Source of the DNA: Kiritimatiellia bacterium
Lineage (GTDB): Bacteria; Verrucomicrobiota; Kiritimatiellia; SLAD01
Assembly: GCA_007134735.1 (NCBI GenBank)
Contig: SLKG01000010.1
Location: forward strand, 1-40,741
DNA length: 40,741 nt
Direction of reading: 5' to 3'
Part shown: piece by piece, positions 1 through 40,741 of the stretch
Layout of the letters: the number at the start of each line of letters is the position of its first letter
Numbering within the stretch: the first letter of the stretch is position 1
Notes under the pieces: model-generated
What the model was told of the DNA's origin: nothing
The model's database searches: none
The model's input: the letters and a program-made list of their open reading frames with translations, nothing else
Position numbers and translations under genes: made by a program

Positions 1-3000
1 CTCCATCCTGTTCGGGAGGATCGCCCGGAACAACTACCCGGTTGCCGTAGCGATAGGTCGCATTCGACTTGAGCCCGTCCAACTGCAGGCGGTATGCGAA
101 GGGAACTCGATCCAGGTTATTCCCGTCAACATCCTGGTCGCCCTGGATATACAGGGGCATGATCAGTTCGGTCACCTGGACGATGTTGAACGATTCGCTC
201 GATCCGGTGATGCCGGCATCCGGCGCTTCGACCGACAGGCTCAATGAGCCGGCGCCCTTGACGGCGAGGTCCTCAAAAGTCGCCACCCCGTCCACGGCAG
301 ATATCGTGAGGGTTCCCGTCAACGACCCGTCGCCGTCCAAGGTCAACGTAATCGGCCCCTCAAAACTGGTAACGGTCAGTCCCGCGTTATCGACGGCGCG
401 GACGACGACGGGACCGAGCGGTTCCCCGCTTTGGAAGGCCGACGGGATGGCGTCGAACACGAGATCCGCCACGGTACCGACTTCCTCGGTCGTGATCACA
501 ATGTCATCAAGTCGTAGTTCCGCGCGCGGGCCCGATTCGCCCGAAATCCGATGGTATCGCCACAGCAATTGTACATAGGGCTCATCCCGCGCATCGGCCG
601 GCAGTTTTACCGGGCCGAACGCCTCAACATCGCCGGCGGTCTCGTGCCGTACATATTCCAACGGCGCGCCCAGCTCATTGGTCACATTCAGGAACGGACC
701 CTCCGTCCCGACCCGGTATTGCAGTCTGATTGCATAAATCCGGTCATTCGGCTCTATCGTACCGCCAATCCAGGCTACACGGGCTTCCGGAAGCCCCGTA
801 GTATCCACGGCGAGCAGGGCGCCGCCCAGATCGCGGTCCTGTCCCGTATTGATGAACGAGATGCCGTCGGCCCCCAACCCGCTGATCCGGGTCCGGCCCG
901 TGTTGTTATAAGGGAACCCGATCGTACTTTCGTCGTCGGCGTGATAGTCCTCCGGTTCGAGGTGATAGGCATACAGCAACGGGGTGTCGAGCGCGGTATC
1001 GCTTTCATCACTTTGCAGAAAAAGCATGTGGTCGGGATAGGTCAGTTCCGGCGTATCCGGATCCCAGAAATTGAACGTATAGGAACCACCGGGAAGATCG
1101 TGCGCCGCCGGATAAATCAGCAAGCGGAAGGTTGAGAACACGGGCGGATTCTCCCCATCATCCGCGCTTATCGTCACATCCGTTTCGCCGCGGCGCAATC
1201 CGGTCAACTCGAGCATATAGTCCGACAGGGTCACCGACGCTATGTTTGTTCGAGCAATATCGGCGCCAAAATTCAATTCCTCTTCGTCGGGATCGGAGAA
1301 CACATCGCGGAGATCCAGCGTCACGGCCTCACCGCCTTCAATCCCTGTCATGAGTTCTGGCGGATTGTCCACGGCGGGCGGTTGCTTGACCCCCTCCGCG
1401 GCATTTCCTTCCAGCGAGATGTTGTCCAATCGATTATTGCCCTCATCACCGCCGTCGCCTTCTTCAAAAGCAATGCGGATGGCGAACCCGGTATTGTCGT
1501 TTACACCGGCCAGGTCCGAGAGGTCGAACGATTGCAATACCGGCAGATCATCAAAGATCGTTACTGTGTCCAGGGCCTCCCATACGACCCCGTTGGTTGT
1601 ATATTCCAGGATTTGCGTTCCCGCGCCCGAGCCCGAACGCCGTGCTTCGTACTGGAAGAGCAGATCCTTATATCCGGTCGTGGGCAGGGCAATGGTAACG
1701 GTGGCTCCGATCGGGTTGTTGAGACGAAGATGTGCGCCGGGGTTCTCGCCCAGGCGGTTGTTCTCGCCGTAGAAGTCCTGACCCGTATCGGATGTGACTT
1801 CCGTGTCCGGCCCGGGCTCCACGGAAATCGACGCCTCACCCAGGGTATACGTCGGCGCCAGCAGGTTGTTTGTGTCGTTGAAGCTCCAGTAGTGCAGCAG
1901 GGTGGTCGCCTCAAAGACGGCGGTCAGCGTTTCATCCCGCGTCATATCCAGCGTCGCAACGGGCGAGTATTTCATCGGCTCGTCAACGCCTTCCCAGTGA
2001 TGGAATCGGAATCCCGGCGCCGGGTCGGCTTCCACTTCGAGCGGGATGCCGTGAAAGTACTGTCCCGTCCAGGGGTAGGGCGTATCCGGCACACCGGGCG
2101 TGTCCGGCGTTACGCGGACAGAATTGACCCGGATATGACCTCCCGCGGACTCGTTTACATCCAGCTCGAGGGTTACGTCATCCTCAAGATCAAAGAAATC
2201 CCGGATGTGCTGACGCTGATAACCCGGCCTGACATGCGCGAAGTGGGTCATGACGCCCACGTTCGCTACCCACGAACCTACCGGCCTGCGCCATCGTGCC
2301 TGGTGCCGCGGCACCTCTTCCGCAATGCCCTGTTTCAGATCCTCGATGACGGCAATGGTTCGTTCCGGCAGAAATGTGGTGTTCAGCAGATCGGCGAATC
2401 GGTTGATAAAGCGGCGTTGAAAGCCCTCGTTTTTCAACAAATGAATCATCATAAAATTGACATGCCGGGGCCGTTCGGGATCTGTAATGTAGGAGAGCAT
2501 GTCCATGCTGAAGCGGTCGCCGTGTAATTCGCTGTACCCGAAGCCGAAATCCGTGTCGTACAGCATCCAGCGCCATCGCCCATCATGGCCCACGGGTGCA
2601 TCCGGAACATATTCGCTGGTTCGTAATCGCCAGAAGTCGATATTGTTTCCGGGCCAGTCGTCGTTACGGGCAAATACATTCGCGATGACATAATCAATGA
2701 AGTTATCGACATCCATCCGGGTTTGTATGTGGCCGTAGTGGTCCGGGTTTGACAGGCAATGTTCCGACATATAGTCGAGCATGTCATTGAAATGATTTGT
2801 GTCTCCTTCCTTGACCGCGGCATTTCCGGTGAGCAGATCGATCTTCGCAGGATTAACGCCGTACACTCGCTCAAGATAATGTGCGTCGTAGCGTTCTCTG
2901 ATGTTCAGAATGCCCCAATACTCCCCGTTGATAAAAACAACCGTCGGTTGATATGCCTGTGTGTCAAAATTCAGATGACGCACCATGGTCTGAATGGCCG

Positions 3001-4972
3001 GATCCCGCAGTAATGCAAAGGTTGCATCGTTTCCGGCTTGTCTAAGGATTAGCCGCTTAAACGCGGAATCGTTCACGTCGCCCCAAAAGGGATACTCGAA
3101 GTGCGAGGCATCATAGGCGTTGCGGGCATACAGGCGAAAGGATTTCAAACGCATGGTCCGCGTCCAGCCCCCGTGAATACGTATGCCCATATCCTGCCGC
3201 AAGGCGGATATGGCGGATTCCGTATCGAAGTATTCCATATGGGCGGGATATTCCCAATCATCTCCCCGGCGATGAAAATTGCCCATGCGCTCGCCGGCCC
3301 CTGAAGCCCATCGCCAATGATCAAAATCCACGCCGGGCACATAAATGCCGTCATAGTAATCGAACAGCGCGTCTTCCTGAACGGAGATGGAAATTACGGG
3401 CACGGTAAAGGGATTGTGCCCATGCTCCGGGAAAACGAAGAAGGTATGCGTTTCCGCCGAACTGGGAAGTGCCCCTGGTTTGACCGCCCGGGCCCGGACC
3501 ACGGTTCCCTTGCGCACGGGTGACCCGGGAAAATAATCAGGCTCATAATCCCATGTGGATGACATTTGGGTGAGCTTGTCGGGTTCGGGAGATCGATCGA
3601 TAATCGTGATGGGTGAGGAGTACACATATGATTGAAAATGATTGGTGAGGAAGAGCCCGAAATCATCTTCCGGTTGGTCCGGATATTGATTCTTGTACAG
3701 ATAGGCCACGCCGTTCGTGTGCCCCGGGTCCGGGAAAGAACCGTCGAGGGAATATACGATACCCACCTCCGGGTCGGGGTGTGAAATGTGCAGGTCAAAG
3801 GATTCCCCGTAAAAGCCGCCGCTATGCGAAAACACCGGCGGTTCCAATACTTCATCATATCCCGTTGTTGTGTTGGGTGCGCCCGGCGTGGGGTCGCCGA
3901 AGTACCGCCATACATCCGAACCGTCCGGTTGCCGCCCATACGAGATATCACGGGGCAGGGAAACGGGACCGACCGAATCCATCACGCCCTGTGGACTCGT
4001 CAACAACAGGGGATCGCCTTCGCGGCTGATGCGGAAATTGGTGTGGAAAAACCAGTCGGATTGCGCTTTGTATAACGCTCCCACCTCCTCGGGTGACAGC
4101 GCCTGCGAAAGGATCATGACATCTCCTATTTCCCCCTCAAACTGATTCCAAGAGGATCCCGCGCTCAAACCCGCCAGCCGATCCGCTCGTATATCATGGA
4201 TCACGGAGGGAGTGATGCGGCCGGCCTGTTTCCCATTCAGGTAGGCTGTAATTTGATGACCCGCCCGCGTGATAACCAGGTGTCCCCAGGAATCTGCCGT
4301 CATCCTTTTGGACAACACCATATCCTCCATGGGATCATTGAACCGGATAATGTTATCCGCAACAAAGCCGATACTATAGGCCCATGACTCCGAGCTGTTG
4401 ATAAAGCGCCAGTGATCGAATTCGCGCGCATTGAGCCAGAACGATATCGTAAAATCCGCATCCAGGTGAATGGCCTCCGAAAGATCGATGCGATCGCCGG
4501 CCTGAAAGGCCAATGCTTCGGCGATGCCTTTGCGGTTCGTATACGCGGTCCCGTACAGCGTCCCGTGATTCAGGTGCACGGAACTGTCCGTCGCCGTTGT
4601 GCCACTCCCTTCGCGGAACAGCCAGAGGCCTTCGGCCTGCTCTGTGTGATCGGCATACCATTCGGTTTGGTATGGATCAGCGATCCGGTCCTTCCCGGAC
4701 GCCCATATCAACAGAAACTCGTTGGGCTGAATGATCCATTCGGAAAAGACCCATTGGAGGGGATTGTCGGGATCATCGGACAGGCCCCATCCCTTGAGAT
4801 TCACCGGCTCGGAACCGGCATTGTACAACTCAATCCAGTCTTCGTAATCCTCATCTTCGTCGGCTATGGTGGCGCCGTTCGACGCCATGAATTCATTAAT
4901 CACGAGGGTCGACCCGGCGGTTGCTTCCTGAAGTAAAAACACGCCGAACAAAATGGAGAAAAAGGCCTTCAT
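1..4972 (-). CDS. Giant secreted CotH-kinase-like protein with lamin-tail and LamG-like domains, 3' end cut by the window
   Basis: The frame stays open from the ATG at 4972 to the left edge, giving at least 1657 residues with no stop seen. A signal peptide (MKAFFSILFGVFLLQEATA) starts it. Then come a lamin-tail domain (about 21-105, INEFMASNG and DWIELYN motifs), a LamG/concanavalin-like domain (about 110-295), a chitobiase-C-like beta segment (about 367-417) and a CotH domain (about 510-890). CotH hallmarks seen are GEYWGILNIRERYD near 680 and WRWMLYDTDFGFG near 795-808. Further on are an InlB-type repeat (about 947-1014) and cadherin/Ig-like beta domains. CotH of Bacillus spores is an atypical protein kinase; bacterial LTD-CotH proteins are mostly uncharacterised. 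It is exported, probably at the cell surface. It follows the polysaccharide locus after 214 bp that hold a hairpin and a G8 tract, so it may be a separate transcript. Confidence 0.9.
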   Translation of the reverse strand, partial: MKAFFSILFGVFLLQEATAGSTLVINEFMASNGATIADEDEDYEDWIELYNAGSEPVNLKGWGLSDDPDNPLQWVFSEWIIQPNEFLLIWASGKDRIADPYQTEWYADHTEQAEGLWLFREGSGTTATDSSVHLNHGTLYGTAYTNRKGIAEALAFQAGDRIDLSEAIHLDADFTISFWLNAREFDHWRFINSSESWAYSIGFVADNIIRFNDPMEDMVLSKRMTADSWGHLVITRAGHQITAYLNGKQAGRITPSVIHDIRADRLAGLSAGSSWNQFEGEIGDVMILSQALSPEEVGALYKAQSDWFFHTNFRISREGDPLLLTSPQGVMDSVGPVSLPRDISYGRQPDGSDVWRYFGDPTPGAPNTTTGYDEVLEPPVFSHSGGFYGESFDLHISHPDPEVGIVYSLDGSFPDPGHTNGVAYLYKNQYPDQPEDDFGLFLTNHFQSYVYSSPITIIDRSPEPDKLTQMSSTWDYEPDYFPGSPVRKGTVVRARAVKPGALPSSAETHTFFVFPEHGHNPFTVPVISISVQEDALFDYYDGIYVPGVDFDHWRWASGAGERMGNFHRRGDDWEYPAHMEYFDTESAISALRQDMGIRIHGGWTRTMRLKSFRLYARNAYDASHFEYPFWGDVNDSAFKRLILRQAGNDATFALLRDPAIQTMVRHLNFDTQAYQPTVVFINGEYWGILNIRERYDAHYLERVYGVNPAKIDLLTGNAAVKEGDTNHFNDMLDYMSEHCLSNPDHYGHIQTRMDVDNFIDYVIANVFARNDDWPGNNIDFWRLRTSEYVPDAPVGHDGRWRWMLYDTDFGFGYSELHGDRFSMDMLSYITDPERPRHVNFMMIHLLKNEGFQRRFINRFADLLNTTFLPERTIAVIEDLKQGIAEEVPRHQARWRRPVGSWVANVGVMTHFAHVRPGYQRQHIRDFFDLEDDVTLELDVNESAGGHIRVNSVRVTPDTPGVPDTPYPWTGQYFHGIPLEVEADPAPGFRFHHWEGVDEPMKYSPVATLDMTRDETLTAVFEATTLLHYWSFNDTNNLLAPTYTLGEASISVEPGPDTEVTSDTGQDFYGENNRLGENPGAHLRLNNPIGATVTIALPTTGYKDLLFQYEARRSGSGAGTQILEYTTNGVVWEALDTVTIFDDLPVLQSFDLSDLAGVNDNTGFAIRIAFEEGDGGDEGNNRLDNISLEGNAAEGVKQPPAVDNPPELMTGIEGGEAVTLDLRDVFSDPDEEELNFGADIARTNIASVTLSDYMLELTGLRRGETDVTISADDGENPPVFSTFRLLIYPAAHDLPGGSYTFNFWDPDTPELTYPDHMLFLQSDESDTALDTPLLYAYHLEPEDYHADDESTIGFPYNNTGRTRISGLGADGISFINTGQDRDLGGALLAVDTTGLPEARVAWIGGTIEPNDRIYAIRLQYRVGTEGPFLNVTNELGAPLEYVRHETAGDVEAFGPVKLPADARDEPYVQLLWRYHRISGESGPRAELRLDDIVITTEEVGTVADLVFDAIPSAFQSGEPLGPVVVRAVDNAGLTVTSFEGPITLTLDGDGSLTGTLTISAVDGVATFEDLAVKGAGSLSLSVEAPDAGITGSSESFNIVQVTELIMPLYIQGDQDVDGNNLDRVPFAYRLQLDGLKSNATYRYGNRVVVPGDPPEQDG

Positions 4973-4987
4973 CCGCTTCAACTGTTT

Positions 4988-5006
4988 AAAGCCCGTATTG
5001 GGCTTT
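4988..5006. other. Perfect 7-bp hairpin upstream of the CotH gene
   Basis: AAAGCCC and GGGCTTT arms enclose a 5-base loop, 16 bases before the CotH start codon. It lies downstream of the FkbM stop, so it could act as a weak terminator or a 5'-leader structure. No clear U-tract follows on the minus strand. The rest of the 4973-5186 spacer shows only a run of eight G at 5119-5126. Confidence 0.4.
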
Positions 5007-5186
5007 CATACAGTGAAATCGCGGTCAGATCAAGCCTTAACCGCGAGAATGTAAGGAGGGAAGGGCCTCAAGAAGCGCTTACGAACCTGCATATCCGCGC
5101 ATCTTATGCCCTGGAGGAGGGGGGGGCAGGGAAAAAGGGATGTCTCTTTGCCCCAACTTCGCCCATTTGTGCTTGAAATAGGGAAA

Positions 5187-5957
5187 TCAGCGCCCGGCCA
5201 TGTCTCTAGTCGCCCGGAAAATTCCACGCTTGCCCGTATACCACTTCACGTGGAAACCAGACGCGTTCAAACGGTGTCGCAGTTGTTCCGGGTGATGGCC
5301 GGGAATGATATGTGTTTCGCCTATGATGGAATGAACCGCGCGCAGAAATGCGTCTGAACAGCCGAGCAGAATGTCGTATTCTCCTCCTTCGCAATCCAGC
5401 TTCAAGAGATCGATGCGTGGGGATTCCTTTTCGCGCCACACGGCATCCACGGATCGCAAGGGCAGGGATACCCGACGGCCTTCCTGTGCGAATGCGCTTG
5501 TCTTCGCACAATGGCCGGGCGGAATCCGGCCCTCTACCACCTCGTCTTTGTCCGACAATCCATAGGGATGTGTAACCCAGGCGATGTGCTGATTGCCCCG
5601 CCGGGTTTGCTCGAGAAGCGTGAACGATTCGGCGCACGGTTCAAATGAGACATACGTCGCCCGTGGAAAATAACCGCTCAACCAAACCGGGAAGGCCCCC
5701 ACATTTCCGCCGACATCCCATACGCGTACCGGTTCAGGACCTTTCAGGCATTGCGCATAGACTTCCATTATGAATACTTCGCCCAGCACAAACGCATCGC
5801 TGGCAGGGCGAAAAACCAATTTTCGCCCGTCGCGAAATCTCAGCAAGCGGGGTCGCGGGTAACAGCGGCCCAAATACCGTGCGAATGCGGCATACGGCCA
5901 ATTCCGAAACAGGTTTCGATACGCGGCGAACGTTTTAATCTTTTGGTTGAAATTCAT
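5187..5957 (-). CDS. FkbM-family SAM-dependent methyltransferase
   Basis: This 256-residue protein carries the FkbM-type Rossmann methyltransferase fold. The SAM-binding motif I reads VWDVGGNVGAF at about 79-89, followed by an acidic FEP motif near 105. The characteristic LLKLDCEGGEYDIL block is at about 183-196. No signal peptide or membrane segment is visible, so it is cytoplasmic. FkbM enzymes O-methylate natural products and sugars; here the last position in a polysaccharide locus suggests methylation of a glycan or its precursor, which is inference. The gene starts 33 bases after the preceding GT4 stop and is probably in the same operon. The ATG at 5957 has no strong ribosome binding site. 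Length is normal for the family. Confidence 0.9.
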   Translation of the reverse strand: MNFNQKIKTFAAYRNLFRNWPYAAFARYLGRCYPRPRLLRFRDGRKLVFRPASDAFVLGEVFIMEVYAQCLKGPEPVRVWDVGGNVGAFPVWLSGYFPRATYVSFEPCAESFTLLEQTRRGNQHIAWVTHPYGLSDKDEVVEGRIPPGHCAKTSAFAQEGRRVSLPLRSVDAVWREKESPRIDLLKLDCEGGEYDILLGCSDAFLRAVHSIIGETHIIPGHHPEQLRHRLNASGFHVKWYTGKRGIFRATRDMAGR

Positions 5958-5990
5958 TGAAGGATTCCCATCTGCCTCATAATACAGACC

Positions 5991-7145
5991 TTATTTCCGC
6001 GCCATTGTGTATGCTTCAAGCACGTTATCCAAGTATCTATGGGGAGAATAATCGGCGGCGCGCCGAAGGCACGCGGCGCTCATACGGGTACAGGCTTCGG
6101 GATCGTTCCACAGGTGTTTTAACGCGGCGGCCCATTGCTCTACATGGCCGGGTTCGCACAGCCGGCCATGGACCCCGGGATCAACCAGTTCTCGAAGCGC
6201 CCCGATGTTTGAACAGATAACCGGGACACCCCGGGCCATGGCTTCAACCGCCACCAGTCCGAACGTTTCAAACCACCGGCTCGGCACGGCCAGACCGCGC
6301 GCCCCATCGTAGAAGGCGTTCATATCCTCCGGCTTGAGGGGTCCCAGGAATTCCGCGCGGGCTCCGTAGGTCTCCCGTTCAAAACCCCTCGGTTCTCCCG
6401 CCAACCGGACCGTCACGCCGGCCATGGCCGCCGCGCGCAGGAGAACGTCGATGCCTTTTTCCGGGAAGAAACGCCCGGCATAGGCCACGTAGGTGCGTTC
6501 ATGGGGGCGATACGGCTTAACCGAACCGGCGTCCACGAAAATGGGATTGCCCACGGCCCGGATGCGATCGGATTCAATCCCCGCATGGCGGATCAACCAG
6601 TCCCGCGTAAATATCGAAGGCGTAATGAAGAAATCCACATATTGAAACAAACGAAACAAACGACCGGTCACATGTTGCAGGGTATACGCGGCACTTTCCG
6701 GCACATTCCCGCGGCAATTGTTTCGTACGCACATCCAGGCATTGCGCTCGATGCACTCCGTGCAAACCTGTCCCTTTCGATAGTGGTTAAAGACGGGGCA
6801 CGTCAGGCGGTAATCGTGGCAGGTCATCACGGACGCAATGCCGTGCTTCCGGCACAGGGGATAAATCCAAGGCGTGATGAGGGGATACAATTCATGCGCG
6901 TGTACCACATCGGGCCGGTGTTCTTTCAGCGCTCGTTCGAACGCGCGCGTTGTGCGGGGATTGTAGATTCCGGAAGCAAAGGCAATCGCCTTTCCGCGCA
7001 AACCGCGAACAGCCAGGTCCCGGCTGTTACGCGTGAATTCGACCACTTCGTGACCGGCTTCGCGCAAAAGGCGAACCGTCTGTCCGGCAACGAGATCGGA
7101 TCCGCCCCCGAAGCGGTGATTGTTGTGAACGTGGAGGATCTTCAT
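5991..7145 (-). CDS. Glycosyltransferase family 4 with cysteine-rich insert
   Basis: This is a GT-B fold glycosyltransferase of about 384 residues starting MKILHVHNNHRFGGGSD, the usual GT4 N-terminus with a glycine-rich loop. A cysteine-rich stretch (about 120-150, with MTCHDYRLTCP and CTECIER) is typical of a subgroup of capsule and exopolysaccharide GT4 enzymes. The C-terminal donor domain shows AGRFFPEKGIDVL and the EX7E-type block WFETFGLVAVEAMARGVPV. It would transfer a sugar from a nucleotide donor to the growing lipid-linked repeat unit. The upstream gene's TGA overlaps an in-frame ATG at 7199 in an ATGA arrangement that would add 18 residues. I prefer the ATG at 7145 because the family normally begins at this motif; neither start has a convincing Shine-Dalgarno. 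Confidence 0.9.
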   Translation of the reverse strand: MKILHVHNNHRFGGGSDLVAGQTVRLLREAGHEVVEFTRNSRDLAVRGLRGKAIAFASGIYNPRTTRAFERALKEHRPDVVHAHELYPLITPWIYPLCRKHGIASVMTCHDYRLTCPVFNHYRKGQVCTECIERNAWMCVRNNCRGNVPESAAYTLQHVTGRLFRLFQYVDFFITPSIFTRDWLIRHAGIESDRIRAVGNPIFVDAGSVKPYRPHERTYVAYAGRFFPEKGIDVLLRAAAMAGVTVRLAGEPRGFERETYGARAEFLGPLKPEDMNAFYDGARGLAVPSRWFETFGLVAVEAMARGVPVICSNIGALRELVDPGVHGRLCEPGHVEQWAAALKHLWNDPEACTRMSAACLRRAADYSPHRYLDNVLEAYTMARK

Positions 7146-7195
7146 AAGGACCTGAGGTGCGGCATCAATGGAAGGGCCGCCCAAGCCTTCGCCTG

Positions 7196-7975
7196 TCATG
7201 TCCCGGAGGAATTAAACAGCTCTCTATGATCGTCAAGCGTATCAATCTCCCACCAGGACTCGCGGGGAACCCACAGCGGACGCACACGACCTCCCGCACA
7301 CGAATAGGATTGCACAAGACTATGCCAAGGCAGATTCCACGTGTCGGGGCTATCCGACAAAACCTCAATCTGCCGGCGGAAATAATCGGCCGCGCCGGAA
7401 CCGATCACCAGGCCGCCGGACGAGATCCCTCCGGCCGCGTCGTTCCGGATCTTCTTGGACGCTTCCAGAACGGCCTTTTCGTGATCCAGACGGATCTTGA
7501 TATCGTCGGCGGCAGGATTCTTCTCGGTTGAAACCAGCAGGTAAACGTCATCGGCCTTCGGCATGCGCGTTTTGAAACAGGCAAAAAAACCGGGGGCATA
7601 CCATGTGTCACCGTTAAACACACAAAAAGGGGTTCCGGGGGTCAGCCGTGCCATCGCCACACGCAGAGAAAGCAGGGGGCCCTTGTCCCGATAATCCGGA
7701 TTATGAACGGCCTCCAGGGAAACGGGCATCACCATGGATCGCAGCACCTCATCGATCATTGAACGGTGATGGCCGGTTACAACAAGAAACCGGCCAAAGC
7801 ACTCGCTTGCCGCCAGATTATGGATGCTCTCGCAAAGAAGGGGACGCCCCTCCTTCCCTCCCAGAAGCGCCTTCGGGATATGCGTGGAACCCGGAGCCCC
7901 GAAGCGTGTCCCCCGGCCGGCCGCCAGAATGATGCCCTCCAGTCGAGCTCTTTGATTTGTGTCGGTTGTCTTCAT
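7196..7975 (-). CDS. MobA/LicC-like sugar- or alditol-phosphate nucleotidyltransferase
   Basis: The protein of about 259 residues has the nucleotidyltransferase signature LAAGRGTRFG at 17-26, a PKALL motif at 34-38, the metal-binding NGD at 121-123 and a C-terminal WWEIDTLDD block. The last is common in LicC-like phosphocholine and related cytidylyltransferases. It should activate a phosphorylated small molecule or sugar as an NDP derivative in the cytoplasm. It follows the CDP-glycerol-transferase-like gene by 75 bases, which hints at a CDP-linked substrate; the substrate itself cannot be read from the sequence. The ATG at 7975 is preferred; an in-frame GTG at 8020 would add 15 residues with no family support. 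Its stop overlaps the alternative start of the next GT4 gene. Confidence 0.85.
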   Translation of the reverse strand: MKTTDTNQRARLEGIILAAGRGTRFGAPGSTHIPKALLGGKEGRPLLCESIHNLAASECFGRFLVVTGHHRSMIDEVLRSMVMPVSLEAVHNPDYRDKGPLLSLRVAMARLTPGTPFCVFNGDTWYAPGFFACFKTRMPKADDVYLLVSTEKNPAADDIKIRLDHEKAVLEASKKIRNDAAGGISSGGLVIGSGAADYFRRQIEVLSDSPDTWNLPWHSLVQSYSCAGGRVRPLWVPRESWWEIDTLDDHRELFNSSGT

Positions 7976-8050
7976 AAACAGCGATTTTCCAAATGAATAG
8001 AAACGCGACCGTGCTATCACATAACCCGGAAAATCGCAACCGTCGGCTGG

Positions 8051-9277
8051 TCAGAGTTGTGCGAACAACGGTTCAATCCGTTCGACCGCTTGCGGCGCCG
8101 CCGCTCCGGGGTTGGGCACAAAGTCTTCCCGGAATGCGGCAATGGCCGCTTGATAAGGATTGCCGCTTAATAGTTGCGTTACCGTTTGCTCAAGCTCTTC
8201 CGGGGACACGATGATGGGTCCGATTCCGCCCCGATAACGGATCTCGGGATATTGGTCCAGGCCGCGCACATCCTGTCGGGGAACCTTGACCTTGTTCCCG
8301 AGGAACAGGATGGGCTTTCCCGTGGTCAGGACAAACTCAAAACCCAGCCCCGAACTATCGGTAATAAAAAGATCCGTTTCGGCAAACAGTCGTCCCAGGG
8401 ACTCCATGGATATGCGCTCCCCGATCAGTGTAATCGGGGCATGCTGGGCTCTATATTCCCGGATTCGACCGCGCCAGTCCACGCCTCCGGAATGCGAGGC
8501 CACGCGCTTGTGATATAGATACGGGTGCAACTTCAGCAGCAGACGATAACGTCTTCTCTTACACAATTCGACAAGCTCCGGAAGAAACTCAAACAACGAT
8601 GATGTGGTTGGGCTGTAGGTGGGACCGTAGAATAGGGTTGTGCCGGACGGAGGCAGCTTCGCGCAACGAAACCCCTCCATTACCGGGTCCAGTTTCGGAT
8701 ACCCCACCGCATAGGCTTTCTTTCCCTCCGTACCTTTGATATCGCCGGAATCAAACTGTTCCTTCAGAAAATAGGTCGGCATGAAGAACACGTCATACGG
8801 TTTGACATACGTTTCAACCGGCTTGGACGCGCCAAAAGACCCAAACCCGTGAAAGATCTGCACGCGACGTGTTCGCGGGAGGGCTTTATGTGGAAACGCG
8901 TCCGCCGCGATACATACCTTCCGGTCCAGGTAATCGGCGTAGGCTACCGGGAGTCCCTTGCGCCATAACGGGAGCGGGCGCCTGTGATTGGATTCAAAGC
9001 GAAACAGAAAAACGACGACGGCCCGGTTCTCCGCCTGCGCCAACCAGGCCTTGTAGATGGGCTCATAAAAAGAATCATACTGGCGAAGCCGGCAATCAAA
9101 AGCCAGGATGGGTTGCTTTCGAATTCGGAGGAACAGGAACCGGGGAAAGTACAGGGCCACCAGCACGGCATATCGCATCATGCGAAACGGAAACGCCGGG
9201 TCGGACAAATAGACTTTGGCCCGTGGATAGCGTGACGCCAGAAGTTGGAAGAGTTGTGTGGGGGTAGCCATTGTCAT
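8051..9277 (-). CDS. CDP-glycerol glycerophosphotransferase-like (TagB/TagF family) enzyme
   Basis: This 408-residue protein resembles the GT-B type polymerases and primases of teichoic acid synthesis. Visible blocks are RRVQIFHGFGSFG near 136, a YGPTYSPTTSS block near 217 (compare YxPTWR), LLLKLHP near 250 and the signature LFAETDLFITDSSGLGFEF near 300-318, followed by GKPILFL. The family transfers glycerol-phosphate or ribitol-phosphate from a CDP donor. A hydrophobic stretch around 33-50 may associate it with the membrane. With the adjacent nucleotidyltransferase it could add a phospho-alditol-type decoration to the polysaccharide, an inference from neighbours. The start is ATG 9277 or 9271, with a weak GAAG upstream. 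A hairpin-rich spacer lies just upstream, so a separate promoter is possible. Confidence 0.85.
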   Translation of the reverse strand: MTMATPTQLFQLLASRYPRAKVYLSDPAFPFRMMRYAVLVALYFPRFLFLRIRKQPILAFDCRLRQYDSFYEPIYKAWLAQAENRAVVVFLFRFESNHRRPLPLWRKGLPVAYADYLDRKVCIAADAFPHKALPRTRRVQIFHGFGSFGASKPVETYVKPYDVFFMPTYFLKEQFDSGDIKGTEGKKAYAVGYPKLDPVMEGFRCAKLPPSGTTLFYGPTYSPTTSSLFEFLPELVELCKRRRYRLLLKLHPYLYHKRVASHSGGVDWRGRIREYRAQHAPITLIGERISMESLGRLFAETDLFITDSSGLGFEFVLTTGKPILFLGNKVKVPRQDVRGLDQYPEIRYRGGIGPIIVSPEELEQTVTQLLSGNPYQAAIAAFREDFVPNPGAAAPQAVERIEPLFAQL

Positions 9278-9300
9278 TTTCGCTTCACTTCATGGTCTGC

Positions 9301-9320
9301 GGACGGCGGAGACGCCGTCC
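9301..9320. repeat. Perfect 8-bp stem hairpin
   Basis: Arms GGACGGCG and CGCCGTCC enclose the loop GAGA. It lies 24 bases upstream of the CDP-glycerol-transferase-like start and resembles the hairpins of the cluster at 9414-9564 in size. Confidence 0.7.
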
Positions 9321-9413
9321 CTGCCGGGCCTCATTCGCTTGTTCCCCCTCTTGGGATGGGAACCGTAGAAGAAAGTCCGTTCACAATTCCTTCCAGCCTC
9401 TCCGCGCGAAGAG

Positions 9414-9545
9414 CCTTGGAGTGCGGCACATGAGTGCCGCCTTGTTTTCGCGGCACGTACGTGCCGCGCAGGGAGCGCGTTGCACCATCTGCGGGGCACG
9501 ACCGTGCCCCGAAGCAAGGCGGTGCTATCGCACCGCACTCCAAGG
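9414..9545. repeat. Nested REP/BIME-like palindromic element of four units
   Basis: Four hairpin units lie head to tail in mirror order. Unit 1 (9414-9444) is CCTTGGAGTGCGGCAC, loop ATGA, then GTGCCGCCTTG. Unit 4 (9515-9545) is its near reverse complement with loop TATC. Unit 2 (9449-9468) is the perfect palindrome CGCGGCACGTACGTGCCGCG. Unit 3 (9493-9510) has arms GGGGCAC and GTGCCCC and, with its flanks, aligns to the reverse complement of unit 2. Stems are 7-8 bp and loops are 4 bases. Stem mismatches between paired units are compensated, so structure is kept where sequence differs. This is the arrangement of bacterial interspersed mosaic elements. Confidence 0.75.
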
Positions 9546-9564
9546 ATGCCGCTATCACGGCATC
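9545..9564. repeat. 7-bp stem hairpin joined to the REP-like cluster
   Basis: Arms GATGCCG and CGGCATC enclose the 6-base loop CTATCA. It shares its first base with the end of unit 4, so it is a fifth consecutive structure of the cluster. Confidence 0.6.
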
Positions 9565-9641
9565 GGGATAGATCGACTCTCGATACAGCCCCTGGGTCCC
9601 CCGTGCCCGGCAACAGGGAGAAGGTCTTGGACATGGCCATC

Positions 9642-10718
9642 TTACGCCCCGATCAGCGACCGATAGACCTGCAAAGTCTCCTCCGCGCACCGCGTCCATG
9701 AGAATTTCCGCGCTTGTACCACGCCGCGCTCCCGAAGATGTGTCCGCGCCCGGTCGTCCTTTGCCAACTCCGCCATGGCATTCAAATATGCTTCCGGTGT
9801 TTGTTCCACATAGCAGGCCGCGTCGCCTCCGACTTCGGGCAGACTGGCAACCCGCGAACAAATCACGGGACAGCCGACGGACATGGCTTCCAACACGGGC
9901 AACCCAAACCCCTCATAGCGGCTTGGAAACACCAACGCCAGGGCGCGGCGATAACAATAGAGGAGCACCTCGTCGGGTTGCCGGCCCAGATAGATCCAGT
10001 TCTTCGGCGGCGGACCCTCGCCGGGCACCCGGGCCCAACGGGCGCCGATGATGACGAGCGGGGGCAGTTCGACCCCGCGGCGCGCGGCCTGTTCGTAGGA
10101 CTCCCGGAGCAACGACAGGTTCTTGCCCGGTTCCAGGGAGCCCAGGAAAAAGAAGAAAGACTCCGGAATCGGCCGGTCGGGAGGTTTCGCCTCCATCGCG
10201 GACGCTTCTTCGGCAAAATCACTGCCCAGATAAACGACGTCTATCTTGTTTGGGTCGGCGTCGCGCAACTGGATCAATTCATCCGCAACAAAGCGGCTGA
10301 TACAGATCAGGCGGTTCGCCTGAAGGGCCCGGCGGGAATAGAGCCGGCTGCTGAATACATGCCATCGGCGGAACCGGTCCGGGTGTCGGAACACGGCGCA
10401 ATCATAGACGGTCTGCACCCACGGAAGCGCTTCGGGCGTGCGAAGAGGCAGACTGGTGGTCATGTGCAGAAGGTCGCATCCGGACCGTCTTAACAGGCGT
10501 GGCGCCACGAACGGCGCCCAGACCAACTCCCGGTAGGCGGTCTTCAGGGCGCGGCGCGGTTGCGCAAAATCCAGGTTTTCCACCGGCCATGCAAACTCGG
10601 AGACGGCAAGGTCCGCGGGATCCACCCGGCGCAAGCCCTTGAGCAAACCGCGAACATAGCGGGCGACCCCTGCGCTGGATGTATAGCACGCGTTGGTTTC
10701 GACGGTCAGCTTGATCAT
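9642..10718 (-). CDS. Glycosyltransferase family 4 (mannosyl/rhamnosyl-type GT-B)
   Basis: The protein of about 358 residues starts MIKLTVETNACYTSSAGVARY, matching the N-terminus of GT4 enzymes where the loop GVARY contacts substrate. The donor domain shows FFFLGSLEPGKNL, then a block reading YRRALALVFPSRYEGFG and LPVLEAMSVGCPVICS, which holds the EX7E-type motif. No signal peptide or membrane helix is present, so it acts at the inner face of the membrane. It likely adds one sugar of the repeat unit, with donor and linkage unknown. An in-frame ATG at 10760 would add 14 residues (MAAPCTGYG) that look unlike the family, so 10718 is preferred. It follows the Wzy-like gene after about 77 bases. 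Confidence 0.9.
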   Translation of the reverse strand: MIKLTVETNACYTSSAGVARYVRGLLKGLRRVDPADLAVSEFAWPVENLDFAQPRRALKTAYRELVWAPFVAPRLLRRSGCDLLHMTTSLPLRTPEALPWVQTVYDCAVFRHPDRFRRWHVFSSRLYSRRALQANRLICISRFVADELIQLRDADPNKIDVVYLGSDFAEEASAMEAKPPDRPIPESFFFFLGSLEPGKNLSLLRESYEQAARRGVELPPLVIIGARWARVPGEGPPPKNWIYLGRQPDEVLLYCYRRALALVFPSRYEGFGLPVLEAMSVGCPVICSRVASLPEVGGDAACYVEQTPEAYLNAMAELAKDDRARTHLRERGVVQARKFSWTRCAEETLQVYRSLIGA

Positions 10719-10795
10719 GGGACGAGGAGTTGATCCGTATCCGGTGCACGGCGCCGCCATGATGCACGGGATTCCGGTGGGTTATATCGCGCGCC

Positions 10796-12319
10796 TTATC
10801 CTCCGCTTGCCGGCACGGTATCCGGTATGCCGGGAATCATTCCGTTCTTCGCCGCCGCGGCATCGGCGTTCGCCTTCTTTCTCTTCTGATCCTCGTACAC
10901 GGCCTTGGCAAGGCCGGCAAACATCAGTTCGTAACTGGGGAAGTGACCCCATATCCAGCAAAAGGCCACCCACATAACGATATGAATCACCGCCACAAAG
11001 TATATCAGGTGCGGCATATCCGAAATTCGGTTTCGCCAAAGGGAAATCGCGGGATCCTTAAGCAGAAAAAAGAAGGTCAGCGCATACAGTACGCCGCCCA
11101 TCAACCCGAGCGTGGCGAGTATCGACCACAATCCTTTTTCATAGCGGCCCACCCGGGAAGCAATATCCAGGCGTTCATGAAACGATATGGCCATGGCGGT
11201 CCAGCCTTCATCAAAAGGATAAATGCGATTGCCCAGGAAAAATGTGATGGGATTGTCCAGCCATTTAGTCAACCCGCTGTGGAAGAGCTCTCGATGCCAT
11301 TCATCACTTCCTTCCAGATGGGCATGAATCCGGGTTTCCTCGGAAAAGACCAGCACGGAGAGGGCTCGACTGGGCAGGAAAGGCAAGCGGTACAAAACCT
11401 CGGGGTTCATATTAAGATACACAATGGTGGTAATAAGGACTGTACCCACCACGATCGCCAGCGCATATTTCCGCCGTAATACCGTATACAGCGCAAGAAT
11501 TAAAATAAACTGCCCAACCGCAATACGGGCGCCGCCAAACGTGCCCACCCAGAGAATAATTGCCATGAAGAGAAGGAGGAACCCCTTGGCCATTATGGAT
11601 CTCCACAAGACAAAAAGGCCCAGCGCGATAATGAACAAGCGGACGGAAACCGTCCGCAACTCTACAACCCCGAACTCGGAAAACAGCAAGTTCAAATGGG
11701 GAACGAATATGAACTGGGGGAAATAATACACATACATCCCGAATATGATTCGGAACAGGTACAGGGCGATCATAAGCGTAATGACAAGCCGGATCTGGCG
11801 GCTGCTCCCAAAATTATAGAACAGGATCATGAACACCATGGGCCAAAGGGCAATCGTATAGGACCGCAGGATATTCCCATAACCCGATCCTTCGAACATG
11901 CGCACAAGCACCAGGCTCGCGAACAAATGCAATACGGTATAGATGGCCAGGAGGTAGACGTAAGCGGGCAGGGCGGGCCGATCCTGTTCCATCTGCTTCC
12001 AATTCATGGCCAGCGTCGGAGTCAAGGCAAACACGGAAAGCAACAGGGCCGCCTCATGCACATAAATACGAAACCCCACCCAGAACAGGCCGCCGAACGC
12101 CACCGCCAACGGCACCGGGATCCACCAGGCAAAACGCCCGAAAAAGAACCACGCGACCACGGCCGCGCCCGCGAGAAAGAAAACCATTCGCGTGGGCCCG
12201 CCCCGCGCCGTCGCCAGGGTCAACATCAGCGCGGCAATGACAATCACAACGCCCGCGACAAACAGTTGCAGTTTGCCGATGTTAATCTGTGCGGCCGGAT
12301 GGACTTGAGAACCGTTCAT
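10796..12319 (-). CDS. Wzy-like O-antigen/exopolysaccharide polymerase, multispanning membrane protein
   Basis: The 507-residue protein has roughly a dozen hydrophobic helices. A large loop (about 330-400) contains the segment with RIHAHLEGSDEWHRELFHSG, followed by more membrane helices and a polar C-terminal tail rich in Lys and Ala. This topology, with a long periplasmic loop late in the chain, is that of Wzy polymerases and O-antigen ligases. The polymerases are very divergent in sequence and no invariant motif is expected. Its place between two glycosyltransferase genes supports the call. It would join lipid-linked repeat units in the periplasm. The other O-antigen-ligase-like protein of the locus (19483-21429) has the classic Wzy_C motif, so the division of labour between the two is open. 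Confidence 0.8.
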   Translation of the reverse strand: MNGSQVHPAAQINIGKLQLFVAGVVIVIAALMLTLATARGGPTRMVFFLAGAAVVAWFFFGRFAWWIPVPLAVAFGGLFWVGFRIYVHEAALLLSVFALTPTLAMNWKQMEQDRPALPAYVYLLAIYTVLHLFASLVLVRMFEGSGYGNILRSYTIALWPMVFMILFYNFGSSRQIRLVITLMIALYLFRIIFGMYVYYFPQFIFVPHLNLLFSEFGVVELRTVSVRLFIIALGLFVLWRSIMAKGFLLLFMAIILWVGTFGGARIAVGQFILILALYTVLRRKYALAIVVGTVLITTIVYLNMNPEVLYRLPFLPSRALSVLVFSEETRIHAHLEGSDEWHRELFHSGLTKWLDNPITFFLGNRIYPFDEGWTAMAISFHERLDIASRVGRYEKGLWSILATLGLMGGVLYALTFFFLLKDPAISLWRNRISDMPHLIYFVAVIHIVMWVAFCWIWGHFPSYELMFAGLAKAVYEDQKRKKANADAAAAKNGMIPGIPDTVPASGG

Positions 12320-12371
12320 TGGCTAAAAATGTACTCCCTCCACCACAAAGTGCAATTTCCAATCTTGTCGT

Positions 12372-13511
12372 TTATCCTGCTATACCCGTCAACACTTCCG
12401 CAATCCGGGCCGTTGCCCGGGATTCCGTAAAGCAGGCGCGATAGCGTTCCCCGGCATGTTCCGCAAGTTGTTCCGCCCGTTTCGGCTTTTCAAGCAGATC
12501 ATCCAACGCCGCGCACAAGCTCCGCAGATCGTCGGGCGGAACCAGGAGCCCGCTTTCACCGTGCACGATGATCTCCCGCAGACCACCGGTATCGGACGCG
12601 ATCACCGGAACCCCTTCCGCCATCCCCTCGATCGCCACCAGGCCGAAACCCTCCGAACGGGAGGGCACCACCAATAGGTCCGCGGCCCGCATGAAGCGTC
12701 GCGGTGTTTCGTTGTAATCCACGAATCGGACACGATCGGCGTACGGATTGTTCTCCAGCCGCGCCTCCAACCCCTGAAGCACGGCGCGCTGTTCCTCTGT
12801 TTCGCGCTCGATCCCTACGTACATCAAATGGAGCGCGGGGTATTTTCCAAACAGCTTGAGACAGGCCTCCAGAAGCACATCGTGCCCCTTTATGAAACGC
12901 GTTTGACCAACCATCAACACCAGCGCCGCATGTTCCGGCACTCCATGCGTCTCCCTTATGGTTCGTCGAATGGCGACGCGATCGGCCGCGGTGTATTCGG
13001 ATGGAGATACGCCATTCCAGATTACCGTGACTTTATGATCCGGGACTCCCGCTCCAAGACAGAACTGCTGTTTTACGTGTTCGCTGATCGCCAGGTAATG
13101 GCTCATCACCCTCCCGGACCACCGGGCCACCCGGGAGGCATATGGCGCATAGGTGCTTTCGTGCAAATGACAGACGGCCGGTACCCCGGTCAACACTCGA
13201 AGCAGGGCCGCCCACTTGGCCGATACGTAGGTATTGCCGTAGATCAAGCGGCAATTTGATTTCCTGACGATACGACTCATGCGCAGGGCCGCCCCAAAAA
13301 AGCGCGCCGGGCCGCCGCCCCCGTCCCGGCCGAGCTCCGGAAAGACCCGGACCTCGCCCTCCGATCGCCAGGCCGCGGCTTCCGGCACAAACAAGGTGTA
13401 GGACACACCTTGTTCGCGAAGCGTTTTGAGCACCCGCTTCAGACACATTTCCCCCCCGCCGATCTGCGCGGCGCAGGATACGACCGCCAGGCCGCCTGAT
13501 TTATGCTTCAT
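12372..13511 (-). CDS. Glycosyltransferase family 4
   Basis: The 379-residue enzyme has the GT-B architecture with an N-terminal acceptor domain starting LAVVSCAAQIGGGEMCLKRV. Donor-domain motifs are VLMVGQTRFIKGHDVLLEA, a LLVVPSRSEGFGLVAIEGMA block and GVPVIASDTGGLREI near the C-terminus, giving the EX7E pair. It would extend the lipid-linked oligosaccharide from a nucleotide sugar whose identity is not visible. Its ATG at 13511 lies 11 bases inside the end of the pyruvyl transferase gene, so the two are translationally coupled. No ribosome binding site is obvious. Downstream the Wzy-like gene follows after 52 bases. Confidence 0.92.
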   Translation of the reverse strand: MKHKSGGLAVVSCAAQIGGGEMCLKRVLKTLREQGVSYTLFVPEAAAWRSEGEVRVFPELGRDGGGGPARFFGAALRMSRIVRKSNCRLIYGNTYVSAKWAALLRVLTGVPAVCHLHESTYAPYASRVARWSGRVMSHYLAISEHVKQQFCLGAGVPDHKVTVIWNGVSPSEYTAADRVAIRRTIRETHGVPEHAALVLMVGQTRFIKGHDVLLEACLKLFGKYPALHLMYVGIERETEEQRAVLQGLEARLENNPYADRVRFVDYNETPRRFMRAADLLVVPSRSEGFGLVAIEGMAEGVPVIASDTGGLREIIVHGESGLLVPPDDLRSLCAALDDLLEKPKRAEQLAEHAGERYRACFTESRATARIAEVLTGIAG

Positions 13512-14664
13512 GGACTCCGCCCGTTTCTTCCCCGGGTACGGGCGCCAAGGCCTCCTCGAGAAAGTGTTTTGCCTGGGCCACGCGCGGCGTCATTAGCTCA
13601 CGCCCTTTTTTAACGTCTTCCGTGCCGGGATGGATCCAATGCGACACCGGCTCTTCGAGGGCATCCGGAAGGAGGTGCAAACGTGATGTCAACCCTGTTT
13701 CGGCCAGCAGGTGACTGATTTTCCGCCAGCGGTTTGGGTAGGACAATGCGGTAAACGGTTTTCCGAATTGGATCGCGAAGATGGCGCCGTGATACAGGTT
13801 GGTCACCACATAACGCGCATGCGCATGCAGGGAAAGCCATTCCTCCTGCCGGGCCGAAGAGAAGCTGATGTCGGCCACAGGGTCGGGAGGGCCTACGGAC
13901 ACCAATTTCAAATTCATCTCGTCGGCCATGCGTCGTGCGCGCCGAAGGGGGTCGTTGCTCCTGAATTCCCCGTTCACCAGCAGGTAGTCTTCATCAACCA
14001 GACGAGCGCCGCAAAGAGGCGCAAAGTCGAGGAACCATGTAGGGTCAACAACCTGCGGACACGTCAGCCCGAACTCTCGCGCCGCCAGGGCTTGCGTGTG
14101 CTGGTCGCGCACGGAAACACGGTGGTGCCTTTTAACCAGGGCCGCCATGATCTCCGCGTCGCGGCCGAACGTTTCCAGCGAACCTGCGCTGGCTCCGTAC
14201 GTGACAAGGCGAACGGTTGTGTTGTCGGCAAAATCCAGAAAATACGCCGGGTCACGCCCGTTGGTGTTGGACAGATCCCATATTTGATCGCTTCCCGCGA
14301 TCAACACATCAAACGTATCGCACAACGAAGCCAGTGACGTACGTGTGTGATAGCGCGCCGGCGTAAGGGCCACGTGGTTTTGCGTCCATTCCAGCATGCG
14401 CTGCTGCCGCCGAATCCGCTCCCTCCACCGATCCCGGATAAACCCCTCGCGGCGTTTAATCGTGCCCGGTAATCGCACGAGCTTCCTTGCTATACCGGGC
14501 TTGAATACGCAATTTCGATAGACCAGATACAGAAACCGAAGCGGGCGATAATCAATTACATACGCCTCGTGACCCTTATCCATGAGATGGCGCCACAAGG
14601 CATAACATTGCAAAGACGCCCCGTAGTTCGGAACAAAATGAAAAGTCAATAGGCCGATCTTCAT
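13501..14664 (-). CDS. Polysaccharide pyruvyl transferase family protein
   Basis: The 387-residue protein opens MKIGLLTFHFVPNYGASLQCY, the usual N-terminus of the family. It has the VLIAGSDQIWDL motif near 112-123 and a later VVDPTWFLD and YVVTNLYHGAIFAIQFGKPF block. Family members (CsaB, WcaK-like) transfer pyruvate from phosphoenolpyruvate to form ketals on cell-wall or exopolysaccharide sugars; some members of this branch act on other substrates. Pyruvyl groups add negative charge and can anchor SLH domains, which is of note because an SLH-like protein is encoded at the head of this locus. AGGAAG lies 8 bases before the ATG but is inside the 3' arm of a hairpin at 14672-14697. Confidence 0.9.
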   Translation of the reverse strand: MKIGLLTFHFVPNYGASLQCYALWRHLMDKGHEAYVIDYRPLRFLYLVYRNCVFKPGIARKLVRLPGTIKRREGFIRDRWRERIRRQQRMLEWTQNHVALTPARYHTRTSLASLCDTFDVLIAGSDQIWDLSNTNGRDPAYFLDFADNTTVRLVTYGASAGSLETFGRDAEIMAALVKRHHRVSVRDQHTQALAAREFGLTCPQVVDPTWFLDFAPLCGARLVDEDYLLVNGEFRSNDPLRRARRMADEMNLKLVSVGPPDPVADISFSSARQEEWLSLHAHARYVVTNLYHGAIFAIQFGKPFTALSYPNRWRKISHLLAETGLTSRLHLLPDALEEPVSHWIHPGTEDVKKGRELMTPRVAQAKHFLEEALAPVPGEETGGVHEA

Positions 14665-14671
14665 GATGGGT

Positions 14672-14697
14672 GCTTCCTGTCAGCTATGGCAGGAAGC
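14672..14697 (-). promoter_or_regulatory. Hairpin covering the ribosome binding site of the pyruvyl transferase gene
   Basis: On the minus strand an 8-bp stem GCTTCCTG/CAGGAAGC with a 10-base loop ends 7 bases before the ATG at 14664. The 3' arm contains AGGAAG, the only good Shine-Dalgarno candidate for that gene. Closed, the stem would hide it. No U-tract follows, so it is not a typical terminator. Confidence 0.45.
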
Positions 14698-14784
14698 TAA
14701 TTTCTGGAAATGACTGTTGCCGCCGCCTTTACGCACCTTTGAATCGCCCACCTCGCACACCTGCCGGGTATCGAAAGAACGCGG

Positions 14785-15798
14785 CTAGTTCTCTCCATTG
14801 TCCATGATTTCATTTTCAATGTTTAGCCGCCCTCGCGTCAGTCGTTGGAGTGCGCGAATATACGCCAGCATTTTGTCTGTGCCTTGCCCTGTATTGACAA
14901 GGCAATTCATGGTCTTTCGGGAATAGGTATCCCTGAACTCTTGCAGGTTGAAGTGTGCGGCGGTAATCCGGTTCAGGTACGCATTTTTCCCGGGTGCCCT
15001 GCGTGCAAACAACCGGCGCATTTGAACAATCCGGCGGTACAGCGCCAGAAACAGCCTGTAGGTGCGGTCCTCATCCGCAAGGGCGCTATAGATATTGCCC
15101 GCGAATAAACTGCCCAGATTGGGATAGCAAAACTCCTGATACCGGTGCCGTTTTTCATGATACAGTCCCATCCGGTCATAAATCTCGTCTTTATTATTCT
15201 TGGCGCAAGAAAAGAACCCCCGCACGACATAAGTGTCCTTCATCTGTTGCAATATTGATGATCGATATCCGAACTGCATCGCCGCCGCATCCACTTCCTG
15301 CGCGCCTTTTTTCACATCATAGAGCACGAACCGTTTTGCCACGTCCTTGATCTCCGATCCATAGGCGCCGGCATTCATGAAAACGGCGCCGCCCACCGTT
15401 CCGGGGATTCCCTCGAGTCCTTCGTACCCCGTAATTCCGTGCCGCAGCGCAAAGCGGCTGAGATCGCCGAGCAGGGCGCCGCATTCCGCCATAATCCCGT
15501 CTTGTTCGAAGCGTATGGAATCCAGGCGGACCGTTGTAATGAAAATGCCGTAGTTTCGGTCGTCGAGAAACAGCACGTTCGTGGTCGCGCCGAGCACCCG
15601 GAACGGCGCCCCGGATTCATGACACACATCGATCGCCCGGCATAATTCCTCCATGGTTTCCGGAATAATGAGAACACGCAGGGTTCCGCCGGTTTTCATG
15701 TATGAATACCGGGCGAGACAAAGACCGGTCTCGTACCGGATACGACACGCGGTCAGTTTCTGGATGACGGCTTGATAGGGTTCGAGCTGTTGTTCCAT
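14785..15798 (-). CDS. MurB-like UDP-N-acetylenolpyruvoylglucosamine reductase family FAD protein
   Basis: The 337-residue protein has the MurB signature GIPGTVGGAVFMNAGAYG at about 130-147. Family catalytic positions appear kept: Tyr178-Arg179 in FGYRSSIL, Ser230 in NLGSLF, and Glu328/Glu330 in the C-terminal IENEI block. The FAD loop is unusual: GATTN replaces the common GGGSN. MurB reduces UDP-GlcNAc-enolpyruvate to UDP-MurNAc with NADPH in the cytoplasm. Its place between a flippase and a pyruvyl transferase suggests either that the only murB lies here or that a paralogue makes a lactyl-ether sugar for the polysaccharide; I cannot tell which. The ATG at 15798 has GGGGA close upstream; a longer frame reaches 16023 but that extension overlaps the flippase gene and lacks family similarity. 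Confidence 0.85.
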   Translation of the reverse strand: MEQQLEPYQAVIQKLTACRIRYETGLCLARYSYMKTGGTLRVLIIPETMEELCRAIDVCHESGAPFRVLGATTNVLFLDDRNYGIFITTVRLDSIRFEQDGIMAECGALLGDLSRFALRHGITGYEGLEGIPGTVGGAVFMNAGAYGSEIKDVAKRFVLYDVKKGAQEVDAAAMQFGYRSSILQQMKDTYVVRGFFSCAKNNKDEIYDRMGLYHEKRHRYQEFCYPNLGSLFAGNIYSALADEDRTYRLFLALYRRIVQMRRLFARRAPGKNAYLNRITAAHFNLQEFRDTYSRKTMNCLVNTGQGTDKMLAYIRALQRLTRGRLNIENEIMDNGEN

Positions 15799-15845
15799 GA
15801 TTCCCCGTTTTCCTTTTGCCGGCGCTGTTGACCCGCTTTTCCGTT

Positions 15846-17234
15846 TCAGTGATCGGATGCGGCTGTCTGATGTTGACGGATCAATCGCATGGCCTGAACC
15901 ACCGGATGCCAGAATACCCAGAGGGCATGCAGGATCAACCATGTCCAAAGAAAAGCGGTAAGCGATGTATACCGGGCCATGGCGGCGCCTGCCAGCATGG
16001 CCAGCCCCCCCGTACACAGCCAACTTCTCCAGAAAGGCACGATATTCGCGGAAACCACCAATTGCGCAAAATAGCTCCGGACATTGTCAATCAGATAGAA
16101 GACCAGTAACAGCGCCAGGGGAATCCCGGAGAGCATAACGGCGTCGCTGCGCGCATGGACAAGCAACAGGGGTCCCAGAAAGACAATGCCGGCCGCACCG
16201 AGAACATAAGCCACGACACCGATGGCCACCCGCTGATGGAACACCTTGAGCATGAGCGGGATTTCATGGGTAACCCATTTCTGTTGTATCCACGGAATTT
16301 TCACGCGCACCCACACCATGGACAGCTGGCGGACCAGCCGTATCATGTGCATGGTGATTCCCAGGGAGGCCGTAACCGGCGCCGGAAAGAAGACTCCGCA
16401 CAGGTACACAGGTCCTTCCCGCGTCATCACGGCGCCCGCGCTGAATGCGCCGGTTCGCCATGAATTGCCCCACAAGGTCTTTACCAGCGCCGTGTTCATC
16501 CGCCCTTCACCCTGCCATCCGGCAGCCCTCAACTTCCGCCGCACGATCCACAATCCGAATCCGCGCACCACCAGGCTCATGGCCAGATACCCGAGCACCA
16601 GGCTCCACACGCCGATTCCGTACCAGAGCCCCGCAAAGATCACGGCGTAGTTGATTACCAGGCCCAGCACAAACAACTGCTGGCTTTTATGTACCTGGTT
16701 GATTCCATTCAGAAACGCCGCCCACAACAAACCGGCAAAATGGATTCCCGCGGCGATCGCATACACCAGCCAGGCTCCCGCATAATACCAGAACTCCACA
16801 TCTCCCGGTTGCGCGACGCGTTGAATGAACGGCCATCCAATCAGCAGGCTGGTGAGGACCAGTCCCCCGGCAAGCATGAAGTAGAACAGGCGGAACGTGG
16901 CAATCAGGTCGCCCATCAGGGAGAGATTGGGTTTTCCCGACGACGACGCGGCCCGGACCAGGCCGCGGGACTGCAACTCGGGCGCTCCAGCCCATAAATA
17001 CGCCGCCGATCGTGTTAACGATTGCGAAAATCCGAAATCCAGTTGGTACGCCATCTGGCCAACCGCGATCAGCACATACCAGAAGGCCAGTTCCCGCTCA
17101 TCCAGATAAAAGAGGATGACCGGAAGCAGAACCAGCGCGCTCCCCGTGCGCAGACTGGTGGCCACATACGACCAGAAAACCGCGGATTGTGTAAGCCGGG
17201 GGATCGGCCGGAATTTGAACGTTCGGGGAAACAT
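15846..17234 (-). CDS. Wzx-like polysaccharide flippase (MOP superfamily)
   Basis: This 462-residue protein has about 12 hydrophobic segments spread along its length and no signal peptide, the profile of the polysaccharide flippases. The N-terminal region has the SAVFWSYVATSLRTGSALVL helix and a polar QMAYQLDFGFSQSLTR segment, as seen in Wzx-type proteins of the MOP superfamily. The central loop and C-terminal helices end in a short polar tail. It would move the undecaprenyl-linked repeat unit from the cytoplasmic to the periplasmic face. The DegT gene ends 9 bases before its ATG, so the two are co-transcribed. The MurB-like gene starts 47 bases after its stop. Wzx proteins diverge widely, so the call rests on topology and context. 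Confidence 0.85.
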   Translation of the reverse strand: MFPRTFKFRPIPRLTQSAVFWSYVATSLRTGSALVLLPVILFYLDERELAFWYVLIAVGQMAYQLDFGFSQSLTRSAAYLWAGAPELQSRGLVRAASSSGKPNLSLMGDLIATFRLFYFMLAGGLVLTSLLIGWPFIQRVAQPGDVEFWYYAGAWLVYAIAAGIHFAGLLWAAFLNGINQVHKSQQLFVLGLVINYAVIFAGLWYGIGVWSLVLGYLAMSLVVRGFGLWIVRRKLRAAGWQGEGRMNTALVKTLWGNSWRTGAFSAGAVMTREGPVYLCGVFFPAPVTASLGITMHMIRLVRQLSMVWVRVKIPWIQQKWVTHEIPLMLKVFHQRVAIGVVAYVLGAAGIVFLGPLLLVHARSDAVMLSGIPLALLLVFYLIDNVRSYFAQLVVSANIVPFWRSWLCTGGLAMLAGAAMARYTSLTAFLWTWLILHALWVFWHPVVQAMRLIRQHQTAASDH

Positions 17235-17243
17235 GGGTGCTGC

Positions 17244-18422
17244 TCAGGACCGGTCGGGCGGCAGGGCTTCCGCGATGGATTCAACCACATAGGCCGCCTG
17301 CTCATCCGTGAGTTCCGGATAAATAGGCAAGGCCAGGGTTTCGGCGGCCGCGCGTTCGCTCTCCGGAAAATCCCCCTTGCCGTACCCGAGAGGCTTAAAG
17401 CATTCCTGAAGGTGCAACGGTACGGGATAATACACTTCCGTGCCGACACCCCGTTCCTGCAGATGTTTCTTCAGCCCCTCGCGATCGGATGCGCGGATGC
17501 AATATTGGTTGAAGATGTGACGATAGGCGACGCCGGGGCGGTCGGAGGCGGCTTCGGGTGCCGGGGCGTTACCGGGGGCATCCGGATGCCAGGGCGTTCG
17601 AATCTTATCCGGCGAGAGTCCCGCCTCCGCAAACAATCGGTCATATCGAATCGCATTACGCTTTCTGCCCTCCGACCATTCGTCCAAATGCGGCTGCTTC
17701 ACATTGATCACCGCCGCCTGCAGCGCGTCCAGGCGGAAATTGCCGCCGATCATCTTATTGTAATACTTCGGCTTCATCCCGTGATTACGCAGCGTCTTTA
17801 GCTTTTCCGCACGTGCTTCGTCACGAACCGTCACCATGCCGCCGTCACCCGCCCCGCCCAGGTTCTTGGAGGGGAAAAAAGAGAAACACCCGTACGCCCC
17901 GATCGATCCCGCACGGCGCCCGTTGTATTCCGATCCAATAGCCTGCGCGGCATCCTCAATCACCAACAGGTCCTTTTCGTTTGCAATCGCCATAATCGGA
18001 TCCATATCCGCCATCAACCCGAACAGGTGCACGACCATGATGGCCCGGGTCTTCCCGGTAACGGCGGCCGCGACGGCATCGGGGCGCAGATTGAATGTGA
18101 TCGGATCGATATCGACGAAAACGGGCCGGGCGCCGACCCGCGCGATCGAACCCGCGGTCGAGAAGAATGTGTAGGGCGTGGTAATGACCTCATCGCCCGG
18201 ACCGATGTTTTCCGCCATCAATGCGATCAACAAGGCATCCGTACCCGAAGAAACGCCGCAGGCATGGGTACATTGGCTGTATTGAGCGATGGCCTGTTCG
18301 CAGGCTTCAACGGCCGGGCCCAGGATAAACCGCTGCGATTCGAAAACCTCGGCAACCGCGCGGTCCATTTCGGGTTTGATCTGCTGATACTGTGCATAAA
18401 GATCGAGCAAGGGTACTTTCAT
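17244..18422 (-). CDS. DegT/DnrJ/EryC1 family PLP-dependent sugar aminotransferase
   Basis: The 392-residue enzyme starts MKVPLLDLYAQYQQIK, typical of the family. It has the GVSSGTDAL block near 56-64, Asp157 in VIEDAAQAIGS contacting PLP nitrogen and Lys186 in SFFPSKNLGGAGDGG as the Schiff-base lysine. These are family-known roles mapped onto residues I see. WbpE-like members aminate 3-keto or 4-keto nucleotide sugars. The SFFPSKNLG form is common in that branch. It would provide an amino sugar for the repeat unit, using glutamate as donor; no sugar dehydrogenase or epimerase is encoded in the window, so those must come from elsewhere. GGAG lies 5 bases before the ATG. Its upstream spacer of 419 bp is repeat-rich. 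Confidence 0.95.
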   Translation of the reverse strand: MKVPLLDLYAQYQQIKPEMDRAVAEVFESQRFILGPAVEACEQAIAQYSQCTHACGVSSGTDALLIALMAENIGPGDEVITTPYTFFSTAGSIARVGARPVFVDIDPITFNLRPDAVAAAVTGKTRAIMVVHLFGLMADMDPIMAIANEKDLLVIEDAAQAIGSEYNGRRAGSIGAYGCFSFFPSKNLGGAGDGGMVTVRDEARAEKLKTLRNHGMKPKYYNKMIGGNFRLDALQAAVINVKQPHLDEWSEGRKRNAIRYDRLFAEAGLSPDKIRTPWHPDAPGNAPAPEAASDRPGVAYRHIFNQYCIRASDREGLKKHLQERGVGTEVYYPVPLHLQECFKPLGYGKGDFPESERAAAETLALPIYPELTDEQAAYVVESIAEALPPDRS

Positions 18423-18448
18423 GATAGCTCCGGAGGATATGGGTTATA

Positions 18449-18537
18449 GGTTGAAGGTTGAAGGTTGCCGCGTCGCCGCAAAGCGGCAAGCGGCCACTTG
18501 GCGGCGGAGCCGCCGACGTGGCAGGTTGAAGGTTAAG
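18449..18537. repeat. GGTTGAA heptamer repeats flanking a hairpin
   Basis: GGTTGAA occurs at 18449 and 18456, a variant GGTTGCC at 18463, then GGTTGAA at 18524 and GGTTAAG at 18531. Between the two groups are palindromes GCCGC-AAA-GCGGC (18475-18487) and GGCGGC-GGA-GCCGCC (18500-18514), the latter enclosed by GCCAC/GTGGC (18493-18522). The block thus has direct repeats around a stem. Confidence 0.6.
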
Positions 18538-18622
18538 GGTGGCGGGTGGTTCAATTCTGAATCGGAACGATGGATAGCGCCTCCAAAATCCGGGTGTGGC
18601 CAAACGGCCCCTCAGCTCTAAT

Positions 18623-18646
18623 CCTCTCCCCGCAAGCGGGGAGAGG
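18623..18646. repeat. 11-bp perfect inverted repeat
   Basis: CCTCTCCCCGC is followed by AA and then GCGGGGAGAGG. The inner pairs would open to form a real loop. Stable on either strand, it could slow transcription or act as a 3'-end structure for the GbsR-like gene, but no U-tract follows. Confidence 0.6.
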
Positions 18647-18713
18647 ACGCGACACTTCGACATTCCAGACATATTGAGCGCCGGTCGCAACCTGGCGGAA
18701 GAAATCCTCGCCT

Positions 18714-18740
18714 CCCTCTACCCCGCTTCGGGGGAGAGGG
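18714..18740. repeat. Near-perfect 11-position hairpin
   Basis: CCCTCTACCCC pairs with GGGGGAGAGGG around the loop GCTTC with one A-G mismatch. It is related in sequence to the hairpin at 18623-18646 and is followed by GGCCGGGGTGAGGGGG, a widely dispersed bacterial intergenic motif. Confidence 0.55.
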
Positions 18741-18841
18741 CCGGGGTGAGGGGGTGCTCCCACATCTATGGGGTGCTATCGAATAGTTAAGATTATGATG
18801 AGGATTACGGTTCAGATGCAGATTCTTCCCGGGCTCGCGAC

Positions 18842-19330
18842 CTACTTCAGCAACAACTTCACGATCGAGCGGTCCCAGATCCAACGGGCGCGATCTCGGA
18901 ACGTTCGCAGCTTGCGAATGCGGCGCTTCATGAATTTCCAGTCCTTGTCCCCGTTGTTTTTCCCGGCCAACACTTTTTCGGCGTCTTCGATTAATCCATC
19001 GGTGACTTCCATGCGCCGGCCGATCACATCCAGCAGGGCCTTTCGGATAACCCGGCCGAAATCTTCGGAGGCTTCATAGTAATCCTTACGGCGCCCCTTG
19101 ATCCAGACCCGCCGCACGGCGCCCCACTGTTCCAGTTGCCGGACCGCCATGCTGGCGCCCCCCTTGCTGATCTCCAGCTCTCGGGTCAGGTCGTCCAGCG
19201 TTTGCGGTTCGGGGCTCAAATAGATGTGCATGAAAATCTGCCCCAACGAACGGCCGAGACCGATCGACTGGGAAAGATGTCCGGCGCTTTCCACGTAACG
19301 CTGACGGATTTGTTCGAGTTCGGAACTCAT
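18842..19330 (-). CDS. GbsR/MarR-family transcriptional regulator
   Basis: The 162-residue protein starts MSSELEQIRQRYVESAGHLS, typical of GbsR-like regulators. A winged helix-turn-helix follows with LDDLTRELEISKGGASMAV as the helices and VRRVWIKGRRKDYYEA as the wing (about 43-85). A helical C-terminal half (about 90-160) should form the dimer interface. It is cytoplasmic and binds DNA. A 7-bp inverted repeat 80-97 bases upstream is a candidate site for autoregulation. Such regulators are found in polysaccharide loci of Verrucomicrobiota-like genomes, which is my recollection rather than something shown here. A longer in-frame start at 19393 adds 21 residues without family match. Confidence 0.88.
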   Translation of the reverse strand: MSSELEQIRQRYVESAGHLSQSIGLGRSLGQIFMHIYLSPEPQTLDDLTRELEISKGGASMAVRQLEQWGAVRRVWIKGRRKDYYEASEDFGRVIRKALLDVIGRRMEVTDGLIEDAEKVLAGKNNGDKDWKFMKRRIRKLRTFRDRARWIWDRSIVKLLLK

Positions 19331-19409
19331 GAGGGAGGTTATCAGGATTGAGGAAACCGACACCCGCGGCCGGGCAGACTTCGTCCCTGTCAATTCCCGC
19401 GCACTGCGC

Positions 19410-19427
19410 GTTCAATCTATATTGAAC
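19410..19427. promoter_or_regulatory. Inverted repeat, candidate operator of the GbsR-like regulator
   Basis: GTTCAAT and ATTGAAC are perfect 7-bp arms around a 4-base spacer CTAT. The site sits between the O-antigen ligase/TPR gene and the regulator and overlaps a possible -10 box. Winged-helix dimers of the MarR/GbsR type typically bind such sites of about 18 bp. Confidence 0.5.
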
Positions 19428-19444
19428 GTATCATACGGAATGAA
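19416..19444 (-). promoter_or_regulatory. Possible sigma-70 promoter for the GbsR-like gene
   Basis: On the minus strand TTCATT (19439-19444) and TATAGA (19416-19421) are 17 bases apart. The -35 box is poor and the -10 box is fair. The -10 box is inside the inverted repeat, fitting repression by an autoregulator. This is a pattern match only. Confidence 0.35.
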
Positions 19445-19482
19445 AAAGGCAAGAGGAATGTTTCCGGGCGCCGGTTCCGGCA

Positions 19483-21429
19483 TCAGGGCGTTCCGGCCGC
19501 CGTGGCCTCGGTGCGTTGACGTTCCAGCGCCCGTTCGAGGGTCCGGATATTAATGCGGACAACCCGGTCGTGGGGATCGATACGTTGCGCGTCCCGAAAC
19601 ACGTCCAGCGCTTCCTCGATTCGGCCCATCTGCCTCAGTTGAAGCCCGAGTTGTGTCGCGTAATACAGGTTATTGGGCGCATACGCCGATGCCTGGCGCA
19701 TGTATTTTACGGAGCGATCGCCTTCGCCGAGCAGGTCCCAGGTTGTGCCGATACCGAAAACGGCGTCCATTTCGCCGGAATTGCGGTCCAGGGTTTTTTG
19801 ATAATGGTCTAGCGCCTTCCCGGCATGCGCGCGCTTGTATTCCGGATCGCGTTCCCAGTGGGCTCGTATGCGATAGAGGTCGGCCAGTTTCAGATGGGGT
19901 TCCCAATGTCCGGGATCGATTCGGGCCGCCGAGGCATAGGCTTGTTCGGCCGCCGGAAACCGAAGGTTTTCCCGGTGTGTATTGCCGCGTTGTATGAATA
20001 TATCCGACAGGCCGAACTGAAGCGATGACAAGGCCATGATGACGCCCCCGGCCGCGCCGATGCCCCCCAGGGCGAAACCGGGCTTCGAGGAGAGGGGCCG
20101 TGCCTTTTCCGACCCGGAGACGAACAAAGAGGCGGCGGTAATCCCCGCGATCAGGGCGAGTACATGCCCATGCGAAAATACATGCAGGTTGAAATCAAAG
20201 AACGCATGCGCGAGGGCCGCGGCCAGACATCCCATCAAAGCGGAAATCAATCCGTATTCCCGCTCGCTGGTGGACCGCGCATAGGCCCGAAGAAAACGGT
20301 ACAGCACGCATCCGGCAAACAACGCACCGAGAAGCAATCCCACAAAGCCGAATTCCGCGACGGTATGGATATATTCGTTGTGGGCATATCGCAACCATCG
20401 CTGGAATGTCCAACTCTGGTAGGACGGATAGATCCACCGGTAGCTTCCGGGACCGTGACCGAGCAACGGTTTTTCCTGAATCATCTCCCAGGAATCCTGC
20501 CAGGCCGTGAGGCGGATTTGCGCGGCGAGATCGAGTGAGGCGGGCATGGCTCCCGAAACGCGTTCCTGGAACGTCGGAGATGCAAACCACAACAATCCGG
20601 CCAGCAAGGCTATCAGCACGGGTAATCCCGCCGTATAATACCAAAATGCCCGTCGTTTCTTTTTCCACAGCAATAACCCCGCCGCTACGCCGACTCCGCA
20701 CACGGCGCCGATCCAACCCGCCCGCGACTGGGACAGGAAAAGGGCGGGGACGGACACCAGCAGGGTATATCCGGCAATCAGCCGGAGAAACGCGCCGGAA
20801 GCGGGCATGGACACCAGCACCACGCAGAGCGGGATAATCATGCCCAGCATGGACGCAAAATGATTGGGGCTGAGAAATGTCCCGCTGGCCCGCAGTCCAT
20901 ATCCCTCGTCACGCTCAACCAACCACACCAAGGGACTTTCTTTGAGGTGCTGAATCAATGCGTATAACGCGATCACCGCCACGACCAGGATCACCACGGA
21001 AAACAGATACCGCCATCGCCGGTATCGGATGGTCAGTTCCGTCCAGGCCCAGTAGGCTCCCAGATAGCTGCCTATCTTGAGCATTTCCACCCGTCCGTCA
21101 TGGGGCGCCGGAGCCAGGGGAATCAACATCAGGCCATAAAGGAAAAAGAGCGCGCCGGCCCCCCACCCGGGCGGAATCCGTACTTCCCGAAGTTCCTCCG
21201 AGAAGAAAGGGCGGGCGGCGCACAGGGCCAGCCCGATGAAGGAACAAAAAAGAAGGGGACCCAAAATCCAGTACCGTGTCGCACCGAACAGGGCGCTAGC
21301 CAGCAGTATCGGCGCCGCGAGGCATACGATTGTACCCCATTCGTACACGGATCGCCGCGTCGAAACGGGGAGGGTATGACGCTTGCGCCGTTTGCGCCGC
21401 TGCCCGGATTCTAGTATGGGTGCAGACAC
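19483..21429 (-). CDS. O-antigen ligase-family (Wzy_C) membrane protein with C-terminal TPR region
   Basis: The 648-residue protein has about 12 membrane helices and then a soluble region from about 485. GTFLSPNHFASML near 183-195 and the periplasmic-loop motif GHGPGSYRWIYPSYQ with YAHNEYIHTVAEFGFVG (about 322-365) are the Wzy_C signature of WaaL-like ligases and polymerases. The C-terminal part shows at least three TPR-like helical pairs, including LRFPAAEQAYASAARIDPGH and RIEEALDVFRDAQRIDPHD. It would transfer or polymerise glycan in the periplasm, with the TPR region possibly binding a partner. The GTG start at 21429 comes one base after the stop of the export lipoprotein gene (TAATGTG), implying coupling. 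Confidence 0.9.
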   Translation of the reverse strand: MSAPILESGQRRKRRKRHTLPVSTRRSVYEWGTIVCLAAPILLASALFGATRYWILGPLLFCSFIGLALCAARPFFSEELREVRIPPGWGAGALFFLYGLMLIPLAPAPHDGRVEMLKIGSYLGAYWAWTELTIRYRRWRYLFSVVILVVAVIALYALIQHLKESPLVWLVERDEGYGLRASGTFLSPNHFASMLGMIIPLCVVLVSMPASGAFLRLIAGYTLLVSVPALFLSQSRAGWIGAVCGVGVAAGLLLWKKKRRAFWYYTAGLPVLIALLAGLLWFASPTFQERVSGAMPASLDLAAQIRLTAWQDSWEMIQEKPLLGHGPGSYRWIYPSYQSWTFQRWLRYAHNEYIHTVAEFGFVGLLLGALFAGCVLYRFLRAYARSTSEREYGLISALMGCLAAALAHAFFDFNLHVFSHGHVLALIAGITAASLFVSGSEKARPLSSKPGFALGGIGAAGGVIMALSSLQFGLSDIFIQRGNTHRENLRFPAAEQAYASAARIDPGHWEPHLKLADLYRIRAHWERDPEYKRAHAGKALDHYQKTLDRNSGEMDAVFGIGTTWDLLGEGDRSVKYMRQASAYAPNNLYYATQLGLQLRQMGRIEEALDVFRDAQRIDPHDRVVRINIRTLERALERQRTEATAAGTP

Positions 21430-21430
21430 A

Positions 21431-22018
21431 TTAAAACATGGTTCGGGGTACGATGATAATATCGCCGGCCTCGATAACCACGTCGAGTTCGGGGTTGCGC
21501 TCCATGTCCCGCGCGTTGTGTCTCGTGGTTACGCCGTCCCTGATGATATTGATACGCCGAGGATTGGCATACTCCGTGTACCCGCCCGCGGACGCGATGG
21601 CCTGTAAGGCGGTCAGCCCGGAAATTTTGGGGTACCGGCCCGGTTGGCGCACTTCCCCTCGGACGAAATAATTCTGCGCCGGAATCGTGACGTTCACGGT
21701 CACGTCGCGATAAATTTGCTCGTCCAGGTAGGAACGGTGAATGGCCCGTTGCAGTTCCGATGCTGTCTTCCCGGTGGCTTCTATGGGCGGGATAAACGGC
21801 AAATCGATAAATCCCTCCGCATCCACGTGAAATTCAAACCGGTCCTCCCTCGGAATCCCGCGCAGTTGGATGACCACGGGGTCCCCCGCGCGAAGCCGAT
21901 ACGGGCTGAATTCGCGGTCCACCAGGTCCAAATCCGGTTGCCCCCGGAAAATGGCGCACCCCACAACCGGACACAGCAACAACACCCCCAGCAGTATATG
22001 TATAAAACTCCTCATCAT
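21431..22018 (-). CDS. Short Wza-like polysaccharide export lipoprotein (OPX)
   Basis: The 195-residue protein has a lipoprotein signal with lipobox VVGC and lipid-accepting Cys21. The Poly_export domain follows (about 38-120, FSPYRLRAGDPVVIQL), then an SLBB domain (about 120-185, VRGEVRQPGRYP and QAIASAGGYTEYA). E. coli Wza is about 380 residues with further SLBB and a C-terminal alpha-barrel across the outer membrane. Those parts are missing here. The protein should form a periplasmic ring that needs a separate outer-membrane pore, and a barrel is encoded two genes upstream. It follows the Wzc-like gene by 25 bases that include a run of nine G on the coding strand. ATG 22018 or 22015 may be used. 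Confidence 0.93.
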   Translation of the reverse strand: MMRSFIHILLGVLLLCPVVGCAIFRGQPDLDLVDREFSPYRLRAGDPVVIQLRGIPREDRFEFHVDAEGFIDLPFIPPIEATGKTASELQRAIHRSYLDEQIYRDVTVNVTIPAQNYFVRGEVRQPGRYPKISGLTALQAIASAGGYTEYANPRRINIIRDGVTTRHNARDMERNPELDVVIEAGDIIIVPRTMF

Positions 22019-22043
22019 CCCGGCAGGTTCCCCCCCCCCAACC

Positions 22044-24164
22044 CTACAGCGCGTCTCCCCCGCGGGGACCCGAAGCGGCGGCTACTTCCAATTCCTTTTC
22101 TTCCGATTCCTCGGGCTGCGCATAGTGTGAATAGTACGAGTGATAATAGTAATAATAATCATCGCGCATGATATTGATATTGTTCAGCACCACGCCGACC
22201 GTATTGGCCCCCACGTTGTCCAGAATGCGCTTGGCGCGCGCCGAAATGGTGCGCGGATATTTCCGATACTGCACCACCAGCATGGTGCCGTCCACCTCAC
22301 TGGCCAATATGGAGGCATCGCTCACTCCCACAATCGGCGGGGAGTCAAAGAATACGAAATCATACCGGGTTTTCAGGTTCTTGACCAGTTCCCTCATGCG
22401 CTGGGATTCCACCAGGCCCGCCGACGTACGGGGCAGTTTGCCACTGGGCAGAAAATGGAGATTCGGCACGCTGGTCGCCTTGATGGTCTCCTCGATGGGA
22501 ACGTCGCGCAACAGAACATTGGTCAACCCGAAGTTATTGGTCATGCCCAGAAACGTGTGCTGAACGGGACGACGCAAGTCCGAATCCACAATCAGAACCT
22601 TGTCCCCCATCTGGGCGCATACATAGGCCAGGTTGAACAGCGTCGTGGATTTGCCCTCGCCGACCCCGCCGCTTACAAATGCGAAGGTACCCCCCAGGAG
22701 ACCCTTGTTGGTAAACTGCATATTGGTGCGCAAGACGCGATAGGCTTCCGCGTGCGGGCTTTCGGGTCCCTCCTCGATCAAGGGGCGTACCTTCTGAGGA
22801 ATTACGCCCAGCACGGGCAGGGAAAGATACCGTTCCACATCGTCGATGGTTTTCACCGAGGTATCGAGGTATTCGATGAAGTACGCCAACCCGACGCCGG
22901 CCAGCAAGCCGATGAAAAGGCTCAACAGAATATTCAAATAGACGTTCGGGCGGACATGTCTTTGCGGCGGCTCCGCGTGATCGACGATTTCCACGGGGGT
23001 ACGGGGCACTTCCAGCTCGATCCCCTCCTGGGCCAGGCGCGCACGCAGTGATTCGTAAATGGCCTGCTTCTGCCTGACTTCACGCTGGGCCTTCTCAAAG
23101 GGGAGATAACGTTCCCGCTCCGCTTCGATATCCAATTGACGCGCCAGTTCCAACTCCTCTTCCAAGGCATCGAACTTGGCCCTCGCCACGATGTAATCCG
23201 CCCGCAACCCCTCCTTGAGTCCGTCGAGCGCCTCGTTCATCTTCAGCCGCATTTCATCACGCGCCGCTTTAACCCGTCGGACATCCGGATGTCGTTCCCC
23301 GTAGTTCTCGAGTAGATGCTTCAAGTTTACATCGGCGTCAATAAGCTGCTGGCGCAACGAAGCCAGAGTGCGGTCATTGACAATATACGATGACGCGGTA
23401 AGAAGCTCCTCTCCCTCCAATCGCTGCATCTGATCAAAGCGCGCCTGCCGGACCAGCATATCCACACGAGCGGCCACGCGATCGGCCTCGAGTTGTTGCA
23501 GGCGGATCTTATCCATCTGGTACCCGCGGCCGACCAGGGAGACGCCCATTTCACTCCGGATCGTTTCTACGCGTTCCTCCGCCTGTTCCAACAGCTCCCT
23601 TTGTTTGTCCAATTCGTTCTGCAGAGAGTCCAAGCCGCCCCGTATTTCATTCCGCTTGGCGCGCAGACGGTAATCCCGGTACACCTCCGCGATGTGATTG
23701 GCAATCCGGGCGGCCTGATCCGGATCCGGACGAAATACCCTCACGGCAATCAGCGTCGTGTCCCGGTGTTGCTCGACGCGCAGGCTGCGCATGAGAATAC
23801 GGCGCGTATCCTGCAGGGATAAACGGCTGCCGTCGCTGGTCATCTCCCTTCCCCAAACCTCCTGAAGATTCAAATCGCGGATCACATCGTCCAACACCGC
23901 CTTCGACTGGATGATCTGAAACTGGGTCCGCATGAAGAAGGGATTGTACGAGGATACCTGCTGCCGCGTGAAGACATCCACATCAAGCGTGTCGTCGCGC
24001 ACGTTCATGCGGGCTTCGGCCATGAAAATCCGGGGCAGGGTCAACGTGTACGCCGTGCCGGTCAGCACGACCAGAAGCGTTACCGCCAGGATGATTTCCT
24101 TCCTGGAGCGGATCACACGCCAATAATCCAGAAAATGAAGAGCGCTGTCTCGTGATTCTTCCAT
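22044..24164 (-). CDS. Wzc-like polysaccharide copolymerase with BY-kinase domain
   Basis: The 706-residue protein has a first membrane helix at about 24-43, a Wzz domain, a long periplasmic coiled-coil region (about 165-375) and a second membrane helix near 408-428. The cytoplasmic tyrosine kinase follows with Walker A GGVGEGKSTT near 495, Walker A' VLIVDSDLRRP near 525 and Walker B FVFFDSPP near 605. The C-terminus bears a tyrosine cluster YYYYYHSYYSHY at about 668-680, the autophosphorylation tail of these kinases. It sets chain length and drives export together with the export lipoprotein. It starts 117 bases after the barrel gene. No strong ribosome binding site is seen before the ATG. 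Confidence 0.95.
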   Translation of the reverse strand: MEESRDSALHFLDYWRVIRSRKEIILAVTLLVVLTGTAYTLTLPRIFMAEARMNVRDDTLDVDVFTRQQVSSYNPFFMRTQFQIIQSKAVLDDVIRDLNLQEVWGREMTSDGSRLSLQDTRRILMRSLRVEQHRDTTLIAVRVFRPDPDQAARIANHIAEVYRDYRLRAKRNEIRGGLDSLQNELDKQRELLEQAEERVETIRSEMGVSLVGRGYQMDKIRLQQLEADRVAARVDMLVRQARFDQMQRLEGEELLTASSYIVNDRTLASLRQQLIDADVNLKHLLENYGERHPDVRRVKAARDEMRLKMNEALDGLKEGLRADYIVARAKFDALEEELELARQLDIEAERERYLPFEKAQREVRQKQAIYESLRARLAQEGIELEVPRTPVEIVDHAEPPQRHVRPNVYLNILLSLFIGLLAGVGLAYFIEYLDTSVKTIDDVERYLSLPVLGVIPQKVRPLIEEGPESPHAEAYRVLRTNMQFTNKGLLGGTFAFVSGGVGEGKSTTLFNLAYVCAQMGDKVLIVDSDLRRPVQHTFLGMTNNFGLTNVLLRDVPIEETIKATSVPNLHFLPSGKLPRTSAGLVESQRMRELVKNLKTRYDFVFFDSPPIVGVSDASILASEVDGTMLVVQYRKYPRTISARAKRILDNVGANTVGVVLNNINIMRDDYYYYYHSYYSHYAQPEESEEKELEVAAASGPRGGDAL

Positions 24165-24281
24165 CAGATATACCCAACTGTATTATGGGAATGCCGGCAC
24201 GGGGCATCCGCCGAACATGTGCACTACGCCTATGATGTATACTCTAAGTGAACGGCGGGAAAAATCAAATCCATCGCGTCA

Positions 24282-25502
24282 TTACAGCCGGGCGCGCCAC
24301 CCGACATTGAAGCGATTCCGCTCGTACTCCATACGGACGTCGGTGTCGAGCTTGACATACTGCCATCCGAGCTCCACCCAGTTGTTGCGATTGACCTGGT
24401 ATACAATTCGCGAGCTCAACTGGTAAATATCCTCCGACTCGCTCCCCTCCGGGACTTCATATTGCTCCCGTATTTCCGCGGGAATATCGCCTTCCTTGTA
24501 TTCACCCCGCGTATAATTTCCGGCCAGCGTGAAGGTTACCCGGGCGGTAAGATCATGCGCAATACTTCCATACAGCCGGGCGCGGGTTTGATTGGCATAG
24601 GGAAATATGTTGGCATCAAACAACGAGTAGCTCGCGCCTGTGGTTATGCGGGTGGCGGGAGACAGGACATACGTAATCGCCCCGTCGATATACGGCGCGG
24701 TTTCCGATGAGATATCCGAATCTTCGTAATCCTTGTATTGCAGACCCGCCCGCGCATTCCCGAGCAGGGAGGGATTGAACATATGCTCCATAACCCCGCC
24801 GAACTGATAGCTCTCCGAATCACGCCGGATGCGGTGAATCTCATCCCCCAAATCACGCACCACGTCTTCGTAATCCAGGCTTTCATACCGGAACTCGCCC
24901 CCGACGGTCGTCTCCGGAAGCAGGGAATGCATCATGGACAAACCGAATACATACAAATCATAATCATGCCGGTCGGCCACCTCGTCCTCGTCATAACGGA
25001 GCAGATCGTAGCGGCCCGCTACTTCAAGCCGGGTCTTCGGCCGCCACCGGTACGTCAGCGCGGCTTTGAGCATGTTGTAGATGAAATCATTTTCCTGGCG
25101 CACCACAACGCCGCGTTCGATCAATTCCGGCAATTCGGCATATCGAAAGGTGTCTTTGACGCTCAACGTTACGTTCGGCGAAAATTCATGGTTCAGAATA
25201 AAATCGAAATCATGATGCAGATCCGTGGAATCCTCCGACCGGTTTTCCCACCAAATGAAAGAAGGCTTGTAACGAAGCCCGACAAACGTCTGTTCCAAGT
25301 TGAAATTGATTTGAAACTCGAGTTCTTCAATGATCTTCCAACTACTGGTCGTGTCACGGTCCACTTGACGGATGTTATCGTCGTATTCCAGACGCAACCT
25401 GTTGATAATGTGCCAATTGCGAGCACCCTCACGGGCCGTGGCCGATACGGGAAGAATCAATATACACAACAAGAAAATCCCCGTCCAATGCTTAAGCTTC
25501 AT
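24282..25502 (-). CDS. Outer-membrane beta-barrel protein of the polysaccharide locus (BBP2-like)
   Basis: The 406-residue protein has a signal peptide (MKLKHWTGIFLLCILILPVSATA). The mature part is almost entirely alternating amphipathic strands, many with aromatic ends, for example WHIINRLRLEYDDNIRQ at its start and NRFNVGWRARL at the C-terminus. This is the pattern of putative beta-barrel porin 2 proteins that accompany exopolysaccharide loci in many Gram-negative bacteria. Its role is probably the outer-membrane pore for the polymer exported by the short Wza-like lipoprotein. AGGAGG lies 9 bases before the ATG, among the strongest ribosome binding sites in the window. It follows the SLH-like gene by 57 bases. 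Confidence 0.87.
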   Translation of the reverse strand: MKLKHWTGIFLLCILILPVSATAREGARNWHIINRLRLEYDDNIRQVDRDTTSSWKIIEELEFQINFNLEQTFVGLRYKPSFIWWENRSEDSTDLHHDFDFILNHEFSPNVTLSVKDTFRYAELPELIERGVVVRQENDFIYNMLKAALTYRWRPKTRLEVAGRYDLLRYDEDEVADRHDYDLYVFGLSMMHSLLPETTVGGEFRYESLDYEDVVRDLGDEIHRIRRDSESYQFGGVMEHMFNPSLLGNARAGLQYKDYEDSDISSETAPYIDGAITYVLSPATRITTGASYSLFDANIFPYANQTRARLYGSIAHDLTARVTFTLAGNYTRGEYKEGDIPAEIREQYEVPEGSESEDIYQLSSRIVYQVNRNNWVELGWQYVKLDTDVRMEYERNRFNVGWRARL

Positions 25503-25559
25503 GCTTTAAACCCTCCTGCTCACGGTATTCTAATCTAGTGATGGCTTGTGTTGGTTAAA

Positions 25560-26186
25560 TCAATCCGGGGTGACCGGCCGGCGCCGCGGGGGAATGCGCG
25601 GAATGTCAATGATGACATCCACCGCTTCGGGAAGGGTCACCACAAAGATGTCGCTTGCAATGAACGTCATGTCCGTGCCAAAGGCCACCTCGTCGGGCTG
25701 GCCGAACACGGTCTGCTGTTTCAAGGGGTCGGTTGACGCGGAGGACGCCAGCAAATAGGGCGCTACGGGCTCTCCCATGGGGTCCACGCTTTCCAGCGCC
25801 ACGCCGACCGTGTCGATCGGAATACCGATGCCCACCAGGTAATCTATCCAGGACTGCGGGTTGTCGGGGTCCTCAATTTCATCACTGCGATCGATCGCCT
25901 GTACGATGACCCGGGCCAGATCCGCCCGCGTGACGACCCGGTCCGGTTGCCACCCGTCGGCAGGGGCAATCTGATTGACCAGCAGGATTTCAATCGCATT
26001 GTGCACGGAAGGAGGCGCCGGAAGATATCGATACAGTCCCAGCACATTGACCAGCATGAGCGCCAGCTCGCTCTGGGTTATGTGATTATTGTTTCTCTGC
26101 TGGTTCGGCGCAGCCGATGCGGATGGGATAAGCGGGGACATCATCAGCACGACCGCCACAACAAACACACCAAATTTCTTTATCAT
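25560..26186 (-). CDS. Small secreted SLH-like protein of unknown function
   Basis: The 208-residue protein has a signal peptide (MIKKFGVFVVAVVLMMSPLIPSASA). A helical region (about 36-110) resembles S-layer homology modules: ITQSELALMLVNVLGLYRYL and later RADLARVIVQAIDRS. The remaining half is acidic and proline-rich, ending RIPPRRRPVTPD with no anchor motif. SLH domains of Gram-positive bacteria bind pyruvylated cell-wall polymers. Here the pyruvyl transferase in the same locus makes binding of the exported glycan an attractive guess. I do not recognise an orthologue with known function. AAGGAG stands 7 bases before the ATG. It is the first gene of the long minus-strand cluster. Confidence 0.75.
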   Translation of the reverse strand: MIKKFGVFVVAVVLMMSPLIPSASAAPNQQRNNNHITQSELALMLVNVLGLYRYLPAPPSVHNAIEILLVNQIAPADGWQPDRVVTRADLARVIVQAIDRSDEIEDPDNPQSWIDYLVGIGIPIDTVGVALESVDPMGEPVAPYLLASSASTDPLKQQTVFGQPDEVAFGTDMTFIASDIFVVTLPEAVDVIIDIPRIPPRRRPVTPD

Positions 26187-26272
26187 AACGCTACTCCTTC
26201 TCGCTCAAACCTATTGCGTCCGGAATCCGTGCACCGGATGGCAAGCGTATTTATGGCACCTCACAGTAAGTA

Positions 26273-26301
26273 GAGATACAAATAATTAGTAAATCGGTCA
26301 A
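26273..26301 (-). promoter_or_regulatory. Possible sigma-70 promoter for the polysaccharide locus
   Basis: On the minus strand TTGACC (26296-26301) and TATCTC (26273-26278) are 17 bases apart in an AT-rich stretch. The site is about 87 bases before the SLH-like start. The -35 box is good and the -10 box is poor. It lies in the 263-bp spacer shared with the divergent RNase HIII gene. Confidence 0.35.
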
Positions 26302-26449
26302 TCAAAAATATCCTTGATTCTCTGTTTTTCCACTAATTATCGGGGCTAATTTTCATATGGGATCCATCAGATTCCGGCGGTTTTTCTTGACGCGTGCGGT
26401 TATCCTGTTGTCACGGGGGCCCGGGTTCTGATACGCTCCCCGTGCCGTC

Positions 26450-27502
26450 ATGCAACAGAATTCGTTCACCATTACACTGGATTCGGACCAGCAGGACCGG
26501 CTTGTTGGACATATTCAAACCGGTAACTACCAGCCGGTCGACGTCCCGCACGCCGTCATTGCCGCGGATATTCCGAACTGCCGCATAGCGCTTTTCAAGA
26601 GCGGAAAATGTCTCGTTCAGGGCAAAGCGGCCCGGGAATGGGTGACCTTCACGCTGGAGCCCCTGATCCTGAAGGAAGCCCGCCTGGGCTATGAAAGCGT
26701 GGTGGATCCCGAAAGTGTGTCGGAACACATGGGGGTGGACGAAAGCGGAAAGGGCGATTTCTTCGGCCCCATGGTGATTGCCGCCGCCTATGTGAACCGC
26801 GAACGGGTCGAACAGCTGCGTCGCATGAATGTCCGGGACAGCAAGAGCATCACCAGCGATAAACGCGCCTGGGATCTGGCCGATGAGATTCAGAAACAGC
26901 TCAAAGACCAATATGCCGTCGTAACCATCGGGCCTCGTGCCTATAACCGGCTCTATGCGAGCATGAGGAACGTAAACCGGATCCTGGCCTGGGGACATGC
27001 CCGGGCCATTGAAAACCTGCTTGAAAAAGTTCCGCATTGCCCGCGCGCCGTCTCGGACCAGTTCGGTCCGAAAAGACAAATCGAACAGGCGCTCATGAAA
27101 CACGGGAGGCACATTGAGCTCGTTCAGCGGCCGAAAGCGGAATCAGACCCGGCGGTCGCGGCCGCATCCGTGCTGGCCCGGGCGGCCTTTACGAAAGCCT
27201 TGAAACGGCTGGGGGAACAATACGCGCTGACGCTCCCCAAAGGAGCGTCCGAAAAAGTCCGGGAGGCCGCCGGGGAATTGATCGCCCGGCACGGACCGGA
27301 AACACTGGTCGATACGGCCAAATGTCATTTCCGGACGACGGACCTGGTTTTGAAGGCCGCGGGCGCGGATCGCCGTGTGCTCGGGCCGGAGGGACAGGCC
27401 GTGTCCAAACCATCCACCCGCTCCCCCGCTTCTCCTGCCGGAAACGCGCCGGTCCGCAATGAGGCGGGGAGGAGGAACCTCGGAAACGAAGGTTCCGCTT
27501 AA
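26450..27502 (+). CDS. rnhC: Ribonuclease HIII
   Basis: The 350-residue enzyme has the N-terminal TBP-like substrate-binding domain of RNase HIII (about 1-85), then the RNase H fold. MGVDESGKGDFFGP at about 94-107 gives the active-site pair Asp97-Glu98; Asp203 in VSDQFGP and Asp233 in ESDPAVAAAS complete the metal site as known for this family. It cleaves the RNA strand of RNA/DNA hybrids in the cytoplasm. The family normally ends near the CHFRTTDLVLK block at about 310. A 35-40 residue, low-complexity, Pro/Gly/Asn-rich tail follows here, whose DNA includes a 7-bp hairpin. It is divergent from the polysaccharide cluster and converges on the HU gene. Confidence 0.96.
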   Translation: MQQNSFTITLDSDQQDRLVGHIQTGNYQPVDVPHAVIAADIPNCRIALFKSGKCLVQGKAAREWVTFTLEPLILKEARLGYESVVDPESVSEHMGVDESGKGDFFGPMVIAAAYVNRERVEQLRRMNVRDSKSITSDKRAWDLADEIQKQLKDQYAVVTIGPRAYNRLYASMRNVNRILAWGHARAIENLLEKVPHCPRAVSDQFGPKRQIEQALMKHGRHIELVQRPKAESDPAVAAASVLARAAFTKALKRLGEQYALTLPKGASEKVREAAGELIARHGPETLVDTAKCHFRTTDLVLKAAGADRRVLGPEGQAVSKPSTRSPASPAGNAPVRNEAGRRNLGNEGSA

Positions 27503-27525
27503 GAGGGGAAAATAAACCGCACAAT

Positions 27526-27555
27526 GAAAAACCCCGCGGGATTTCCCGCGGGGTT
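27526..27555 (-). terminator. Rho-independent terminator of the HU gene
   Basis: A perfect 11-bp stem AACCCCGCGGG/CCCGCGGGGTT with loop AAAT is followed on the minus strand by a T-tract. It lies 24 bases past the HU stop. It is placed between the convergent rnhC and HU genes; on the plus strand the stem is the same but no U-tract follows. Confidence 0.88.
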
Positions 27556-27578
27556 CTCCTGAACATCCGTCTCGGCGC

Positions 27579-27854
27579 TTATTTCAATACCGCTTCCTTG
27601 CACGCCTTTGACACACGGAATTTGACCGCTGTTTTCGCCGGAATATGAATCTGCTCGCCCGTGGCGGGATTCCGCCCCATACGGGCCGCACGATTGACCA
27701 TTACCAGCTTCCCAATACCCGGCACGGTAAACCCGTTGGCGGCTTCCTGGTAGGCCAGGTTGGCCAGCTCGTCCATCAAGCGCTGGACATCCTTTTTCTG
27801 AAGTCCGGAACGCTCCGCCAAGGTCGCCATAATCTGTGTTTTCGTCATCGCCAT
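27579..27854 (-). CDS. HU-family histone-like DNA-binding protein
   Basis: The 91-residue protein MAMTKTQIMATLAERSGLQK has the HU/IHF fold: two helices, the FTVPGIGKLVMVNRAARMGR beta arms and the GRNPATGEQIHIPAKTAVKF signature (about 58-80). It binds and bends DNA as a dimer and helps compact the nucleoid. The start at 27854 is preceded by the purine-rich GAGGGAGGGAG at 8-10 bases. A longer in-frame start at 27944 would add 30 residues with no family match. It is probably a single-gene transcript, as a good terminator follows. Whether it is HU, IHF or a paralogue cannot be decided from one copy. Confidence 0.95.
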   Translation of the reverse strand: MAMTKTQIMATLAERSGLQKKDVQRLMDELANLAYQEAANGFTVPGIGKLVMVNRAARMGRNPATGEQIHIPAKTAVKFRVSKACKEAVLK

Positions 27855-27964
27855 GATAATTCTCCCTCCCTCTATATGATGTGACTTTTGGGTCAACAAT
27901 TTGCCCAAACCGTTAATTCGAGATATTGAGCCTCCAAACACCAATAATACAAGTGTTTTTTTAG

Positions 27965-28528
27965 CTAAAGATGGGCCACGATGCGCCGAAGAATCATGGC
28001 CCCGGCAATTTGTTCCGCCTTGTCGGGATTCTCCACATGCTCGATTATGTTCAGCGCAAACTCGAATGTGGTACCCGGGGCCTGGCTGGTAATGATGTTG
28101 CCGTCGATAACCACGGGTTGATCAACCCAGTCAATCGGTTTCATCTCCTCCGCCACGGAAGGATGGAATGTAACCCGCCGATCTTTCAGGATGCCCGCAT
28201 CCTTCAAAACCAGGGGACCCGCACACACGGCGCCGATCCGTTTGTCCCGGTCATGGAATTCGCGCACCGCGCGGCACACGTCCGACATCCCGCGCAGTTG
28301 CTGAACGCCCTCGCGACCGCCGGGAATGACAAACAGATCGAAGGCATGGGGATCCAGTTTCGACCACGCCTCATCCGGGAAAAGCCGGACGCTGCGCGAG
28401 GCCGTTACCGGACCCGGTTTGAAGCCGGCCGCCGTTACCGTCCATCCGGCCCGCCGGAAGGTATCGATCAGAATGACGGCTTCCATTTCCTCAACGCCAT
28501 CAACCAATGGAACCAGTACTTTTGTCAT
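27965..28528 (-). CDS. DJ-1/PfpI family protein
   Basis: The 187-residue protein starts MTKVLVPLVDGVEEMEAV. Cys102 in IGAVCAGPLVLKDAG is at the nucleophile-elbow position and Glu16 is the conserved partner, as in human DJ-1 (Cys106, Glu18). The fold is a flavodoxin-like Rossmann type. Members act as chaperones, glyoxalases or deglycases; the exact activity of this one is not readable. AAGGAG lies 6 bases before the ATG at 28528; a GTG three bases upstream is a less likely start. It starts 33 bases after the NERD gene stop, so they may be co-transcribed. Confidence 0.93.
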   Translation of the reverse strand: MTKVLVPLVDGVEEMEAVILIDTFRRAGWTVTAAGFKPGPVTASRSVRLFPDEAWSKLDPHAFDLFVIPGGREGVQQLRGMSDVCRAVREFHDRDKRIGAVCAGPLVLKDAGILKDRRVTFHPSVAEEMKPIDWVDQPVVIDGNIITSQAPGTTFEFALNIIEHVENPDKAEQIAGAMILRRIVAHL

Positions 28529-28561
28529 CACACACTCCTTATGTGTCTCCCTGGGGGCAAT

Positions 28562-29329
28562 CTAGGGTGTGTCATGCGTGGATGCAACCCACTGATCGAG
28601 TTTCTTGGCTACGCCCACGCGTACCTGTTTCGACAAGGCATGATCCACCGAATCCTGAAGAACGCGCAGTAAATCGTGCACCCCGCAAATGACCACACCG
28701 GAAAGGCCGGTATAACCGCCTTCCAGGTTTCCCGATGCGAAACAGAGAACGGGTTGCACGTCCACATCCAGATCGCTCTCCTCTTTGAGGCGGCGTTGCA
28801 GTTCCGAGGCCGCCTTTCGCACCTGGTCCAGCGGCGGCCGGTCGGGCTCTTCGCCGTCATACAGAATCCGGCCGTTTTGAATGGTAATCCATCCGCTCCA
28901 GTTCTTGGTCTCGACGACGAAGACACCACTGGGACCGACAACGATATGATCATAATCCCGCGCATCCATCAGCACCCCGCGCCGTTGAGGCGCCAGTCCA
29001 TGATAGATGCGGTAATCCGCCGGCAGGAATGCCAACGTTCGCGCAACGGACTCCTCGCCGCGCGCTCCTTTTAGAAAATCATGCAGCCGCGCGCGGCTCC
29101 GGGTCAATAAACCGGCGGACAACCCCGCCAACAGCAGGAAAAGAAGGCCGATGGCCGTGGGGTGTAGCGGTGGAATCGGCCACGCCGCGCGCAACAGATA
29201 CCCGCAGGCGGCAAAGATCAAAAACAACGGCCACAAAACACGCAACAACCCGATGAGCCGCGGGGTTTCACCCGGACTGCCGGTCACGCGGGCATAGTGG
29301 CCGGGTGTTGAAATGGTCGGTTGTTTCAT
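28562..29329 (-). CDS. NERD-domain membrane protein
   Basis: The 255-residue protein has two membrane helices (about 25-48 and 57-75) and then a NERD (nuclease-related) domain at about 87-190. The domain motifs are LKGARGEESVARTLAFLP and DYDHIVVGPSGVFVVETKNW, with the Asp, Glu and Lys of a PD-(D/E)XK-like core (D129, E142, K144 by count). The family is of unknown function and is predicted to have a nuclease-like fold. No partner gene of a defence system is next to it. GGGAG lies about 9 bases before the ATG. The gene precedes the DJ-1 gene by 33 bases. Confidence 0.87.
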   Translation of the reverse strand: MKQPTISTPGHYARVTGSPGETPRLIGLLRVLWPLFLIFAACGYLLRAAWPIPPLHPTAIGLLFLLLAGLSAGLLTRSRARLHDFLKGARGEESVARTLAFLPADYRIYHGLAPQRRGVLMDARDYDHIVVGPSGVFVVETKNWSGWITIQNGRILYDGEEPDRPPLDQVRKAASELQRRLKEESDLDVDVQPVLCFASGNLEGGYTGLSGVVICGVHDLLRVLQDSVDHALSKQVRVGVAKKLDQWVASTHDTP

Positions 29330-29415
29330 AACACAGCGCTCCCGGAAAACAGGGAGACTCTAACAGGCATTGCGGTAGAGCACGAGCTCTCATTACGGGC
29401 TTTAACGCACGAAAT

Positions 29416-29468
29416 GACAGGCAAGAATGCCTGTCTTACACCCGTAAGACGGCCATTCTTGGCCGTCT
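29416..29468. repeat. Inverted pair of two perfect 8-bp hairpins
   Basis: GACAGGCA-AGAA-TGCCTGTC (29416-29435) is followed by AGACGGCC-ATTCTT-GGCCGTCT (29447-29468). The second, read on the other strand, repeats the CAAGAAT centre of the first, so they are a mirror pair of a REP-like type. They sit in the 188-bp spacer between the PorV-like and NERD genes. Confidence 0.65.
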
Positions 29469-29517
29469 CGATCATCGCCATGGCGTCAAAAGGACCATGA
29501 CCGGAGGCGGGGCTCCC

Positions 29518-30432
29518 TTAGAATGCAAAGGTCGCGCTCGCCGCCCAATATTCAAAGTCCAGCGTCGCCCCCTCCACACTGAACTCGGGGGTGAACCGGT
29601 AACTGGCGCCGGCGGTCGGCCATTCTGTTCCGCCGATGGAATACATGCCGCCGCGTACGCCAACCTGCTCATTGATCCAATACTCGGCGCCCAGCATGAT
29701 ATAGTCTTCTTCCGTGAATAAATAAATATCCGCCGCCAACGTCAATTGCTCGTTCGGCCGAAACGCAATGCCGGGCCGGATATTCCGCATCCATTTGGTG
29801 ACTGGCGTGCCGTTAAGTTTCATTTCCGGCTCGTTGACGTCCTGAACCAGCAGGCCGAATGACCATTGTTCGTTCAATCGGTAGATCGCCGACAGGTCCA
29901 GACCCGGATCGACATCCAGTGTTTCCTTCTCGTTGCGCCAGGTCAGCTCGGCCTGACCGAAAGAAAGGTTGGCGCCGATGGCCAGTTCGCCCTTGGTAAC
30001 GTTCGGCAAGGCCATGGCCATGCTGACCCATGGACGCGTGTATTTAAACTCAATGGGTTCGGGGTCTCCGGGAATAAACCCCCAAATCCTCGGGTTCCAC
30101 GTGAAGATCGATGCGGCGGCGGCAAATTGCTGGCCAAACGGCTGGGAATAGGATCCGAACCATTTGTAATTGATATCGTCTCCGCCGACATATGCAACGG
30201 TCGCCTGGCGCGTCCGTATCAAGGCCAGCGCCGCCGGATTCCAGTACGGGACATTCGCATCGTCGGCCACGGCGATGAAGGCCCCCCCCATACCCAGAGG
30301 CCGCGCACCCACACAGGCCGATACCGGCGCCGGCCGCCCTATCTGAATGGCCGCCAACAACAACACCATCAAGCCTAAAACCCGGCGTGTTCCCCCGGGA
30401 TTCCGCAAGCGCGCAATCTGTACGTCATTCAT
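29518..30432 (-). CDS. PorV/UPF0164-like outer-membrane beta-barrel protein
   Basis: The protein of 304 residues has a signal sequence with a long polar start, then a hydrophobic core up to about 38. After it comes GARPLGMGGAFIAVADDANVPYWNPAALALI, the hallmark of the OmpP1/FadL-like PorV/UPF0164 group (residues cited in two overlapping pieces of one motif). The rest is amphipathic strands ending ASATFAF with a terminal Phe, as in outer-membrane barrels. Cleavage is likely after VSA, leaving a Cys that also fits a lipobox (VSAC). GGGG is 6 bases before the ATG at 30432; a start at 30453 is less likely. Function in this strain is unknown; the family includes type IX secretion and fatty-acid transport proteins. 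Confidence 0.82.
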   Translation of the reverse strand: MNDVQIARLRNPGGTRRVLGLMVLLLAAIQIGRPAPVSACVGARPLGMGGAFIAVADDANVPYWNPAALALIRTRQATVAYVGGDDINYKWFGSYSQPFGQQFAAAASIFTWNPRIWGFIPGDPEPIEFKYTRPWVSMAMALPNVTKGELAIGANLSFGQAELTWRNEKETLDVDPGLDLSAIYRLNEQWSFGLLVQDVNEPEMKLNGTPVTKWMRNIRPGIAFRPNEQLTLAADIYLFTEEDYIMLGAEYWINEQVGVRGGMYSIGGTEWPTAGASYRFTPEFSVEGATLDFEYWAASATFAF

Positions 30433-30652
30433 GTTCGCCCCTTTGTTATACATGGGTTTCGTTCATGCGCCGGCCGCGTACTCAACCGATCCGCCCGGCT
30501 CTTCACACTATGGCAAATTGTCAAATACCGCACGTGTCGATGTCAACTTAAATATCACGCGATCCGTCGGTTCTGGATTCAACCCGGTTCCGCATACCGT
30601 TGCGCGACGGTACGAACACCGGCAAATTTCTCCACACGAAATCCGGTGAACC

Positions 30653-30661
30653 TGTTATAGT
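30653..30661 (+). promoter_or_regulatory. Extended -10 promoter element at the WcaJ-like gene
   Basis: TGTTATAGT fits the extended -10 pattern TGnTATAAT with one mismatch. The last base is 7 bases before the A of the ATG at 30669, so the transcript would begin at or next to the start codon. No Shine-Dalgarno precedes that ATG. No good -35 box is seen, as expected for extended -10 promoters. Confidence 0.5.
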
Positions 30662-30668
30662 CGGCGCC

Positions 30669-32081
30669 ATGCACAGACGGGATACATTCGAAGTCTTGAC
30701 GGCCGCCATCGGGTTGCTGGGAGACGCGGCGGCCCTGTTCGCGGGGTTTATGCTGGCGGTATGGATCCGCTTCTTCAGCGGATACATTCGCGCGCCGGCG
30801 GAATATGCGTTGCCGCCCATGTCGCTCTACCTGTATGGCGCCTTCATCGGAACGCTGTTGTTCCTGCTCATCTATGCCGTTCTCGGTCTGTACGAACGGC
30901 CGCAGGTGGGCGGGTTCTCCGACAAGATCCCCCGACTGACCCGAGCCACCTTGTGGGGGATCTTTGTGGCCATGGTGCTGGCGTTTGCCATTGCCACCGA
31001 CCCTCCTTTCTCGCGGTTGGTGGTCGGCTTGTCGTTCTTTACGGTCCTGGGACTGGTCGTTGCGGAACGATACCTGTTATTCAAAATCGAAATCGTCCTG
31101 GCGCGCCGCCAGAAGAGGGCCAACCGTGTGTTGGTGCTCGGCACCGACGAGAACGCGGGCAATTTGAAAGAGGCGATTGAACAGGAACCGCGATTGCGCT
31201 CTGAAATCGTCGGTTTCCTCAAAACCGGCGACGCGGAGCCGCACACGGATGTGCCCCTCGAAAGAATCCTCGGCGACCTGAATGCCCTGCCCGACCTGTT
31301 GACCCGGGAAGGGGTGGATCATGTGATCCTGTCCAACCTCGGCCTTCCCCATGAGCGCATGGTGGAAATCATCATGCACTGCGAACGGGCCATGGCCAAG
31401 TTTCATCTCGTGCCGGATCTGTTCCGGATCCTCACGACCAACGTGCGTATCAGCACCATCGGGGGTATCCCGCTGCTGGGCATCGGGAAATGGCCGCTGG
31501 ACTACGTGTGGAACCGGGCGATGAAACGGGCGGAGGATATCACCGGCGGGGTGATCGGCCTGATCCTTTCGGCCCCCGTCATCGCCGCGGCCGCCGCAGC
31601 CATTAAGATAACCTCCCCGGGTCCCGTGTTTTACCGCCAGGAAAGATGCGGAGAAAGCGGTAACCGCTTCATCATCCACAAGTTGAGAACCATGACGGTG
31701 GATGCCGAAGAAACCAGCGGCCCTGTCTGGGCGGATCGCGACGATCCCCGGCGAACACCGGTCGGAGCATTTCTGCGCCGATACAACCTGGATGAACTGC
31801 CCCAGTTCTGGAACGTGCTGAAAGGCGACATGAGCCTGGTCGGTCCGCGCCCGGAACGCCCGCACTTCGTCGAACAGTTCAAGGAAGTTTTTTCCCGTTA
31901 CATGAGCCGGCACTTCTCAAAACCCGGCATGACCGGATGGGCGCAGGTCAATGGCCTCCGCGGCAACACCTCGCTCGAGGAACGCATTAAACACGATCTG
32001 TACTACCTGGAAAACTGGTCGCTCGCGTTCGACTTCAAAATCCTGATGAAAACCTTCTTTGCACGGGATAACGCGTACTGA
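30669..32081 (+). CDS. WcaJ/WbaP-type polyprenyl glycosylphosphotransferase
   Basis: This protein of 470 residues has an N-terminal bundle of four to five membrane helices (about 10-140) and a CoA-binding-like regulatory domain (about 150-280). The C-terminal bacterial sugar transferase domain (about 285-470) shows KRAEDITGGVIGLILSAPV, PGPVFYRQERCGESG, FIIHKLRTM, LPQFWNVLKGDMSLVGPRP and PGMTGWAQVNGLRG. These are the motifs of the family that moves a hexose-1-phosphate from UDP or GDP sugar to undecaprenyl phosphate, the first step of capsule or exopolysaccharide synthesis. The specific sugar is unknown. It is set apart from, and opposed to, the main locus. A start at 30600 adds 23 unlikely residues. 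Confidence 0.93.
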   Translation: MHRRDTFEVLTAAIGLLGDAAALFAGFMLAVWIRFFSGYIRAPAEYALPPMSLYLYGAFIGTLLFLLIYAVLGLYERPQVGGFSDKIPRLTRATLWGIFVAMVLAFAIATDPPFSRLVVGLSFFTVLGLVVAERYLLFKIEIVLARRQKRANRVLVLGTDENAGNLKEAIEQEPRLRSEIVGFLKTGDAEPHTDVPLERILGDLNALPDLLTREGVDHVILSNLGLPHERMVEIIMHCERAMAKFHLVPDLFRILTTNVRISTIGGIPLLGIGKWPLDYVWNRAMKRAEDITGGVIGLILSAPVIAAAAAAIKITSPGPVFYRQERCGESGNRFIIHKLRTMTVDAEETSGPVWADRDDPRRTPVGAFLRRYNLDELPQFWNVLKGDMSLVGPRPERPHFVEQFKEVFSRYMSRHFSKPGMTGWAQVNGLRGNTSLEERIKHDLYYLENWSLAFDFKILMKTFFARDNAY

Positions 32082-32100
32082 GGGTGTCGGGTGTCGGATC

Positions 32101-32146
32101 AATCGTCCACCGTTATCGTCGCGCGGTATCGTATTCCGAAGAGAAA
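32101..32146. repeat. 46-bp direct repeat, copy 1
   Basis: Pairs with 32262-32307 at about 42 of 46 positions; the first 22 bases (starting AATCGTCCACCGTTATCG) are identical. Confidence 0.75.
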
Positions 32147-32204
32147 GGGAAGAACAAAGCATGAAACAGAACCCGCACGATGTTCTTCTTCCCGGGTTGT
32201 TCCA
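32147..32204 (+). repeat. Inverted repeat pair, left member
   Basis: About 58 bp matching, in reverse, 32600-32663. The core AACCCGCACGATGTTCTTC is identical in both. Small gaps occur on either side. Confidence 0.6.
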
Positions 32205-32261
32205 TCCTGGCTCTTCGGCACACGAGAGCGGACGACGAGAACGGATTACGGGTGAAGACAT

Positions 32262-32307
32262 AATCGTCCACCGTTATCGTCGCCCGTTATCGTAATCCGA
32301 AAAGAAA
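32262..32307. repeat. 46-bp direct repeat, copy 2
   Basis: Second copy of the repeat at 32101-32146, 161 bases downstream, with four mismatches. Confidence 0.75.
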
Positions 32308-32376
32308 CAGGGTACGAAACAGCGATGTGCCCGAACGCTCTCCCCGTCTTCCTCGGACAAGCTTCCCCCCGGGAAC

Positions 32377-32394
32377 GCCGGGCCCCAGCCCGGC
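32377..32394. repeat. Perfect 7-bp hairpin
   Basis: Arms GCCGGGC and GCCCGGC around the loop CCCA, of the same size class as the other hairpins of this region. Confidence 0.6.
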
Positions 32395-32599
32395 CTATGT
32401 CCAATGAACGGACCCATTAATTCTGGCGGCACAGCGTGTGGGTGGTGACGGGCAACCCGCCCCCCGGTCACCACGCGCTTCGCCTGGGTGACCGGACCCC
32501 TCCCGGGAGAGGTGGGGGAAGAGGTGCAGGCGAAGTACAAAGTTCTCCCCTCCCTGGAGGGGATTAAGGGGTGGGTGGAATCCGGCTTGTGGGTTCGAA

Positions 32600-32663
32600 T
32601 GGTCAACCCGGCAGGGAAGAACATCGTGCGGGTTCCGTTTCACGCTTTATTCTTCGCATTCCC
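32600..32663 (-). repeat. Inverted repeat pair, right member
   Basis: Reverse-oriented copy of the segment at 32147-32204; the shared core reads GAAGAACATCGTGCGGGTT on the plus strand. Confidence 0.6.
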
Positions 32664-32706
32664 TTCGGTGGACCCAACCCGCCGCGTCCACTCTTGCTCC
32701 CTTCAT

Positions 32707-32725
32707 CACGGGCTGGAAGCCCGTG
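32707..32725. repeat. Perfect 8-bp hairpin next to the MITE-like element
   Basis: CACGGGCT and AGCCCGTG with a 3-base loop, ending 14 bases before the left terminal repeat at 32740. Confidence 0.6.
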
Positions 32726-32739
32726 CCACGATAATGTGA

Positions 32740-33065
32740 GGGGCTGTATCAAAAACCGATTTGCAGCTCGGCGAGAAGCCTTGCCCTACCATTCCCAAAT
32801 CCACCGCGGGAAGGTAGGGCGCGGGCGCTGCACGCGCCGGGAAGCAGGATCCGGTCTGGTCCATCTCATGTCTCGGCGGGTCCGGCGGCCCCGCCCTACC
32901 AAGCCGGAATCCACCGCGGGAAGGTAGGGCGCGGGCGCCCTGCCACGGCGTAGTTCCGCCTTCCGGGCGGAACGAAGTCGGGTGCACGCGCCGAAATTCA
33001 CCAATCCGGTCCAGCTCATCCCTTGCTCCGGCGAGTCCCCGTGAGCCGGGTTTTGATACAGCCCC
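32740..33065. mobile_element. MITE-like element with 15-bp terminal inverted repeats
   Basis: The left end is GGGGCTGTATCAAAA at 32740-32754 and the right end is its exact reverse complement at 33051-33065, with a further near match of two to three bases inside. The 326-bp segment has no coding capacity for a transposase. Inside are two 110-bp tandem copies (shared block at 32798-32828 and 32908-32938) with GCCCTACC/GGTAGGGC stems. No target duplication is evident: the flanks are GTGA on the left and AAAA on the right. Termini of this look occur in several insertion sequence families, but I cannot assign one. Confidence 0.55.
32939..32982. repeat. 44-bp hairpin inserted in one tandem copy of the MITE-like element
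   Basis: Copy 1 reads GGGCGC then TGCACGCGCCG without a gap; copy 2 has 44 extra bases at that exact junction. The insert contains an 8-bp stem GTTCCGCC/GGCGGAAC (32953-32973) around a 5-base loop, like the REP-type hairpins elsewhere. Confidence 0.6.
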
Positions 33066-33097
33066 AAAAGCCTGAACGGAGCGTGAGAGGCCTGACC

Positions 33098-33117
33098 GGG
33101 CCGCGCAAGCGCGGCCC
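33098..33117. repeat. Perfect 8-bp hairpin after the giant GH13/GH57-like gene
   Basis: GGGCCGCG-CAAG-CGCGGCCC lies 26 bases beyond the stop of the giant gene (minus strand). It could serve as a 3'-end structure, but no U-tract follows. Confidence 0.55.
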
Positions 33118-33142
33118 CTACATCACACCCGACACGTCCGTT

Positions 33143-36100
33143 CTACTCCGGCAACCGCACATCTATCCGATAGAAGCGGCGATCGACGACGTCTGGAGGC
33201 GGATCGGTTTCCGACCCGTCATCCAACCATGCCTGTTCGTCGCCATCACCCTCAATGGCACTCTCATTTGCCTGCTCCCAATCCGGATCGATCAATGTGT
33301 CGTTCGCATACCAGATGTAATAATGCCGGTTCGTCGCACTCATGAACCGCACCCAGATTCCGTCTTCCGCAGATTCCACGTTGCTCACCTGAAAGAAGGC
33401 CTCCGGATCCGTCGGAACCAGCCCGGCAATATAGGCCTGCTTAAGTGAATTCACCTGATTCGAAGCCATGGTGGCGTTCACATCCACGGTTTCCGGATCA
33501 TACCCGTAATATTCCAACCAGGTATACGGTACGCCGTCGTTGAACAACTCAGCTTCCAACACCTCAAATCCAAGGCCGAAAGAGAACGATTCGCCCGTGG
33601 ATTCCAGTTCAACCTGATGCGTCTGGGCCTGGTTGCGCATGGTGACCGTCTGGAAGGGACCATCCTCGGCTTCCGCGTTGAAGGCCACGGCGGCATGTGA
33701 GTAATCCACAAAGGCCCGTATGACCATATCGTTTCCGGAATGCTTCAAACTCATTTCACCTGCCTGGGCCTCTTCTGAAAGCCCGCCCTGGCCACGCCTC
33801 AAGAGGTCGTGGAGGTCGGGGGACAGGCCATGGCGGATATAGAGGGTACCGCCGCCGTCCACATGATAATCGGCCTGGAACGTATCGCTGTCAGGGACCA
33901 GGGTAATGGTCTTGGTGATCTTCTCGTCGGAGGACTGGAGCTGCCAACCTTCCGCCACCGGCGTGACCGTGTAAAGGTCGTTGACATAACTCTGTGAACC
34001 GTCCCACCAGTCTTTGAATCCTGAAGTCCGGTGAGCACCCACATCGTCGCCTACGACATTGGATTCGCCTTCCCACTCCGTCTCGGATCCGGCAAAGGAG
34101 GCCAGGTTGCCGGCCACCTGCAGAATTCGGCCGCTGTCCGGATCGCGCGCAAACGCCGCGATCATGCGCCCTCCCATACGGGAGAAGATGCCGAGCAACC
34201 TGTTATTCCCCAGCAGGAATTCATCTTGGTCGCTGAGATTGACGTCGGCCTGGACCACCAGGGTCGTAGCCATGCCGGGAGCCGCGGCGGCCCATTGATC
34301 CACATGGGAATACAAGGCCGCCATGCGGGTCTGGGCCTGCGCGATCTTGGCAAACGAAGCCAGCGGACGCACGACATCCTCATCATCCGGGAACAGATAG
34401 TCGCCGGTACTGAATTTCCGCAGATCAACATAGGGCTGGTCATGAAATGCGGTCTGGAAGACCGAGGCGTGCATGACCGGTCGCGCCAGATCCCGCACGG
34501 AAGGATCTGATATCTGCAGGACCGCGTCCCAGGCATTGCTGACGATTCCGCCCGTGAACAGCATGCCGTAATGATCAGGCACGTCCACGCCGTCGCGAAT
34601 CTGGAATACCTTGTCGTGCAACCCTTCCCGCCGGCCGGGCTCGCCCAAATACCAGTTGTCATAGTTGCCTCGGGAAGCGAACTGAATCCAGTTGTTGGCC
34701 ATCTTGACCAGCTCGGGATCGAACCCTCGGTCGTGCTCCCAGAACGTGTCGCCGACACCGTCGCCAGAGAGATCCACTTCGCCGCGTGTAATGTCTTCCA
34801 AGGCGACCATTTCAACCCAGGGCCGGTTGGCGATCCAGCGGATCAACGCGTCGTAGGCGTCGGCGTTACCACTGTCGAGAAACTCTTCCCAGTGGCACAG
34901 AAGAATGACCACCTGGTCCTGGGAACCGCTCCGGGCCTTGCGATTGAAGATCTCCCGCAACTGCATGGGGGCGCCGGAATCGTGCACGCTGTACCGGAAA
35001 TCGTTGACCAGATTATTGATGGCAAAGGTGCCCACATCGTGGAAGCGGTTGATCTGGTATCCCGTATCGCTCAACGCGGGTGTGCGCCCCACCCAATGCC
35101 ACATGTGTTGGAGTTGGTCCACGACGGTGTAGCGGAAGCCCATGTCCTTGATCTTGTCGAAGACATCCGCGTCCAACAGCCGTTCCGGGGTCCAGAATAC
35201 CGCGGAATTGGTGTCGAACTCGACGCCATAGATGTCATAGAGGAACTGGTTGGCCAGTTCTACGTTGTCACGGTTAAATTCGTGGGTGAAATACGGCAAC
35301 ATGTGGTCGGAGAACGTGCTGGCCAGAAGATGAACCGTATTGGTTTCGATCAGACTGCGCAGACGCGCGTTGAACGCGGGACCATCGCGCCACGGCGCTT
35401 CTTCGGCGGGATCCACCTTGGCCCACTGGATGGCGGAGGCCAGCGTCGGGGTGATGTGCAGATTCAGCGGTTGACCAAACACTTCATGCGCGTCCAGCGG
35501 GCGATAGTAGCCGGCGCCTTCGTTATTGTTGATCAGGTCCTGAATCACGCTTCCGGGTTGAATGGCCTGGTTCGCGTGAATGATGGCGGCGACCTTCACC
35601 CGGCCGGGTTGGCTGTCGCCCGGAATCCATTGCGTCAACACGCTGCCGGACCCTTGCAGGCCGGCTTGGGCATTCCAATGGTCTTCCGCGATCCAGTCAT
35701 TCAGGATCGAATCGCGAATATCGCTGCGCCCACCGATGTCGCCGGGGCCTTGCGGATCGTTTCCGGTGCCGCTCTTGACGGAAAAGACCTGGTAGTTGAG
35801 ATTGGCGGAATCGGCCCCGAGCCAACCCGCTGTCAACAGCGCGTCGCGGTCAATGGCCACTTCCACGGCGTCGAGTTCGGAACTGAAATAGGCGCCCAGA
35901 TAGTATTCGCCCCGAGGAACCACGCCGCCATGGGTAAACAGGTCCTGACCGAAAACGTCCGTATTGTTTTCGGAGTCCTCATCCACATAGACCATGCCGA
36001 TGCCGGATTCGTAGATGGCCACGACCACCTTCCAGCGCATGTCGGTGAGGGTATCCACCTCATCGGGCAGCACGCGTTCGCCGCTGGGAGGATTCATGTC

Positions 36101-39100
36101 GCCGAAGTTGATGACGATGTAGTAGTCCACTTCCCCCTGCTCGGCGTAAGCCTGCAGATCATGAATGTCCAGACGGAAATAGAATCGCCCGTCGCCGCCC
36201 TGGGCCGGGGCGCCGCCGTCACGCGCATAGAACGCGACGAGGTCACGCGAATTGTCCCAGCCGTCCCAAGCCCGGTAGATGTCGCCGCCACGACGGTTGA
36301 AGCCCGCACCGTGATAGGGGTCCAGGGCCAGCAGATCCTCCCAGGTCCAGTCAATGAATTCGCGGTATCGGGTCACGTCGTCCACCACGCCCAGTTCGTC
36401 GCCCGGGCCGATGACGATACTGCCCGCCGGCGGAACGAACGTGACATCCAAGCGCGGATCGGTGCCGTTGAGGAAGTGGTCCATGTTCGTGACGCCGTCA
36501 CCGGTCAGGTCGCCGTCCGGACCGTTCAGCGGGTTACCCGGCTCGCCGGTGCGCCAGTTGTACACGCCGTCATCCAGCGGATCGAGTCCGTAGCGCACCT
36601 TCCAACCGTCGGGCAAACCGTCGCCGATGGTATCGATCACCAGCGGATCGGTTTCGGTGATGAGCAGGCGCGGCCAGCCGCCGGACTGCTCCGTGCCGGT
36701 GCCCTCGCGGTTATAGGCCGCGAAGAGCGCGTCGTAATGCACCGCGCGCGAAAGGATCGGCGCAAAGTCATAAGCTTCATTGTTGGGAATGAAATAAGGC
36801 CGGTTGTTGTTGTCCCAATAGATGATATCAAGATCGTCGGGCATCCGGTTGAACTGGAAGAAGTCGCCGTTCCAATCGGTATAGTCCACTTCCTGTGTCG
36901 TGCCGTTTGAGTGACGCAGATAGATGTTCACGCGTCCGTTTCTGCTCACATCCGCTTGGCCGTCCATCAACCCGTCGCCAATGGTGTCGGGATTGTTCGG
37001 ATCGGTTTCGAGAAAGATGGCGTTGGGCGGCAAACGGCCGCGATCCACCCGTGACGAGTTATAGACCGTGGGGATGTTGGGATGCATCAGGATGCTTTCC
37101 ACCTTGCCGTCCAACCCCAACAAGCCGATGTCTACGCGTCCATTACGGTTCAGGTCCTCTTCGGAATCGCGCAGACCGTCTCCGTCCGTGTCCGGACGGG
37201 TCGGATCGGTCATGGAACCGGTGATCTGATCCGTGCGTCCAGCGAATTCCCGGAAGTCGGGATGACCCGAGTTATCCGGTTTGGTGTTGAACAGGGGTGG
37301 GTCAAGATCGGGAATGAAATTCTTATACCCGTCCGCGTTGGTGTCGACCGTAATATCCGTAGCGTTGGTGTCGATCGGGCCGACCAGACCCGACTGCAGG
37401 CCATCCGGCAGGCCGCCGCCATCGGTGTTCGGCATCAACGGATCGGTCCGCCCGGTGATCCGCCACATATGCACCTCGCCGCTGGTCCAGAAATCGCTGT
37501 CCACCTCCGGCAGATCGGACTGGGTGACCTCCATATGATCCGGAATCCCGTCGTCGTCTGAATCACCGCTGTCATCCTGGTCAACGATCTGGCGAAGCAC
37601 CACGGGGATGCTGCGCATATTGCTATGCGAGATCTCGTTGGTATTGGGCGCATTGGTGTTGCCATGGGCAAAGAACACAAAGGTGCCCGCCGTCATGTTG
37701 GTCCAGTTAAAGGTCCAGACAATGTCGCTCCCGTTGGTCACGGGCCCACTGATGTAGTCCGCCTGGCCGCGACCGCCCTCAAACTCGATCCATACATGCT
37801 GATACTCGGGAGCCGCCGTCACCAGAATCGTGTATTGCCGGTCTTCCGGATCGGGATCCGGCACGTCAGGCAATACAATGACGGTCTGCCGGCCATTGGA
37901 ATCGAACTGTTCGGGCCGCGTCACAATGAGCGTCGGCGGCAACGGGGTTTCCTGCGCCCGAACCTGGCGATACGCCGTCAGGTTAATCCCGTCATGCGAA
38001 TACTGCACCTCGATCTGGTGCAGATAATCCGGATCGCCGTTGAAAAGGTTCGGCAGATCAAAGGCCAGCGCGTGGTAATCGGGGGTTTCGTCATAAACGA
38101 TATCGTATTCGTCCTTGCTTTGCGCGGCGCCGTTGATGCGGATCGTGAACCGGTCAATGAGCTGTTCCGTGGTGGTGCCATCGGCCAGCGACTTGGTGAA
38201 ATTGGCTTTCATACCGTAGCCTTCGCCTACGGTATCACCGTCGTTTTGCGGCCAGGCCACAAAGAGCTCTTGCACCGGGCCGCGTGTCCGCACTTCGCGT
38301 TCCAGCGTCGTGAAATGCCCGTCCTCATCGCTCATTTCATCCGTCCACTCTTCTTGCGGCGTGGAACTGAGTTCCACCAGGCGAACATGGATCGTGGCGT
38401 CGCCCGATGACGGTATATTACGGTAGGTAAAACGCCACTCATCGGGGTAATCGCTCTCGATATCAAGACTGGGCACCACCCGGCTGGCCTGCACCCAGGA
38501 TGTCTGCCCCAGTTCATTCGTGCCGTTCCCATTCAGCACGCCGGTCTGCCCGTCGTCGTTTCCGGGATCGCCGTCTTCGATGTTGAACCACACCTCGGTT
38601 ACAGTGGGATCGGTGCGCACGACCACGCCGTATTCGCGCGAAGGCAATTGATCGTCGTCCGCGGGGAATTTGACTTCGCCGGTCGGCCGTTCGAGGTCGA
38701 GATAGAACGTCTGCTTGAACGTGTTGAAGATCGGGGCTTCGCTGTCCCGCTGCAGAAACGCGCGAACCTGGATGAAGTTCATGCCTTCCTGCAAACCGGT
38801 CTCCATGATCGGATTGCCTTCCAGATCCTGCGCATAATCGTTATGCGGAAAATATTCGATGGTTTCGGCGTTGAAATTGGTGATCTGCCACACGCCCATC
38901 ATTTCGTACTTGCGATCCACCTGATCGGGATGATTAGGGAACGGGACATCCCAAGCTTCTTCATTGTAGCCTTGAACCCGGGCGGCGCCGATCTTGTAGC
39001 GCAACAGGGTGTCATTGGCCGGGCGCGGAAACTCGAAACGCCACCAGTCAGTGTCGCCTTCGACGCCGGTATGGACCCATGTACCGGAAGCCACCCGGGT

Positions 39101-40741
39101 GGCGGCATTCGCGCCATAACCGGCTGCGCCTTCCGGCCAATCGTCGCCACCGGTTGTCGTGTAGTATAGCGACGCCATGATCCCTTCAACCTTCGGCGTT
39201 TTAACCCAGACTACGATGGAGGTTGAGGTCTTGTAGTACTGGTTGGTCACACCGCCGTTATTGTTGTCGGTTAAGGCGGCCGGATCATGATAGACCCAGG
39301 AGAGTCGATGATGGTCACCAGAAAAGTCGTTCGCGGCATCGGCTTCGAGAACGTCCACGGTCCCGGACCCGATCAAGGTCTGGTAGCTGGTGGCCCCCGC
39401 TGAACCGACCTTGTTGGAATCCGTATTGCGCGCGGCGAATTTTTCCGCCCAGATGCGCTTGTCAAACCTCGTATCCTCCCAACCCAGAAACGTGTCGTTC
39501 GCATTCCCCGGCGAGCGATCGCGATTGCCCCAGTTTTCCGCGCCCATGCCCAGATGATGGTTCAGGTCTACGCCGCCGTTGAGCTTCATCAGCACATTGT
39601 AGGCGGACCCGTCTACATGCGCGCGGAACGTCAAATTGGTGCCGCACGTGACGCGGGGCACGGTCATGCGATAGCGGAACGGATTCTCGTCGGCGTCCTC
39701 CTGCGAATCGAATCCGCGATATGGCAATCCAAGCGGATTGAATTGCGAATCACCGTCCGGACCGTCGCGGCGCAGATAGCTGACCGTGCCCGGCCATTCG
39801 TTGTTCTGCCGGATCTCGATGGGATTCCCGCCGCCCCATTTCCAGAGATCCGATTCCTCCGGGGACCGCCAAGAAAAGGCAAAATAACCGCCGGGGGGGA
39901 TCGTGATTTCGCCGTTGGCAATTTGCGAGGCCCAGACATAGAATGGACCGCCGTAGGTCGAATAGTTCATCAACCAGGAATCATCTACGCCCGAGGTGTG
40001 CCCAAAGACCGGGTTGATATTGCGGTTCTGCCCGTCGGCATAATTATCGTTCATCATGAACAACAGGACGGCAGCGGACCGGTCGTCCATCCCATCGTTC
40101 ACGCCCCAGCCCTCGTCTCGTTTGTCCACGCGGGCGTAGGCGACCACATCGTTGTCACTCCACCACCCATATTGGTAGCCACGCGCAAAATGCTCGTGGA
40201 TATAGGCCAAATTCGGCAGTCGCTGATCGCCGAATTGACCGAGGAAGGCGGTGTTGGCATGGCGTGGAAACGCGCCGCCCGCATCTTGAAGCGTACCGGA
40301 CTTGAAATAGCCGTCGGTATACACAATCGGAAGACCGGCGCGTGTCATATAGAATGCGTATTGCAATTCCCGCGCGGCCGCGTAATCGCTGTCGTGGCTG
40401 TGCGCAAATTGCACGCCCACCTGGTGTCCATTGCCCGCAAAGTCCGGGTGCGGGTTCCATCCTGTCTGGTCCAGATCATTGAGATCCCCCCACGGTGAAC
40501 CCAGAATCCCGTTCAAATGATCCCTCAGGGGCGCGTCTTTCAGGCGCATGCCCGTGGCAATATACTGGCCGAATCCGGGGGGCGCCCCGAGATGCTCGCC
40601 GAAAACCATGGCATCGTTGCGCGGTTTTTCCGTGTCGAACACCGTTTCACGGAAATTGGGATGTTCGCCGAGCTGCTGATTGAAGCCCCGTGTCTTGTTG
40701 AATTGCAATTGCATCCCGCCGATATAACCCGCCGTGCTGGC
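33143..40741 (-). CDS. Giant amylolytic protein with GH13-like, TSP3, glucodextranase-C-like and GH57-like regions, 5' end cut by the window
   Basis: The frame is open to the right edge, so at least 2532 residues are visible and the N-terminus is missing. Counting from the edge, residues 1-290 look like the end of an alpha-amylase (GH13) barrel with FAHSHDSDYAAARELQ near 112 and AGLPIVYTDGYF. Beta-sandwich regions follow. TSP3/EF-like calcium repeats (about 1050-1430) include DSDDDGIPD, DTDGDGLRD and DLTGDGVTN. A glucodextranase-C-like region (about 1435-1645) is next. A GH57-like region (about 1710-1990) has AVFWTPERLLD near 1847, comparable with the GH57 nucleophile motif, and HWEEFLDSGNADAYDAL. 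The C-terminus ends in a beta domain with RRFYRIDVRLPE. It is probably exported and acts on alpha-glucans. Confidence 0.88.
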   Translation of the reverse strand, partial: ASTAGYIGGMQLQFNKTRGFNQQLGEHPNFRETVFDTEKPRNDAMVFGEHLGAPPGFGQYIATGMRLKDAPLRDHLNGILGSPWGDLNDLDQTGWNPHPDFAGNGHQVGVQFAHSHDSDYAAARELQYAFYMTRAGLPIVYTDGYFKSGTLQDAGGAFPRHANTAFLGQFGDQRLPNLAYIHEHFARGYQYGWWSDNDVVAYARVDKRDEGWGVNDGMDDRSAAVLLFMMNDNYADGQNRNINPVFGHTSGVDDSWLMNYSTYGGPFYVWASQIANGEITIPPGGYFAFSWRSPEESDLWKWGGGNPIEIRQNNEWPGTVSYLRRDGPDGDSQFNPLGLPYRGFDSQEDADENPFRYRMTVPRVTCGTNLTFRAHVDGSAYNVLMKLNGGVDLNHHLGMGAENWGNRDRSPGNANDTFLGWEDTRFDKRIWAEKFAARNTDSNKVGSAGATSYQTLIGSGTVDVLEADAANDFSGDHHRLSWVYHDPAALTDNNNGGVTNQYYKTSTSIVVWVKTPKVEGIMASLYYTTTGGDDWPEGAAGYGANAATRVASGTWVHTGVEGDTDWWRFEFPRPANDTLLRYKIGAARVQGYNEEAWDVPFPNHPDQVDRKYEMMGVWQITNFNAETIEYFPHNDYAQDLEGNPIMETGLQEGMNFIQVRAFLQRDSEAPIFNTFKQTFYLDLERPTGEVKFPADDDQLPSREYGVVVRTDPTVTEVWFNIEDGDPGNDDGQTGVLNGNGTNELGQTSWVQASRVVPSLDIESDYPDEWRFTYRNIPSSGDATIHVRLVELSSTPQEEWTDEMSDEDGHFTTLEREVRTRGPVQELFVAWPQNDGDTVGEGYGMKANFTKSLADGTTTEQLIDRFTIRINGAAQSKDEYDIVYDETPDYHALAFDLPNLFNGDPDYLHQIEVQYSHDGINLTAYRQVRAQETPLPPTLIVTRPEQFDSNGRQTVIVLPDVPDPDPEDRQYTILVTAAPEYQHVWIEFEGGRGQADYISGPVTNGSDIVWTFNWTNMTAGTFVFFAHGNTNAPNTNEISHSNMRSIPVVLRQIVDQDDSGDSDDDGIPDHMEVTQSDLPEVDSDFWTSGEVHMWRITGRTDPLMPNTDGGGLPDGLQSGLVGPIDTNATDITVDTNADGYKNFIPDLDPPLFNTKPDNSGHPDFREFAGRTDQITGSMTDPTRPDTDGDGLRDSEEDLNRNGRVDIGLLGLDGKVESILMHPNIPTVYNSSRVDRGRLPPNAIFLETDPNNPDTIGDGLMDGQADVSRNGRVNIYLRHSNGTTQEVDYTDWNGDFFQFNRMPDDLDIIYWDNNNRPYFIPNNEAYDFAPILSRAVHYDALFAAYNREGTGTEQSGGWPRLLITETDPLVIDTIGDGLPDGWKVRYGLDPLDDGVYNWRTGEPGNPLNGPDGDLTGDGVTNMDHFLNGTDPRLDVTFVPPAGSIVIGPGDELGVVDDVTRYREFIDWTWEDLLALDPYHGAGFNRRGGDIYRAWDGWDNSRDLVAFYARDGGAPAQGGDGRFYFRLDIHDLQAYAEQGEVDYYIVINFGDMNPPSGERVLPDEVDTLTDMRWKVVVAIYESGIGMVYVDEDSENNTDVFGQDLFTHGGVVPRGEYYLGAYFSSELDAVEVAIDRDALLTAGWLGADSANLNYQVFSVKSGTGNDPQGPGDIGGRSDIRDSILNDWIAEDHWNAQAGLQGSGSVLTQWIPGDSQPGRVKVAAIIHANQAIQPGSVIQDLINNNEGAGYYRPLDAHEVFGQPLNLHITPTLASAIQWAKVDPAEEAPWRDGPAFNARLRSLIETNTVHLLASTFSDHMLPYFTHEFNRDNVELANQFLYDIYGVEFDTNSAVFWTPERLLDADVFDKIKDMGFRYTVVDQLQHMWHWVGRTPALSDTGYQINRFHDVGTFAINNLVNDFRYSVHDSGAPMQLREIFNRKARSGSQDQVVILLCHWEEFLDSGNADAYDALIRWIANRPWVEMVALEDITRGEVDLSGDGVGDTFWEHDRGFDPELVKMANNWIQFASRGNYDNWYLGEPGRREGLHDKVFQIRDGVDVPDHYGMLFTGGIVSNAWDAVLQISDPSVRDLARPVMHASVFQTAFHDQPYVDLRKFSTGDYLFPDDEDVVRPLASFAKIAQAQTRMAALYSHVDQWAAAAPGMATTLVVQADVNLSDQDEFLLGNNRLLGIFSRMGGRMIAAFARDPDSGRILQVAGNLASFAGSETEWEGESNVVGDDVGAHRTSGFKDWWDGSQSYVNDLYTVTPVAEGWQLQSSDEKITKTITLVPDSDTFQADYHVDGGGTLYIRHGLSPDLHDLLRRGQGGLSEEAQAGEMSLKHSGNDMVIRAFVDYSHAAVAFNAEAEDGPFQTVTMRNQAQTHQVELESTGESFSFGLGFEVLEAELFNDGVPYTWLEYYGYDPETVDVNATMASNQVNSLKQAYIAGLVPTDPEAFFQVSNVESAEDGIWVRFMSATNRHYYIWYANDTLIDPDWEQANESAIEGDGDEQAWLDDGSETDPPPDVVDRRFYRIDVRLPE

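Follow-up and report, generated by a model that had tools for sequence, protein, structure and literature searches.

A hairpin cluster between two glycan genes of a Kiritimatiellia bacterium as a probable REPIN/BIME copy with a GGA[GC]T tag and a cognate RAYT

The window analysed here, a stretch of 40,741 nucleotides from a Kiritimatiellia bacterium (assembly GCA_007134735.1, contig SLKG01000010.1), contains a group of glycan genes, two of which are separated by an intergenic spacer of 364 bp (positions 9278-9641, from the ORF list and gap table). Upstream of the spacer is a gene for a glycosyltransferase (9642-10760, minus strand; Pfam Glycos_transf_1, 3.6e-21) and downstream a gene for a CDP-glycerol glycerophosphotransferase-like protein (8051-9277, minus strand; Pfam Glyphos_transf, 7.9e-07). 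The spacer is the longest among these glycan genes, most neighbouring gaps being below about 60 bp. Elsewhere in the window, positions 33143-40714 of the minus strand form a single open frame of 2523 amino acids. Positions 9301-9564 contain six stems that are perfect over 7 bp or more, at 9301-9320, 9423-9440, 9449-9468, 9492-9511, 9519-9536 and 9545-9564, and this is the hairpin-densest spot within the window; when the stretch was shuffled 1000 times with its dinucleotides preserved, such stems numbered 0.19 on average and 2 at most, so that six was never reached. The cluster of six hairpins described in an earlier note on this DNA is therefore real, but only five of them (about 9403-9564) form a single composite element, which occupies less than half of the spacer. 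The hairpin at 9301-9320 is unique and unrelated and lies outside the element, in the 5' leader of the gene at 8051-9277; considered as a member of the cluster, it showed no significant copies in its own genome and its exact pattern was found in 0 of 55 relatives.

In the composite element two inverted REP units enclose two mirrored inner hairpins, together with a recurrent flanking hairpin, and on the plus strand the order of the modules is REP unit, inner hairpin CGCGGCACGTACGTGCCGCG, inner hairpin CGGGGCACGACCGTGCCCCG, inverted REP unit and flanking hairpin. The whole element spans 9403-9564, the left edge being approximate (the CGCGCGAAGAG flank), and the same order of modules is found at C112:5887-6081. 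REP unit 1 (9414-9443, plus strand; 58.8 bits and E 2.8e-11 with the covariance model R1) consists of CCTT, the tag GGAGT (9418-9422), the stem-loop GCGGCAC-ATGA-GTGCCGC (9423-9440) and the tail CTT. It is followed by inner hairpin A (9449-9468), a perfect 10-bp palindrome, CGCGGCACG-TA-CGTGCCGCG, with similar inner hairpins in the copies on C112 and C26, and by inner hairpin B (9492-9511), which alignment with the reversed A identifies as its mirror with compensated stem changes. REP unit 2 is inverted (9516-9545, minus strand; R1 56.3 bits, E 1.1e-10), with its stem-loop, of stem GCGGTGC/GCACCGC, at 9519-9536 and its GGAGT tag at 9537-9541, and it is adjoined by the flanking hairpin GATGCCG..CGGCATC (9545-9564), which recurs beside units on C112, C15 and C40. 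The outer arms, 9414-9447 and 9512-9545, are 76% complementary, and the inner hairpins are homologous as a mirror pair (CTTG.TTCGnGGCACG..CGTGCCnCGCAG); for the outer and for the inner pair alike, 0 of 2000 shuffles gave as good a mirror score. Differences between partners are compensated in the stems, GCGGCAC/GTGCCGC becoming GCGGTGC/GCACCGC and CGCGG/CCGCG becoming CGGGG/CCCCG. The data thus uphold both the mirror arrangement of four hairpins and the compensated base changes that the earlier note had read from this region.

A census of the genome, based on a covariance model, on BLAST and on searches by pattern, which may overlook diverged copies, showed that the unit is dispersed at unrelated loci. 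The covariance model of the 42-base unit gave 19 matches at E below 0.1, but one locus was counted twice, since the ends of contigs C26 and C57 share about 120 identical bases where a repeat copy lies, and the matches thus represent 18 distinct units. Fourteen of the 18 are arranged in seven plus/minus pairs (REPINs), with tags pointing outward and starts 80-132 bp apart. By BLAST, the composite recurs at C112:5887-6081, where 165 bp align at 72% identity, and partial copies, several of them at contig ends, are found on C15, C26, C57 and C164. The extragenic position was checked for the window copy. Where BLAST aligned them, the copies in this genome are about 72-90% identical to the window copy, and because of this divergence we make no claim of recent mobility. 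Compensation extends to the other copies: in 24 distinct copies 99.4% of the stem pairs are paired, and 13 cells are changed on both sides compared with 2.2 in shuffles, a count that leans towards structure because the alignment was fitted to it. In an independent check near RAYT genes, where instances were picked by the motif TGGA[GC]TGCG alone, 113 of 266 contained, within 50 bases, an inverted repeat of 7 bases without mismatch, with 14 different arms, compared with 12.9 when arms were shuffled among instances.

The Y1 transposase family has 12 matches in the genome, some of which are pieces of one gene. Among the genes found, P0001 (C40:969-1532, 187 amino acids) is an intact RAYT gene bracketed by REPINs at C40:778-896 and C40:1565-1683. 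Its sole NCBIfam match is NF047646, the family of REP-associated tyrosine transposases (RAYTs) (E 1e-20; 74.1 bits against a curated cut-off of 80), and it scores 20.9 bits in Pfam against a cut-off of 23; the GTAG-type RAYTs of the same genome are also under the NCBIfam cut-off, and all 14 members of the P0001 family match NF047646. A search with the family profile finds the crystal structure of E. coli TnpA-REP, 4ER8, at E 2.3e-10. P0001 has an intact HUH motif, H69-Y-H71, and a single catalytic tyrosine within Y...N[PA]; the motif, Y134 and N138 are invariant in the 14 aligned members, and NHYH occurs in 80 of 80 named relatives, a figure partly built into the scan pattern. The closest named relatives found belong to Verrucomicrobiota. 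In other genomes similar tagged units flank the RAYT orthologues in most cases examined, and the repeats of one Kiritimatiellae relative match those of family member G002. The REP-type copying that the earlier note had suggested is supported by about 18 distinct copies, by the compensated stem changes and by a cognate RAYT between repeat copies; neither of the two results that the note had named as refuting it, a lack of further copies and uncompensated stem changes in them, was observed. A short, non-coding element with inverted ends could also be a MITE, a non-autonomous remnant that derives from a conventional insertion sequence, has terminal inverted repeats and is moved by a DDE or IS200/IS605 transposase, but here each end is a hairpin bearing a fixed tag, units are also found singly and in mixed arrays, and the sole enzyme found with element ends on its flanks is a single-copy RAYT and not a set of near-identical IS transposase copies. 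We regard a MITE origin as extremely improbable.

In the REPs known to be linked to RAYTs, the foot of the hairpin has GT[AG]G (PMC2817692, PMC3733652, PMC6006769), with the exceptions of class 3, where the foot is CnGA (PMC6006769), and of subclass 2.6, where it is atypical. In the element studied here the foot is GGAGT or GGACT instead of the GT[AG]G used to define REPs, and we therefore class it as a REP variant. This tag is a property of the whole clade: TGGA[GC]TGCG lies within 700 bp at 74 of 80 named loci of P0001 relatives against 4 of 80 in a reversed control, and with a slightly looser motif tag plus hairpin are found at 77 of 80 against 4. The density of the motif is 279 in 106 kb near the RAYT compared with 26 in 305 kb further away. 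Among the foot 5-mers of 400 hairpin strands around the 80 relatives, GGAGT (99) and GGACT (37) are the commonest, with GTAG and GTGG at 2 each; hairpins survive reversal, which makes reversed sequence unsuited as a control for this ranking, and the survey serves only for the GGAGT and GGACT counts. The tag can be read as GGA[GC]T that directly abuts the 5' side of the stem, or as GGA[GC] separated from it by one base. Some hairpins are short, with a 7-bp stem and a loop of 3-4 bases, and others are long. A long repeat form with an inner second stem (GCGCCGGCAGAGCG..CGGCGACGGCGC) was observed on the RAYT flanks of L120, L124, L148, L181 and others, in many Verrucomicrobiota and Acidobacteria, and is possibly the equivalent of the long REPs described in the literature. 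An oddity of the whole genome is ruled out, because the RAYTs on C123 and C116 carry canonical GTAG hairpins on their flanks. The window itself holds a canonical GTAG-type REP at 33098-33117 on the minus strand (GTAG-GGGCCGCGC; matched 10 times in the genome, with three matches around the C123 RAYT) and, at 29405-29480, a two-hairpin repeat with 12 genome matches that resembles the repeats around the C116 RAYT. In the REP literature searched, largely the main texts of openly accessible papers, we found no description of a GGA[GC]T tag.

RAYT and repeat also occur together across genomes. Across the phylum, 115 genomes were compared, and five or more tagged repeats were present in 11 of the 13 with the RAYT and in 3 of the 102 without it (Fisher p = 3.8e-11); the association is weaker yet present in 58 relatives (p = 4.5e-4). 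Some genomes have many repeats without a detected RAYT of the P0001 clade (G007, 74; G064, 35; G041, 14; G009, 12), possibly through loss, incomplete assembly or another mobiliser. G007, a member of the same family (L203-L207), has no fewer than 74 tagged units, which often form closely spaced inverted pairs and carry a second TTTGGACT at their tail; no RAYT of this clade was found there. In another genome, G020, repeat matches recur every 11,510-11,511 bp at both ends of the 3.1-Mb contig C1 (L210), a pattern that probably reflects redundant contig termini or a tandem artefact of the assembly. Repeat-rich genomes of the G007 kind would suit a DNA-level site, for a nucleoid protein, gyrase or recombination, to which the RAYT association is secondary, as would the binding of gyrase and IHF by enterobacterial REP elements; the strong linkage to and co-occurrence with one RAYT clade, however, fit dispersal by the RAYT better, and we consider such a site very unlikely to be the explanation.

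The fold of the element is very stable (z about -6.5), and equally strong on both strands, no more than is expected of any such repeat. This stability, and the position between two glycan genes of the same direction whose spacer is unusually long, could be read as a cis-acting RNA element of the operon, namely an mRNA stabiliser, attenuator or processing site whose fold is under selection and which is not mobile, yet the opposite strand folds just as strongly, the REP unit recurs at unrelated genomic loci and, in different phyla, next to RAYT genes, the element matches no Rfam family, and a search for intrinsic terminators gave none on the operon strand and a single candidate on the opposite one. 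An RNA element of this kind is, in our view, unlikely. No tRNA was found at the element, and a search of 28 relatives for an orthologue of the downstream gene, for an empty-site comparison, gave no match at E 1e-15. Within the glycan operon the element is most likely a passenger insertion; it may possibly affect the transcript, or the expression ratio that the earlier note had proposed, and an effect on mRNA stability would be plausible by likeness to enterobacterial REPs.

In light of these data, we think it very likely that the cluster is one copy of a non-autonomous REPIN/BIME that was spread in this genome by the RAYT encoded on C40. We infer that the element moves, or once moved, by way of this RAYT, because of its approximately 18 copies, the seven pairs with outward tags, the compensated stems and the RAYT with elements on both sides; its cleavage, its mobility and the use of the tag as a guide are part of this inference. 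In the element, two inverted REP hairpins with outward 5' tags enclose the second, inner mirrored pair. The RAYT is a single-strand endonuclease of the HUH type with one catalytic tyrosine, and its own gene has the same REPINs on either side. In the proposed mechanism, modelled on E. coli TnpA-REP, what it recognises would be the element in the form of folded single strands, each with tag and hairpin; it would then cut beside the hairpins and join the DNA again at another place.

The element is thus of a known kind, and its non-standard tag is consistent across many bacteria. The REPINs/BIMEs of E. coli and Pseudomonas fluorescens SBW25, with their RAYT (TnpA-REP), share the short GC-rich hairpins, the conserved 5' tag, the inverted pairs, the clusters and the dispersed distribution beside a single-copy RAYT (PMC3116915, PMC2817692), but they number hundreds of copies with GT[AG]G, compared with about 18 distinct units and GGA[GC]T here. 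Tagged palindromes found singly, as dimers or in clusters are also typical of the GTAG and CGTC superfamilies, which extend to Verrucomicrobia (O. terrae, GTAG; PMC3733652); the window element has neither tag, whereas true GTAG REPs coexist beside the C123 and C116 RAYTs. Among RAYT classes, subclass 2.8 (Cyanobacteria; NHYH, W[YH], YIHYNP; PMC6006769) resembles P0001 in NHYH, in W[HY] near the guide-binding loop, in the Y...N motif and in a proline-containing N-terminus. It is reported to have long canonical GT[AG]G REPs, unlike the P0001 clade with its GGA[GC]T REPs and YVHQN[PA], and this comparison is one of motifs and not of a tree. Class 3 TnpA-Y1 (Planctomycetes, Acidobacteria; PMC6006769) has in common a non-GTAG foot, CnGA, many dispersed hairpins and overlapping host phyla, but it has a Y----Q motif (YV[VI].EQ) where P0001 has Y---N, and its tag sequence is another.

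The residues that contact the GTAG guide in the E. coli enzyme are W94, Q95, E100, H101 and R104 (PMC6006769). The P0001 clade keeps W94 and E/D100, while position 95 is H or F, position 101 is T (73 of 75) and position 104 is T or S (72 of 75); the first of these three is partly fixed by the search pattern, and positions 101 and 104 are free of it. The GTAG RAYT on C123 of the same genome keeps W, Q, E, H and R. These data lead us to favour, with some reservation, the view that a widespread RAYT clade of Verrucomicrobiota and neighbouring phyla has exchanged the guide GT[AG]G for GGA[GC]T, and that Q95, H101 and R104 were replaced along with it. Under a published guide rule, in which GTAG leads to CT and GTAC to GT (PMC8266576), GGAG one base away from the stem would be expected to direct cutting at CT and GGAC at GT; if the guide lies right at the foot, as GAGT or GACT, the expected sites would be AC and AG.

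For the window, the hairpins are, for now, better read as a mobile repeat than as an operon regulator. REP/RAYT systems are common, and in the accessible literature on them the tags are GT[AG]G almost throughout. What sets the choice of repeat by a RAYT is only partly known, and a large clade with another fixed tag and matching residue changes offers a ready comparison, for which the two other RAYTs of this genome, with their canonical GTAG repeats, are internal controls. If the proposed change of guide is true, it would be a natural switch of specificity, informative on guide recognition and on the choice of the cleavage site.
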